A stretch of DNA of 64,000 nucleotides. Source: Phlyctochytrium arcticum (taxonomy: Eukaryota > Chytridiomycota > Chytridiomycetes > Chytridiales > Chytridiaceae). This document shows positions 1 to 64,000 of the stretch, in pieces (positions within the stretch are counted from its first letter, which is position 1; every line of letters starts with the position of its first letter). The position numbers and the translations under genes are program-made. The stretch covers positions 1,054,001 to 1,118,000 of the forward strand of contig JAHLKI010000004.1 in the NCBI GenBank assembly GCA_025602905.1, written 5' to 3'. The notes under the pieces were generated by a model, which worked only from the letters and a program-made list of their open reading frames with translations, was not told the origin of the DNA and did not search any database.

Positions 1-800
1 ATGTCCAAGCCACATGTGGGGTTTTTTTTCCAATTCCAGACTGGCGGTCCAGAGTATGGTCGCTGTCATACCAGTGAGTATGGTGCCACCAGACCAATGA
101 GTATGGTGCCACCATACTTTGTGAGTATGGTGGTATGTTGGCGGCATACTTACTTCAATACCAACATACTCATACTCACATACTTATATACCATACTCAT
201 TTACTGTAAATTCCTCAGAGGCCCCGGCCGGTGGTTGAGGAGGTCGCCTGGGTAGAGAAGGCGTTTCGTCTGGGTCGGTCTCATTCCCTTCCCCTCTCGG
301 TCCGCCACCACCCTGACTGTCTTCATTATTGTCCAGATCCGTATCATCGTTTTGGTCCAGATCATTATGGTTCTCTTCCAACTCCGCCATTCTTTGAAAA
401 GAGAGAAGTTTAGCTTGTGAAAGGAGTTTTATGAAAGTCGTCCAAACCTGTAATAGAACCGGCCGTGGTGTGCGGACGACGTCTGTTTATTTGGTAGTAG
501 CAGTATGTGTGTGTATGTGTGGGAATGTGCGGATTGGTAAAGTTGAGTTTAAAACTGTCAGTCAGTTCCAACTTCAACTTTTTGTCGGGGTTTGCAGCCT
601 GGATCTGATCCGCCGCGTCGGTCCTATGGGCCAAGAACCGAGTGGCGGGCTCAACCCAAACCAGCAGGGTTTCCAGTTCAGCCGTCACAGAGCTGTCTCT
701 GATGACCATGCCACTGTCACTCACGTTGTCACCTCAACTGGAAAAACAGGAAGACCCCCCGGGTCTTCATTGAAGGAGGGATGCAAATGCTGTGGTCCAA
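1..800. other. Gene-free left edge with short direct repeats
   Basis: I see no supportable gene. Positions 76-91 and 99-114 are direct copies of GAGTATGGTGCCACCA, and a shorter third copy starts near 121. The following 60 bases are rich in CATACT, the reverse complement of the AGTATG core. This looks like a small degenerate repeat array. The remaining open frames are short, overlap on both strands and have no recognisable motif. Confidence 0.35.
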
Positions 801-807
801 AATCACC

Positions 808-1074
808 TCAGGTTTCAAGGCATCTTCGTTCCGATCTCCGAGAACGATTGAAGGTTGTTGGGGCAGGAAAGTGTTCGGGATAGTGACTTGAGACAAATGC
901 TTGGAAGGTGCTGGCATAGGCGAGTTCATTGCTATGAGGACATAGGTAGAGATTTTTGTTCGCACTGTGGTATCCCTCCTTGTCACAACAGCAGTCAGAC
1001 ATTGGAGAGCACACCGTCTTTGGCTTTGATTGTCTTTTTGCAGTTTGGTAGGGGGCACTTTGCATAGACGGCAT
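808..1074 (-). pseudogene. Zinc-finger protein fragment, copy 1 of a repeated family
   Basis: In one minus frame just inside 1074 the sequence reads CPLPNCKKTIK, a cysteine knuckle. A second frame carries LCPHSNELAYASTFQAF followed by HYPEHFP, a C2H2-like finger. The same two blocks in the same order occur at 20244-20698, where the second finger reads CPLCDQIFYAAS...HYPTHFP. Both copies need a frame change between the blocks, so both look decayed. Both also sit just downstream of the same kind of terminal repeat (here 1080-1395), so this is probably the N-terminal DNA-binding part of a transposon protein. That role is inference; the rest of the protein is not visible. Confidence 0.45.
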
Positions 1075-1079
1075 CAGTC

Positions 1080-1395
1080 ATGCTCGAGTAGGTCAAAAGG
1101 TGGGGGGTTGAATGCATGGACTTTGGCAAATTTTTGAGCTGCTGCATCATGGCGGCAAACAGTTAATTAAACCCTTTTTGGAACAACCAAGCGCCGCATG
1201 GCTGCTTGATGGTAAAAGGCGGTAAATTGTGGTAAATCGCGATCTACGATGGCTGCGCAATGGGCCCCAGGAAGTGGCATGCTGTGCACCCAATTTACCG
1301 CGGTTTACCGCCCTTTATGGTGATACTGTAAATTACCCTAACCGCCATTTATGCCAATAAACCGCCGTAAACCTGGCAAATTTGTTCCATAGTGT
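1080..1395. repeat. Terminal repeat with CGGTAAA inverted repeats, copy 1
   Basis: About 315 bp rich in GGTAAA/TTTACC. Imperfect inverted arms at about 1208-1245 and 1288-1325 (core GGCGGTAAA against TTTACCGCC) could fold into a hairpin. Its outer end, GCCAATAAACCGCCGTAAAC...CAAATTTGTTC, closely matches the outer end of 20700-21035. Both copies sit immediately upstream of the same zinc-finger fragment, suggesting one end of a transposon family. No target duplication was found. Confidence 0.45.
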
Positions 1396-1507
1396 CTTTT
1401 GGGCATCCAATTGAACTGGTATCAGATAGAGGAAAATAAAAAACTCAATTAAAGAATATACAAAAAGGAAAGAAAAATACATAGAAAACAATGAAAACAT
1501 GTCTCGG

Positions 1508-1894
1508 TCAATACTGAAATGGTTGCCAGGTCGTGATCTTGGGGAATGTGGTAAAATAATGCTGCTTTGTTGCATCCAATTCCGTCTGGTCAACCGGAAA
1601 AGTGGCATCGATATTCGCAAGAACTCCATGACAAATGCCAGGAGACTCTGCGTTCCATTGCCCAAAATAGCCAGCGGCAATGAATAGTGCAGCGGCGTGG
1701 AACACCGTGACCTGCTTCCATGCCACTGGCCAATTTTCGAGCAATTTTTGAAGGGTCTCTTGTCCTTGTGTTGCAGTTTGGTGAGTTGGAACTTGTTCCG
1801 TACTCGGTCCCCGACCACACGTTTGGCAGGAAGGTGGCACGGTACCGCCAATGTCAGGCGAGCAAGAGAAGTGTGGGCGGTACTTTGAAGACAA
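1508..1894 (-). CDS. Unrecognised open frame
   Basis: A 128-codon minus frame contains a stretch that looks protein-like (TVFHAAALFIAAGYFGQW, then CHGVLANIDATFPVDQTEL). I recognise no family and see no clear start context or splice sites. A longer minus frame, 1333-2019, overlaps it but reads as low-complexity shadow and opens on GTG. This could be one exon or a fragment of a decayed gene. Bases 1900-2500 contain nothing I can identify. Confidence 0.2.
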   Translation of the reverse strand: MSSKYRPHFSCSPDIGGTVPPSCQTCGRGPSTEQVPTHQTATQGQETLQKLLENWPVAWKQVTVFHAAALFIAAGYFGQWNAESPGICHGVLANIDATFPVDQTELDATKQHYFTTFPKITTWQPFQY

Positions 1895-2524
1895 TCATTT
1901 GGATAATCAGCCTCGAATGCCAGATCGAACAGATACTGGAAAAGTTGTTGCAAAAGGGGCAACCCTTCCATGCCCGTCAGCAGTTCTGGTTCCTCGACCA
2001 GAGGGTATACTCTCAGCACAACACGGCATTTTTTTAATAGATGGCACAGTCATCATGCGATTAGATAATCCGATCCAACATGCACGCTCTACCATAAACT
2101 ATTTGGCCACCATCTGTCCCATTCTTTACCAACTTCACAACTACTCGCACTTACTAAAACCGTGAAACAAAGCTCAACCGGTATGGGAAGCGTATCCTCC
2201 GATTTGACCTAGGACTTTTCTGATAGCAGCTTAGAATTCAGACGCGCAATCCACAGTATGCCTCCGAAGCGGAAGGTGATTTGGGCATCTTCCTGATCTT
2301 GCAAAAAAAGCTTTTGTTCAATATAGTAATCGGCTCTCCCTCTTTGTTGGTTTCCCTTTGTTGCCATATTCTAACGTCCGGTCGAAGGCGGTCTTGGCTG
2401 GTTCACTCAGGTCCCGGGAAAAAAGCTTGGAAAATACTATTACAAACCTGGTTGCATCAGCTGTGGGACCAAAAACTCTGGTCGATTTCACAAATTTCAT
2501 CGGTCAGAGCTTGATAGACTACAG

Positions 2525-5026
2525 ATGACCGGCCTGAGCTTCCAGTTTGGCTCTGGATTCCATGCCCCATATGCTTGCAATGCTTGCCGCAGCCGATGGT
2601 ACAAGGCCGGCTATTTGCAACCCACTATTGTCCCAAATCAAGTACAAGATGATGCTGGACTTGTTGCCGAAGAGGGTGACGGCAATATTGTTATTTTGGC
2701 TGACTTTAATGAGCCCGAGAATCTAGATGCTGTTGTCGCTACGACAACGCAGGTGGCAGATCTGAGTCCTGCCACGATTATCGAGTATCAACAGGCTTTG
2801 CGGGATCTTGTCGATCACACTATTGACGGAAATCCTTTCATTGACATGGATAGCTCAGTATCCCCGTGCTTATGAGCTCAAGGCTCTCATTGTCGGTACC
2901 TCGGACCAGCATTCCGCAGTGTACCAAGATTGCAGAAAAAGATCTATCATTTTTTCGATTTGTTGCGACGGGCAGACCTTGGACCAAAAGTGCGACTATA
3001 TCAAGCAATATGTTGGTCATCAGTTCATTACTGCAACACACACGGATCCGAGGCTTCTGTCGAGGATGAGCCTGTCCTATCATCCGTCCAAATCGATCAC
3101 CCGCATCAATGACATTTTTATGACAGCGCAAGAAAGCGTTATTCGAGACATTTGGAAAACAGCCCGCTCTTGGGTGCCACCTTTGATGACTTTCATTGGT
3201 GCCAGATTCGCGCTGTGCCAGACACCTCAAACGCACCCGGAAAGTTTACCAGTGCAAGAACTACCGCTAATTATGCGGTTAGGTTACATAGGACATTGCC
3301 ACCTCTCCCGCCTGCGATCGGCGACATTATAGCCTCTGTGTTGCAGGACGCTTCGTGGATTCCCCTGGTCATTGACGCTCCCGCAACACAGACATACGCC
3401 GAAGTCCGTAGAGGTGAGATTTTGTCCAAAAACCTCTACGCGTTTAGTATGGCAACCAAGGCTGGATCGCAAAAGGATTTTCATGTCATTGGCAGTGACA
3501 ATAACCCAATGAAGTCCGCCGCCAATTTGCAGCCAGTCATGGACAATATTACGACATTCTTGCCAAAAGTGGGTTATCCGGACAGTAATGGCTCTTTCAA
3601 TAAGTCTATTGTCCTAGCCGGCGATTTTTACGTCTGGACGTATGCTCTCAAATTGCTAAAATCGCCCAAGTATAGCGCTCTCAAGTCTCACATTTTGGCG
3701 GTCCCGGATCTTATGCATGTATCCCTTAACGGACAGGAGGCGGTCCTTGTCCATGCTTGGACTATCATACATCCCCTCTGGGTCACTGGGTATTCGGATG
3801 TGGAAAACACCGCGCCGATTAACATGCGACCCAAGAGACAGACTGCCATGCTGGCCCTCACCATGACCGCTTGGCAGGAGTGTCACCAAGAAATTTTAAA
3901 AAGCTACAAGCTGCATGCAGCCGGTAACTCCCAAGCAACACCGGTACGAAAGGCAATGTTGGACTTGATTATCTCGGTATTTGAAGAACTCATTCCTCTT
4001 TTGGTCGACTGTCCATATTTGCCATCGAGTGGGGACATTGACCAAATCAAGATGTGCCTTAAGCGGCTGTTTCCATTGTTTGCTCGTCTGGGGGAGAAAA
4101 ACTATGTTAATATTATTCTTTTCCAGCTCGGTCTCTTAGAAAAACTTCCTTCTCATCTACCAAAAGATGTTGCTATAGCTTTGCTCTTTTCCACCTTCTC
4201 AAGTGAAGATTTAGAAGTCTTTCACTCTATTCTCCGGGCTGCAATTCCCTTTCAAGATACCAATGCGCAAGTATCCAGGAAAGCTCTGTTGATTACTGGC
4301 ATGAGGGGTTAATCTGCCTTAAGGCATCTTGCTGCTATGACAGAACGGGAACTCAAGCTATGCGGTCGGCCAGTCTCTCCATTTGAGAACCACGCGGGTA
4401 GCTCTAGTACCGCCCAATCTCCCATTGAAAAGGCTGCGGAAGATGTTGTACCGAGAATGGTTGCTTACCTTCAAAACGTGTTCTCCACCCTCTTCTTATT
4501 TTCTTTTGATGTCATTGGACAGACTGCAAAGATGCCTTATGCATCCGCGCTGCCTCATTATAACCTGGTCATCAAGCCGCTCTTACCACTACAACCGTCG
4601 TCCTCTTCATCATCCATGTCAATGTTGCCATCCCTTTTGACCAGTCCCGCCCAACCCGAGAACAAGGAGAATCCCGGGGTGGTTGTAGCAACCTTCCGGG
4701 AGTCACTTGTGGCATTGCCACTGCGGCGGACACCATTCATCACTCTAGGGAACCACATTGATATTGAAATGTATCAAAGTGTTCCCATGCCAGTTGGTCA
4801 TGGACCTCTTGCCGACATTACAAATGGGAGTGGAAAATCTCCCAGCAAGGCCAAAAAAGTTCGTGATTTCCTGAAGCCGGACTCGTTGAAGGAAGATCTC
4901 GCTTCCTGTGGTTGCATCGTCGCCAACTGCCAATGCAAAGCAATGTACCAATGGATCGCCAAGTCCCTCACCCACTTCTTGGCCAACATCGACAAGAGTC
5001 TGGTGCGTGATCTTGAAGGTAAGTAA
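2525..5026 (+). pseudogene. Broken copy of the GDxxxW / MHxxLN protein family
   Basis: This is a degenerate relative of the intact gene at 27688-30791. Shared landmarks in order are: a CxxC-type segment (CNACRSRW) in the first frame; DDFHWCQIRAVPDTSNAPGKF against DDFNRVSVHGTPGSANSGKF; GDFYVWTYALKLL against GDFYVWRNVMKIL; DLMHVSLNGQEAV against DGMHIALNAQQ; SSEDLEVFHS in both; and a C-terminal PLADITN against PLQDITN. Damage includes a change of frame near 3175 and an in-frame TAA at 4310-4312, after which the same frame stays open from 4313 to 5026. The C-terminal part has a KENP at 4664-4675 and the DITN motif at 4799-4825. The conserved Asp and His recall DDE-like fungal multicopy proteins (for example DUF6589), but I cannot assign a family. 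A role in transposition is inference. Confidence 0.6.
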
Positions 5027-5039
5027 CAGCAACTGTCGT

Positions 5040-5650
5040 CTTGCGAGCTATATCCTTTATTTCAATGAGTGGACGACCTTATTCTTGTTCTTTAACATTA
5101 TCTAGAGTCATATTTTTCAACCTCACTCTGATTGCTGTTTTGGCTGCCGTGTTCTCACCATTTATGTACCCCAGCCAATTTCCTTGAAAATCTTACGCTG
5201 CCTGTTTTTGGGGCAAAATTCCGTCTGTTTTATAGTTTCAAGATAGCGTATACGCTGTATATACAGTAGATCTCTAGATATCTTTCTTCATCACATAGTC
5301 TCGGTAGTGATATTTCATATAAGGTTGGGGTACTTTATAGTACCAATTCATTGTACAAAATCTTTTGGACTTTCGGACATCTGCTTACGTAAATTTTGGC
5401 AGGAAAATCCCGTGTTGTGCAGAGGGTATACTGCTGCGTTGTCACATCCACGTCCCGAGAAAAAAAAGTTAACAATATGAAAAAACAAGTGGCAACAAGT
5501 CCTATCACACACATTTTAGACATCTGTATAGGAACCGCATGCCAAAGAACACTTACCCCGAAAAAGATTTTCCAAACAAAGATAGAACTCTACCAGCAAT
5601 GCCATACTATTGTCAACAACAACCGTAATCCGCACCAGTAACCACACCAA
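5040..5650. other. AT-rich spacer without recognisable gene
   Basis: This stretch separates the broken gene on the left from the minus-strand gene on the right. I see AT-rich sequence and short overlapping frames, with no motif, repeat or RNA gene I can support. Confidence 0.3.
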
Positions 5651-5765
5651 GTTTTGAACAACTTGACTGATTTGTTTCTTCTTGTCCTTCTTGGGAAGAT
5701 ACTGTAAAGAGAGTTTTTCAAGCCGACCCCTATCTGCACGACGGCCAAAGGGAAGAGGAAACGCT

Positions 5766-6380
5766 TTAGTGGCGAGGGGAATATTCTGCGATCATACTCA
5801 ATTTCATGACTGCCATTCCTCCACAGAGCATTCCACAATTGACAACAATGCCCGGCCAGTCGGGGAAAGTACTTCCTTGAGCGTCGAGCATGGACGTCAC
5901 ACTGCCCACTTGGTTGTACATGACCAAGTCTCGCTTCCGCAAATGCACGGACTTCGTCACTGCATCGTCCAAGCAAAGATCATCAATTTGGTCAATTTGG
6001 GGTTCTTTGAATTTGGGTCTCGCATTGGATGCGATAGAAGTTCACCAATGCGCTCCAGGGTTTCCTGTGTTCCTTTCAAGGGGTTCGCTAAGTCTTTGGG
6101 AAGATGAGGTCTTGGCTGCATTCGTGCCTTGGACTGGGATTGGGGTAGAGGATGACAACAAGCCAACTTGAGCGGAGGTCGCAATTGGAGTGGAGGGCGA
6201 CGAGTTGCTATTTTTGACCGAGGACGGCACTAGAGGCACTTCCTCATTGCTATCCAGAGGGTCAGATGTGGGTGTGGGAGAGCAGCAAGGACGAGTGGCA
6301 GGATTTCGAGTAGGAGTGGGAGAGAGCGTGTTGGGCAAAGGTTGACAGTCATTCAGGAGAAATTCTTTGTTGGGGACCAT
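5766..6380 (-). CDS. Possible 3' exons of the unrecognised gene at 6811-7446
   Basis: Two minus frames look coding. At 6042-6380 a Ser/Pro/Thr-rich stretch (TPTRNPATRPCCSPTPTSDP) resembles a disordered linker. At 5766-5972 a more folded-looking stretch includes VKSVHLRKRD-like and GIVVNCGMLCGGMAVMKL segments. They are in different frames, so joining them needs an intron near 5960-6050 or a frameshift. They lie downstream of 6811-7446 on the same strand, so they may be its later exons. The family is not recognised. Confidence 0.25.
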
Positions 6381-6810
6381 TGAAGAGAGTCGGTACTAAT
6401 GACAAGGATGAGCCCTATGATTTACGTAGTCATTAAATAGTATTTACTTGCCTCTTTTCTACCCTGAAGAGTTCCCTGGGATGGTTCAGAGAATTGATTG
6501 GACTGTGTGGGTGTACTCTGGCGATGAATCCGAGTTGGAACTACTACATAAAATAAAATTAGAATATAACAGATTGACACCCACCTCAGTTGAATGTTGC
6601 TTATGTCCAACATCAGTCGGGTATTCCTCCTGACGTCCGGAAAACTGTTTATTCATCTGTTGACAAAGGTAAGTGTCAAATTGTTATGAAACATGCAGCC
6701 AAACCACATACATCCAAAAGACCCACGGGGGTTCTCTTCCGCTAGCCGGTAGACACATCAGCGGCCATAGTTGACGCCTTACGCTTACCAGGGATAAGCA
6801 TTGAAAGATT

Positions 6811-7446
6811 TTACGGACCAGATTTCATACCTGGTGTGGTCAACCTGTTGCGTTTGTGTTTGTTCCACAATTTTGAATAAACAACTTTTTCGATCCACTC
6901 GTCAAATTCTATCCGGCCATATGTGGCCAAGTCAGGATTCTTCTCCAGGAAGCGCATGTAAAGGGGGTCGAGAAACCACAAATCAGTTGGTGCGTCTTTG
7001 TCACCGGCTGGAACAAGCGAGAATAAAAGTTTTGGGACGGCCTTCTTTCCAGTCCCAAAGTCGTTTATTGCTTGATCAAAATCCAGCAAGTAAACCTTTG
7101 CGACGTAGCCTCGCAAAAAATCTTTGACTAACTGATTGATGGGTCGCGCGGCACGGCCGGTTGCTTGAACACGGGGATCAGAGGGATGAGCAGTGTGAGC
7201 TGGCTTTGGGGCCTGGTTGCCGAGTCGTGCAACGGCCTGCAAGATCATGTTTACCTTTGCATCCATTGCAGCAAGTTGTTGCTGAATCCGATCTTGTGCA
7301 TGATAGCCAAACTGATTGGTGACTGCCCTGACAGGCGGTTGGAGATATTGTGGGGTTGTAACGTCGGCATTGTCGTCCATAGATCCCCAATCCTCGCCAG
7401 TAGACTGAGAGAATGGGTTGGGGGCAGGGCGGCGTGAATTGCGCAA
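6811..7446 (-). CDS. Unrecognised protein, probably one exon of a minus-strand gene
   Basis: A 211-codon frame opens on TTG; the first in-frame ATG is at the MDDNADV segment, and the frame also stays open upstream, so an earlier exon is likely. The N-terminal half is polar and Pro/Gln-rich. The C-terminal half looks folded: QLVKDFLRGYVAKVYLLDFD, then DLWFLDPLYMRFLEKNPDL and FDEWIEKVVYSKLWNKHKRN. The frame ends at a GTATGA that could be a splice donor. No known domain is recognised. It lies among decayed transposons and could be a captured host gene or a TE accessory gene. Confidence 0.4.
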   Translation of the reverse strand: MRNSRRPAPNPFSQSTGEDWGSMDDNADVTTPQYLQPPVRAVTNQFGYHAQDRIQQQLAAMDAKVNMILQAVARLGNQAPKPAHTAHPSDPRVQATGRAARPINQLVKDFLRGYVAKVYLLDFDQAINDFGTGKKAVPKLLFSLVPAGDKDAPTDLWFLDPLYMRFLEKNPDLATYGRIEFDEWIEKVVYSKLWNKHKRNRLTTPGMKSGP

Positions 7447-8239
7447 ATACTGGGAAGAAGGTCTTGGACAGTGGTCGGTTGGAAAGAGGAAAAAAAGGTT
7501 GGAAAGTTGAGTTGAATGTTGTCATAAGTTGATGATGGTTGTGATGGCGATCAGCGAGGAGGAAGAATTGGATCTGACACGACTTCCTGTATTTATCTGA
7601 TTTCTGAAAAATTCCATCACATTCTTTGCCACCCAAATGCCATTCAAAGTAAAAATATTGCGACATTCAGACGATCAAAGATGCAGGATAGGAAAGTACG
7701 ACAACTAAAAATATCAGAGCTCTCAGATGTGCGCGACCAACTCGGCTTCCCCGCACTCAGTATCGTCAATTTGACCAGCAACAATTTTGCAAATTTCGGC
7801 TTGCCCGTGAACACGAGCAGTAGCAGTTTCCAGAACAATTAATAGCGGCAACATGGTTAATGAATCTACCGTTAGTTCTGGCAACGTTTGCACCACTGCA
7901 AAGCTTTTGTGGGGAGATTGGATGACTCAGCAAATCATACCAAAAAGGGCATTTTCATAGTTGATGTTCATAATCTCGCTCGGATGTCGGATGTACAGTA
8001 TGCAACAATGTCACCTTTGGCATAGTCAATCCAGTTCATCCAAAAGTTGTCGTAGACAGTTGCAGTCTCGGAATGCTCCCGCAGTCAATGATAAATATGT
8101 GACAAGAAGGCAGGGGCGGTGAGCTCTGAGGGCTTGCCTAGACAAATATCTTGCTCGTGAATTCCCTGTTCGGGGTTGAACATCATGTCCAGGGTAAGGA
8201 AGACCCAATGGTTGTTCAAGCCGATGCGGCAACGGCGTG

Positions 8240-9442
8240 GTGATTGGTGTTCCGAATACGTCCCATGCTAAACTTCGAGATGAGCGATTCGAACCTAAAT
8301 GTGCCGAACTCGCGGGGGCAACCAAACCGCATAATGTGCTCGGCAAAATGAACACAGTAATGTGAATTAATTGACATGAAATTTTCCCGTAAAGATTCAC
8401 GCCAACTTTGATTCCTTTGATGGTGAGTTGATACAGCACGTCCAGCATTTCAGCATCTAGAGTATGACGCATTAATAATTCAATGCGTGTTCTGCGTGCC
8501 AACCAACACTCCCAAGAGTCCCTCAAACTTGGCCCATCCACAATAAATTGACACACAATCCCAATGCCGCGGGCAATAAAGGTCAACATATTCTCATGAG
8601 TTTGGCTAAACCGCCAGTAGTTCCAACATGATACCTGTGGTCGGGACACGTGGTTCATTTTTCTCACAGCAAAGGCGCAATAGGCCTTGTCAATTTTTTT
8701 TTCAAAAGTCCGACTCAAATTTTGCCATTAGCGCTTGGGAAAAATCTTCCCATTCTTTGCTGACTTCACCCTCGCCAACCGCATTCTAAAACTTCACACC
8801 GGCACGGCAACAAGGCTTCAATCCTGGCCATCTCCAAGCCACACTGGGGCGCGCTATTCCAAACTTCTTGGCATACACTCGGGCAGGATGGGTTGCATGA
8901 TCAATTTGCTGTAGCTCATTTTGAAACTTCGCTACGACGTTCTCCGTGTGCGGTTCCATGCATTGGTGCACGGTGCATGAGCAGCGTGACTCATGCGGGC
9001 CATGATGCAGAAATAATGGTGCCAAGTGGTGTTGCAAAATAGAGCAATCATGGCAAGGTCGCTTGGCCTTGTCTGAACTGGACTTGAAGCCGACAAATGA
9101 TGTCCTTCCTGGACCATCTCCCAGTACAGAATGCATGACAGGAACGCACCGGCTCACTTGGCCGGTATACACATTAAATACCTCAAATCCCCAACACAAC
9201 CAATCCAGCTTGTTGGCAATCAGTTCTGTCCAGAATTCTGTGCTGATGCTTTGGGTGCCAACTCCAATAAGCTTATCGGCGCTGTTGCGGATGCCATGGT
9301 GAAGTTCCGCAAGCGATATTGCCAAGATGTGCATATTCTTGATCTGATTTTTAAAACTTTTGAACCCATCACAGAAGACAATAAGATGAAGAAAGATGAC
9401 ATCACCATAGGGGGATCCCGGGAGCGGACAGGCCCTGCGCAA
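8240..9442 (-). pseudogene. Tnp2-type (CACTA-like) transposase pseudogene
   Basis: The upstream frame (8786-9442) contains FWTELIANKLDWLCWGFEVF, then VPVMHSVLGDGP and a cysteine pair in KRPCHDCSI. That arrangement matches the middle of fungal Tnp2-type transposases. Downstream, in a frame shifted from the long frame 8026-8718, comes SINSHYCVHFAEHIMRFG followed by GTFRFESLISKF and NTNHH, which matches their C-terminal LNxHY...FExxxxxxKxxxxNxH region. At least two frame changes separate these blocks, so no full protein can be made. I see no CACTA-type terminal repeats. Family assignment is from motif memory and is moderately secure. Confidence 0.5.
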
Positions 9443-9469
9443 CCATTTTAGGATATATGATGTTGTTAC

Positions 9470-9580
9470 CTAGACAACCGCGCCAGTTGCGCCAATTAAG
9501 CGGTCCCCAAAGGCACCTGGCGCCAGTGGCGCGCCATGCTGCGCTGCGCCAGTGGCGCGCCAACACGCGCCTCGCCAACC
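9470..9580. repeat. GC-rich CGCCAGTGGCGCGCC direct repeats
   Basis: Two copies of GCCAGTGGCGCGCC lie close together in a stretch dense in GGCGCC and GCGCGCC. The high CpG density shows no heavy C-to-T decay here. It separates the Tnp2 pseudogene from the frame interrupted by the Gypsy insertion. Function is unknown. Confidence 0.35.
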
Positions 9581-9660
9581 ACCCTACTGAGGTCCGGCAG
9601 AAATTGAAAAGTCAGAGCGAGACTGAAAAATACAGTACACCCCGCAAGTTATCGTTCTAA

Positions 9661-9735
9661 TTCACCCGAGAGCCCCCACCAACGCACCATTTGACAATTT
9701 GGAGAGCTCCATAGTGCATGATATCTTTGAGGCGA
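9661..9735 (+). pseudogene. Left part of a reading frame split by the Gypsy insertion
   Basis: Reading plus strand into the left edge of the LTR element gives APTNAPFDNLESSIVHDIFEA. Removing the element and one GGCGA copy continues the same frame at 16620 with IHKSALTYPKQKFLSLMEL. The frame has a stop shortly upstream, near 9625, so this is either an internal exon or already decayed. The continuation is described at 16620-17000. Confidence 0.45.
9731..9735. repeat. Target-site duplication GGCGA, left copy
   Basis: GGCGA directly abuts the outer end of the LTR at 9736. An identical GGCGA abuts the other LTR at 16620-16624. A 5-bp duplication is the usual footprint of Ty3/Gypsy integrases. Confidence 0.85.
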
Positions 9736-9971
9736 TGTAGCATTTTCGGGTAAAAAGTGGTATGGATGGTAATGCACCTTCCCAGGGTGCGTGAGTCGGC
9801 TTGTGTATTGCTTTAGCGCAGAGCAAAGAGAAAGCGTAAAGAGTCTGAAAATGTACAGTGCAGGATGGGATATACAAACAGAAAAACAAAACAACACGTG
9901 TGATGTGGCACGGCACTGCGCTGTTTGCGCAGTGGTGCGGACAACGCGCAGCGGACCACGAGCCCGCTGCA
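9736..9971 (-). repeat. 3' LTR of the Ty3/Gypsy element
   Basis: A 236-bp repeat begins TGCAGCGGGC and ends GCTACA in element orientation, giving the standard TG...CA termini. By hand alignment it differs from the 5' LTR at 13 positions plus two single-base indels, about 5-6% divergence. The insertion is therefore not recent. Confidence 0.9.
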
Positions 9972-10654
9972 CACCACTAAGACTCGATGCTGGAAAGAGG
10001 AGCGAGGCTTCAGATCAGGGTTCGTGTGTCAGCAGAAAGATTGAAGTATCAGGTCACCAGCACAACCTCACAGGGCAACTATACACCGAACACGCCAGAC
10101 GTGTATGAAAGCCAGCGGTGCAAGTGAACAAACCGAACAACGCCAGTCGTTTGGTCACCTGAATTGTGTTGGATCACCTCCAAGTCAATTTCACTTTTGT
10201 CACAGGCATGAATAGCTGCTACTTGCAGCTTCCCCAAGAGACTCGTTGCAGATTGTGCAACAACCGTGTGCGCATGTTCGCACAGGTACGAAGGTAAGGA
10301 TGTGTTTCCTTGCGTTGAAGGAAATTACCCGTAATAACGGAGAAAAATGTTTCCCTGGCCTCTCATCACCTATGCATAGATGATGCATCAACTCAGCTCA
10401 GGCTGATCAGGCCTACCGCAGTTCTGACGTGCGAGACGCGTCGTCAGCAAGGAGCAACCTTGGATGTGGGTCTTAAAGTGTTGAGATGGTGCGCGCGCGT
10501 AGGTAGTATCAAGATATGGGATGGGAGGTCCCGAATAGTAATGAATGACTTGAAGTGTTGCAAGAGGACACTCGTTGCTTTGATAGCAGTCATGCGGTAT
10601 TCTCTCATTGAGAATGTGATACTTTGAATATGAAACACATCTTCCTTGACGTCA
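9972..10654. other. Non-coding 3' region between integrase and 3' LTR
   Basis: About 680 bp separate the integrase stop from the 3' LTR. No gene is recognisable. The bases just upstream of the LTR in element orientation (AGTGGTG) are only weakly purine-rich, so the polypurine tract is not obvious. A long 3' untranslated stretch is possible for this element type. Confidence 0.4.
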
Positions 10655-11836
10655 CTAGCGTTTGCGTTGTGAACGTTTCGATGGGGGCTCGGCTGTAGAC
10701 AAAATGTCAGTTGCCGATGCTTCGTTTTGGGCTTTCTTTCGCTTTGAACTCTTGGGTGCTGAGGGACGTGCTAGTTCCCATGCTTTCAGCGCGTCGGTTT
10801 GCTCAAGGTGTTCCCGCGGTTCCCAAGTTGAGTCCTCTGGCCCGAAGCCTTCCCATTGAACCAAGTATTTCCGCTTCTTGTGACGGATCCGCTCGTCCAG
10901 AATACGGTCGATGAGCCAAAGTTCCTCGCTGTTGACCAGCACAGGTTCCGGCGCATCCTTCGTGGCACGATGGGTAATAGAGCCAGGTTTGTGCCACGGC
11001 TTCAGAATGTCGACATGAAATGTCGGATGTACCATACGCATTGGATGAGGTAGTTCCAGCGTGTAGGTATCAGGGTGCGGTCCGGTTCCTTTGACCTTGA
11101 ATGGACCAAGCCAAACCTGGCGAAGTTTCTCCGGAAGCTTACCCAAAGCTGGAATGTGGATCCCTTTGCGTTTGAGTAAAACTGAATCGCCCTTCTCGAA
11201 GATGAGCGTCCGCCGACCCTTGTCATGGTTCCTTGCTTGCACATCTTGTGCATCGCGTAACCGTTGTTGTACCACCCGTTCGATCTCATGGAGGGTATCA
11301 ACAAACTTGGCTACTTGCCGATTTGTTGGCTGTGATATCTCCTGCAGACCTTCCCTGGTATGGTGTCCACCATTGACCTGTGGGAGGCGGCCTTTGTCGA
11401 TCATGAACGGGGCATAGTCGGTATTTGATGGTGTTGAGTTGTGGTGAAACTCAACCAAGGGTAGGATATCAACCCAGTTCTTGCCATCGCCGTCTATGTA
11501 GGCCTTCAGCACGTTTTTGACAGACTTGATTTTGCGTTCGCATTTGCCGTCTGTCCGCTGATGTCGAGCGGTCGCCACCTCTAACTTGATACCGAGAGCA
11601 GCAGTAAAAGATTGCCAAAATTCGGCTAAGATGCGGCTGTCGCGATCGCTGACAATGACCTTGGGAGCACCTTCGTTCTTGAAGAAGTGCTGGGTGAAGA
11701 GATACGCAAGCTCTTGACTCGAAACCTCCATGTTGCAAGGGATGAGGTACACACGTCCTGACAGATAGTCGACTATGACCAGGGCGGCATCGTAGTAGTC
11801 GCCGTTATCGCTAGGTTTCCCCCCCCCCCCCCCCAC
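10655..11836 (-). CDS. pol: Integrase core and chromodomain of the Gypsy element (frame-broken)
   Basis: Integrates element cDNA into chromatin. The visible catalytic acid after the frame break is in VIVSDRDSRILAEFW (second Asp), and the Glu is in HQRTDGKCERKIKSVKN. The first Asp lies in the preceding frame (TIGMDLVSLP). A C-terminal chromodomain follows: LWLIDRILDERIRHKKRKYL, then VQWEGFGPEDSTWEP, with aromatic residues typical of methyl-lysine readers. The basic tail (KSSKRKKAQ) may bind DNA or act in nuclear import. The frame begins inside a run of 16 C at 11819-11834, which separates it from the upstream pol frame. The run could be real slippage or a sequencing artefact. Confidence 0.85.
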   Translation of the reverse strand: MGGGGGKPSDNGDYYDAALVIVDYLSGRVYLIPCNMEVSSQELAYLFTQHFFKNEGAPKVIVSDRDSRILAEFWQSFTAALGIKLEVATARHQRTDGKCERKIKSVKNVLKAYIDGDGKNWVDILPLVEFHHNSTPSNTDYAPFMIDKGRLPQVNGGHHTREGLQEISQPTNRQVAKFVDTLHEIERVVQQRLRDAQDVQARNHDKGRRTLIFEKGDSVLLKRKGIHIPALGKLPEKLRQVWLGPFKVKGTGPHPDTYTLELPHPMRMVHPTFHVDILKPWHKPGSITHRATKDAPEPVLVNSEELWLIDRILDERIRHKKRKYLVQWEGFGPEDSTWEPREHLEQTDALKAWELARPSAPKSSKRKKAQNEASATDILSTAEPPSKRSQRKR

Positions 11837-13341
11837 GATGCCGTCCTAGGTAGTGAGACTAGATCCATGCCGATGGTGTTCCAGCGCTTATCAGGCACTG
11901 GGAGCGAGCGTAATTGTCCGACACCTCGTGCGGGACTTCGGAAGCATTGACAGGGACTTCGGAAGCATTGACAAGTGGCACATGTGCGAACATAAGCTGC
12001 AACGTCGCGTTCCATGGTCGGCCAATGGTATTCTTGCAGCAGACGACCATATGTCGAATGTGTTTCCCCGTTGTTGCCTTTCTCCGGAAGGACTTCCACG
12101 GAATAACGCCGTTCAGGGACCGTCAAGGTATGCGGCGCCGATGCCTTGTCTTCAAGTGTCTTCTGCATTTGAAGAGCGAAGTTGTCTGTAAGCAACAATT
12201 CGGCCCAAACCGTCAGGTCAACGGGGAGCTCGAGTTGTTGTGTTGCCTGTGCAAGTTGCTTCTTGGCACGTTTCTTGGCACGCGCAGCGTTGACCGACAC
12301 AACAAGATTAGACTTGTCGCTAGGAGTGCAGGCGGAATGCACGGCGATGGCGTTGATCGTAACACGCTGGGCGCAATCAGCACATCGCGGGGCATAATAG
12401 GGGTTTCGGCTCAGGGCATCGGCCACCGTGTTCCATTCGCCAGGGAGATACTCAATGTCAAAGTCAAATTGTTGAAGGAACTCGACCCAATTTGCTTGTC
12501 GTCGACTCAAATGCTGCTGACCCTGTAAATAGATCAGAGATTTGTGATCGACGAACGCGCGGAAATGGCGTCCCAAAAGGAACTGTCGGTTGGCTTTCAA
12601 CGTTTTGACGAGGGCGAGGAGTTCCTGTTCGTGGACCGGGTACCGTGTCTCCGCATCTTGTAATTTTCGGGAAAAATACAAGACCGATCGCAGTTTGGGC
12701 AGGTTTTTGAATCCATGTACCGTCGTAGGTAACGGAGAGGGCATGGGGTCGTCTGCGTCAACTGGCTGAGCAAGCCATCCACCGATGGCGAAGCCGGATG
12801 CGTCCGAAAACACATAGACTTCTTTGGCAGGATCGTACGGCGTCAAAACAGGAGCCGTTGAGATTTTTTCTTTCAGTGTTTTAAACGCTGATATCTCCGC
12901 ATCGCCCCATTTCCACGGGTTATTGCCAGACTGTACCTCCGATAGGGGATGCGCGATCCTTGCGTACTGGTCAATGTAAGATGACAAGTAATTCGTCAAA
13001 CCGAGGAAGGATTGAATATCTTTGAAGTTCTTGGGAGTGGCGAAATTGTTCACGGCAGCAACTTTGCTGTCCGAGATTCGCACACCGGATGTTCCCAACA
13101 TATGACCGCAAATTTCAACCTCCTGTACTGCCCACGAGCATTTGGATGGTTTGACGTACAGAGCACTTGATTCAAGAGTTGCCAAAACAGTTTCGACGTG
13201 CTTTTGATGTTCTTCAAGCGTATCTGAAAAGACGAGGATATCGTCAAGGTACGAGATAACATAGTTGTCGTACATGTTCCCGAAGACTTTGTTCATGATG
13301 CGTTGGAACGTTGCGGGTGCATTAGTCAACCCAAATGGCAT
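11773..13341 (-). CDS. pol: Reverse transcriptase (C-terminal part), RNase H and integrase N-terminus
   Basis: Starts at the RT motif MPFGLTNAPATFQRIMN and includes the catalytic YLDD box in YVISYLDDILVFSD. The RT connection follows (FLGLTNYLSSYI), then RNase H (VFSDASGFAIGGWLAQP; ETRYPVHEQELLALVKTL; FVDHKSLIYL) with the expected acidic residues. The integrase N-terminal zinc-binding region follows (HSTYGRLLQEYHWPTMERDV; CATCQ). A 21-bp tandem duplication around 11934-11972 repeats CQCFRSP. The frame is lost in the C run at 11819-11834, where the next ORF takes over. Confidence 0.88.
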   Translation of the reverse strand: MPFGLTNAPATFQRIMNKVFGNMYDNYVISYLDDILVFSDTLEEHQKHVETVLATLESSALYVKPSKCSWAVQEVEICGHMLGTSGVRISDSKVAAVNNFATPKNFKDIQSFLGLTNYLSSYIDQYARIAHPLSEVQSGNNPWKWGDAEISAFKTLKEKISTAPVLTPYDPAKEVYVFSDASGFAIGGWLAQPVDADDPMPSPLPTTVHGFKNLPKLRSVLYFSRKLQDAETRYPVHEQELLALVKTLKANRQFLLGRHFRAFVDHKSLIYLQGQQHLSRRQANWVEFLQQFDFDIEYLPGEWNTVADALSRNPYYAPRCADCAQRVTINAIAVHSACTPSDKSNLVVSVNAARAKKRAKKQLAQATQQLELPVDLTVWAELLLTDNFALQMQKTLEDKASAPHTLTVPERRYSVEVLPEKGNNGETHSTYGRLLQEYHWPTMERDVAAYVRTCATCQCFRSPCQCFRSPARGVGQLRSLPVPDKRWNTIGMDLVSLPRTASWGGGGGNLAITATTTMPPWS

Positions 13342-13676
13342 GACAACGTCTTGAAAGCAGTCTTCTGGATATCACCTTCGCGAATCCGGACGCAGTGATA
13401 GGCTTCCTTAATGTCAAGAGAGGAGAAGTATTTCTTGCCAACGGTGCGGTGTCGCAATTCTCCAAGATGCGGCAAAGGTGTTCGGTCATTTTTCGTTTGC
13501 TTATTCAACCCTTGGTACTCGATACAACAACGAAGAGTGCCGTCTTTCTTTGGCGCAAAGAGAACTGCTGCACCCCACGGGCTGGACGAGTGTCGAATCC
13601 ACCCTTTGGCAAGCAACGTTGTAATTTGCCGTTGAAGTTCTTCCAGTTCCTTCGGGCCCATTGCACGCAAGGGCAC
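13326..13676 (-). pseudogene. pol: Reverse transcriptase N-terminal part, separated by frameshifts
   Basis: Carries the RT fingers (LLAKGWIRHSSSPWGAAVLF, APKKDGTLRCCIEYQGLN) and the first catalytic Asp in YFSSLDIKEAYHCVRI. It ends in KTAFKT followed by out-of-frame residues, while the next frame resumes at VVMPFGL. In related elements about eight residues (RYGHFEY-like) lie between, so a deletion of roughly 22-23 bases is inferred. Upstream it connects by another shift to the protease frame. The protein would not be made as a single RT. Confidence 0.8.
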
Positions 13677-13690
13677 CGACAGAGGTCGTT

Positions 13691-14917
13691 CTACGCCGTC
13701 GATTTCAATTTTGAAGTCGGCTTTGCCCGAGAAGGTGGTAACGTGCGTAGCTCTGTGAAAACTGTCTTCTTGAACTTTCGTAAGATTGGCAGTAACGGAT
13801 TGTCTTCCGGAATGGACGCGAGCGGATCTTCGTCCGGAGCTTTTTGTCCATTGGCCGCGCTGTCGGTACTACTTGTACTTGCAGCCGCGGTAACTCGCGC
13901 GGAGACCGGTGCCTCGCGGATATGTCCGTTGCCATCTATCCACTGGAGTACGTTGACATTGACTGCAAAAACTGATGTGAACTCCTTCTTTCGCATCGCT
14001 CGGAGAAATTTTTCAGCCTTGAGGTGGGTTGTGACGTCCTTGACCGAGGCGAGAGGTGATTGAAGGCGAGGCGAGTCGAGATTGCAGTCAAACGCACGTA
14101 AGTGGGCAGCATTGCAGGATGGTTGTTGCTCACGTTTTCGTGAAACCGGTCTTGCTTCGCATAGGCGACGAACGCCTTCAAACATAAAAGACATGCGAGG
14201 ACGTTCATCAACCTTGTCAATCTGGAGTCCTTCAAGGCCGAGAATGAAAGGTAGTCCCACAATGGCATCTACGCGTAATGGCGCAACAATGAACGGTAGC
14301 TCACCGAAGGAACATTTGTTGTGATCGCAGTAGAGGTCCAGGGCTCCTAGCATCATTTGATTCGACTTGAAGGTTTCTCCGTCGTCTCCCCATTCTACTT
14401 CGATAGTAGAGCTGGGTTGATAGGTTGGGAACTTATGTTGGCTGACCCACTTGTCGTTGATCATCAGGGTATCGCACCCGGTGTCGACAAGAATACGGGC
14501 CATCTTGCCATTCAACTTCGCATGAACGACAGAGGCATTTTGAGCAATTACCGGTTCAGGTCCACAAGCAACACGGCGTGGAGCATAACGATCTTCATCC
14601 AAGGAACCTCCAATCGGTGCAACCCGAACAACGCCAGACGGCTGCATCGGTTTTGATGATTCCTTGACCTCCGATCGTGTATCTCCTCGTTGCGTAGCTT
14701 GTGATTGTGGACTCGAGGACTGAACTTCTTCGGTAAATGTAAAAGTGGACACAGTATTGATGGATACGGTTGTATTTGAATTAGAAAAGTTATTAAAAAC
14801 AAAAGGATTATCTAATCTGACCGAACCATCCTGCGGCAAACGACCTGTGTTGTTATTGCTTGCCGGATCTAGTTTTTTGGATCGCGGCGTTTGGCATTGG
14901 GACATCTGGCAGACCAA
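13691..14917 (-). CDS. pol: Aspartic protease region of Gypsy pol
   Basis: The frame overlaps the 3' end of gag by 49 bases and has no ATG at its start, consistent with expression by -1 frameshifting. The active-site Asp is in KMARILVDTGCDTLMINDKW, with a downstream hydrophobic-Gly block (VDAIVGLPFILGLEGLQIDK). The N-terminal part is Asn/Ser-rich linker. The C-terminal part approaches RT (NPLLPILRKFKKTVFTELRT) and then loses frame near 13740; the proper continuation (TTFSGKADFKIEIDG) is in another frame. Confidence 0.85.
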   Translation of the reverse strand: MVCQMSQCQTPRSKKLDPASNNNTGRLPQDGSVRLDNPFVFNNFSNSNTTVSINTVSTFTFTEEVQSSSPQSQATQRGDTRSEVKESSKPMQPSGVVRVAPIGGSLDEDRYAPRRVACGPEPVIAQNASVVHAKLNGKMARILVDTGCDTLMINDKWVSQHKFPTYQPSSTIEVEWGDDGETFKSNQMMLGALDLYCDHNKCSFGELPFIVAPLRVDAIVGLPFILGLEGLQIDKVDERPRMSFMFEGVRRLCEARPVSRKREQQPSCNAAHLRAFDCNLDSPRLQSPLASVKDVTTHLKAEKFLRAMRKKEFTSVFAVNVNVLQWIDGNGHIREAPVSARVTAAASTSSTDSAANGQKAPDEDPLASIPEDNPLLPILRKFKKTVFTELRTLPPSRAKPTSKLKSTA

Positions 14918-16269
14918 TGGTCGCCACTACCGCAGCAGTAGCACCAGATGCGGTCTGACTCGGCCTGCTGGTGGTTTTTGCCAGGTCCGGGAGATGAACT
15001 TGACCCGGATCCGCTGGCTCCAGCGTTGGCTCCACGCCCTTGGTAAGCATAGGGCTTACCATGGTTGTGGGTTTTGCCATTTGCCGCAGAGACGTTGGCT
15101 TTGGGACTCTTTCCACCACCGTTCTTCGCCGGGCCATTATTGGCAGCCGGCACGGAGGTGGGACCCTTGCCTTTTCCGGTTCCACCCGCGACAGGGACAT
15201 AGGCCCCGTCATTGTCGCATCCCCACACTTGGAGGGTTTGGGTGGTAGCCGTTTGGATCTGGGTGAGGTTGGCGTCGGGATGCATTCCGAAAACAGCCTG
15301 CATCAGGCGACTCCAAAATTCCCCTCCCCGTTCCAGTCCGTCACGAAAGTAGCGTCGCATCTGATCTTCGTCAATGGGGCTACGGGCGGTGCTGGTGGTT
15401 CTCAATTCGCCAGTGATCCTGCTGAAGGCGGAGATATAGGCCGAGTAATTTCGGCACGTGAGCTGACGGAGCCTGGCCAAAATGGCGTCCCGCGGGTTTC
15501 GTGGCTCGAAGCGCTCCCTGAGCTTCGCTTCAAACTCCTCCCGGTTTGCGGGTCTCTCGGCCAGGGTCATGGAGGAAAACCAGTCCTTGGCTGTTCCCTC
15601 AAGGGCGCGTTCCATGTAATCCACGAACGATCGCCCCGCACGCTGGTCCTCGTTGGCGGGAGAATGGTCAAGGAAAGCATAATGCCTATCCAAGAAGTCA
15701 CAGATCTTCTTGTGTGACGCAACGTCACTACCCTCTCCCGAGAACATGGCATTTTCAGCTTTGCGCTGGAGTGACTTGTTTTGCATTGAATCAAACAAGT
15801 GTCCTTGTTGGCCATTGCCATCGCGAGCGGCCACGTCAGCTTTGAGCGAAGCAATCTCCTCCGTCAAGGATGTGAGAATTGCCGTAAGCTGTTGCTTGTC
15901 CGCGATGTCAGCGATGGCTCCTCCAAGAGCGGACGCCGCGGGGGTGGCATTACCCGAGAGGGAAACACCAGTCATCCCCGTAGGTCCCTCAGAGGGCCTA
16001 ACCACGTCTCTCGGGGGCTCTTCGTCGACCATCATGGGTACGACGCCTCCCGCATGGTTGTCTGTGCTGGTCGAACCAGTCTCCTGAGCATCTCTTTCTC
16101 CAGCAATGGAGGATGTCTCAGAATGCTGGCCGATCTCTCCAGCCTCAGTTTGGTCTTCACCCAGGAGAGGAGGTCCGCTCTCTATAGTACTAAAGACGTG
16201 GCCCTCTTCACTCGGCTTGCCTTTGCTTTTGGTCTTGCGCGCCACAGCCTGCTTTTGTCCAGAACCCAT
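14869..16269 (-). CDS. gag: Gag polyprotein of the Gypsy element
   Basis: A 466-codon frame starts at ATG (16269) and is intact. The N-terminal third is acidic and polar, followed by a predicted coiled-coil (AIADIADKQQLTAILTSLTE). The capsid-like region contains YMERALEGTAKDWFSSM and LRERFEPRNPRDAILARLRQ. A Gly-rich linker (GTGKGKGPTSV) leads to one zinc knuckle of exact form CX2CX4HX4C (CYCCGSGDHWSARC). The frame ends PKN-stop on the slippery heptamer described separately. Gag packages element RNA in cytoplasmic particles. Confidence 0.9.
   Translation of the reverse strand: MGSGQKQAVARKTKSKGKPSEEGHVFSTIESGPPLLGEDQTEAGEIGQHSETSSIAGERDAQETGSTSTDNHAGGVVPMMVDEEPPRDVVRPSEGPTGMTGVSLSGNATPAASALGGAIADIADKQQLTAILTSLTEEIASLKADVAARDGNGQQGHLFDSMQNKSLQRKAENAMFSGEGSDVASHKKICDFLDRHYAFLDHSPANEDQRAGRSFVDYMERALEGTAKDWFSSMTLAERPANREEFEAKLRERFEPRNPRDAILARLRQLTCRNYSAYISAFSRITGELRTTSTARSPIDEDQMRRYFRDGLERGGEFWSRLMQAVFGMHPDANLTQIQTATTQTLQVWGCDNDGAYVPVAGGTGKGKGPTSVPAANNGPAKNGGGKSPKANVSAANGKTHNHGKPYAYQGRGANAGASGSGSSSSPGPGKNHQQAESDRIWCYCCGSGDHWSARCPNAKRRDPKN
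14872..14878 (-). promoter_or_regulatory. Programmed -1 ribosomal frameshift heptamer A-AAA-AAC
   Basis: On the minus strand gag ends CCA AAA AAC TAG. The heptamer A AAA AAC is in the zero-frame phase required for -1 slippage and sits directly before the UAG at 14869-14871. Slipping back one base reads AAA AAA CTA GAT, which enters the protease frame (KKLDPASNN). The frame offset between gag and pol, computed from coordinates, is -1. A stimulatory structure downstream was not tested. Confidence 0.75.
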
Positions 16270-16365
16270 GTTGAACGGAACAAAGAGTAGAAAGAAGCGA
16301 AAGAGGTAGAAGCCAAAGGTCGAGTCGAAAGGGTAAACGGACGGTTTGAGGCTAGTAGGATTGCT

Positions 16366-16383
16366 GATGGGGTGGTGCTACCA
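16366..16383 (-). other. tRNA primer-binding site
   Basis: Directly inside the 5' LTR, in element orientation, the sequence reads TGGTAGCACCACCCC. TGG pairs with the CCA tail of a tRNA primer. Which tRNA cannot be told from the window alone. Confidence 0.65.
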
Positions 16384-16619
16384 TGTAGCGTTTTTGGGTA
16401 ACAAGTGGTATGGACAGTAATGCACCTTCCCAGGGTGCGTGAGTCGGGTTGTGTATTGCTTTTAGCGCAGAGGGAAGAGAAAGCGTAAAGAGTATGAAAT
16501 GTACAGTGCAGGATGGGATACACAAAAAGAAAAACAAAACAACACGTGTGATGTGGCACGGCACTGCGCTGTTTGCGCAGTGGTGCGGACAATGCGCAGC
16601 GAACCACGAGCCCGCTGCA
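16384..16619 (-). repeat. 5' LTR of the Ty3/Gypsy element
   Basis: This 236-bp partner of 9736-9971 has the same TG...CA ends in element orientation. It should hold the element promoter. GGCGA at 16620-16624 completes the target duplication. Confidence 0.9.
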
Positions 16620-17000
16620 GGCGATCCACAAGTCGGCCCTCACGTACCCAAAACAGAAGTTTCTATCACTGATGGAGCTGATGTTGCTCCTAACACAAGA
16701 TCTCCAATACCGGCTCCCAAAAACGTTGGAAAAGCGATGGGAAGCGTTGAGAAAACAGAAAGATGACGTGGAGGCAGCGATCGAAGCGGTAAGTTTTCTT
16801 CGCACACCTTGTTTGTTAACGGTGAACGAGAATGACAACAAAGAAAACCCTCCCGCCAGCAAAGATCACATTGTCGATTGGTTTGCTGTGCGCTATCAGC
16901 AAAGCGGCTGTCGGTGGGAATGGGCGAAGCCTTACGCCAATGCCAAGAAATGGTACCCCTTGGAGTATGAATCGCTTGAGTTGAAAGCTTTCAAGCAAAG
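16620..17000 (+). pseudogene. Right part of the gene split by the Gypsy insertion
   Basis: Continues the frame from 9661-9735: IHKSALTYPKQKFLSLMEL, then LPKTLEKRWEALRKQKDDVE. A GTAAGT donor follows at about 16789 with an AG acceptor near 16846, after which the frame continues HIVDWFAVRYQQSG and EWAKPYANAKKWYPLEYESL. Further plus-strand sequence to 17256 is Ala/Ser/Pro-rich and ends in another GTAAGA donor. The family is not recognised. The insertion would truncate the product unless the element is spliced out, which is unlikely at 6.9 kb. Confidence 0.45.
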
Positions 17001-17014
17001 GGTGTATTGAAGAG

Positions 17015-17959
17015 TCACAAAACGTTTTGGGGATAAAGCCAAACCCCCCGCGTTGGCACCGCCTGCTTCGTCCGTATTAACCGCCACAGCAGCCTCGGCT
17101 TCCACAATCCTCCGGACAGAATCCTCCACACCCGCCGCGTCTGGCTCTCCTTCAACATTGTCTCCTGCGCCCGCCTCATCGCTTCGTCCCTCGGCGTGGG
17201 TTCCTTCATCAAACTTACGGTTAGGTAAGAACAAGAATTTAGCCTCCAATCGTTAAATGGTATATAAACTTGCTGTTTCCAGAGCCACCAAAGAAGAAGA
17301 GAAAGGTCGCCTTGCGATTGATAGAAATCATTCCACTTATTTCGGCTGGCGACGATACTGGTTGCCCACTGGTAGCCAGTATGGGCATATATCTTGATGG
17401 GGAAACGGTCCTTGTAGTATTCCTTGATCTGTGGTATGGTCATTTTCAGTACTCCGTTGTCAATCAATGTTTGGGTGATTGTTGCATTGGCCACTGTCAA
17501 GATTTCTGATATGCGCGAGTGATGAAACCATAGTCGAATCACCCGAGCAATAGGAGCATATGGAAGCGGAGCACTAATGGCGGGAATAGAGATACGTTCA
17601 ACGGACATGACCGGTGATATCAATTTTAATAATTGTCGCTTGCCTGTCACTTGATCTTTACGCCAGGGGATGATAAGTTGACTGTCCTTCAGGACTTGCA
17701 GGTTAACGAAGCTGTTGTACTGTTCCCGGGTCCATTTCGATTTGACTGTATGGAGCATAAACTCGGCAATGATAAGTTGATTCCTTTGAATAGCCAATGG
17801 CTGCTTGATCTCAGGCTCCCAAAATGGGTCACCATCATCAAAGGGATGAACTTGCCTCATTAAGTTGTGCAGGGGTTCCGAGGACGGCTCACTCTCTCTG
17901 TCTGATTCATATTGGTTGGTTTCATCTTGTTCATCTTTGTTATTGTCATTTCCACCCAT
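17015..17959 (-). CDS. Unrecognised protein with acidic N-terminus
   Basis: Starts at a true ATG (17959). The N-terminal 50 residues are acidic and polar. The body looks folded: WEPEIKQPLAIQRNQLIIAE, EQYNSFVNLQVLKDSQLIIP, PYAPIARVIRLWFHHSRISE, IPQIKEYYKDRFPIKIYAHT, ASRNKWNDFYQSQGDLSLLL. The last 85 codons (below about 17270) read as low-complexity and run antisense to a plausible plus-strand exon, so the true end may be an intron or stop near 17270. No domain recognised. Confidence 0.45.
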   Translation of the reverse strand: MGGNDNNKDEQDETNQYESDRESEPSSEPLHNLMRQVHPFDDGDPFWEPEIKQPLAIQRNQLIIAEFMLHTVKSKWTREQYNSFVNLQVLKDSQLIIPWRKDQVTGKRQLLKLISPVMSVERISIPAISAPLPYAPIARVIRLWFHHSRISEILTVANATITQTLIDNGVLKMTIPQIKEYYKDRFPIKIYAHTGYQWATSIVASRNKWNDFYQSQGDLSLLLWWLWKQQVYIPFNDWRLNSCSYLTVSLMKEPTPRDEAMRRAQETMLKESQTRRVWRILSGGLWKPRLLWRLIRTKQAVPTRGVWLYPQNVL

Positions 17960-17989
17960 TGGATTTTTGTTAGTGCCTAGACAATATGT

Positions 17990-19080
17990 TCTCCGGTTTA
18001 TCCAGAGTTGTAGAGGGGTCTGGGGATGCGCGACAAAATGTTTCAGGTGTTACGCTTTGTGGCGCGGTCCTCGGGCTCCGCACAGTCATCCCATCCGATA
18101 ACATAACCCATTTCTGGTATTTCTCCACTCAATCCGCTGATTTCCTGAATTTCAAGAATAGTTTGCAAATATTTTGTCCCATGTTGATTTTCCCCAATCC
18201 CGCTTATTTTCTCCTTTTTTTGGATTTATTCTGTCCCCGCAGACTTGCTCTTTACACTCGTCTCTTTTCCCATGTCCATGTTGCGACTGTGGTTTCTCTC
18301 TGCGGATTTCAATGCGTCCATTAACTTTTTTGGCTGGTGTTCCAAAGCTATTGATTTTCAAAGGAATCTTCCCCATCATGTTAATTTCCTTCTGTTTTCA
18401 TTCTTTCTTTCCACTAAGTTAAGGTATCAATTTGTGCTCTATAATTTGCTCATTATTCCCGCCCCTCTCACTGTCTCTGTTTAGCCCATTCAGTTCTCTC
18501 TTTTTTCGTTACCACGCTGACAATCTGGTAATTTGGCTATTTCCCAAATTTCCGTGCTTTTTGGCCAATTTTTCTTGTACATGTTGTTTTTCTTTGATTT
18601 TCTTTCTTTCCGTTGGGGCACGGCATCAATTCCTCCTCTGGAATTTTCTCTATACCCTCGTGCTGTTTACTAGCTCTGTCTGGCTTTTCAGTTCTCCCTT
18701 TGTCCGTTACCATGCTGACCATCTAATTATTTGGCTGATTTGAAGAATTTCCGTGTTTTTTGCACTTTTTTCCCTTCATGTTGACTTCCTCTTATTTGCT
18801 TGAATACCGCTGGCCCATGATATAATTTCCTTCTCTACAATTTTCTCTTCACCATAACCGCTTTTCAATCTTGCGGATTATATTTCCTGCCGTCCGTTAT
18901 ATTGGTGACAATCTACCAATTTTGATGGTTTCATTTATCTGGGTTTTTTTGTATTCTGCTTTCTCGGCTGTTTTATAGCAGCAATACCTTCTGCACCATT
19001 TTCTCTTCACTATGGATCCCTTAATGTCGCCTCGCTGCGGTTTTCGTTTTCTTTTGCAGGTTACAACGGTTTCCTGAACG
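17990..19080. repeat. Diverged ~200-bp pyrimidine-rich tandem repeats
   Basis: T/C-rich on the plus strand. The landmark CATGTTRATTTYC occurs at about 18180, 18377, 18580 and 18778, spacing 195-203 bp. A second landmark (TTACCATGCTGACCATCT-like) occurs near 18509, 18707 and 18898. Units are well diverged. The left flank (17999-18110, ending CACAGTCATCCCATCC) resembles 36887-36965, where similar ~180-bp units follow. No reading frame here is convincing. Confidence 0.6.
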
Positions 19081-19089
19081 ATTTTACTC

Positions 19090-20240
19090 AATAGGATTCT
19101 TCTGCTTCATCTCCTCCTTCTTTGCCCTCCTTTCTATCCTACAGCATTTTGCCCTGACATTTCTTCTCCCAATTTCCCATTTTCGTTGAATTTAGTGTTT
19201 AGGACTCTGCTAATGCGTCATTAGCATAAGCACATCATCAGGAACAGCACTGGCAATGTTGCCTGCCAGGATTACTTTGCCCCGTGCCGATCATGCTTCC
19301 TTTCGGGCTTGTACCGATCGACTTAGGGACCGCAACCGGGGTATGCCTTGGCCAGGTTCTGGCCGCTATGATGGTCATTTGTTCACCCCAAATGGTGGGA
19401 ATGACCAATTCTACGTTGTGCACATTGCCTATCTGAGAGATGACAATGTGAACCTTGAGGGCGGTAGGGATGATTAGCATTAGGTGGACATATTATTAGC
19501 TTTGCCATGCCATATCTTATCATATTTGAAATGTGATGAAGGTTGGACGGTACGGGTCTAGATCTAGTTAGCGTTTGTCTTGAAGTGGTAGGGGTACTGT
19601 ACTTGAAGAGTACGTGATGAACGCGATGAATGTATGTTCTGTAAATCTGTGTGTAATGAATGCGGACAAAGGGAAATGCTCTGACAATATAAAACATCTT
19701 ATATTTTTTGGCATCTGCCCACGTTTGATCCCCCGCAATTGTTGTGATCTTGCTACAATGTAATGATGACAAGCTCTCATCTACCCTATTCGCTCTGCCA
19801 CTGCCTTCGTTTGTCTGCCGTGGACGTCTGCAACACGAAAACGTATCCTGATTTTTTGATTTACATCTCAATCTATCCATGATGACGCTCCTTTCTCCTG
19901 CCTACCACTTCAGGAACTCCAACTCTGCATTATTGGCAGTATGCCGCTCAATGGACATATCAGCTTGTATGGACAGGGACAACTTTCTCCTCTCTCCATA
20001 ATAGCTTTCCTTTTCACATTCACCACTTGTTGTGTGTTCCGAATATTCAATCTTCAAGTAGATTAGCATCTTCCGCCACACTTTTTCAATCCATCATCAG
20101 AATTTGTTGTATTTTGCTCTAACATTTGCTTTGTACATGAGTGTGACTTCAGAATTCATGAATTAAACCAGAGCTTACCCCCAGGCGCAGGACGGACCGG
20201 GCCTTTAATGAGTATGGCATGAATTTGATAACAAACTAGC
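19090..20240. other. Spacer without recognisable gene
   Basis: About 1.1 kb with short frames on both strands that show no motif. The largest (19383-19880, minus) reads as unstructured sequence. I see no repeat or RNA gene I can support. Confidence 0.3.
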
Positions 20241-20243
20241 TAA

Positions 20244-20698
20244 TTACTTCATTTCTTTACCCGCCAATGCGTCGCTGCCCTCATTAGACAATCCGTTGTT
20301 TGCACCCGCTTCCGTCTCTTGTCCATTTGCCTCCCCTATCGCAACGTGATTGAAGGGTTGCTCATCAGGAATCATGCCACGGTCAAAAAGCACCTCCTCC
20401 TCGACGACATTTTCTCTCAGGAAAGAGTTCGTTTCCGGAGGAGCTGACGGCCGCTGTGATCTGGCCGGTTTGGGAAAGTGAGTGGGATAGTGGTTCTGGA
20501 CAAAGCCTCGGTAGCTTGCGGCATAAAAGATTTGATCGCAGAGGGGACAAATGTCAGTGGCTCCTTCTTGCTGGAAACTCTTGCTTTGATGCAACAGCCG
20601 TCAACGTTGCAATAAACGTGAGACAGAACAGCTGAGTTGACTTTGATCTGCTTGTTGCAGTTTGGTAGAGGGCATAGAGCATATGGACAATCGGTCAT
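20244..20698 (-). pseudogene. Zinc-finger protein fragment, copy 2
   Basis: An ATG at 20698 opens MTDCPYALCPLPNCNKQIKV with the same CPLPNC knuckle as copy 1. A shifted frame (from 20594) holds the C2H2-like finger CPLCDQIFYAAS...HYPTHFP, followed by a polar acidic tail ending near 20244. The two frames overlap by about 180 bases, so one indel separates them. It lies directly beside the terminal repeat 20700-21035. DNA binding is inferred from the fingers only. Confidence 0.5.
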
Positions 20699-20699
20699 A

Positions 20700-21035
20700 T
20701 TGAGTGGTTTGTGAGGACAATTTTAAAGTTGAATTTGGGATATGGCAATTTTGCTCCAATCTTGCGGAGTTTTGCGCCGTCTCGCGCCAGCAGCCAGCCA
20801 GCAGCTGCGCACAAAACTAAACTACTTTTGGAACCCTCCAGCGCAGCAGGGCGCACCAGTTTATTGCAGTTTACTGCCGTTAACTGTGGTGTACTGGGAC
20901 CGGTTTCTGGGGTTTTTTGGTGGACCAGTAAACGGCGGTATACAGGCATTTACCGCAGTAATTGCCCATAACCACCAATTACTGCCATTTTTGCCAATAA
21001 GCGGCTGTAAGCTGGGCCAATTTGTTCTGTAGGAT
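20700..21035. repeat. Terminal repeat, copy 2
   Basis: Matches the 1080-1395 repeat at its outer end (GCCAATAAGCGGCTGTAAGC...CCAATTTGTTC) and has the same GTTTAC/GTAAAC-rich composition, but is more diverged internally. It abuts the same zinc-finger fragment in the same orientation as copy 1. Confidence 0.45.
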
Positions 21036-21236
21036 CAAGAGAGAGAAAGAATGGTGGAGAGAGACTGAGGGTGGTAGAGAAATTGAAAGAGTGATGGAAA
21101 GGCCGCAAGAAGTAGATGTGGGAGTAAAGTTGTGAAGAGAGTGAGTTACTACTTGATGCGCATGCGCTTGGTTGGTGGTCATGGGAGGTTTTGTATATCT
21201 GAGGTGGTCTTCTCGATGAGGGAAGGATGATTTTGA

Positions 21237-21432
21237 ATGAGAAGGAAGACGATGATGACAAGCGGGACGATGACGATGACGACAATGATGCAGATGTTGC
21301 AGATGACGCAGATGATAATGTCCATATGGACGTTGCTTGTGATGAGTGTGATGTTGCTGATTTTGTTGACGATGCTGATGATGGTTGTGCTACTGATGAG
21401 GATACTGCTGACGATGATGATGATGATAGTGC

Positions 21433-21464
<32 letters not shown>

Positions 21465-21494
21465 CTGCTAATGATGATGATGAAGGAGGAGTAG
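21237..21494 (+). repeat. GAT trinucleotide repeat tract
   Basis: A mostly perfect to imperfect GAT/GAC microsatellite about 250 bp long. One plus frame reads almost pure Asp and another almost pure Met. This is low-complexity repeat, and I do not support either frame as a gene. Confidence 0.75.
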
Positions 21495-22194
21495 ACTGTT
21501 GTGGTGGCAGAGAGGACGTAACACTTGGAGTAGTCCGTCCAACAACATTGCTGTCAATTGGGTGGGATTTTCATATAGGCATTGTGGGAAACGCGGTCTG
21601 ATGCGACCGTTGACGGCTCACAGCCAGGGTTACCTGGGTCCTCATGTTTGTGGTCTGGGTCGGGTCAACACGATTCCACCTCCACAATGTGGTCAGATCC
21701 TTGCAAGAAAATTTCTGCTTGTAAACGGGCCCGCCGCAAAAATCCAAGCTCATCAACACTTTTCAATTGCGTCGACAGTGTCTGATATGCATGGTCGTTT
21801 TCAAGCGAAGTTTTCATTGAGTGTTCTCACCTTCTAAAGAATAAGATACTTTTTAAGGGCCAGTTGCGCTTCCTGGGGGTACGCTTTTTTGATTTGACCT
21901 CGCCCACCTGAAATCCAATCAGTATCAGCGTTACAGAGGTATTGACAAGACAACTGTACCTTTGCCAAGAATGTCCTTAAACTCCGAGAAGCTACTTTCT
22001 ACATTGTTTGACTGAGGCCAGCGGTCATTGAATAGCGGCGCCCGCCAATCAGGGTCCACTGCCGCGTCATAAGCAATATTTTTTGGCCGAGCACATAAGA
22101 AATCATGCATCGCCCATCATTTATAGCCAAGGATGAGAATGGCCTCGACCAGCTCGATCAGGAGACCTTTCTCATCAGTGCTTTTCTGAGTTGA

Positions 22195-22745
22195 TTTTGG
22201 TGGTTGAGCGTAGCATGTAGGGGATTCTAGGGATGTGGGACAAAGAAGGCTCCCCGTACATGGCCGGCAGTGTTTTGGGCGTGAGCCACTGAAGCATTTC
22301 CGTTACGCGTCTCTCCCTCGCAACCTCCAACAAGCCCAAGAGGAGATGTCCAATGCCTCGAAAACATCCCGCGCCACCCCAGCAAACTCTGCCTCATTGG
22401 ATCAACCTCTGGTCACAAAAGGGTTGGCAAGTGCTTTGGAAAATGCACCTTTGGCATCCGCAACCGATTGGCCGTCCCTCTTGAACCACCAGTTGCCAAA
22501 TATGGCATCATTCGCCGGGTTGGCAGCGATCGCTCTTCAGGCATTGGTGTCGAGAAAGATGGAAAAACCTCTGTTGGTGGCATTCTTTGCCAGGCGCTTC
22601 ATAACGTGGTCTGGATCAATGGAAATGATGAGGGGTAAGGTTGGGTCGAAGGGGTTGCGCTCTGGGACTTATGGCACCGCAAAGAAGTCAAAGCCCTCGA
22701 CTGCCATCATTGCCATGTACTTCTCAACATTCATCCGTGCCAGCC
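22195..22745 (-). pseudogene. Decayed copy of the unrecognised family at 44942-46087
   Basis: Read on the minus strand, GFDFFAVP...PERNPFDPTLPLIISIDP, then DHVMKR, NDAIFGNWWFKRDGQSVADA and EMLQWLTPKTLPAMYGEP align in order with the gene at 44.9 kb (GFDFFSAP, PEPNPLNPELPLVIAVDPDH, NDAVMGLWWWNRDSQNVADA, LLAWLTPKVCGFFYDEP). At least three in-frame stops and further frame changes interrupt it. The long plus-strand frame over this interval (22235-23011) is its antisense shadow for most of its length. Confidence 0.6.
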
Positions 22746-22912
22746 ATTCTCAAAACGGCTTTTTATATCGGTTGCTAGAGATGCCCGCCCACGCCAGGAG
22801 GCCCGCTATTGTCAGTAGACGAGTGTTGTTGAGGGGCTTGCCACAAATCCTCATTGTGCGTTCCAATGGAAGTACTGTATGCTCTCTCCGAGCCAGTCCT
22901 CTAGTTGCAACA

Positions 22913-23197
22913 AGAACAATCGTTTGCGTATCTTATGGAATTGCACTCAAGCAAATGCCAAAATTCCAGACTTTACTTCCCTGGAAATCTACTGTGAGCC
23001 ATCGGAGTTGAGCGAGTCAATTACCCTGTGGTGCAGGCCGCGCATGTTGGTACGGTAATACAACTATATTCCATAACGTCAGATTGCAGACCGAGAGCAC
23101 AATGACCTGTGTACTGCCAAAGGAGTCAGTGGGCTGATGATTGCATATGGCAGAGCAGTTCTCACCGCAACTAGCTCAAAACATCCCTCAGCCCAAG
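22913..23197 (+). repeat. Inverted duplicate of the gene segment at 35950-36231
   Basis: About 285 bp nearly identical, in opposite orientation, to 35950-36231. It contains the same exon pieces (SELSESITLWCRPRML, an intervening short intron, then IADREH...TAKGVSGLMIAYGRAVLT). Sequence outside these limits differs, so only an internal gene segment was duplicated. Confidence 0.7.
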
Positions 23198-23587
23198 TCA
23201 GAGAGAAGAACCGGGGCAACAATCCCGTTGCTACAAATTCCTTTTTGTAGCTAATATTTGTTTGCACATTTACCGTTTGAAAATTTACAGCAATGCGACC
23301 TTTTGGAATGTGAATTTTTTTTGAATTCTCTTTAATTCAAAACGCATAGAAAACGCGTCCGCCCAGATCTATAAAAAATGTGGAGTGACTCTACAGCCAC
23401 GAAGGGTACTGAGGAGCATATGTGATGATACCTAGCGTTTGGGGCAACATTTCCAATGCAAGGATCATAAAAGTTATTGAAGAAGTTTGGAGAAATTCAA
23501 GAAATTTTGACTGGCTAAACGTTTTCCAACCTAAATTTAGGCTTCTTGGCTCAGCGGGTTAACGCCCAACAGTTCCGAACGCCAAAC

Positions 23588-24217
23588 CTACCAGAAACCA
23601 CTTACAGTAGTTTGGGCGTAAAGGCAATGGTAACATAAAAGAACACGTACAGCGGAAATGAAAGCAGGGCGATCAAGCCCATTTTTTGCCAGAGAATGAC
23701 TGGCCCCGTCGCAGACAACAGAGATGATTGGAACTTTCCGCTGGTGCAGTTTGTCCAGAAGCATCATCAAAATGGCCACGTTTTGATCGTGGGTGGGTGC
23801 CTCAAGGTAGCAAGCATATATTATGTTGCACGTAAGTCTCAATGAGTCTGACAATAACAGAACTGCAGCTTCCTTGCTCTAGGAAGAATGTGGGTTCGGA
23901 TATCCACATACGCATCCCAGTTAGCTTGGCAGAACTTGCCAACCGCATCCCTTGCAGCAACCAGGTACATGGTTATGGGTGTGGCAGCACTTTTGACCTC
24001 TTCAGGTGTGACCGGGGCTAGGGCAGTTGCCAACTCGTCCGGGTACCGCCAGGTACCGTTGACACGTTGCCGCCATTGTCTCTACTTTTGTGATCAGCAA
24101 TGTAGTCTTTGCAACATCTCTCTCATAAGTCGCGAGGGCTGCAAGAGAATGTGATTTTGGAGCTGACGCATTCTTCTTGGCAATGTCCTTCTTCTTGCCC
24201 ACCACATTGGCTTGCAC
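23588..24217 (-). CDS. Unrecognised minus-strand coding-like segments
   Basis: Three successive minus frames look coding: 24002-24217 (KKDIAKKNASAPKSHSLAAL, helical and Lys/Ala-rich), 23839-24033 (LAPVTPEEVKSAATPITMYL then AVGKFCQANWDAYVDIRTHI) and 23588-23854 (NVAILMMLLDKLHQRKVPII then SVVCDGASHS). They would join with a frameshift near 24035 and an intron near 23850. No family recognised. A further possible 5' segment lies at 24308-24490. Confidence 0.3.
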
Positions 24218-24652
24218 CTCCGTCAGATGCGTCCTCAGCTGGTCGGGTAGAGCTTGCAGGCGCGTCTTGGTGCTCTTGAACCACGCGGAGCCAGCGTCCT
24301 CTAGTCTTTAATCTCCAGAACTATACTCCAGAATGGTTGCGGACTTGAGCATTTTGACACAGTTGATTGATATTTCTTCGTATGCATTGACGTTAGCCTC
24401 CACCTTTGTACGCAAGTCAGTGAGGTTCGTCTCCGTGTGTGAGATCTGATAGTATAAGATGCATACCTCCCATGCATAGCTCCCTGACATTCAGTATTTT
24501 GAGAATTGTTTGGTTGAGGTTCTGTCCGAAATTTATTGTACCGAAAAATGTTTTACCAATCCTCTGTATTGTTGCAACACCAAAGTCGGCTTCATCAATA
24601 CATATGCCGCCTAAGACAGCAGTGTTAGGCTGACAATTTAGTGGGATTTGAA

Positions 24653-24877
24653 CCGTGAGGTTGAGATTTGCGCAGCTGTTTTTTTGGATTCAGAGTTAAG
24701 CTAAAATCGCGTTTCAAAAATCTGGGGCCGTGCTGTCGGTTCAGCTGGGTACAACCGCGGCCACTTCGCGGGCGCCTGGCGTCTCCCGCGCTTAGCAGCC
24801 CCGGCGGCTTTAGGTAAGCCGATTTTAAGGCTGTTTTGCTTGCACCGCGCTCACAAACCGTCAAATCTCAACCTACC
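24653..24877. mobile_element. Candidate miniature inverted-repeat element
   Basis: GAGGTTGAGATTTGCGCAG at about 24653-24672 faces its near-complement CAAATCTCAACCTACCTC at about 24863-24880. This gives roughly 14-bp terminal inverted repeats around a 200-bp GC-rich, non-coding interior. No clear target duplication was found. Confidence 0.3.
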
Positions 24878-25003
24878 TCGCGAGCTTGGTTGAGATTGCG
24901 AGACGCATCGGCGACAACCAACGCGTCAAATAGCTAATTTGCCCTACATTCAAAAATTCTCCAAAATGTATAATCTTGATTGGAAAAAATGCAAAATGTA
25001 GAA

Positions 25004-25123
25004 TACCGTAAATACCTGGCTCCTGTACCCCCCCCCCTGGCTGGAACCTTGATTCTTTTGGCGGCACAGTATGACAAAGTGAGGCACAGTTGTCTAAGCT
25101 GGCCAGCGTCATCCGAGCGCGTC
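25004..25123 (-). repeat. Dispersed 120-bp repeat with G run, copy 1
   Basis: On the minus strand this reads GCGCTCGGATGACGCTGGCC...GCCGCCAAAAGAATCAAGG...a G run...TACAGGAGCCAGGTATTTAC. The copy at 31691-31812 on the plus strand matches closely, including the position of the G run. Neither copy is in a recognisable gene. Confidence 0.65.
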
Positions 25124-25315
25124 GAGCTCCTGTGGGCTCCTGTCGAGCACGTTTGGATGCCACCCGGGGCTGCAACGGAGAACAAAAACACAACTTCCTT
25201 TGAAGGTTACGGTATAAAACGAGACGATATATTTCACAAAATCTAAGTATATTGATATACCTTTTCTAGTACAGAGAGAGAGAGAGTCAAGTGCTAGGAG
25301 CTATGCAGCCTGTAA

Positions 25316-25813
25316 TCAGTGCAGCGGAAGGTACACGGCGACGATTGCGGCACCATTTTTCAAGTACTAAGGTAAGGTGTGTTAGATTCTTGGGGGTGCG
25401 AAGAAGATGAGATGGTTTACTTACATCGCGCCTCTTGCTTTTGGTATCGCCATCCTCCAGGATCTGCAGCACACGTCCCCCATCCATCGGAAGGGCTGCA
25501 AGCAGCGGACGGTCCTCTTCGCCCACAAAGCCGATGAAACAGCTGTCCGAGTAGACTCTGATGCAGTCATATCTCTTCAGTCCTTTGGGAAGTCGCATTT
25601 GAATTGGAATTGTTAACGTTTGCACTTTTTAAAGCACTAACCAGGTCCATATCCTCTGTCGATTGTGCCTTTTTGGAATGTCACATCCTCGCTCTTCGTG
25701 AGATATTTCCCGCAGCCGCCAGGGTGTTGGCAGCACTTGCGACCACTGTCGCTTCTACGCAAGCCAACAATCGTGATATACGTTGCTTTCTTGGAAGTGG
25801 AGGTTCGTGGCAT
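25316..25813 (-). CDS. Small Cys-containing protein, paralogue A (126 aa, three exons)
   Basis: My splice model is exon 25813-25642, intron of 59 nt with GTTAGT donor, exon 25582-25425, intron of 58 nt (GTAAGT...TTAG), exon 25366-25316. The total of 381 nt is in frame. The protein begins MPRTSTSKK and contains TIVGLRRSDSGRKCCQHPGG followed by CGKY, DVTF, then RYDCIRVYSDSCFIGFVGEE. The paralogue at 52301-52669 shares VGLxxxDxGRKCxxHPxGCG, DxVTF and a Cys-Ile-Gly-(F/L)-Val-x-Glu block. Four conserved Cys/His residues could bind metal. Function and family are unknown to me; the paired preservation among wrecked transposons suggests either recent spread or selection. Confidence 0.6.
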
Positions 25814-26047
25814 TGTCGCTGATGGGGTTTGAAGTCTGGGTTTGAATTGGCGGGTGGAAGAGAGTGGGTGTTCTGATGGATTTTCGATTGGCGAGTTGAA
25901 TGGTTTTCTGTGCATCTCGCCTGGTGTGGATAAAATGATTCCTTTCGCGGACATTGCGGCACACGCGTTACGCGCCAAAAATCTGAACATCTTGATGCTT
26001 CCAACCAAAAATTGGGTTTCTCAATCACACTACATCCATCTTACCCA

Positions 26048-27264
26048 ATGGATGCCACATCGACTACAGAACGACCTTTGGGTGCCCAGCAAGCCCCAGA
26101 TGCTTCATCCGAGCTACCCAAGATGCGATCACCAACCACAAAAAAATTTCACAGCATTAAAAATAAGCTGAAGATGATCAAATTGGTCGAGAGCGGCCAT
26201 TCCAAGCATAGCGTCGCGAAGGCATACAACGTACAAAGACTGCAGCCTACCAGATGGATGACGGACAAAACTTGGTTCAAGAAGGTGAAGAACAAGCGCC
26301 AGAAAAAGACGCTTCACCCGGGACACCCAATTGCTCATCCTGAGCTGGAGGATTCGATGCACCAATGGATCCTGGAGAGGCGACAGGCAGGCGTTCCCGT
26401 CTTATATCGGACTATTTTTCGGGAACTTCTGCGACGCAATCCAAACTTCTGTGGGGCAAAGTATAACGCATTGGGTCTTTTGTCCAACGCTTTCTTTGTC
26501 GCAAGAAGCTTTCCGTGCGCAAGAAAACGAAGACAGCTCAGAGATGCGACCCGGCCCATTTGCAACCAAAGCTGGACAGCTTCAAACAGTACATGCACGA
26601 TCATGCAAAGAAGCATCCATACCCTCTGGGTATGATTGGGAATATGGACCAAACGCCAATTTGGTGGGATATGGTTTCCGAATACACCATAGACAAGGTG
26701 GGGCAGAAGAAAATCTGGATCAGAACGTCAGCGAAGGAAAAGCAACGGATCACGGTAACTTTGGCTGTTCTGGCAGATGGGACCAAACTGCCACCAGTCG
26801 TCATCTTTGCAGCCATGCCAGACGGGAATCTTGCCAAAAACGCTCGTACAGGGAAAGCTCTGTACGACACTCTCGTCAGATGGCAGAAGAGTTCATGGGT
26901 TGACGAATCTGAGGCACTATGGTGGACTGAAAATGTCTGGCTGCAGGGTCATTGCAAGACCGAATCATCTTTCCTCATCTTCGACGCGCTCCGATCCCAA
27001 TACATGCCTGCAATCAAGACACTCTTTAACAAGTCAAACTCAACCCCCTGCGTCATCCCAGGTGGTATGACAAGCATTCTTCAACCCCTGGATGTCAGCA
27101 TAAACAAGGTCTTCAAAAGATATTACAAGGACCTGTACTTTCAGTGGTTGATGACTGATGCGGCTTTCAAAGCAGATGGAGTAACACCTGACTCTCCAAG
27201 CCGCCTGCAAATCATCACTTGGGTAAAAACTGCTTGGGAACAGATCCCAGCAGACATCATCTAG
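26048..27264 (+). pseudogene. Pogo/Tigger-like DDE transposase with one frameshift
   Basis: The N-terminal frame (first ATG 26048) has a helix-turn-helix (IKNKLKMIKLVESGHSKHSV, AKAYNV) and a second DNA-binding block (HPELEDSMHQWILERRQAG). Near 26465 the frame shifts. From 26515 the catalytic DDE_1-type domain is open to 27264: first Asp in GMIGNMDQTPIWWDM, second in SSFLIFDALRSQY, third in GGMTSILQPLDVSINKVFK. A single indel is the only lesion seen, so decay is recent or a sequencing error is possible. Terminal inverted repeats with TA duplications are expected but were not identified. Confidence 0.75.
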
Positions 27265-27687
27265 TGCCAAATCACCGCACCCAACCCAGCGCACGGGTTC
27301 CATTTTAGGACAAATCAGAGTCGCAGCCACGCTGATGTAATCAGAGCTCCGGCGTGTTCGTGAAATACGTGTTGGTAAATCTACCTTGACCCTGTTTCAT
27401 TGCAGACTGTCAATAAAGTTGCGCTTTTACGTCACGAACCTCGAGATGTAATACAGTAATTCACTTTGGATTGGCTGACGTTTTAAGCCGTTTTGTGTAG
27501 CAATGATAACAGTTATGTGCGAATTTCAGATGGCGATTTCTCTTTTAACTCCCCCCCCCTTCCAGGTCCCCCCGTTTCGGTCCCTCGCATTGGACGAGTA
27601 CGGAGACGCTTAGATACCCTCGGCACACATATTATCTCAGCCTGTCTTCAATATTGGAGCGTTTTATCCGGGTCCACTCGAGTTATC

Positions 27688-30600
27688 ATGGCTTCTAGTC
27701 CCCCCAATAATCGGCGGCAGGATGGCCGATTCATCGCACCATTCAACGATACAGAACCGAAAGGAGTCAAGCCTGTCTGCATCATTTGCAAGACCAAGTC
27801 CAGTACCCGCTACTGCCATCGAGATCTCGGTCTTCTTGCCCATCTTCGAGCGAACAACGTCCCATTTCATTTCAGCACGAATGCCGGCCACAAGAATGCC
27901 ACGTTATGCAAAAAATGCTGGAACCAACTTGACCGCAAGTACCCACATCCCTTGTTTCGAGTAAATCAGAAGGAAAACGATGCCCAGGCAGTCGCAACTA
28001 GTACATCGACAACCATCACACACGTCACGCCCATGCCGGTACCGCCAATATCCGTGATTGCACAACCTGTCATGCCTACATCTGCAACGTTTGAACCCGT
28101 TGAGCCTATTTTCGGGGTGCATACACCCGTCACGCCCACGTTTGGCTCGCCCACATTCGGCTCGCCCACGATCGCCTCACCTACGCCTACGCGCACAATC
28201 AACTTTGGCACTATCACTGTCGACTTGGAGGACAACAGGAACGATTTTGTTGAGCCGGTCATGTCCGATACCTTGAAGTTTAGGAACGGCGTTCTTGACC
28301 TGCTTGACAAGGAGTGTGATCTCAAGATGCCTTTTACATCGGATTTGGACGCGTTTATTGAGCATTTAGATAGTTGCGACAATTTGGCGACAAAGACAGC
28401 GGTCGACTTGGGGCTCTCAGGTACCTAATGCTTGACCACTCATACCAGTGAAACTGAAACATTTCTACCAGCTGTTAGCTGGAAGCAAACAGAGTCAGAG
28501 AGAAGGAGAAGAATCATAGCTTCCATTACTGTACAGAAGGCCGCATTCCTTCATCCCCACATCAATTTCATGAAGGATGTGTTGATATCAACCACATTAG
28601 GATTATCCGAGAGCAGTAGAAAGGTGCTCGCGTCTTTTAATTTGAGTTTCAGTCCGGACGTAGCGAAGCAGAAAATGAAGGAAGCAAACGCGAGGGCGTA
28701 CAAGGAGCTGACCGAACAGATGAGCGGGGGTACAGTTGTTCCAGTTGTCAAGATGGACGACTTCAACAGAGTTTCAGTTCATGGAACACCTGGTTCGGCG
28801 AACTCAGGAAAGTTCAGCACCGTGCCAACTCAAGCTAACTTGGCTGTGAAGTTTTTTCCGAAGGGGCAATCGTCTTATGATGAGGAGAATGGACACGTAC
28901 ATCGAGCTTTACCTCTACCACTCTTGGAAAAGCCGTATATAGACTTCAGTGACATGGGATCTGACAAGGACAAGAAGGCCTTCGTCAACGCGCCTCTCCT
29001 AGACAAAGCAATAACTGACATCGTTGAGAAGGAAACCTACGGCGAAAAAATTATCAACACAAACCAAGCGAATGCTTTTCGCAGGCCGTATCAATTCGAC
29101 ATGTCAACCAGTGCCGCTGAATTAAAACAGTTTCATGTTTTCGATGCGATGCCGAACAGAATGAAGACTGCGGAAGATTTACGATCTCTAATGGTTTCCG
29201 TCAAGAAGTTTATCGAACACTACAAAGACGGAGCGATTTTCATTACTGGCGACTTTTATGTTTGGCGGAACGTCATGAAGATACTATGGGCGAAAACGCG
29301 GGGCCGTCTATCTCCAGACCATGCATATATCCGAATCGTTCTTTGCCCATGGCCTGATGGTATGCACATCGCACTGAATGCCCAGCAAGGTAAATCCTTA
29401 TTATCATCGTCTCAAGGCTACATACTTAATGCATCACAGCGTTATTGCAATGGAACTTCAATGTGTTCATGCCTATTTGGAGCTCCGCATTCCCGGATTT
29501 TGCCGTTCAACTAGTAAAGCTGCGACCTGTAAGGCGCATGATGTTGCTAACAAAGATGTTCTTAGCTTGGAAACAGTGCCGTGTCCAAGTGATGGATTGG
29601 GCGAAACAGCAGAACGATCTCCCCGAATTCCAGCGTGTCATAGTGGACTCCCTCATCCGGCTGTTCGATGAAGAGTTGCCGCTCGTACTGGATGCTGCAA
29701 CGGCCATGGCCAGCGGCAACATTGTGCTGTATAAGGAGGTACTGCATAGGTTGTTGCCACTCTTCATACGATATCGCAAAAGGAACTATGTCACCATCGT
29801 TCTCCACATTCTCTCTGCAATCCAGGAGATTGAGATGGGGGGTGATGATAACATCACTGCTGCGCTATACAGCAACCTGCCACTAGCAAGTTCTGAGGAT
29901 CTGGAGGTTTTCCACTCCCTCCTCCGTGCTTGCATCCGGCCATTCGACTCGCACGGCCGTGCCGTCTTAAACACACTTTACCTCTCTGCAAACAAAAATT
30001 TAAGTTCAAGGTCATTTCTGGCGCAAGTCGCAAAACAAAAAGCTGACGACAGGAAAAAGCGGACACCATGGACAAAGTTCGCGGGAAATTTCACACTTCA
30101 ACCACGACAGCCCGTAGAGACCAAACGTACACAGTACTTTAACTCACATCTCGAAATCATGGTCGCTACTCTTAAGGACATGTTCCGCAAACTCATTGCC
30201 AATTCGCCCAACATCACCATCAAGGGAGAGATGATGTTCTCTCATTCTGCCACCGCTAGAAAAGTTCGCGGGTATCAGGTCCGCTATATAGTGGCCCCAT
30301 CCCAGCCATCAACCGCTACAGCAACGGAACCCGCGAAGAAGAAGCGAAAGAAGAACACCAAAATTTCGAAATTCATCAACTGTAATATCCCGCCTGAAGT
30401 AATCGTGACTGTGTCCGAACGGTTATTACCACTTACCCTCTAGGGAGATAAGAAGGTCGTTCCTCTGAACGTTCACACGGATATTAGTGACTTTGCTGCA
30501 GTTGAGAGAGTGCGAACCCCGCTTCAAGACATAACCAATCAAGGTGATGCCGCAACTGACAATAAGAAGTTCTTCAATAAGTTTTCCACATTCGAAAAAC

Positions 30601-30791
30601 CCCCGATGAGGCCTTGTTCAATCATTTGTCAATGCCCTATTTTGAGTCAAGATATCTGCATTCACCTCAAACAGTTAATTGCTGGGAATGAATTTATCTG
30701 GTGGATACACAACATGGCGAAGCCCCTCTCGGATGAAGACTTTGTAAGAGACGAAGATGAGGATGAGGAGATCACTGAGGAGCTGTGGTAA
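27688..30791 (+). CDS. GDxxxW / MHxxLN family protein, intact (about 985 aa)
   Basis: Four exons by my model: 27688-28420, 28472-29389, 29440-30398, 30444-30791. Introns are 51, 50 and 45 nt, and 2958 coding bases stay in frame. Residues 31-77 hold paired cysteines (CIIC, CKKC) with intervening His and Cys, a likely zinc module. A Pro/Thr-rich linker with repeats such as TFGSPTFGSPT follows. GDFYVW lies at about residue 504 and DGMHIALN at about 540; the Asp and His are conserved in the broken relative at 2.5-5.0 kb. The C-terminal exon has RTPLQDITN (30513-30539), then CSIICQCP and an acidic tail. It resembles DDE-like multicopy fungal proteins such as DUF6589, but I cannot assign a family. 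An ORF reading straight through the third intron meets a TAG at 30441, supporting that intron. Confidence 0.65.
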
Positions 30792-30799
30792 GTAACTCA

Positions 30800-31230
30800 C
30801 TGTGACCTACCGCATCTTGATCGTGCTGACACAAACGCGGACATAGATATGCATCAATCGCCGGAATGACCGCACCAAATGCCCACAGCTTGTGTCAGTT
30901 CCTAGAGACATGTCTGAAATTTCATTCCTGCAATTTTTAACTGAATCTATCCAGGTCCAAGTCTCCAATTCTCCAACAAGCCCATCGCGGTTATACTCTC
31001 TTCTCAAAATTTTCGTAGAATAGACTAGTTTTATTACCAAAGCGTGAATTTTTTTTGGAAACCTCAAATTTGACTTCATTGAAAGGGAATCATTCATATC
31101 AGTATGCCTATCTTTAAGGTTTTAATAGACGTTCTTCTGCTCAGAAAGTGTTCAGTCCACAGCTGCGCACAAGTTTGAGATCATTTAGCCTAAAATGGAA
31201 CCCGTGCGCTGGGGCACCCAACGGGTCCGG
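30800..31230. other. Short spacer, AT-rich
   Basis: No gene is recognisable between the 985-aa gene and the small acidic frame. A GTAAGT at 30788 with an ATAG near 30846 could be a last intron of the upstream gene, but joining it produces an immediate stop. Confidence 0.3.
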
Positions 31231-31234
31231 TCTC

Positions 31235-31549
31235 ATGACCCATGATTTCGGCACGCCTACCGCTGCCCCACCTGCTGACGCCCCTACTGAAGTGGATACT
31301 GCCCAACAACAAAATCGATCGGAGTTTGAAGACATGTGGGATACCCGCGAGGTGGATGCGGACGGCATCAACGACGACCTCACCTGGGAGGATTACCGTG
31401 TAATGCTCCTGGAGCATAACTTGATTCCCGCTCCTGAGCTTGAGGTTCCTGAGGGTATGAGCTATGAGGAGTATCATGAAATGATACAAAACTCAGATGG
31501 CGAGTCCGAGTCCGATTTCGAGATGAGCGATTTGTCGCTAGATGATTAA
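31235..31549 (+). CDS. Small acidic protein (104 aa)
   Basis: From ATG 31235 the frame reads MTHDFGTPTAAPPADAPTEV, then DDLTWEDYRVMLLEHNLIPA and MSYEEYHEMIQNSDGESESD, ending FEMSDLSLDD. It is strongly acidic with a possible helical middle and a Ser/Asp/Glu tail resembling casein-kinase sites. It lies downstream of the 985-aa gene on the same strand. No family recognised; it may be an accessory gene or chance. Confidence 0.3.
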   Translation: MTHDFGTPTAAPPADAPTEVDTAQQQNRSEFEDMWDTREVDADGINDDLTWEDYRVMLLEHNLIPAPELEVPEGMSYEEYHEMIQNSDGESESDFEMSDLSLDD

Positions 31550-31690
31550 TCTGTCCCCTTCTACCATCCCTTTTATTGGTTTTCCTATTTATAATACTCC
31601 TACACATGATTTACTTTTCATCGTATTTTCTCAAATACATTCGTCTGTTCCATACATTGACGCGCTCCAACGGACCAACGCGCGCTCTAT

Positions 31691-31812
31691 GCGCTCGGAT
31701 GACGCTGGCCAGCTTGGACAACTGTGCCCCACTGTGTCATACTCTGCCGCCAAAAGAACCAAGGTTCCAGCGGAGGGGGGGGGGGGGGTACAGGAGCCTG
31801 GTATATACGGTA
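31691..31812 (+). repeat. Dispersed 120-bp repeat with G run, copy 2
   Basis: Plus-strand partner of 25004-25123. The shared order is GCGCTCGGATGACGCTGGCC, GCCGCCAAAAGAACCAAGG, a G run and TACAGGAGCCTGGTATATAC. It lies 180 bp upstream of the TATA box of the Myb-like gene. Confidence 0.65.
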
Positions 31813-31984
31813 CACAATCCACAATACTTCCCCGAGTTCCCCAGAACAATCTGCCCTATGAAATGATGACATTTGATGCATTTCAACGGGCCAAACGCCC
31901 GCAAAGCACAGGTTGCGGATGAACGAAACAGCCAAGGCCCATGTCCATTCCCCCCATGGTAAGAAAAGGGGGCTGTTACCCGGC

Positions 31985-31990
31985 TATAAA
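31985..31990 (+). promoter_or_regulatory. TATA box of the Harbinger Myb-like gene
   Basis: GGCTATAAAATGAGC lies about 65 bases before ATG 32054. The spacing fits a core promoter with a short leader, and it favours 32054 over the upstream in-frame codons as the start. Confidence 0.45.
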
Positions 31991-32053
31991 ATGAGCAGCC
32001 TGTCCGCCGGTTTCTTTCCCTCAAGCTCAACTTTACGTGCCTGCAAAGCCATC

Positions 32054-33398
32054 ATGCCTCGCTCAAGCAACTCTTCCGACTTTTCCAAATCTTCCCACTC
32101 TTCCCGCACTCACGCGTCTGGACTCTCTGGCAGCTCTATTCCAATTGATTGGAGCCTCTCTCCCGGTCGGGTTCGTGACCCGACTGTCACCCCCGAATCC
32201 ACGCCCCCGCCTCTTGATCCAGTTGTCAAATCTGGTGCACGCAAAAGTACCCAACAGAGAAGGAGTATCAGAGAGAAAAGGGCACCGGTCAGGGAATTTC
32301 CCAGCGACCAAGCCTCCGGGTCAGCAACTGTAACCAAGGCACGAAAGAAGCGGCGGACTGGCGCTGAAATGGAGGAAGACAGGATCGCCAGCGATCTCGC
32401 CAAGCACCAGCAGCTGTTCGCCAAGGCTGTTGCCGAAGGAGCCCAAATTGCCACCAAGGCCCAAGAGGCAGCCGCCAAGAAACTAGCCCAACAAAAGAAA
32501 AAAGACAACAAGCAATTGGCCAAAGAGGCAGCGGCGGCCGCCAAGCAACAAGTCAAGGACCTCATTGCCCGAAACAAAGCCGCGGAGAAGGCGCGGAAGG
32601 AACAAGAAGTTCAAGAAAAACCTCAGCACATCGCGTCCTTCCTGGACCGCTCAAGAAAGCTCAGCATTGGTGGAACTTTACAATGAAGCACGCAAACATG
32701 TCAAGGCAAAATTCCTGGCCAGTGATTTCAATGCCGCGTACACTGTCCCGGAACTCAACAACTTCCTTCAGAGACTTTGGGGGGGAAGCGGGCTGGCGGA
32801 CAGGTGGACCCTGGAGCAAGGGATTCAAAACATCTTGAAGGACTACAAGGAAGCCGTCGCCCAACTGGGTACTACTGGGAGCAAAGGAGTTGGGCACTAT
32901 CGGCTCCGATACCCTTGGTGGGATACAATGGTGTTGATGATGGGATCGTTGACCGCCACCCGCCCGGATGCCATGGTTGACAGCCTTGGCGGCATTGACT
33001 ACGACCTCGCCAACATGTTGGGAGAGTTAGGAGCCTCTTCTTCCGCCGACCCCTCCACTGCCACTGTCGCCGGACCCTCCACCGCCACTGCCGCCGGACC
33101 CTCCTCTACTCCACCCAAAGCCAGAACCTCGTTGAGGTTGGACAGCCGCAAACAGAAGGAGAGCCAGGCCGAGGACGGACAGCAGTCCTTCATCAGAGCG
33201 CTACTCGACGCTCAAGACGCCCGTGAGGACCGGCGCCAGGAGATCGAGCTACAGAGACAGGAGGAAAGGAATGACGTCCGACGCCGAGAGGAGGCAGCCA
33301 GAGATGACACCAGACGCCGAGAGGAAGGCACAAGAGAGGACAGATTCCTGGCCCTCATGGCGAGCTTCGCACATAGACTCCCCCCTCCACCAAATTAG
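32054..33398 (+). pseudogene. PIF/Harbinger Myb/SANT-like DNA-binding protein, one frame change
   Basis: From ATG 32054 the frame gives a Ser-rich N-terminus (MPRSSNSSDFSKSSHSS), a basic block (KARKKRRTGAEME) and an Ala/Lys coiled coil to about 32680. In the next frame a Myb/SANT-like domain follows: SRPSWTAQESSALVELYNEA with helices RHVKAKFLASDFN-like and VPELNNFLQRLW. Then come Thr/Ala-rich repeats and a charged helix of repeated RRREE units to 33398. The frame change falls near 32620. Harbinger elements use such a protein to recruit the transposase to DNA and the nucleus. The convergent DDE gene at 33495-34650 supports the pairing. Confidence 0.6.
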
Positions 33399-33494
33399 TA
33401 TCAGAATAGACTAGACTTACCCATATATATTTATAGAAAATATATTATGCTCAACCTAACTTCAACAATAAACTGAAAAAACCAAAATAAACTC

Positions 33495-34650
33495 TCAATG
33501 ACGGCCTCCTCTCATACGTATTTCAGTTGCGGTGTCCCCGGTCCAGATCTCATTCGCAATGCGGTCGCGCAGCGTAGTTGCGGGAATCTCATCGCGAGTG
33601 AGATTGTCAGGGTCGAGAGCAGCGGCACTGGTAGGACGGATGTCCACCTTGTCCCATTCCCCTTCCAGATACGTGCTGGCTAAGTTGTTGGACGCCAGGT
33701 TATGCAATATCATGCACGCATGGGCCACACGAACTACGAAGCCGACATCTTCCTGCTGCTCGACCTTAAGTATTCTCCAGCGGCCCTTCAAACGCCAAAG
33801 GACTGCTCGACAATAATGCGGGATGACAAGTGCATGAAATTGAAATTGAGCTGCTTGGGGGATGGGTTGACCAGACCCTTGTATGGTACCATCATATATG
33901 GTGCTAGTACGTAGCCTGAATCCCCTAGCAAAAAGTAGCTGGGAGGAAGGGTAGAGTTGCAGCTCCTCAGAGACTGACCGTGCTTGAAATTGGTAAGAAC
34001 ACGGCTGTCCTGAACGCTTCCCACTCAGCCAATGTTGACCTATGCAATGAGAAGATGCATGAGCGCGGGATGAGGTGCACACTGGTAAGGATCAACATAC
34101 ATCGCGAAAAAGACCTTGCGCGTGGCAGACCACCTGGCAAATGATGGATTGCTGCCCTTCTCGATCGGTACAGGCATTGTCAATCTCGTTGCCCACTGGC
34201 TTTCTCAGCCGGAAATGGGTGCCATCAATGGCGCCACCAATGCCAATGATGTTCTGCCGAGCAAGATCAGCGGAGATTTTCTCCCAGCCTTCCATGTTGC
34301 CACGGTTGGGAAACCGGATCACATTGCGGAGCCTCTTGGCGATGGCTGTTGCCACATCCACGCACGCATCTCTGACGGCAGAGATGGATACTCTAAAGAC
34401 GTCTGCCACTAATGGCTCCGACGCACCATGGCCCCACCGGTAAAGAGCGATTGCCAGACGCTTTTCCACCGCGTGGCCCCCTCTGGCGGGATTCTTTCAA
34501 AGTAGGTCGGCGGTCTTGGCCGCTACCCACTCGAAGAGCTCCCGGAATAGACGAAAGTGTCTGAGGAAACATTCGCGGGAGTCCGTCGGATTGCACCGCT
34601 TCTAAAGACCATCGACCGGGGTTCGACAGGTACCAGATGGGCAGATCTAG
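33495..34650 (-). pseudogene. PIF/Harbinger DDE transposase pseudogene
   Basis: In transcription order: helix block RECFLRHFRLFRELFEWVAA, an in-frame TGA near 34500, then AVEKRLAIALYRWGHGASEP with helix-turn-helix SEPLVADVFRVSISAVRD. The first catalytic Asp is in IGIGGAIDGTHFRLRKP. A short intron is likely near 34030-34090, then the second Asp in YFLLGDSGYVLAPYMM and the Glu in SSRIIVEQSFG. A one-base shift there is followed by RLKGRWRILKVEQQEDVGF and AHACMILHNLAS. All three catalytic residues are readable but split by a stop and a frameshift. It is convergent with the Myb-like gene, the usual two-gene layout of the family. Confidence 0.75.
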
Positions 34651-34959
34651 CAGGATAGTTTGGGCGGCTTTAGTAAATAAAGGAGAACAGCTGGGTTGGT
34701 GAGGATAGAGCGTGGGCGGGATCGGGCCTTGGGCATGTTGGGTGAGGTTGGGGTGAGTGTCGTAGTCAAGATGTGTGTCAAGATTGGTGCGCGACCTTAC
34801 CTCCAAAAACATCAATGCGGCCAGACCAAAAATCCTGCCGGGTGGCTGGCAAGACTCTTTGGGTACACCATCCGCGAGGACCGCAACCCGCCAGTCTGGT
34901 AAGTCGCTGTTTGAGTAACTTGTCGGTTTCAACCGCCCAAAAGTCTGCAAATTCCTAAA

Positions 34960-35520
34960 ACAAAAATCGCTTATGAATAAGCACTTTTTTGCCTGCGTAA
35001 TCTCAACCGCGCGGTTGAGTTACTAACTAAATTTTGAGTAAATTGTTCGCCTTAGCCTACTTGCTCGTTTTTAATACTGCTTTGGTCCGACTCACCGAAC
35101 GACGCACGTCCAATTTCCGCTTGTAGTTGGTGGACCTGGCGCGCGACTTCATCTAGCATTACCTCATCAGCTCAAATGACCCCTGGTGGCATATTGGCGC
35201 AGTACCGCTGTAAGGCTGGATGAGAAGGAGTGATGATATTACCTTCCCAATCCGCTGGAGAACGCGGTCCATCCCGCCCTATCCCACTGAAACCTTTACC
35301 CTGTAAGGCAGTAAAGGCCTTCTCACCGTAGCGCTTATGGTAGTCACGGAATAAATCTAAAACTCTATCATCCCAGATCATTGCGCTTGATCCCCTCCAT
35401 GTTTTCACAGTGAAAAACTCAAACTAGAATGTTCTGAGTCATAATTGAAACTATAGGGTGGGAATACGCAAATATACCTGAGATGCAATGAAAGACCAGG
35501 TAAATGATTTCGATCGTAAG
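34960..35520. other. Spacer with CTCAACCGCGCGGTTGAG palindrome
   Basis: An 18-bp perfect palindrome lies near 35010-35027. A minus frame at 35172-35408 (RVLDLFRDYHKRYGEKAFTA) could be a short exon, but nothing else supports a gene. Confidence 0.3.
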
Positions 35521-35527
35521 TGTCCGT

Positions 35528-36359
35528 TTACCACTGCCCCCATTGCCAATACAGTAATGCCAATCCAAGATTGTCACAACTGATTGACGCTGCTGAGTAG
35601 TATTTGGCATACAGCTTGGCAGCCTGCAAGATGTGGGAATTGCCAGGACCAAAGATGTCCAGGAGTTCCTCGGCCGTCACTTTGGAGTTGTTGCCTTTGA
35701 AGCTGCGGTAGTGTTCGAGTTCTGCGGCGTCCTCTGCATTAAGTTGGAGCATTTCCTCCAATTTGTGGATTTTGTTTGATTGCCGAACGACCCTTCCCAG
35801 TAACACTACGAAACATTAAGATTCTTCTTTGCTGAATTGGTTTAATCTTGAAGAGCACTTACGTTGACTTGGATGGGGGGAGAAAAGACTTGCCCTTTCC
35901 ACATTGCCAGTCGAGTCTGGGCCAAAAAGCTGTATGGTCTGCACTACGGCTTGGGCTGAGGGTTGTTTTGAGCTAATTGCGGTGAGAACTGCTCTGCCAT
36001 ATGCAATCAGCAGCCCACTGACTCCTTCGGCAGTACACAGGTCCTTGTGCTCTCGGTCTGCAATCTGATGTTATGGAATTTAATTGTATTACTGTACCAA
36101 CATGCGCGGCCTGCACCACAGGGTAATTGACTCGCTCAACTCCGATGGTTCACAGTAGATTTCCATAAAAGTAAAGTCTGGAATTTTGGCATTTGCTTGA
36201 GGGCAATTCCATAAGATACGCAAAAGATTGTTCTTACTTGTCAGTAACAACATGAGCGCCTTCGTCTGCAGATACCAGGACAGCCTCAGGGAGGAACGGG
36301 GTGCTGTTGAAGAGGATAGTTGGGTTGGCAATTCCTGAGTCCGAGAGGACATAAGTCAT
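35528..36359 (-). CDS. Unrecognised multi-exon gene, part of which is duplicated at 22.9 kb
   Basis: ATG 36359 opens MTYVLSDSGIANPTILFNST, ending near a GTAAGA donor at about 36240. The next exon has KIPDFTFMEIYCEPSELSES and ITLWCRPRML. A very short intron follows, then IADREHKDLCTAEGVSGLLI and QAVVQTIQLFGPDSTG. A GTAAGT intron (about 35866-35806) leads to the last exon: SNKIHKLEEMLQLNAEDAAE, ELLDIFGPGNSHIL, ALLYWQWGQW-stop. The join after exon 1 is not phase-consistent in my model, so one boundary is wrong or the gene carries an indel. No family recognised. Confidence 0.4.
35950..36231 (-). repeat. Gene segment duplicated in inverted orientation at 22913-23197
   Basis: Near-identical to 22913-23197 over about 285 bp, exons and short intron included, so the copy was made at the DNA level rather than from spliced RNA. 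Confidence 0.7.
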
Positions 36360-36399
36360 GATGGCTTGGGTGGGATTGATGAAACTTGGTTAGAACGGG

Positions 36400-36880
36400 A
36401 CGATTTCCGAGTAGGAACGGCGCGGATTCCTGTTGGCGGATACCTCAATTTAAGATACTTTGGATGGATGGATCAGGATGCACAGTTGTCTGGGATGATT
36501 TTGTAGTCGAGAAAAAACATCGTTTTGAGAAGAACGGAAAGAATGAGGACAAGAAACGTCAGGGGGTAGAACGATAACGAAAGCATAAGGGGTAGAACCA
36601 CAACAATAAATCAGTGTAGAACAATAACAAATATAGGGGATTGAAACGGAAACGAAGTGGTAGAAAAAAACGGAAGCAAAGCAAAAGGATACGTAGAGAT
36701 ACGGACGTGCGGTTTGGAAAACATTCGAGAGAGACGGAGACAGACACAACTAGACGATGGCTGTCATGGAGTCAAATGTCCCCTTTCTCATCCGGGGGCG
36801 CATGTTTTCGAATCCCCATGTATCCCTTCCCATGACGCGGTCAAACATTGCTGCAACTTGAATGTCTGTTCTCTGGTACA
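36400..36880. other. Purine-rich spacer
   Basis: The plus strand is rich in GTAGAAC/AACGAAA-like words repeated loosely (AGAACGATAACG, AGAACCACAAC, AGAACAATAAC). No gene is recognisable. Confidence 0.3.
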
Positions 36881-37300
36881 TACCAGAGTCTTAGGGGGTT
36901 GTGGGGTCCGCCAAGTGGTGTCACGCTGAAACCGTCACGCTCGGCCTGGCACAGTCATCCTATCCTTAATTTATTTGTATTTCCGGGTTTTTCAACTCCA
37001 TCCCATCGTTTCCCCTCCGTTCCCCTTCAATACAACTTCTCTATTCAAGTCTTTGAAAATTCCCATATTTCGCCTAAAAATCGCCCTCTTACCCACCTTC
37101 CTTTTCATCGGGTTTTCGTTTTGTCCTGAATTATGACTTTCCCTCAAAGTTTTTTTAAATGTCGTTCATTCCTCCCCATTTCCGTACGGTCCCGCCATAT
37201 TCGTTCAATACAACTTGTCCATTCCTGTCTTCTAAAATTCCATCTTTTTCCTTGACTTCGCCCTCTCCAATACCTAAAAAGTGTCCAGGACGCGCTCATT
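36880..37300. repeat. Second locus of the pyrimidine-rich ~180-200-bp repeats
   Basis: The flank 36887-36965 (GTCACGCT...CACAGTCATCCTATCC) resembles 17999-18110. Two diverged units follow, marked by TTCAATACAACTTCTCTATT at about 37026 and TTCAATACAACTTGTCCATT at about 37204, spacing about 178 bp. Confidence 0.45.
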
Positions 37301-37640
37301 AAAGAACACATGACCTGTGAGCGGCTCACAACTAATTGATTCAATGGGCTTGTCACTGAGATCACAGACGCGCACTGATACTTTCAACTCCGCCAAACTC
37401 CGCTCGCTTGTTGGCCTTTCCTTTCTTTCCAGCATTGCTTTGCGACAAAATCCTCACCCCCGTTCTTTTACCCATACTTTAAATTCGTTCTCTTTCTACC
37501 TACCCCGTCATCATCTTTTGCTGTATCATAGGAGTTGATTTTATTCTGTAGCTGAATGTATGTGCTTGCTGGCGAGCTTTGTTTATAATGTCGGACAAAC
37601 TTATTAATATACATCTGAATGCCATTTTAGCCTATCCATC

Positions 37641-40600
37641 ATGCCACGAAGGGCCAGAAAGGTGCAGGGGGTTCCCCTGTATATGTACCATGAGATATCA
37701 TTGACCGCAGAGGAAATTGCTGCGTTATCTCCCGAAGACCATGCTCGCTACCTCGAACAACAGTCGGTAGCCTCTACCACTCGGCAAGCCAGATCGACCA
37801 GAAACTCCAACACCGAAAAAGCATACTCTCGATGGCAGAGGGAATACATTCACTGGTGCGAGGGTACCGCGGCTGTTGGATGCATGGTCCAAAATGACGG
37901 CACACTTGGGTACCCTTTGGAGACCACGTTGGTAGGGACCAACTGCAAGTCATTGGTATCGGGTCGAAAGCTGCATATGTTTCTCAAGAATTGCATACTG
38001 GCGATGGGCAATCAGGCAAAGAATCGTGTTGGTTATGTGCCGGGAAATAAGAAGAAGAAGCAGAGAAACCAAAGGGCTGCCGTTCGTGCTAATGCCGGCT
38101 CTCGCAGTGGCAGTGGTGTTGGCGCTGGTGTTGGAGGTAGTGGTAGCGGCAGTGGAGATGCTAGTGGTAGCGGTGGTGGTAGTGGTAGCGGCAGTGGAGA
38201 TGATAGTGGAAGTGGAACACAGTTTACATATGAGATGGTGGATGATAAGGGGGAGACTGGAACTTACAAAAAGAAAGGTGCTGACCACTCGGTACGGACT
38301 TCATTAAACCAAAAACCTAATCTACAATGACAGGACATCCTGAATTTGTGCAATATGAATTTGGAACAATTAAGATGGTCGTCAAGTCAGTCGTTGATTT
38401 GTGGAGCCTGCAGAAAGATCAAGGACTAATTTCAGATCAGTAAGTTATAATAGAGCATCTTATTGACCCTTAATAGCCTGATCGCACATAACAGATCCCA
38501 TCCGCATCCTCGTATCTCCCCGGTGAATGCCATCTTAGAACAAGTGCAGGCCCAAAAGCAAAACCATGATGACCAAAAGTTTAAGGACAAAGGCATCAAT
38601 GGAATTGTAGACCAGTATGATATAGCAGACGATCGCAAACTCAATGTCTTCTGGTGGAACTTACCCCAAACGGGGCTTCGTAATCGCGCTCACCACAACT
38701 GCCTCCGCGCGGACATGCAACGTTCCCAGTTCATGAGACGCCTGAAACTCTCTGACATCGCATGCAAGGTTGTTAACGATGCGGGTGTCACTGAGTGTGA
38801 CATTGCCGCATTCACATGCAACAAGTCTAAAACCAATACGGAAGCCAAGCGCGAGGACTATGCGTTCATCCGTCACAAAGATATATTGCTGTGTCCATGG
38901 AATTCTATGGCGTTTTGGGTTTTCGAACGCTACGGGATCAATCAAGAGCAACCACCTAAGTGCGATGTCTCCGCGGAATGGTATGACATCTTTTTATGAA
39001 GGTAGGGTCTTGGCAGATATGCATGTTCCAATCATCGCGTTTTAATGTGCTTTTGCCAGCCTTCCGATCAGCAACAGGCAGCGATGGCGACCCGCAAAAG
39101 AAAGCGCAAAGCAAAAGGGCCGGCAAGACAACCCATCATTATTGGAGTCTGGGATGGCGCGGATCCCGTGGAGGATGAAGACGACCAGGACGACCCGGAG
39201 GAAGAAGTAGGGATCACGTATGATACCCAGTACAATCTGCAACGCACTGCGCTGGACGCGTGCGGCGTTCTATCCTCCAAAGTAACTCACTGCTGCCGTA
39301 AATGGGCTGCAATGGAAAATGAGCGCAAGGGAGTCGACGGGGATAAGAATGGCCGAATGGGAGGTTGGGCGCGTGATGCCAAAAACGGAGCCTATACCAC
39401 CGGCCTGCCCTATCAAGCCATCCGTGCGTTAGGGACATTCCAATTAATGGCAGCTGCTTTTTTCTAGCTAGAGCGGTGCCAGTCCGGCAAGAGCTTCTGC
39501 AGTCTATTTTCCCGTGGATTGAGGAGCTGGAGCAAAAATGCCATCAAGTTCACACGGAGAGTGCGGGCATGTTGGCTGCCCTAGGGTTTTTGCGATGCCT
39601 GAAGGCTACGACGCGCCAACTTTGATGCAAATGTATCCGAATCACGCTATTTGGCAGCATAGCTTCTTTAAAAGTCCTGCTTTCCTGAGGTACAAGGATC
39701 ACAACCTCCAAGTATCAGCAACTGCCGTCAACCCGAGAGATTCAACGTTTACCGCCATCGCTCCCTTTCTTAACGACCGCCTCACCACCCGAGATCTGGC
39801 CATGAAAGTCATTGGCACGGACATTGCACACACAGTAGAGCGGGTGCGTTATGCGAGTATAAGTCTTCTATGAGATCCCTAGCTGACCCGGACTCTATAC
39901 TCTTCTTATCAGATTGACCGTGTCGACACTCAGCTAGAACAGTTCCAGACCCGGCAGTCTACCTTGATTGGCACTACAGCCCGGCTGACGGACGCCATCC
40001 TCAACTTACAACAAACTGTCAATGCATACCATGCGATTCTGGTTGCGAGCGGTCGCACCCACACAACTGCAGCTGCCGACGTAGCCACGACCGTCATGTC
40101 GCAGATTGCAAGAAACACTGAGACGCATCTTCAGGGGAACCGCGAGGTCTATCAATCTCTGATGCGCCTCTTCCCACAGCCCAACTCAGCATCATCCACA
40201 TCACACTCCCAACTAAATGTTGGTCTTCAACCCCAACCCCAAGGAGGTAACAACGGCTGCTCTTGCATTCATGGTTCAGGTTGATTTTAATTCTGTACAG
40301 CTTCTACGCAAGCAACGTCAGCTGGATCATCCGAAACTTGCAACAATGCAATCGGAGCCGAGGCAGCAGCAGGTTCGTATTTTCACACCATTGTATCAAG
40401 CGGACAGCATATCACTGATTTTCAGCAGCTCAAGTAGAGCAGGTCCCCGTGCAGAAGCAATGCCGGACAATCAAAACGGTGACGGCCGCATGGACAGAGT
40501 ATGAAGTTGGTCCTTCTGGTGGACTACCCTGCAAGGTTGCCTTGCGCTGTTCATTCTTATTTCTGCCAACCCTTGGGCTAACTTGTGTGCACAGGAGCTT

Positions 40601-40795
40601 GAAGACAAGTGGCAAGCGCGGTGGAGGAACAGTCCATCAGACCGACAGTTTTGGAGTAAGCGCAAGCCTCTCTACGAGGCTGTGACGCGTTTAGCCTCGG
40701 CCACAGCTAGAAGCAATCTGCAAGCTGCCCAGCGTTTGGAGCAGGAGCGACTCGCGATACACATCAGGTTCATTTGCTTTGCGACGGACATTTAA
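37641..40795 (+). mobile_element. Crypton tyrosine recombinase gene with GCR1-type C-terminus
   Basis: Exon 1 (37641-38277) has the N-terminal core-binding helices (NTEKAYSRWQREYIHWC) and a Gly/Ser-rich linker. Exon 2 is 38334-38439. Exon 3 starts at 38477 and carries the first catalytic Arg region (QRSQFMRRLKLSDI) and FIRHKDILLCPWNSMAFWVF. The next exon has HxxR in SSKVTHCCRKW, GGW, and the candidate nucleophile Tyr in NGAYTTGLPYQAIRALG. Later segments match the Ndc10-like region (LLQSIFPWIEELEQ; MYPNHAIWQHSFF), a coiled coil (RVDTQLEQFQTRQSTLIGTT) and GCR1_C (TAAWTEYEVGPSGG; ELEDKWQARWRN; FWSKRKPLYEAV). The join near 38981-39050 is unresolved and frame changes near 39440 and 39590 suggest damage. 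Cryptons move by site-specific recombination without terminal inverted repeats. Confidence 0.75.
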
Positions 40796-40799
40796 CTCG

Positions 40800-42030
40800 T
40801 AGCAGTTCCAACAATGCGATTACTGTTTTACTACAGATTAGGCCTCGGTACAGTAGCCCCGTCCCTGTCCAGGTTCCAAGCCATGTTGTTAGAGCAAGGC
40901 GATGATATTATCACCTATCTGACCACAAACTAATTATCTCTAGGCAGCGTACAGTCTTCTCCTTATCAGTTCGTTTGCAGCATGGTTTTGTTCATAGTTT
41001 GTCTAGTTCCTTCTATTGATTGGCGTAGTTTCTCATTTTCCGTTCATTTTTTGTCACATTTTTATTTATTTGTTATAGTTTTTCTTTATCAAAATAGTCT
41101 ACCATCCTGCTAGATGCAACACTGAATCTTTACGAAGTAGTTTGAGTGGATAGCAGTGCATGTTCTTGCATATTGATGTTGGATACCCGGGCTCTCGACG
41201 CGTCTGCAAAAAATCCCCAGAAATTAAACGACATTCTGGCCACCGTATACATGATACATACTACAAACAACTACCACCCAGTCTCATGTAATTCATGAAT
41301 GACCCGTCCAGTAGTGTCTGTCTGGTATTTTATGTCCTCAATACGTGTAAAAGTCGATTTTGACCCGGATACTTTGAGGCTACCTAGTGGTTGTGACTGG
41401 AGACCCAGGATACTTTCAAAACAGGCCAAGGATACTTTCGCTCACAAGCAAAACAGGTCAAGGATACCCGTGTGGCGTTGTGGCACAGTTCCACGTGCTT
41501 GTGACTGAGAGACGCGAGGAACATGCGCAGCCACGGACCTTGTGAGTGGAGACCAGGATAACTACATCCTCATCTGGTTTTCGCTACGAGTTCAGGCATG
41601 ACTTCTCTCCCCACATTTTTCCGGGGTTGTACTCCCCCGCGAAGCCGCGATCTCTCTCTCAGCTGAAGGGCGCGACGTAATCACACAATGCTCCCGCCAA
41701 TACATTGTTCATTGTACGCTCGTGTACTGCACTCAAGTACAGTACATCTATATATGGCTCCGTCCCTGCATATTTTTTGCCCGTTCTCCACTTGTTTTGT
41801 TTCACCGCGCCGTCCCGCCCAACCTTCACATTTTGGTTCTTCTTTGACGCCCTCTTTACACATGTTTCGTACCGAAACCTGTTACTCGCACTCGTTCCGA
41901 TGCTCCATATCTTCCACCTGCGAATCACTTCACGAGGTCCTTTGGTATGCATTCATATACTGTATTGAATTCTTATATTGACTACTATTTAGTACAACTA
42001 TTTACATTTAACTTTCTACAGCTACCTAAA
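40800..42030. other. Spacer without recognisable gene
   Basis: 1.2 kb containing short loose repeats (ACAGGCCAAGGATACTTTCG-like around 41400-41470) and a CTCTCTCTCT tract near 41650. Frames here are short and overlapping. Nothing identifiable. Confidence 0.3.
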
Positions 42031-42868
42031 CTAATCCGTCCATCTACAACTGAACAACTCCCCAAACGCCAATTTTTGCCGTCCTTGCTCCTTGAAAATG
42101 CTCATCCTCTCTCGCGTGCCCTCCGCTTTCTTTTCCAATCTTGACATTTCCGCCATCAACGTGGAGCACGGCTTGAAATACGCCAATTCTTCAACCGACA
42201 TCCGCTGGAGTAGACGCGTTGCCATGTCGCCTTCGAGTGTAGTGCCTCTGCTCCAGGCCACATGCATGGTCGTTCGCTGTGGGTTCTTGCGATGTGGGGT
42301 CAACAGTGTGGCTATGATTGCTCCAGGGAGGGTAAGTCCTTGACATTTGTCTGCAGTTATTGAAAAGGCTAATACGAACGGCATGGCGAGTTTGTGGATT
42401 TTGAATCGTCGGTGCGGGAGGGTCACTTCCACAGCATCCTTAGTCTTGTGCGGCCTCAACCCGACCACCCCCAATGGTAGACCGGGCTCCATTTGGATGT
42501 TCTGATACGCATGGAGTAGCACGAATACAATGTCGGGGAGCAGGTTACTGGCATGTCCGCGGGTACCGTTTTCCATCTGATCAGCCATACATACTGTCGC
42601 TGGATGCAATTGAAACCCCACAACCGTCCCAATGATGCCGTTCAGTAGCCGTCGTTTCTGCTCGATGTTTTTGGTGATTTGGATGGGGCAACCAATCATG
42701 AGATCCAACGTCATCGACATATTTCCGGTCTTGCTGTTGGGGAGGTTGCATAGGCTACAGATCTCTTGCGCCGATAGGTGGCCGCGGGCTGTTGCGCTGG
42801 GAACGCTCTGGAATCGATACGCGCCAGGTCGGATCTGCTTACTTAATGTCGCAATGACTGTGCCTCCC
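42031..42868 (-). pseudogene. Pif1-type SF1 helicase, C-terminal remnant
   Basis: The minus frame extends upstream of ATG 42720 to an apparent 3' splice site near 42868 (ACTATAG). Visible are LDLMIGCPIQITKNIEQKRR (the usual site after motif IV in Pif1-like enzymes), FSITADKCQGLTLP (motif V-like KxQGxT) and TTMHVAWSRGTTLEGDM (motif VI-like SR). Walker A and B are absent, so this is only the C-terminal third. It ends with a charged helix after which nothing helicase-like is seen. It differs from both Helitron helicases in the window, so it is a separate captured or decayed gene. Confidence 0.6.
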
Positions 42869-43030
42869 TATAGTAAAACTCGGGTTGCACTGAGATGGGC
42901 AGGTCGTGTGGGGACAGAATTGCACATACTCCACAGCTCGGATTTGTGCAGCTGATACTGCCCAACATTCGGAATCGCTATGGTGCGGACTATGAATGGA
43001 AAAACGTACCTGGACTGAACGTAGGACATC

Positions 43031-43669
43031 TTGAAGGCTTACCCCCACCTCCTACTCCGAACCAACCCCAGCTCACAGAATTATGGAAGCCAGCCGTTTC
43101 CCAAGCATATGACAAGCAAACATTTTCTCCAATTCCTGGAGATCAATCCTGATGATGTAACGCGGTTCAAGATGAATGTCTCGGAATACAGATTGTTGCT
43201 GCGGACCCTGCAGTTCCAGCTAGCTTTACCTTCCGATAATAGCGACTCAGCGTTGCAAACCTGCCCACTGCTTACGTATAACGCAGCTGTGGCTGGGCAT
43301 GGCAAGGACGCTATGACGCTCAAAATTGGAAACAAAACGTTTGGATCCAATGATCAGAAATGGGTGGTTGAGAGTCAGGAAAAGTTGAAAGATGCAAGCT
43401 TCATGAAGGACGTCAGGTTTCCGATATTTCTGGGGTCTTTGGATGGAGTAGAGGAGGTGGTCACTGATGACCTTACTGCATTTGAAACCAAGTTTTGTCA
43501 TCAGGTTTTTGACGCGCTGCACGCCATGAATATCACGCACAAAAAAGAACGATTTTTCATTATCTTGAAAATGACGTCTCTACTCAATGCCGATTTTAGA
43601 CCGCGGTTGGAAGATGCAAAGATCAAGAAATGGACTGCGCTCTGGTCACAGTCAAACTCGCGGAAATGA
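43031..43669 (+). CDS. Unrecognised coding segment upstream of the 44.9 kb gene
   Basis: An open frame with protein-like texture: FLQFLEINPDDVTRFKMNVS, EYRLLLRTLQFQLALPSDNS, DALHAMNITHKKERFFIILK, ending TALWSQSNSRK. It is on the same strand as 44942-46087; between them lie plausible exons at 43776-44020 (LLQVRIGQKLNMLQLLTKAK) and 44816-44930 (RQEMEELEDMGLEKWELACA). Together they may form one gene. No domain recognised. Confidence 0.35.
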   Translation: MKAYPHLLLRTNPSSQNYGSQPFPKHMTSKHFLQFLEINPDDVTRFKMNVSEYRLLLRTLQFQLALPSDNSDSALQTCPLLTYNAAVAGHGKDAMTLKIGNKTFGSNDQKWVVESQEKLKDASFMKDVRFPIFLGSLDGVEEVVTDDLTAFETKFCHQVFDALHAMNITHKKERFFIILKMTSLLNADFRPRLEDAKIKKWTALWSQSNSRK

Positions 43670-44941
43670 CAGGCACGGGCGAGGGTAAAAGCTCCTGTAG
43701 CAAGTCTCCGAAAGACTTACCGTTCCTTTACAGGTCACCTCTACGGAAAGCTCATCAACAAATCCTGACGAAACATTGTACACTCTTCCCTCGGTACAAA
43801 CAAATGTCACAGAGGAGCCAACTGCCAGCGCTGATGATGACATCTTTGCACAGTTGTTGCAAGTAAGGATTGGTCAAAAGTTGAACATGCTACAATTATT
43901 GACTAAAGCCAAGCAACTGTATCCTGACAAGTTTGATCAAAAGATGGTAGAAGGGTTTCGAAAACAAGTCAATAGATACAAGACACGGATAGAAGCGGTG
44001 GAAGAGACTGCAGGTGGTCGCTGTACATCTTTCTTCTGCTCTCGTAGCGCCCATCTGTTGTCCCAAAGTCGTTCCTCAAGAAGCCAGCGGTCTCGTTTTA
44101 TCCATCACAATCCATGGAATGGCCACAGCCTTGTCACATACCCCTACTCCCTCTGCCCTCCCTACCACACTCGCTCCTATCATCGTTTCTTCTCCGCCAC
44201 TCCATGCCAACCCCATCTTACTCTCTCCCTTCCTTCCCAGTCACGGTGTAGTCGCGAACACCCCTGATCAGATTTCTGAAGGTCCTAACAATCAAGATGC
44301 TCCTTCAGGTACAAATGGTAGCGATTTATTGTAGCTGCCGTTACCCCTCATTGACAACTCTTTCTAACATAGGCAAACGGCCTTTCACAGTTATCCAGCC
44401 GGAACCCAAAAGGCTGAAGCTGCCTAGAAAAGCACAGGCGTGTCCCCATTGCCACCTACTCAAATGGGGATGGGGGGGGGTAGGGAGATGGGGAGGGAGG
44501 GAGGCAGGTAAAGGTTTTGATTGGTGGCTTTGGTACAGAGAACAGCAATACAGTAGGTCTCAGTACAGAAAGTGTTAAATCGACTGGTTCTTGCCAAACA
44601 AAAATGTATCTGGAGAAAAACAGGGGAAGAGCTTGAAAGGCTCGCCTGCGTCTCGTAAGATGAGGCCCGTTCGGACAGCGGTGACGTGGGGCACGTGGTT
44701 CGGACGGATTCTATTTTAATGTATAGAATAATAACAAAAGGAATCGACCAGCCGGTCTTCATCACCGCAGTAGGTTTGGTTCCGTTGCGATTTCACCAAT
44801 TGCTAATTTATCTTTCAGATTTGGCGCCAAGAGATGGAAGAGTTAGAGGATATGGGATTGGAAAAGTGGGAGCTGGCATGCGCTCTGGAAGAGGAGTCGC
44901 GAGAATATATACTTTGATCCAATTCGAAACGATGGAAGGAC

Positions 44942-46087
44942 TTGCAGGCTGCGTTTGGAGCGTCATTTAAATTTCAGCTACCCAATGACCTCACAACACT
45001 CCTACAAAACTTCCTGACCCAACCTATCCACATCCGACGTCTCTTCCCTAGCATCTCCCAAGTTGTCACACTTGATCCCTTGGCAACAAGGTCGGATGTA
45101 CTGGATCTTTTGCTCGATTGGATCCAAAATCGGGATGATTTTGAGAAGCGCAGCGAACAGTTGCGTAGGTTGGATGGCGAGATGGTTGACTGCGGTCGCC
45201 TGTTCACGCTCGCGGCCATTATCGCCTGGACGGACCACAATGGTCGCGCGCCAATTGCATTACTGAGAGAGTGGTTGGTTTGGGTGCGGGTAGAGGCAAG
45301 GATGCGAGAAATGGCAGCAGTAGGATTTGACTTCTTTTCTGCGCCATACATACCGGAGCCGAACCCGCTTAACCCTGAGCTTCCCCTCGTGATCGCTGTG
45401 GACCCGGACCACGTCCTTAAGCGGTGGATGAAGCACCTCACCACGTCCGGCTTTGGTAATTATATTAACAAAGCCGCTTGGGAGAAGATTGCTTCCGATC
45501 CTCTCAATGACGCTGTGATGGGCTTATGGTGGTGGAACCGCGACTCTCAGAATGTGGCAGACGCAAAAGATGGTTGTTCTGCAGCGGTGGAGAAACTTCT
45601 GCTTGAGGCCGGATGTCCCAAAGAAGCCTTGTTGTGCAGGCTCCTGCGTGAAGCTTTTGAATCATTTCACAAGAGTAGGCTATCGGAGGAGGAGCGGGTC
45701 GCTCGGACCAATCGCTTATTGGCATGGCTGACCCCAAAAGTTTGTGGTTTCTTCTATGACGAACCACGGTCCAGTCATCTCCCCCAAATCCCATATCACC
45801 TCCGCCAAGTGACGCCTCGCCCCCAAACTGACTATCAACCGGAGACGTGCCTCCCCATTGAGCCGATAGAGGCAACTTTATCACTGTGTTATGGACGGAG
45901 GGCCATAGTCCAATATTTGGAGAGCCATCCCCAAAGTATCATATATCAACAACAACTATCATCTTCCCCACCATCAGCACACATTCCACTCTTTAACGAC
46001 CGATGGAGACAGAGTAACGACGTGGAAAACTTGTTCTCCCAGCTAAAAGCAAATCTTGGAAAAGGTTTGACTCTTGATGCATCCTAA
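44942..46087 (+). CDS. Unrecognised repeated family, best copy
   Basis: The frame is open for 381 codons and continues upstream in the same frame through an in-frame TGA near 44917, so the copy may already be damaged or start later. Key blocks: FGASFKFQLPNDLTTLLQNF, TLAAIIAWTDHNGRAPIALL, REWLVWVRVEARMREMAAVG, GFDFFSAPYIPEPNPLNPEL, VIAVDPDHVLKRWMKHL, NDAVMGLWWWNRDSQNVADA, LLAWLTPKVCGFFYDEP, then a Ser/Pro-rich tail and DVENLFSQLKANLG. A decayed second copy lies at 22195-22745. Mostly helical by eye; no known domain. Being repeated among transposons suggests it belongs to a mobile element. Confidence 0.5.
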   Translation: MQAAFGASFKFQLPNDLTTLLQNFLTQPIHIRRLFPSISQVVTLDPLATRSDVLDLLLDWIQNRDDFEKRSEQLRRLDGEMVDCGRLFTLAAIIAWTDHNGRAPIALLREWLVWVRVEARMREMAAVGFDFFSAPYIPEPNPLNPELPLVIAVDPDHVLKRWMKHLTTSGFGNYINKAAWEKIASDPLNDAVMGLWWWNRDSQNVADAKDGCSAAVEKLLLEAGCPKEALLCRLLREAFESFHKSRLSEEERVARTNRLLAWLTPKVCGFFYDEPRSSHLPQIPYHLRQVTPRPQTDYQPETCLPIEPIEATLSLCYGRRAIVQYLESHPQSIIYQQQLSSSPPSAHIPLFNDRWRQSNDVENLFSQLKANLGKGLTLDAS

Positions 46088-46099
46088 ATAAGCTGTTCT

Positions 46100-46885
46100 A
46101 ACAACCATTTTAGCTGGAAGGGGCCAGATCAATAAAGCACTTCCATCCAAAAACTTTAGGACCTTGCGCAATCTCAAATTTCTGCAAAGTGTAAGTCCTC
46201 CTACAGCAGTGTTTTTATGGTCAACAAAATTTACGCTATCGCAGATGGACATGCAAGAAACTGGTGCGATGGGCTACTCGCGACCCGGCAGGCGGGGCCA
46301 TGCCTACGAACAGAAAGAGTTTTGCAAGGATATCAGTAGGCTGGGCGAGTGGAACACTGGCAAAACAGGCGCGCAGCCACGAGAAGCTGATACCCTGGCC
46401 CGAAAGCGCATCCGCGATGACAATACTGCAGCTCCATGCCAACGCACCAGGGATTATCATCAAATTTTTACTGATGTTGCTGGTCACACTCGACCTTCCA
46501 CTATGGTATGGTATTTGCCTTGCTGCTGATCACACAACTGACCGAAAGTTACATCTAGTCGTCTGGTCCACCTCTCTCTCTCTCCGGTCTCTCATCTGCG
46601 GTGTCTCGAGTCCGGTCTCTCTCTCTCCGGTCTCTCGTCTCTGTTCTGTCTCCAATGTTTCTTTTTTCATTTTCCACATTCTAGTCCATCACATTGTCAT
46701 CGTTTTCTTCACATTATTCATTTACTTCCGCTATATTTATGACGAGGGTAGCCACGCGAGTAAACTCTGCGTTATAGACATGAGAGTATGGAATGAGTGA
46801 TGTGTTTTGCATTGGCAATTGTATTGGATTGACAAAAGAGGATTATGATATCAATAGAAGAGAAAGTTGATTATGTCGTTAAAAC
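46100..46885. other. Spacer with CT-rich repeats
   Basis: A plus frame at 46164-46529 may be a last exon of the upstream gene but is not recognised. Around 46565-46645 CCGGTCTCT and CTCTCTCTC words repeat in a microsatellite-like tract. Confidence 0.3.
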
Positions 46886-47025
46886 AGGAAAGCAGTAAGA
46901 GAAAATAGAAGGGAAAGTAGGTAAAGTAATTAGAGGAGAAAGTAGGTGAGACTAAATTAGAGGAAAGCAAGTAAGAGTAAATAGAGGGGAAAGTAAGATA
47001 TGAGTAATTAGAAGACAAAGTAGAT
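46886..47025. repeat. ~26-bp minisatellite, about five units
   Basis: Units of the form AGTAAATAGAGGGGAAAGTAG repeat with drift, at about 26-bp spacing. The array ends within 10 bases of the stop codon of the Helitron helicase, so it lies in the 3' subterminal region of that element. Confidence 0.6.
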
Positions 47026-47032
47026 TAGGGGA

Positions 47033-49183
47033 TTAGACATTATTTAGAGCTTTTTTGTAGACTACGTTTCGTACATAGCCCTTGGGGCCCTGTAAATTCA
47101 AAATCTTGAGGAACTGCCAACCGGTAACTCGCGACACACCCACATAAAGTTGTCCATGCGCAAAGACCGGGGTAGGTAAGTATAGGCCGACATGTGTCAT
47201 GGTCTGTCCTTGGCTCTTGTTGATAGTCATTGCGTAGGCAACTCTAATGGGAAACTGTCGTCTTCTTAAGACAAAAGTTAAATCCCCTTCATTAGTGGTC
47301 ATGAGAGTTCTTGGTATGAAGACGGCACAGCCAACGTTGGTGCCCGTGAGAATTTTGGCTTCAATGACTCTATTGCCCAAACGTTCGACCATGAGGCGGG
47401 TGCCATTGCAAAGACCGAGCGAAGGATTGAGATTGCGCAAAAGAATGAGGGGAACTCCAATCTTCAGTCTCAGGTTGTGGTTTCCCAGACCACTCACCTT
47501 GACCGAGTTCAAGAATTCGACAGGTAAGCGAGCCTCTCGAAGTATTTCACCCTCCCGCTCCTCTGTGACACCTGTGTCAACAGAGTCTGCTCTCAGGTAT
47601 TCCCGGGCATCCCCAGGGAAACTGTCGAGCATCTTGTCATTGACTTCGTCCACATTGTCATTCTTTCGTGTGAGAATGCTTCGTTCCATCAGATAACGTG
47701 CGTCGCCAACATGATCGTGGTAGTCCGGGTATACGTGGTGTATCAATCCCTCGAGATCTTGCTCCTCTTCCGGCAAGCAAAGATCAAGGAGGATCTTGAT
47801 GAAATCACGTTCACCGCCCTCGGTTGCTGCGACTTTCGGAAGCGCGTTGTTTCCCACGTCCAGAACCCATTGAGCAAAGTCGGCAGCTTCGGGGGAGTCT
47901 GCGTTCACCACACTCATGTTGATATGCAAACGGAGGATGTGGACATGCGGCCAGAGAAGAGATCGAGGGAGAGATGCGGCTACAATGGCTTCTCTGCCGC
48001 CTCTGACAATGACTGGTAAGATTTGCCAAAAGTCACCGCCCATAGCGACCGTTTTGCCTCCAAAAGGTTGTGTTGAGTCCATGACATCCTGGAGCATTCG
48101 GTCAACGCACTCAAATGCGAAACGGTGCTGCATGGGGGCCTCAATCCAAATGATAAGATCCACAGCACGCAACAATTCCGCCTCAGGTCCTTGCTTCGTG
48201 ATTCGCAAACTTGACTGGTCTGTTAACTGAATTGGGATACCGAATCTCGAATGCGCAGTTTGACCTCCGGGTAAGAGGAGGGCGGCAATACCTGACGAAG
48301 CTACGGCAAGAACAATTTTTCCCTGTCCTCGGATCCGGGCCATCAATGTGTTCCAGACAAAAGTTTTCCCTGTACCTCCGCAGCCATCTACAAAAAAGAT
48401 CTTGCCGTGCCGGCCGGTGACTGAATCTAAGATTGTTTCATATGCGATACTTTGGTCGGCATTGAGTCGAGCTTGATTGGCAGCGGCTTCCTCCGTCAGA
48501 GCAGTTTGGTCGAAATTCAGCTGCTCTTGAATCAATCGGTTGGCGGCAGCAACAAAAGGCACAAAATTGGTAAGAGGCAGAATATAAAAGGCTAGAGATT
48601 TCCTGCGCGACACCAATATCTCCTGCAATTCATGCAACGCACGATTTCTCAGAGCATCTTCAGTCAGAATCAGTTCGTCATTGCCTGTCTCCCGTCGAGC
48701 TCGGTGCTGAAGATCATCATTTAGCGCTTCCCAATGACTATTCCACAAAGCTAAGGGATCGGTAACATCACAGAAAAGTAGCATGTAGGCAAACAAATCA
48801 CGCAGAAGCTTGCCCGACTGCCAAATTATAGCTTCCGCCAATGCCGTATGCCACTCGTCGTCATCTTCCAACAGACCTAGGGCAATGCATGAACACCGAG
48901 CACCGTCCGTAAACTTTGGAAGGAAGTTGCCCCTTTGATGGTAGTCAATAGCATTCTCAGGTAGCAACGTTCTCCAGCTGCCGGTGGTGCGTAGTAGAGT
49001 CGGCCGATTGTGAACCCCTGTTTGCGGATGGTCCATGCTTTCAACCGCGCATTCCACACAAACTTTTGGGGAAACTGACTGTAGGTCAGAGTGTTGGCCA
49101 ATTCCGCTTTGTTTGGGTCTGCGTTTGCCGTGAAATAGGCGTCCAACTGACTGTTCTGGAGAGGCCTCTCTACTACTGCGCAA
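47033..49183 (-). CDS. Helitron A helicase domain
   Basis: Provides 5'-3' DNA unwinding for rolling-circle transposition. Walker A is in FFVDGCGGTGKTFVWNTL; motifs further on include SSGIAALLLPGGQTAHS, a Walker B-like LIIWIEAPMQHRFAFE (IEAP where DEA is usual), VAMGGDFWQILPV (motif III) and the C-terminal AYAMTINKSQGQTMTHVGLY with VFAHGQLYVGVSRV (motifs V/VI). The first 80 codons of the frame read as shadow sequence; helicase coding joins here from the Rep frame by a shift near 48910. The frame then stays open to the end, the longest intact part of the element. Confidence 0.8.
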   Translation of the reverse strand: MRSSREASPEQSVGRLFHGKRRPKQSGIGQHSDLQSVSPKVCVECAVESMDHPQTGVHNRPTLLRTTGSWRTLLPENAIDYHQRGNFLPKFTDGARCSCIALGLLEDDDEWHTALAEAIIWQSGKLLRDLFAYMLLFCDVTDPLALWNSHWEALNDDLQHRARRETGNDELILTEDALRNRALHELQEILVSRRKSLAFYILPLTNFVPFVAAANRLIQEQLNFDQTALTEEAAANQARLNADQSIAYETILDSVTGRHGKIFFVDGCGGTGKTFVWNTLMARIRGQGKIVLAVASSGIAALLLPGGQTAHSRFGIPIQLTDQSSLRITKQGPEAELLRAVDLIIWIEAPMQHRFAFECVDRMLQDVMDSTQPFGGKTVAMGGDFWQILPVIVRGGREAIVAASLPRSLLWPHVHILRLHINMSVVNADSPEAADFAQWVLDVGNNALPKVAATEGGERDFIKILLDLCLPEEEQDLEGLIHHVYPDYHDHVGDARYLMERSILTRKNDNVDEVNDKMLDSFPGDAREYLRADSVDTGVTEEREGEILREARLPVEFLNSVKVSGLGNHNLRLKIGVPLILLRNLNPSLGLCNGTRLMVERLGNRVIEAKILTGTNVGCAVFIPRTLMTTNEGDLTFVLRRRQFPIRVAYAMTINKSQGQTMTHVGLYLPTPVFAHGQLYVGVSRVTGWQFLKILNLQGPKGYVRNVVYKKALNNV

Positions 49184-50115
49184 ATATCTGAGTTCTGGGG
49201 AAACATTACCAATTGCTCATTTGGTAAGTGGTAGGGATGTCGTTCTACGGCTGGAGAACGCTCGTGGAGGCCAAAATCGAACAGTCGCCAGCTGGTTTCG
49301 GAAGCAGAGACATATCGGCAATCAAGATACTGTTTAATCTCATTCGTGGCCTCTGGCGGATTTGAGGAACGTTCAATGCTGGCCCCCGCCTGCGCAAGAA
49401 CTACTGTCGCCTTGTCATGTCCCTTGTACACATACTTGAACAGGTACTTAACAGCCCCCACATTGCTAACGATCTCTACGTTGATGTGGGCGTCGTATTT
49501 CGTGCCAAGGTACAGGTTGTGGGGAACGACCCATTGATTGCCAAGGGCAATGCCGTTGACCTCAACGGTTTCTCCATTGTTCCTCCGGCGGTATTTGGGG
49601 TATCTGTCAGTGTCGACGGAGGTCGCATCATGATAGGCATGAGGAAATCCTTTAGAGCACTTGCCATTTTCCATGCATTTGGCGCTAGGGAAACTTGGAC
49701 CACACGGTCCATGCATCATGCAAGTGGATACTGTTGCAAATGCCAAAGGATGTTTGACGCTGTCCGGAAGCTCAGCGCTAATCAGGCGATCTATGTCCTC
49801 AACTGAGCGCAGCTTAGAACCCACCGCAAACCAAATAAGACTATGGGAATGAGGCAGACCGCGCTTTTGGAACTCAATGACGCGCAACCTGGCAATGGTC
49901 TCGCCAAAGATTTTCTTTTTGTGCAGATCGGCATGAAGTTGCTTCTGCCGCAATTGAAAAGCCCTTGAGGTGAGATCAGGACGGTCGGTTACGGTCTGGC
50001 CGGGCAGTAACTATTCTGTAATCTCGGGCCATTTGGGGTTACAGGTAAAGGTCAAAAAAATATCAGGACGGCCAAACTGAGCGCAAATTCCCATAGCGTC
50101 CCGGTAGTTTTGCAT
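48877..50115 (-). pseudogene. Helitron A Rep nuclease region
   Basis: Rep motif 1 is in DIFLTFTCNPKWPEIT, just before an in-frame TAG near 49990. Motif 2, the metal-binding HxH, is in IEFQKRGLPHSHSLIW-type sequence. Motif 3 carries both tyrosines in AVKYLFKYVYKGHD. The substrate-binding regions between them are well preserved (CMENGKCSKGFPHAYHDAT; YRRRNNGETV). Rep nicks one strand and forms the covalent 5' link during rolling-circle transfer. The frame ends at 48877 out of register with the helicase. Confidence 0.75.
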
Positions 50116-50957
50116 CATATTCCGCGGGCTGCCAGTGAATGAGGAAGGTAGGATGACTCGACGCCCGACGGAATGCCGTCGAAATCCCCGGCCATAACTG
50201 CGTCTTGGAGGCCTTTGTACACGTCGGCGCGTAGTTTTTCCTGGTTGAGCTTGATAAAGTTGAGACGGTTTTGCTCAAGCGATGCGTAACTACCGACGAT
50301 AAATTGCTGAAGAAGACGACCCGACCTCATCAACGCAACTCCATCCGTCGATCGCACTTGCAAGCGGTAGGCCGAGAACTCCCACATTGATACGCGCGTT
50401 CTCGTGGTTTTAGGTTGAAGGTCATTAGCAACCTCCCCTCCAGCTGGTTCAGCCTCGGGGACATCGGCCGGAGCTTCAACATCGTCAGAATAGAGAATGT
50501 TTGGGTGCCACCCATCCTCCCCTCGCGGGAAGAGAAGCGGATATCCGAGGGCATAGTAACCCACATATGACCCGAATATACGCTTGAGCCGCCCGCCAAT
50601 GTGTTGAATAACAATATCCCGTTGATTTACATCTTGAGAACCATCTCCAATCATCAGAGCCGCTACCTCATCAGCGGTGGGTAGATTGTATGTACGTCCA
50701 TCCCGCGCCTGTTTTGCCAGTAACCGCATTGTGACGTTAACGGGAGTTTCCGCACTATCCCGCAACTGCTCGTGGGCTGTCCTAAACGCGCGCGCATGCG
50801 GGTTCACCTCCTTCAGCATCGCATGCAAGTTTTGCAGAAGAGGCTCATCTGATTCCGGGATGACAATGGGCCGATTAGAGCCACCAATCTCGGTATCGCA
50901 GATGTAGAACTGAGAAAAAAGGGGAACTTCTCCAGGAGTTGGAAGCAAAGATCCCAT
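50115..50957 (-). pseudogene. Helitron A central region (Helitron_like_N)
   Basis: Begins MGSLLPTPGEVPLFSQFYIC with the conserved DTEIG, continues through QRDIVIQHIGGRLKRIFGSY and YYALGYPLLFPRGEDGWHPN, and then NRLNFIKLNQEKLRADVYKG. These blocks are standard for the region before Rep motif 1. The frame is lost just before RVILPSSFTGSPRNMMQNY, which continues in another frame. Confidence 0.7.
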
Positions 50958-51655
50958 AAGATGGCGAACCTCTCCTTGAATGCGAAAAGATGGGGGCTAG
51001 TCACTCGCTCGTCGATCTTGGCCCCCATGGAGGTAAAGCTGAGCGCCGTGTTAAATTTGCGGACGTTTTTGCGGAATTTTTTTGCTGAGGAACTGCTGGA
51101 GAGATAAAGATCTGCCAACATTGGAGGGGTTTCGGGTAAAGATGGCAGTCGGACCTTGCCACGCTGGCAGCATAGTGAAAACAACGGCTCTCCATTGGCT
51201 GACTTCCCGACAGACTCTTGTGGCCACATGCGCGCATTGCAATTGGTACAGATAGCGTTCTGGGGGCCACAGTGAAGTCTCGAAGGTGCCCAGTGGTCGT
51301 TGTTGGTGAATGGCCTTAGTCCTACTGGTAATGCCAGCAGATGAGCCTGAATGGTGCGAGGGGCCGGATTACGGCGGGGTTGGGCAATGACCCGGCGGCG
51401 AACGTCGTGGTGAGGGAGGGAGTTGGTAAGATTGGCGCGAGGTGGGAGGTTGGTGATGTCGCCAAAGACAACTCGAGCGGCGCGTACCGCGCTCCCATGC
51501 TGCGCAATGAGTCCTTGGACACTGTCTTGGCGCATTCGAGTGGATGGGCCTGCGAGAGAGTCCTGCAGTTGGGCATCAAGGGAAGCGGCAGCACTTCCAT
51601 GTTGAGCAATGAGCGCCCGAGCACGCTCTGTGATGGCTCTCATGACGGACAACAT
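50813..51655 (-). pseudogene. Helitron A N-terminal zinc-binding region
   Basis: ATG 51655. The first 60 residues contain an imperfect internal duplication (ALIAQHGSA twice). A destruction-box-like RVVFGDITN follows at 51449-51475. The zinc-binding part reads LHCGPQNAICTNCNARMWPQ, then LFSLCCQRGKVRLPSLPETP and FRKNVRKFNTALSFTSMGAK, matching the Helitron N-terminal signature. A one-base shift near 50995 separates it from the next segment. Confidence 0.7.
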
Positions 51656-51679
51656 GATGATAGATCTGCTCAAGGAGTT

Positions 51680-52295
51680 AGTCGCTGAGCTTGGGGTAAA
51701 GTAAAGAAACGTACAAAGTGAATAGCAGCAAATCGTATACTGGACTCAGGGTGATTACTTGGAGAGAAAATTGTTTTTATTGAGAAGAAAACTCTGGAGA
51801 GGACACAGAAGAAAACTCGGAAGAAAAGCGCTGTGTCTATGTTACTGAGCCAAACGCGCTCTGCTATCTACAACGCCATGCCAAAACGCGACGCGTTCCG
51901 CGTTTTCCCACATTTACCTATATTTGGCTACTCGGCCTGCGGCCTCGAGGTCACAGGATTTACACGGGAAATGGAAACCTTGCTTTAATGTATAGAATAC
52001 TTCTGCATTCTTTCCCACACATGCTTTGTACCATACCACTACTTAGATTGTCGGTCGGCAAACACCTACAAAAGAGGTAGACAATCAAAACAAAACACTC
52101 AAAAGGTTCTGACAAAGGTAATTTATTGATTGGTTCCGTAAGTACGTTGAATTTATTGGCGCAATGTCTACATGTGCAGCCCCAAACTTTGTGTGCTAAA
52201 TGGACAGCGAATGTGAGTTATTCATGAAGGGAGGGAGAGCGCCCTGACTTAAAAAGTGAGTGTACTTACCGAAAGGTGTCGGACACTCTTCTCAC
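51680..52295. other. Spacer between Helitron A and the small Cys-protein gene
   Basis: No gene recognised. A short inverted repeat AAAACGCG...CGCGTTTT lies near 51890-51912. The 5' end of Helitron A should fall here but no TC terminus can be fixed. Confidence 0.3.
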
Positions 52296-52300
52296 TACTG

Positions 52301-52669
52301 TCACCAATCATTGTGACAAATGACACCGCTGTACTTCTCAAGGTTTGGAAATTTTGTCCGATCAGCTTCGCTGACCAGACCGATGCAGCAGTCATTTTTG
52401 AAGACTTTGACGGCCTGGAACTTCCTCACGGTCTCTAAACAGATTCATTGGGTCAGATATTGGGATCAGAGTGTGATCGCTTTCAATTTTGTTTGTACTA
52501 TTGCCCGCCTTTGAACGGATAGCAAAATGGTGACGGCGGCTTTAAACGTCACCGAGTCCCCAACTTTAGCCGACTGGCCGCATCCTTCTGGATGTTTCGA
52601 GCACTTTCTGCCGTTGTCAGCTTTGTTGAGTCCTACGATCACAATTCGTTCCTTCAGCGTCCGCGGCAT
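52301..52669 (-). CDS. Small Cys-containing protein, paralogue B (100 aa, two exons)
   Basis: My model is exon 52669-52499 (171 nt), intron of 66 nt (GTACAA...TTTAGAG), exon 52432-52301. The protein begins MPRTLKERIVIVGLNKADNG, then RKCSKHPEGCGQ, GDSVTFKAAV, and in exon 2 VRKFQAVKVFKNDCCIGLVS followed by EADRTKFPNL. Exon 1 length and the position of intron 1 match paralogue A at 25316-25813 (172 nt). The second intron of A has no counterpart here. No family recognised; metal binding by the conserved Cys/His is possible. Confidence 0.6.
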
Positions 52670-52848
52670 GGTGATCCCAGACGATTGCTTCACTTTTACG
52701 CGTGGAGATCTGGTCGTGAGCTGGTTGGGTCGAAACACGTCGGAAGATCCCGGAGGACCGCATCCAGTTATTCCCGGGCCCGCGCATAAACCTAAGCCCT
52801 TTTCACATCAATTTGCGGCTACTAGGGGTTGTCAGCACCCTGTCCCGA

Positions 52849-53024
52849 AGCCAACCTCCCCCTGATCCAAATGGCTACCATCCAAACCCTCCAAGCGTGG
52901 GGACGCGACAATGATGGGGCCCATGTCCCTCTCGCGGGTGGAACCGGGAAAGGCAAGGGTCCCGCCTCCGTGCCGGCTGCCAATAATGGCCCGGCAAAGA
53001 ACGGTGGTGGAAAGAGTCCCAAAT
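52849..53024 (+). pseudogene. gag: Fragment of a related Gypsy gag
   Basis: 176 bases closely match the gag gene at about 15099-15275 (opposite strand), reading QTLQAWGRDNDGAHVPLAGG, TGKGKGPASVPAANNGPAK. The match starts abruptly and stops at SPK followed by TAG. No LTR is beside it. It is a truncated piece of another copy of the family. Confidence 0.8.
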
Positions 53025-53029
53025 AGACC

Positions 53030-54565
53030 TGCCACCCGCGGGTAATGGACGCGTTGAGGGGCCTGACCCAGTCCATACCCGTTTGTAAATGGGCTTACCC
53101 GTTACCCGTCCTTTTACCCATGTGGCTATGCAGCTGGCTTGGTCTTAATCCAAAAAAGGGTTTTATTGGACCAAATTGGGATGAACAAAGCATATCTGCC
53201 TTTAGTACCAATATCACTGCAAGTGAGAAGTGCCTTTGGAGTGAGTGTGTTTCTTGTTGAAAAGAGCCACGCAAGAAGGTCCTTCTTGTATAAAACTTGG
53301 AGTCCGGAACAATGCGCTGGAAAAGGTGCAAAAGTACTTGGTCATAAGATGAAAGGCACAGAAATTTCGAGTCAAAATCCATTGGAGGAATGATAAGTTA
53401 TAAGTAATGGATTCTCGTGAACGGTGAAGCCGGGATCAAAATGGTTGAGAAAACCTCGAGGTAAGACTATGGGGATTTGTGCCAGATATAGCTCAAGGGC
53501 ATGTATGTCAGGGGCACAAAATATGTGAAGTATGAGATAATTGTTATAAGAAAGTCAATGAGTCTTTTATATTGGTTAATGAATGGGTAGTGTTTGTTGT
53601 TGAGCATTAGGGAGAGGGGGAAGACCCTCCCAGGCTCTACTTTTATATTGTTTTTATGATAACATCTGCCCTCAACATTCTGAGGCAGGTACAATAACAT
53701 CTGCTGGTCAAACATGTCTTGACCGCAGGATAATGAAGATAAAACTATGTACAAGTTATTGGGTAGATCTGATGACTGAGGAAATGATCTATCCAAATGT
53801 CCGAAACTATCTGTGATTGGTACGCTCGCGCGTACCCGCGTCTATACCGCATTGCTGAAGTATACTTGAGACAGTTTCAGGAATAATGATGGAACGTTGA
53901 GTCTAGTCCTCGAGACTAGACGGAGAGGTCTCAAGATCCAACATTTTAGTCTAGTGGTCTTGACGACGGAGGCCGGCCATCGGCATGCCCGCACCTCTTA
54001 GTTCGACCCGCGGGATGCAACAACTCCGAGCCTTTTATTTTTTGCACCTGCTGAATTTAACACAGAAACGGCAACAAATCCCCCATGATACACCTTTCCA
54101 AAATATGATTGAATGCATCGATATTTGCCATTAGAATTATGAAATTTTTGCACTTGACGGTCTGTAGTGACTATTGGTTAGGTTGCAAAACTGAATGCAA
54201 ACCTGATCTTGTGTTGAGAACTTGAGATCGACTGGACAGTTCAGGCTGACGCGGCTGACACTCTGGCTGGCTGACAATGACAAGCGGACAGGGCTGACAG
54301 CAGTCACAACTGTTGAAACAACACCAGCCATGCTGTTGCATTCTGTGGGAATTTTCCCCAAAACCTCGACTTGATCCAAATTTGCAATTGAAAAATTGTA
54401 CAATATGCTAACTAACTACAAATACAAACGAGGCAGGCTAAATCCTGGCTGGGGTGTTTTCTCAGCCGATCCAGCCATAATAAAGACATCACAGCCTGAG
54501 AAAAAATTGGCTGAACAGAGAGTCGAAGATCTAAAATATACAAGGAGAGGTCCTTGGGATCCCCC
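53030..54565. other. Spacer without recognisable gene
   Basis: 1.5 kb with short frames only. A stretch at about 53946-54012 has box A- and box B-like words but no tRNA fold. Nothing else identifiable. Confidence 0.3.
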
Positions 54566-54570
54566 AGAAT

Positions 54571-54652
54571 GTGATAGTGCATAGCATAGTTATTATACCG
54601 AATTTTAGTATATACTAAAATTCGGTATAATAACTATGCAATGCACTATCAC
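54571..54652. repeat. 82-bp near-perfect palindrome
   Basis: Arms 54571-54610 and 54613-54652 are complementary over 40 bp with one mismatch, around a TA centre (GAATTTTAGTA|TA|TACTAAAATTC). The outer bases extend it further: GGATCCCCC on the left against a G run then GTTCC on the right. It could form a long cruciform or hairpin. It resembles a tiny inverted-repeat element. Confidence 0.85.
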
Positions 54653-54669
54653 AGGGGGGGGGGTTCCAA

Positions 54670-55470
54670 CTATGGGCCAACTATGCCCAACTATGCGGCA
54701 ACTGTGAAGCCCGCTATTTGACCTTATTATACGGCCGCTTCTCCACTATGTGACCTTATGATAAGGTCGCCTCCATCAAACATCGAGCCATCTTACACAT
54801 CATGAATCATCCCTCTCCATATTTCATCGAGTGGTGCCGCTTGTCACGGCAAGGGACTTCCGTCATTTAAACACATCAATTTATCCCTTCCATCTAATCA
54901 AAAACAGCAAATACAAATACTACATGCTAAATACAAAATACAAATACTAAACACTAATCCTACGTCTTTTTGCATTGGGCTCTCCATCCTCCTCTTCATC
55001 TGTCAATATCTTGTCATCAACAACAGCCGGTTCTACATGCACTTTCTTCTTCACTTCTACATTCTTCCACCATACTTCGCTTTCCTTCAAATACATATCT
55101 CAAATGTCCATGGGCAGTGCTGACATATCCACTCGCATACAAGTCCGTAGTATAAACAACAAAGCCTTTGTTTCCTCTCCGTCATCCACACTCATCTCTT
55201 TCAACTCCAATCGCTTGAATTCCCGCTTGATGTATTCCAGAGCCGAAGCATGTTTTTTGACTACACGATCGGCTTTCTTGAACTCCTCTGATTCATTCAA
55301 GTTTATGAACTCCAGCACGCAGTCTTTCAATAAATCCATTTTTTCCCTTTTCTTTTCGAGTGGTTGTCGAATGGTGATGATGATGATTCGGATTATGGAG
55401 CGGCCTTATTACGGGACTTTCAATCCTTTATAACATTTTCTGTTATCGATATCGATATCGATATCATCCC
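54670..55470. other. Spacer with CCAACTATG words and short palindromes
   Basis: CCAACTATG/CCCAACTATG repeats at 54667-54700 and GACCTTATGATAAGGTC is a 17-bp palindrome near 54751. A (GATATC) run lies at about 55445-55467. No gene recognised. Confidence 0.35.
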
Positions 55471-55475
55471 AAAAA

Positions 55476-55857
55476 AAGGTGACACTTTTGGTGACACTTT
55501 TGGTGACAGTTTTTTTGACTCCATGTCTCGAGTGAGAGACACTTTTCATTATATATTTCCCTCCATTTTACATGTAGGTGACAGAGATGACAGTTCTTTT
55601 GAGGTAAAGTCCCTGGGGATATAGTTTTTAGACTAGTGATTAGTAGTTCACACGTTCTGTGAACTTCTGCTCACTCATAAAAATTCTATACAAAAAATAT
55701 ACTTACAAAAAAACTGTCATTTCTGTCACCTTTTTTTTCCCTTCATAGAAACACTACACAACTTTATTAATAAATTTTTATTTTCCTACATGTATCGAGT
55801 GGTGACAGTTTTTTTTTACCTGTCACCAAACTGTCACCTTTTTGAAAAAACTGTCAC
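55476..55857. repeat. Cluster of GGTGACA motifs on both strands
   Basis: Three direct 15-bp units GGTGACACTTTTGGTGACACTTTT... at about 55480, then AGGTGACAGAGATGACAGT (55577) whose near-perfect inverse ACTGTCATTTCTGTCACCT lies at 55714, and four more copies at 55800-55857 (GGTGACAGTTTTTTTT, CTGTCACCAAACTGTCACC, AACTGTCACCCC). They lie downstream of Helitron B. Confidence 0.7.
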
Positions 55858-56036
55858 CCCTCTTCATCAATCCCCGATTCACTCATTCTTCCATTCTATC
55901 CCTACAAAGTATCGAGTCGTCTGTGTTCGTTTCTCCGATACTACCGCTCTCAGTTCTTTGTAAAATGTGTTTCGCTCACAAAGATTTGTGGATCCAACAT
56001 TATCGGCCAGATACTTATCATATACAAGTTTGACCC

Positions 56037-56052
56037 CAGCGCTTCCGCGCTG
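56037..56052. other. Hairpin CAGCGC-TTCC-GCGCTG near the 3' end of Helitron B
   Basis: A perfect 6-bp stem with a 4-base loop, about 150 bases beyond the helicase stop in element orientation. Helitron 3' ends carry such hairpins just before CTRR, but the bases after it (GGGGTCAAACTTG) do not give a clear CTRR, so the end is only a candidate. Confidence 0.3.
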
Positions 56053-56202
56053 TTGTCAAAGACACAGAAAACACAAAAGAAGAAGACAGGACAAACGGAG
56101 ACAGGAGAGAAAAAACATGTAGAAATGAACAGAAGAACAGAGGTACTAATAAGCTAGAATAAGTGGTCTAACAGTAAGTTGAGTTTTCTATAAGTTGATA
56201 AG

Positions 56203-57397
56203 TTAGGTTAAGTTGTCAAGAAGTTCAGTAAAGACAACATTATGTGTAAATGGAGGAGCGTCCTTCTTGAATAAGAGTAGGATATCAGACGAGGCCCTTA
56301 CGCGGGACAAAGCCGTATAGAGCTGACCGTGTGCAAAAACAGAAGTGCGAAGATCTACAACGATCCGGTTCAGCGTCAGTCCTTGGCAACTGTTGAATGT
56401 TGAAGCATATCCCAGGCGTAAAGGGAATTGTTTCCGCTTGATGGAGTAGGTGGAGCTTGTCGGTTTGAAAATGAAAACAAATCTGGGGATAGAGTACGTG
56501 GATGCCCGGTGATTGGGATTTGGATTGGGAAGGGAAACGGTGACAGTGTGGGGGAACATGGCAAGAATCTTGACTCTAGCATTTTTGACCAAGCCGAGCT
56601 CAACAGAAATGTTACGCATCAAAGTAGCTACCATTCCCACTTTGAAAGACAAGCAGTGACTCGGAACACCAGGAAAACGGAGTGCGAAATGTAATCCGGA
56701 ATACAGATGGGATGATCATCAGCCAAGTGTTCATTTTCAACGACATCATTGAAAGAATAGTAGTGTTTGGGCTCCCCGGGGAAGGCATCAAAAAGCAAAT
56801 CGTTAAATTCGTCGACGTGGATGTTAAGGCAAGAATGAAAGGAGCATTGGGAGGGAGCGGCGGAGGTGGAAACGTCGGGTGAAAGGGATGGGAAAAGGAA
56901 CTGTTTACATTCCTCTATATCATCAGTGTGGGCCAAGAAGGACAGGTCCAGATTTTCGGAAGGAGAAACGCCGACATGGTCCAAAAAACGATCGAATCGT
57001 TTGTCATTTGCGGCGCGAAAGGTTTGTCGAAGGTGGGAGATTTGGAAAAGGGGCCACAAATGGGAGTTCCGCACACTCGATGCAACGACCTGAGCCCTGC
57101 CGGCATTAGGTACAACAGGAGCAACCTGACGCCAATTGCCAACCCCAGTGAATGCGCAGCCTCCAAACGGCAAATCCAAGCCCTTGATTGATCTCATCAG
57201 GTTATCGGCGCACTCGACAACGGGCCCGAACCCATGGGAAGTTCATCCCAAGTAATGAGCGTTGCGGCCTTCAACAGAGCTGCCCGGTTCGTCCCCAGCC
57301 CAACCGAGGAACACAAATTCCCACCAGAGTCGGCCTCGATGGGAATCTTGAACAAAGAATAAGCGGTGCGACCCCGTTCGTAGTTCGAAGCGGCCAT
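56203..57397 (-). pseudogene. Helitron B helicase, C-terminal half in three frames
   Basis: Frame 57397-57197 has NYERGRTAYSLFKIPIEADS and ATLITWDELPMGSGP (Walker B-like WDE). Frame 57197-56628 continues GGCAFTGVGNWRQVAPVVPN (motif III) and the hinge to DHPICIPDYISHS. Frame 56652-56203 has FKVGMVATLMRNISVELGLV, LRLGYASTFNSCQGLTLNRI and VFAHGQLYTALSRVRASSDI (motifs V/VI). Two frameshifts separate them, so no helicase can be made. The invariant Lys usual in the NKSQGQT motif is replaced (FNSCQGLT). Confidence 0.75.
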
Positions 57398-57414
57398 TGC
57401 CGTGGTAGCAACGA

Positions 57415-58419
57415 TTAGAACAATGTGCCCAGCAGCCCGCAGATGGTTGGCGATGAGATTAAGTAGGTACTGTATGTCTTCCCGGTTCCAGCTTTGCCTT
57501 GCAGGAAATGAAGATTATTTGCGGAGCTGTCGTTCACTCCAGTGACTATCCGATCAAAAAAATCGCGCTGCTCGCCATTCAAAGTTGGAAGGGCGAGGGA
57601 AACCTCACGCAGGAGGTCAGGCTGACGTCCCTCAAAAGCGTCTCGCTCGTTTTCCAAGTCACGAGAAACAATATTGGGTAGTGGTAGGCCGAAGTCAGCG
57701 CATGTTTGGGAGCTTGCAGCGAAGTGCTTGTTAATGTCCAGGAGAGCGAGATTGTAGCATTTTCGAACATTTCGGTGATGCAAGTCCAGATAGTCAGCCG
57801 CCAAATCATCCTTGAAACGCATCCAGAGTGATGGAGCAGGAGCACCGTTCAAAACCAACTGTCCGTAAAGGAAGCGCAGCTGAGAAGGCAAGCGCAAATC
57901 GGCAATGGCATCCTCCATGGCCACTGTGGGTTCCGAGTCGTTGCTAAAAAGATTCAGGGCGTAGGCGGCCTCTTGGAAGGTAGGATAAATGACATTGGCA
58001 ACTGTGCGAAGGTTCTCATACGAACGGCCGGGCATAACTTGTAGAATGGAACGAAGATAGAAAAGTTCCCCCAATTTGGCACCAATGGTCTGAATCCTGC
58101 ACACATGAGGAGATTGAGATGTACGGGTAGAGATGACCCATCGAGAGCCAGGGTGTGGGGACTCTAGATACTGGTTGTTGGAAAGCGCTTCTCCAGACCA
58201 AGGCCTGTGGGTAAACCTCTCGTAATAATCCAGATAGGTGATGTTGTCAAAAAGGTCCTCTGGTGGGCGGAATAGTAGGTAGCGAGTCAGGGAGGAAAAG
58301 GTGGAAGACTCTTTGTTAGAGCCGTACTTATAGAATTTCGCACCCGCCAAATGACAGACTAAGGTTTCAACCGCCGGAATTTTCAAGAAACAGAAAACTG
58401 AAAAATCCGCCAAGCGCAC
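57415..58419 (-). CDS. Helitron B Rep-helicase linker and Walker A
   Basis: Continues from the Rep frame with RYLLFRPPEDLFDNITYLDY and YLESPHPGSRWVISTRTSQS, then LRSILQVMPGRSYENLRTVA and the linker to ALPTLNGEQRDFFDRIVTGV. The P-loop is in LHFLQGKAGTGKTYSTYLI. The frame is lost about ten codons later. Confidence 0.75.
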   Translation of the reverse strand: MRLADFSVFCFLKIPAVETLVCHLAGAKFYKYGSNKESSTFSSLTRYLLFRPPEDLFDNITYLDYYERFTHRPWSGEALSNNQYLESPHPGSRWVISTRTSQSPHVCRIQTIGAKLGELFYLRSILQVMPGRSYENLRTVANVIYPTFQEAAYALNLFSNDSEPTVAMEDAIADLRLPSQLRFLYGQLVLNGAPAPSLWMRFKDDLAADYLDLHHRNVRKCYNLALLDINKHFAASSQTCADFGLPLPNIVSRDLENERDAFEGRQPDLLREVSLALPTLNGEQRDFFDRIVTGVNDSSANNLHFLQGKAGTGKTYSTYLISSPTICGLLGTLF

Positions 58420-60389
58420 TCAGGGGCGGAAAGGTAACGGCCATTGAGGTAATCGTCAATTTCATCAGTGGGCCTTGCGCAGTCGGATGAAATGTTGTAC
58501 TTGACTCTGTCCGGGCCTTTGTATAAATATTTGTACAGGTACATAAACACGTGCACTGTGGAGGCAATTTCGACATTGACGTGGCAGTCCAATTCCAACA
58601 GAAGCAGCGGTGAGTGGGGAACGACGCAAGCGTCCGCGACAGACCGGCGACGGTACTGAACGTACCCTCGATCATCGACCCAGGTAACCGGATTAACAGG
58701 TTTCGGATACCCGTAGATGCATTTACCATCCCTGAGGCATCTCGAAGAATGGGAGGAACTGTGGATCATGAACTGTTTGACCTTCGCCGCGAGTAGGACA
58801 CAGGCAGGGTCGGTACCTGTGGGAAGCTCAGCTGAGATGACGGAGTTGATGGAGGAGGGAGGTAGTTTGGGGTTGCACTTTAAGATGATGTGTGCGTGGG
58901 GAAGACCCCGCTTTTGGAACTCGACGACCCAGACAATGTAGACGACTTGGCCAAAGACAGTCCGCAGAAGAGAGATGCATCTGGAAAGTCTTGATTTGAA
59001 AACACGTACCACCAATGCAGGCTGGTCGAACGCTGTTTGGCCGGGGAGCAACTTCGAAGTAATCTCCGGCCATTTGGGGTTGGCGGTCATTGTCACAAAG
59101 AAGGAGGGAGGGCCGAATTTTCGAGCCAGAGTTAAAGCGCAGGCCACCTGGTCACTGCACCATTTCTGAGAGCCGTGAAAGGATTTGGGAAGGAAGAGAT
59201 GTGATTCTTCCTGGGGTCCACCATCTACATCATCGTTCATAGAATGGCGATTGTTGAAGATGAAATTGAGTTTTTGGTCCTCAGTCCTGGAGAACATGTC
59301 CACCAGGTATTCGCCGGCCAGACGGCCCAACAGAGAAAAGCGCGGTTCTTGCAATAGTCTGATGCAATACCAAATAATCTGAGAAAACCCGAAGGAATTG
59401 TCCATTGTCCAGCCAGGGGTGCCATGGGGGAAGAGAATCGGGTACTGCAATGGTTCGTAATGAGAGCTCAAAATTGGCACGAATGTGGGAGTGGCATCAG
59501 AGTGCATCCATACTACAATGTTGCGATCCACCATAGTAGCCGAGTCGGGAGTGCCAATGACAGCCGCGATTTCAGAGTTGTGAGTGTCTTCATTTAAATG
59601 AATTGAGTAATCCGGACGGAGTTGCTGGACGTTGCCCGCAACATGAACGGCACGCGAAAATTGGGACACGTATGGATTGACATCGTCCAGAAGGTTTTCA
59701 AAGACCGCCACAATGTTTGAAGGCACATTGTAGTTGCTGGCGACAGAGTAGCGCTCTTCCGCATCATACAGAAACCAGTGCATTGAATGCCCCGGAGAAG
59801 CGAGCGGTAGCATGCGGTGGTAAACCCTCCCAGATATGCACACTGAAGAAGGACCCCGGAAATTTGCGAATTTGCCCGTAACACCAATTGCCGTGAAGGA
59901 AAAGAGGTTATTAAGGCGGCGGGACATTTGTGAGACGTTGGCGGTAGTCAGTACGTTGGCGATAGGTGGAGGATAGGGAGGGAGACGTGGAAGAGTCCAC
60001 CGACCAGCGTTGCAACAGAAAGCTTTCCGTTCCGAGGACAGCAGGAAGACACCGCAGAATGAGTAGGGCAACACATTCCAGACAGCGTTGTGGCGCGAAG
60101 GTAAATGAAGTACACAATGTGCGGACCACCATTGGGGAATGCGAGCTGGAGAATGACATTGGACCTGGATGAAGTATACTTTAAATCTGGAGGTGTGCAG
60201 TGAAGAAGATGAGTAATATTTACGTGCGCAGTAGATATGTGGGAAGGCGCATGGATCCCGGAAGAGGAAAGCGAATGAGGAGAATGGGCGGCAAAGGCCG
60301 ACGGAGGCGAAACAGAGGTTTGCAAGGAAGATGTAGACTGTAACAGAGTCAGTGATGCGCTGCAGACCGTGGGGAGGAAACAAATACAT
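58383..60389 (-). CDS. Helitron B N-terminal and Rep nuclease region
   Basis: The body from about 60130 down carries the zinc-type region (KAFCCNAGRWTLPRLPPYPP), SSVCISGRVYHRMLPLASPG and DDVNPYVSQFSRAVHV. Rep motif 1 is FFVTMTANPKWPEI, motif 2 FQKRGLPHAHIILKC (HxH), and motif 3 FMYLYKYLYKGPDRV with both tyrosines. It ends PTDEIDDYLNGRYLSAPECA. The first 80 codons are in a doubtful frame; a Ser-rich alternative frame with ATG 60496 and an intron is more likely. This is the longest intact part of the element. Confidence 0.75.
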   Translation of the reverse strand: MYLFPPHGLQRITDSVTVYIFLANLCFASVGLCRPFSSFAFLFRDPCAFPHIYCARKYYSSSSLHTSRFKVYFIQVQCHSPARIPQWWSAHCVLHLPSRHNAVWNVLPYSFCGVFLLSSERKAFCCNAGRWTLPRLPPYPPPIANVLTTANVSQMSRRLNNLFSFTAIGVTGKFANFRGPSSVCISGRVYHRMLPLASPGHSMHWFLYDAEERYSVASNYNVPSNIVAVFENLLDDVNPYVSQFSRAVHVAGNVQQLRPDYSIHLNEDTHNSEIAAVIGTPDSATMVDRNIVVWMHSDATPTFVPILSSHYEPLQYPILFPHGTPGWTMDNSFGFSQIIWYCIRLLQEPRFSLLGRLAGEYLVDMFSRTEDQKLNFIFNNRHSMNDDVDGGPQEESHLFLPKSFHGSQKWCSDQVACALTLARKFGPPSFFVTMTANPKWPEITSKLLPGQTAFDQPALVVRVFKSRLSRCISLLRTVFGQVVYIVWVVEFQKRGLPHAHIILKCNPKLPPSSINSVISAELPTGTDPACVLLAAKVKQFMIHSSSHSSRCLRDGKCIYGYPKPVNPVTWVDDRGYVQYRRRSVADACVVPHSPLLLLELDCHVNVEIASTVHVFMYLYKYLYKGPDRVKYNISSDCARPTDEIDDYLNGRYLSAPECAWRIFQFSVS

Positions 60390-60629
60390 ACGGACTGAAG
60401 GACAGATGAAATCATGCGTTGTTTCTTCAAACGGCGTGTTTCGGAAGCCCTACGATGGATTTCACGGCGCTTGGCAAGGTAAGTTTGGGCGTCCATGGTG
60501 GGGGGAGGAGGGGGGGGAAGGGGGGGCTACAGATGGATGCGGGGGAAGAAGAAGGGAGTGGCCATTTTAAAGGGTTCAGGGAACAGAGAGGCCGTAACTG
60601 GACAGTTAAGCATGAAAGAAAAAATAACA

Positions 60630-61670
60630 GAATGAACCGCAGCGCAGATAGGTACATCGGAAAGTAAACAGCCACCCATTCAAAATGAACATGGACGTGA
60701 CAGTGAAACGCTCATAAAATTTACATGGAAACAACAGCGAAACGCCCATCAAATTTATGAGACATGAAAGAAATGGCGTTGAGAAAAATGCAATATAAAG
60801 AAACAAACGCGAACGCCAAGTGGGTCAATGTGTTAAGTCTTCCAAAGAATGAGGAGGAAGATAGAATTGAAGAAGGTAATCAGATACCGGCAAACACGCG
60901 TCGCACGGTTAGTGGGAAATTGACGGAAACATCCCCCAAGTGGTAGAGAAAGATATTACAAACAGAGTGGACAGAAGCATTCAGAAAGCAGATTTGGGCA
61001 ATAAGATAAAAAGCAAGGAAGAAGGAAATGAGAGGAGAGGAGCGAGATAGATAATTAGGACGAATGGAAACACAACAGATGGTATGAAGGTCAAGGGAAT
61101 TGGACGACAACCATATTGAAGTTTGAAAAGGAGTAAAGAGCAGAGATAAGATCGGCAATGTATAGACGTAGTGTGTTTATGAGAATGAAATAGTTTCAGG
61201 AAAAATGCAATAGAAATAAACATGAAAGAATGAAACGCAGCGGAGATAGGATCATCGGAAAGTAAAGAGCCACAAAACCAAAGTGAATAAGGAGAGAACG
61301 CCTAAAAGAGCCACACATTCAACGTGAATATGGAGCGAACGCCCATCAAATCAAGGGGCGTGAAGGAAATGGTGTTGGGAAAAATGCAGTAGAAAGAAAC
61401 ATAACAGAATGAAACGCGGCGGAGATAGGTTCATCTAAAGTAAAGAGCCACACATTCAAATCAAATCAATGGGCGTGAAGTAGTGGGGAAAAATGCAATA
61501 GAAGGAATGGAACCCGAACGCCAAGTGGGTCAATGTCATCAAAAGAATGAGGAGGAAGATAGAAATGAAGAAGGTAATCAGATACCGGCTCACACGCGTG
61601 AAGGCGTTGCAGATTTGGTGGGAAATTGACCGAAACAGCCCCCAAGTGGTAAAGAAAGAAACAACAAACA
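60630..61670. repeat. Diverged direct repeats upstream of the AT-hook gene
   Basis: A ~180-bp block (GAACGCCAAGTGGGTCAATG...GAGGAGGAAGATAGAA...GATACCGGC...CCCCAAGTGGTA) occurs at about 60780-60960 and again at 61483-61665. A shorter block (GAATGAAACGCAGCGGAGAT...AAGTAAAGAGCCACA) occurs at about 60630, 61228 and 61407. The array fills the space between the divergent Helitron B and the gene at 61814. Confidence 0.65.
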
Positions 61671-61707
61671 GAGTCATGAAGAAATGAAGGGGAGGGACGG
61701 AAAAAGG

Positions 61708-61715
61708 TATAAAAA
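61708..61715 (+). promoter_or_regulatory. TATA box of the AT-hook protein gene
   Basis: AAAGGTATAAAAAGAAGG lies about 100 bases before ATG 61814, followed by a C/A-rich leader (CAACAATCACCGCAAAGCACC). Spacing suits a core promoter. Confidence 0.5.
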
Positions 61716-61813
61716 GAAGGCACTGTCGGGCGGCCCTCCTAGCGAAACATCTTCAACAAAAGACAGTAACAACAATCACCGCAAAGCACCACTTGAAGCA
61801 CACACAACTCGGA

Positions 61814-62671
61814 ATGTACACCATCACTAAAACATGTTTTGTCACGGACATCATCAAGATCGACCGACTCCCATACGACATTAGTGTCATCATCCCCATC
61901 GGAAACGTGGAAACCGCCGAAGTCGTTGTCAATGTATTCGCATGGCGCCAGCTCCAGAAACCTATCATTGGGGACAACTACTATCTGATAGCCAGCGCGG
62001 CATATGAGCCCAACACCTTCAAAGCAAGCGCGTTCAGCGGCAGCAAGATTTGTATGGATGACTACGACAGCGGCATATTAGATGCCGTGGCAGCAACCTT
62101 CAACCTCACAGGGAAAGTGTCCGGAGTACAGGGGGACACAGTTGTTGTCCAGTACAACGTATGGCATGACGTGGATCGGCGGGAGATAGAGCGGCGCTGC
62201 ACCATCAGCATGTCGGGAAAGTACTGGGAAAAAAGGAAGAACAAAGTGAAGGCAGGGCTGATCGTGAACGTGATTGGAACCTTGGGGGACGGAGGGGTGT
62301 TGAAATCGGAGCTGTTCTGGATCCCCACTGGGCAGTCAGATGTGGACCGGCTGATCGTGGCACCGGCGACACCAACCTCGACGGCGGGAGAAGCGGTGGC
62401 ATCTTACTTTGGAAAAAGGCTCAGTCCCAAAAGATTGAGGACGGAAGAGGAGGCCAACACGGGCATGGTGCAGGTGGAGGACAACATGTTCGCGACAGCA
62501 ACCAGCAGCCAAGCCGGCCCCAGTGCTGTCGGCGAGGACTTGGAGGAACCGGTGACACCACCTCGAAGGAAATGCGGCCGCCCTAAGGGATCGAAGAACC
62601 GGCCGAAGGGAACCGGGAAAGGCAAAGGGAAAGCCGTAGCGGAGACAGATGACGAAGACAGTGATATGTAA
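61814..62671 (+). CDS. Intact beta-rich protein with C-terminal AT-hook (285 aa)
   Basis: ATG 61814 is preferred over the upstream in-frame TTG. The N-terminal 170 residues look beta-rich in two blocks: YDISVIIPIGNVETAEVVVN with NVFAWRQLQKPIIGDNYYLI, and TGKVSGVQGDTVVVQYNVWH with KAGLIVNVIGTLGDGGVLKS ELFWIP. The second block resembles an OB-fold, a low-confidence reading. The C-terminus is polar with an AT-hook-like RKCGRPKGSKNRPKG and a basic GKGKGK stretch before an acidic end. It could bind single-stranded or AT-rich DNA. It is divergent from Helitron B and convergent (280 bp apart) with the D5-like helicase. Unlike its neighbours it has no lesion. Confidence 0.55.
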   Translation: MYTITKTCFVTDIIKIDRLPYDISVIIPIGNVETAEVVVNVFAWRQLQKPIIGDNYYLIASAAYEPNTFKASAFSGSKICMDDYDSGILDAVAATFNLTGKVSGVQGDTVVVQYNVWHDVDRREIERRCTISMSGKYWEKRKNKVKAGLIVNVIGTLGDGGVLKSELFWIPTGQSDVDRLIVAPATPTSTAGEAVASYFGKRLSPKRLRTEEEANTGMVQVEDNMFATATSSQAGPSAVGEDLEEPVTPPRRKCGRPKGSKNRPKGTGKGKGKAVAETDDEDSDM

Positions 62672-62951
62672 ATAGTTCTGAAATATTTGAAATACATGTT
62701 CATAAGAATGAGATAATTACAATTTCGTAGCAAAGCTTTTACAAAGTCGATACAGGTCCATGTATACAGGCAAAGGGCAGCGGGGATGGGAATGACAGGA
62801 GCAAAGGTGCAGGTTAAGGAGCTGTGTACGGTGAAATGCAGTGTCGAAACGGGCCAAGTCCGATAGGCCAAGTCCGATGCAGATGAAGCAAGAGGGGAAG
62901 GAAAAAGCAGAACCGAGGACACGGAATACGGGGTGAAGGTAGGGTTCCCAG

Positions 62952-64000
62952 TCACGGGGGTTCATTCTGAAACATTTTGAAGTTTAAATCTGGTTTTCTG
63001 ATAACAGTTCTTTCAATTCTGTCCTCGGGGTTGTTTGTCAATTGGTAAGTCATTTTGAACCATTTCGCAACTGTTAAAGAATTCACCAGATTCTTCTTCG
63101 TGTACTCATTGACCTCCTCTGGAACTTTTATCGAGAGATCCAAACTTCCATCTTTCTTTACAAACTTTAATTTAAAGAATCTCATTAGTATGAGAATAAA
63201 TGTGTCTCGATATTCTGGAGAGGAGAAAAGTCTTTTAAGGTTTGGATCAACTTGACGAACAATTTGTTCATCTTCACCATCATCCATTTGGACGGCCTCT
63301 TCTTCATCCTCTTCTTCATCATTACATTCTGCAAATGTAACGGTGTAAGGGATCATTTTCGCCGAAAGAGCAATAGCAGTATCAATACGGTCGAATTTTG
63401 GATCTTAGTTTGTTTGAATATGGAGAGCGCCAGTCATAGGGAACGTAAGAGGTTTGCCGTGAAGTGTCCGAACCGGATAAGGGTCATTTCCTCGAATGAT
63501 TTTAATTTCATCAGAAGCAAAGGATTGACCAACTTGAGGTTCAGAAGTAGCGAGGTATCTCTTACCAAAACAGTTAAACATTTGGGCATTTGGGGCATCA
63601 CGTTGACCTTTGCTGCGAGTAGTAATACAGTATTTTCAGGTTTGATAAAGTTGAAATAAGTCCCAAAAGTAGATGTAATTAGCGTGGTTTCAGCACCCTT
63701 CCCCATTACGACCGCCTCCTTTTTGTACGTAAAAGGACTCTTCGACAACCTTTCCAAATAAACATCGTACAAGTTGAGCGATACGATAGTCTCGTATTTT
63801 ATCGCATGGAAAGATGCTTGCAAAGAATGACGAGATTGCCTCTCGAATCTCTGTAACTTCTCCCCCGCTAGGGAAAGGATAGCCGCAAGTGTGCAAAATG
63901 TAATCTTTGGCTTCAAAAGGACGAAACGCTCCTTTGACAAGGTCGTAAACGCCATCGGTGAATGCGAACAGATGAGGATTTGAAAGAAAGAGTTCGATAC
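62952..64000 (-). pseudogene. D5-like SF3 helicase/primase, C-terminal part, decayed, cut by window edge
   Basis: Read leftwards from the right edge, a frame gives NPHLFAFTDGVYDLVKGAFR and DYILHTCGYPF, the pre-helicase D5_N-type block, then IAQLVRCLFGKVVEESFYV. The P-loop region starts GRNGEG at about 63700 and shifts frame inside the Walker A motif, so the Lys-Ser/Thr is not readable. A second shift near 63610 restores the frame for FGKRYLATSEPQ (Walker B region) and GALHIQTN (SF3 sensor Asn). A TAA at about 63405 follows, then DPKFDRIDTAIALSAKMIPY and the C-terminal VPEEVNEYTKKNLVNS block to 62952. This order is known in large DNA virus and virus-like element D5 proteins. The N-terminal primase part would lie beyond 64000. 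Confidence 0.7.

Follow-up and report, generated by a model that had tools for sequence, protein, structure and literature searches.

The helicase signal at the right-hand edge of the 64,000-nucleotide stretch of DNA that we analyzed (the window) is, in our judgment very probably, the 3′ half of a broken PolA-S3H-type replicase gene belonging to an endogenous polinton-like virus (PLV) of the chytrid Phlyctochytrium arcticum. Capsid, packaging ATPase, rve integrase, and fiber-like genes were located in the element, and a palindrome of a type particular to it stands at C4 1,108,570 and again near 1,159,040, where C4 is the contig carrying the window and a C4 coordinate equals the window coordinate plus 1,054,000. 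What is new is that long palindromes terminate many such elements. Very little is known about the DNA viruses of fungi.

The helicase motifs all lie on the minus strand of the window, in the order that the sequence-only reading had given (NPHLFAFTDGVYDL, GKRYLATSEP, GALHIQTN, VPEEVNEYT), and the three open reading frames (ORFs) that bear them share one reading frame. The two compensating frame changes and the stop described in that reading are also present, as a stretch from ~63,630 to ~63,735 that is read in a different frame and a TAA at 63,405-63,407. Reading through the window copy without interruption meets two TGA codons and one TAA. The pieces of the gene, and of the transposon within it, are as follows.

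63,690-65,384, minus strand: ORF with the NPHLFAFTDGVYDL motif, running past the window end
63,405-63,635, minus strand: ORF with GKRYLATSEP and GALHIQTN
62,952-63,404, minus strand: ORF with VPEEVNEYT
63,003-64,000, minus strand: stretch of the replicase that encodes the D5-like SF3 helicase, from profile and paralogue matches
56,023-63,002, minus strand: Helitron, ~7.0 kb, within the replicase gene
58,383-60,449, minus strand: Helitron Rep ORF (Helitron_like_N, E 3e-35)
55,885-56,025, minus strand: C-terminal 47 codons of the replicase, severed by the Helitron (tblastn, 94% to the C4b paralogue)

A profile search matched D5_N (PF08706) to the window copy at E 4.4e-8, and the copy is 80% identical to a stop-free 847-aa paralogue over residues 2-802 (1408 bits), values that place the D5-like helicase signal far above chance. 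The upstream limit of the gene lies at ~65,384 (C4:1119384), outside the window, and the part inside the window is the C-terminal part. Helicase homology ends at 63,003-63,007 because the Helitron begins there, and the gene resumes beyond it with its final 47 residues, so the boundary at 62,952 that was originally proposed has to be moved. The extent first assigned to the feature, 62,952-64,000, was likewise too narrow, since the left border of the element, at 54,570, lies within the window.

The C3 element contains, at another insertion site (C3:264019-270921), a Helitron with 97.5% identity to the one in the window, and the C4b paralogue has the same replicase site uninterrupted, with no Helitron. 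The Helitron insertion is later than the virus integration and split the replicase gene; the transposon neighboring the helicase in the "fungal transposon region" of the sequence-only reading is this Helitron, inserted into the virus gene itself. Frame changes, a stop, and the Helitron have all disrupted the replicase gene, which makes the window copy a dead fossil. The term "relic" therefore fits this copy, but it does not extend to its relatives, as 10 of the 12 near-full copies of the replicase in the P. arcticum genome have no stop, and purifying selection was found in all three window-family copies that could be compared (the Prim-Pol pair C4a/C8 was saturated and gave no dS).

The Helitron, which sits at different sites in two virus elements, has a companion ORF of 327 aa on the plus strand (61,688-62,671) with no Pfam match, and by eye similar-looking ORFs lie near other Helitron-like ORFs at C17:71358 and C4:1138081. 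Canonical Helitron ends carry CTRR; at one end of this Helitron the CAGCGC-GGAA-GCGCTG hairpin is present and the canonical CTRR is absent. To the left of the element, ORFs at 47,033-51,745 resemble a second Helitron, with helicase-like and Rep-like pieces. The window also holds a pair of 286-bp inverted repeats, 95% identical, at 22,912-23,197 and 35,950-36,235.

Helicases of the D5/C962R type are found in poxviruses and African swine fever virus (ASFV). A profile of the window gene family matched ASFV C962R at E 1.5e-15 and poxvirus D5 at E 3.4e-13, and on these matches the family is assigned to the D5-like (C962R/D5-type) SF3 helicases. We rejected a cellular helicase as the identity of the window gene, and a Helitron helicase as well, since the adjoining Helitron has its own Rep, plus ORFs that look helicase-like. 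The C-terminal layout, D5_N plus SF3 ATPase, was recovered by both profiles and model. A structure model, made on a paralogue rather than the window copy and of poor overall quality, places a family A DNA polymerase fold at residues 1-280, N-terminal to the helicase, and this suggests that the replicase is a fusion of a family A DNA polymerase with a C962R/D5-type SF3 helicase (PolA-S3H). A Pfam profile search for a polymerase in the replicase gave no match. Alignment shows candidate motifs for the two catalytic aspartates (HDID in 7/7 and FDG in 8/8 of the rows covering those columns). A fused polymerase-helicase thus looks likelier than a primase-helicase, and the "D5/SF3 primase-helicase layout" that had been proposed keeps its D5-like SF3 part and probably loses its primase. 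The account in PMC2579912 of the TV-Pol, or PolA-S3H, of Sputnik and its relatives likewise describes an N-terminal family A polymerase core and a C-terminal D5-like helicase, although, unlike in that account, the P. arcticum enzyme is linked to an rve integrase, an A32 ATPase, and a fiber-like gene within a fungal genome.

The prediction that a larger integrated virus-like element continues to the right was borne out when the contig was followed beyond 64,000. Within 18 kb past the window end are an rve integrase, a double jelly-roll (DJR) capsid, an A32 ATPase, and a fiber-like protein, and the flank does not consist of ordinary genes alone.

C4:1121716-1122564, plus strand: 283-aa ORF
C4:1123044-1124146, minus strand: rve integrase region, broken (rve, E 7.7e-12)
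C4:1124607-1125896, minus strand: DJR capsid, 430 aa, from fold comparison
C4:1126739-1127230, minus strand: candidate minor capsid, no Pfam match
C4:1127202-1127966, plus strand: A32-type (FtsK/HerA) packaging ATPase (PF04665 over cut-off, E 4.1e-9)
C4:1129977-1135645, plus strand: fiber-like region (sub-threshold Adeno_shaft match)
Window 55,100-55,405, minus strand: small end-proximal ORF, 101 aa; the C3 and C4b elements have ORFs resembling it next to the corresponding end

Gene order in the C4b element is collinear with that in the window element, and the C3 version of the small end-proximal ORF has no Pfam match. No Rfam family matched in the window at gathering threshold, and IMG/VR scans, for which the replicase, the capsid, and three alignments served as queries, found no relative. 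The capsid match came from fold comparison alone, a search of PDB sequences with the capsid profile having given none. The model of the 430-aa protein (pLDDT 81) matches the capsids of PBCV-1 (E 3.3e-17), Sputnik, and mavirus. In sequence, the protein is identical to a known P. arcticum protein over 97% of its length, and it is 58-67% identical to proteins of Spizellomyces punctatus and Powellomyces (67% to SPPG_02195), and this similarity marks the window element as kin to Spizellomyces and Powellomyces elements. In a capsid tree of 18 rows, which left out 7 of the 23 capsid relatives (P0021, P0022, P0023, P0032, P0038, P0042, and P0043), the shortest paths led to S. punctatus rows, without firm placement.

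These genes allow two other identities to be weighed. A Polinton or Maverick in the strict sense would replicate by a protein-primed PolB, and Polintons share the rve integrase, the A32 ATPase, and the DJR capsid with the window element; PolB elements also occur in the genome, and that at C3:280-295 kb encodes a capsid-like protein, an ATPase, and an integrase of its own. However, a six-frame search gave 14 PolB matches in the genome, and not one of them falls within the limits set by the two ends of the window element, where a D5-type replicase is found instead, and we rejected the strict Polinton on this ground as very improbable. The element could also be a piece of a nucleocytoplasmic large DNA virus (NCLDV), with a similar D5 and DJR capsid, as the fold of the capsid is closest to those of PBCV-1 and iridoviruses and the helicase has matches in ASFV and poxviruses. 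This origin is, if anything, slightly less probable still: the six capsid-bearing stretches that are bracketed by palindromes have inner lengths of only 18.7-50.3 kb, an rve integrase and an adenovirus-like fiber are present, and the sequence relatives of the capsid are mostly chytrid proteins, one of them named MELD virus hexon. We therefore rejected an NCLDV fragment on element size, integrase, fiber, and capsid relatives. As a PLV, an active relative would replicate linear DNA with the PolA-S3H enzyme, the A32 ATPase would package the DNA into a DJR capsid with fibers, and the rve integrase would insert the element into host chromosomes, leaving a 5-bp duplication outside the palindromes.

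Many integrated relatives populate the genome; their capsid genes are related, and their replicases are of three types (PolA-S3H, Prim-Pol-D5, and PolB). Genome-wide matches, which include fragments and are not counts of elements, number 37 for D5_N, 38 for A32, 14 for PolB, and 64 for the capsid. At C4:875379-925880, two related elements lie head to head, 0.6 kb apart, and differ both in palindrome type and in replicase (Prim-Pol-D5 and the PolA-S3H family). The PolB-type element at C3:280279-294904 has, with its integrase and ATPase, a capsid-like protein that is 31% identical to that of the window element, and it also encodes a protein like the avian adenovirus fiber (PF06536, E 2.7e-10). 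Other proteins in or beside the elements include a SET-domain protein (E 7e-11) within the C4a element at L011:1879-2526, and two proteins beside elements, at L010:1790-2221 and L012:8360-8980, whose N-termini look Crinkler-like.

The left end of the window element lies inside the window, with the following features, neither of which has a strand.

54,570-54,653: terminal palindrome, 84 bp, outermost left end, with 41/42 pairs complementary
54,654-54,709: subterminal CCAACTATG-type repeats, common to most other ends read

At three mismatches or fewer, the 38-bp core of this palindrome has two sites in the 31.5-Mb genome, the left end itself and C4:1158985-1159022, which sets the right end near C4:1,159,040, outside the window. 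Close by, at C4:1157617-1157715, a piece of the 3′ end of the replicase recurs in mirrored orientation. The shared core and the mirrored fragment point to inverted terminal repeats, and the element would therefore measure ~50 kb including inserts. A comparison of 50-56 kb with 78-90 kb (in continued numbering) gave inverted repeats of at most 13 bp, the right end being farther out.

We searched the genome for similar palindromes with two patterns that fix the outer 12 bases per side, which found 28 and 19 palindromes, at 47 further places besides the window element; reversed-pattern controls found none. We then laid out 33 ends, comprising all 28 of the first pattern, 2 of the 19 of the second, and three local ends (window, L035, and L004), and as the local ends were picked for being palindromes, their pairing is partly by selection. 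Perfect palindromes make up 31 of the 33, while a single position is unpaired in the window end and in the C54 end. The ends fall into 10 sequence types, 56-102 bp long, and seven positions differ among the five 60-mer types, with pairing kept every time. Five more palindromes of the second pattern, one of them only 46 bp, comprised four perfect ones and one (C2:4794) with a single unpaired position.

The palindromes are a mark of some element lineages and not of all, since 22 of the 37 D5_N matches have neither exact pattern within 6 kb (15 do), and two regions with D5 and PolB genes, C26:375001-415000 and C10:1-50000, yielded no palindrome with arms of at least 22 bp when read in 10-kb pieces. 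The window copy is itself among the 22, because the Helitron puts its palindrome 9.3 kb off. Within 6 kb of a palindrome lie 2 of the 14 PolB matches; for one of the two, at C17, the palindrome directly adjoins the PolB coding sequence and has the look of a terminus belonging to a different insert. Neighboring palindromes bracket 14 stretches, of which six have a capsid match, five of these with an ATPase match in addition. The bracketing used 33 of the 64 capsid matches and the window-family part of 51 replicase matches; the other capsid matches were checked by eye, and none was bracketed. The remaining eight stretches have neither capsid nor ATPase match, four of them (C5, C28, C17, and C13) having a D5-type match, and they may represent copies in decay or palindromes paired by chance.

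It could be argued from the D5_N matches that lack a nearby palindrome, from the eight stretches with no capsid or ATPase match, and from a single 62-mer shared by 12 of the 33 ends in otherwise diverged elements that the palindromes are an independent mobile repeat (MITE-like) or a duplicated palindromic target, rather than viral ends. We consider this unlikely. Tandem repeats lie directly inside 31 of the 33 palindromes (29 of AACTAT type and 2 of AGCTAT type, with neither at C54 and C13), and the flanks outside the 33 ends are unlike each other, save for C1 and C42, which are identical. In 9 of the 12 near-full replicase copies a palindrome lies 1.1-1.7 kb beyond the 3′ end of the gene; for the other three (C1, C16, and C22) the two patterns caught none. 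The 5-mers outside four end pairs are identical in two (TTGTG and CTGAC) and agree at 4/5 positions in one, and the fourth, in which nothing matches, combines palindromes of different types and so is perhaps no true pair.

As viral ends, the palindromes look like hairpin-capable replication termini, and we infer that they replace protein priming. Pairing is kept across diverged palindrome types, which suggests that replication uses one arm as the template for the other. It is possible, though somewhat short of an even chance in our estimation, that chytrid PLVs with PolA-S3H dropped protein priming in favor of palindromic, hairpin-forming ends, with arm copied from arm in every round. Each end would fold back and prime synthesis, or form a closed telomere; copying arm from arm would keep the palindromes perfect while the sequence drifts between elements; and the opened, filled-in palindrome would be the form that the rve integrase inserts. 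Poxvirus/ASFV and parvovirus-type DNA ends have hairpin-capable terminal palindromes next to tandem repeats, and the P. arcticum palindromes are like them in this, although the P. arcticum palindromes were seen as integrated duplex only. A protelomerase search (PF16684) gave no match, with the control positive in one genome, and a Pox_A22 search gave none, its positive control being silent too.

Among described systems, the section of Bellas and Sommaruga 2021 (PMC7805220) on the group named after S. punctatus reports one integrated PLV in that chytrid and a chitinase gene in 52% of group members. The window element resembles this group and the chytrid MELD virus records (a Powellomyces protein record bears that name) in being chytrid-integrated and in its capsid. 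Terminal palindromes, present in P. arcticum elements, go unmentioned there: "palindrom-" and "hairpin" do not occur in the body of the PLV/virophage papers PMC12220804, PMC7805220, PMC10120064, PMC12721341, and PMC8547959, nor did titles and abstract openings of the openly licensed literature searched report terminal palindromes in chytrid or fungal PLVs. The commoner palindrome pattern had no match in IMG/VR. A possible precedent is the virophage DSLV3, for which the review PMC10301787 gives palindromic repeats at both ends. Polintons/Mavericks and adintoviruses (compare PMC11071308) share the rve integrase, A32-type ATPase, and DJR capsid with the window element, and their short target duplication has a counterpart outside two of the four P. 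arcticum end pairs, whereas no protein-primed PolB was matched in the window element and its kind ends TGTSA with terminal palindromes.

With three replicase types and related capsids in one host, P. arcticum makes replicase swapping between close virus relatives open to study. If hairpin-forming ends did take the place of protein priming, an end mechanism like that of poxviruses and parvoviruses would be joined to the body of a polinton-like virus. Should the palindromes be replication ends, they would show how a polinton-like virus dispenses with a protein-primed polymerase, and they would bear on the exchange of replication modules among DJR-capsid viruses.
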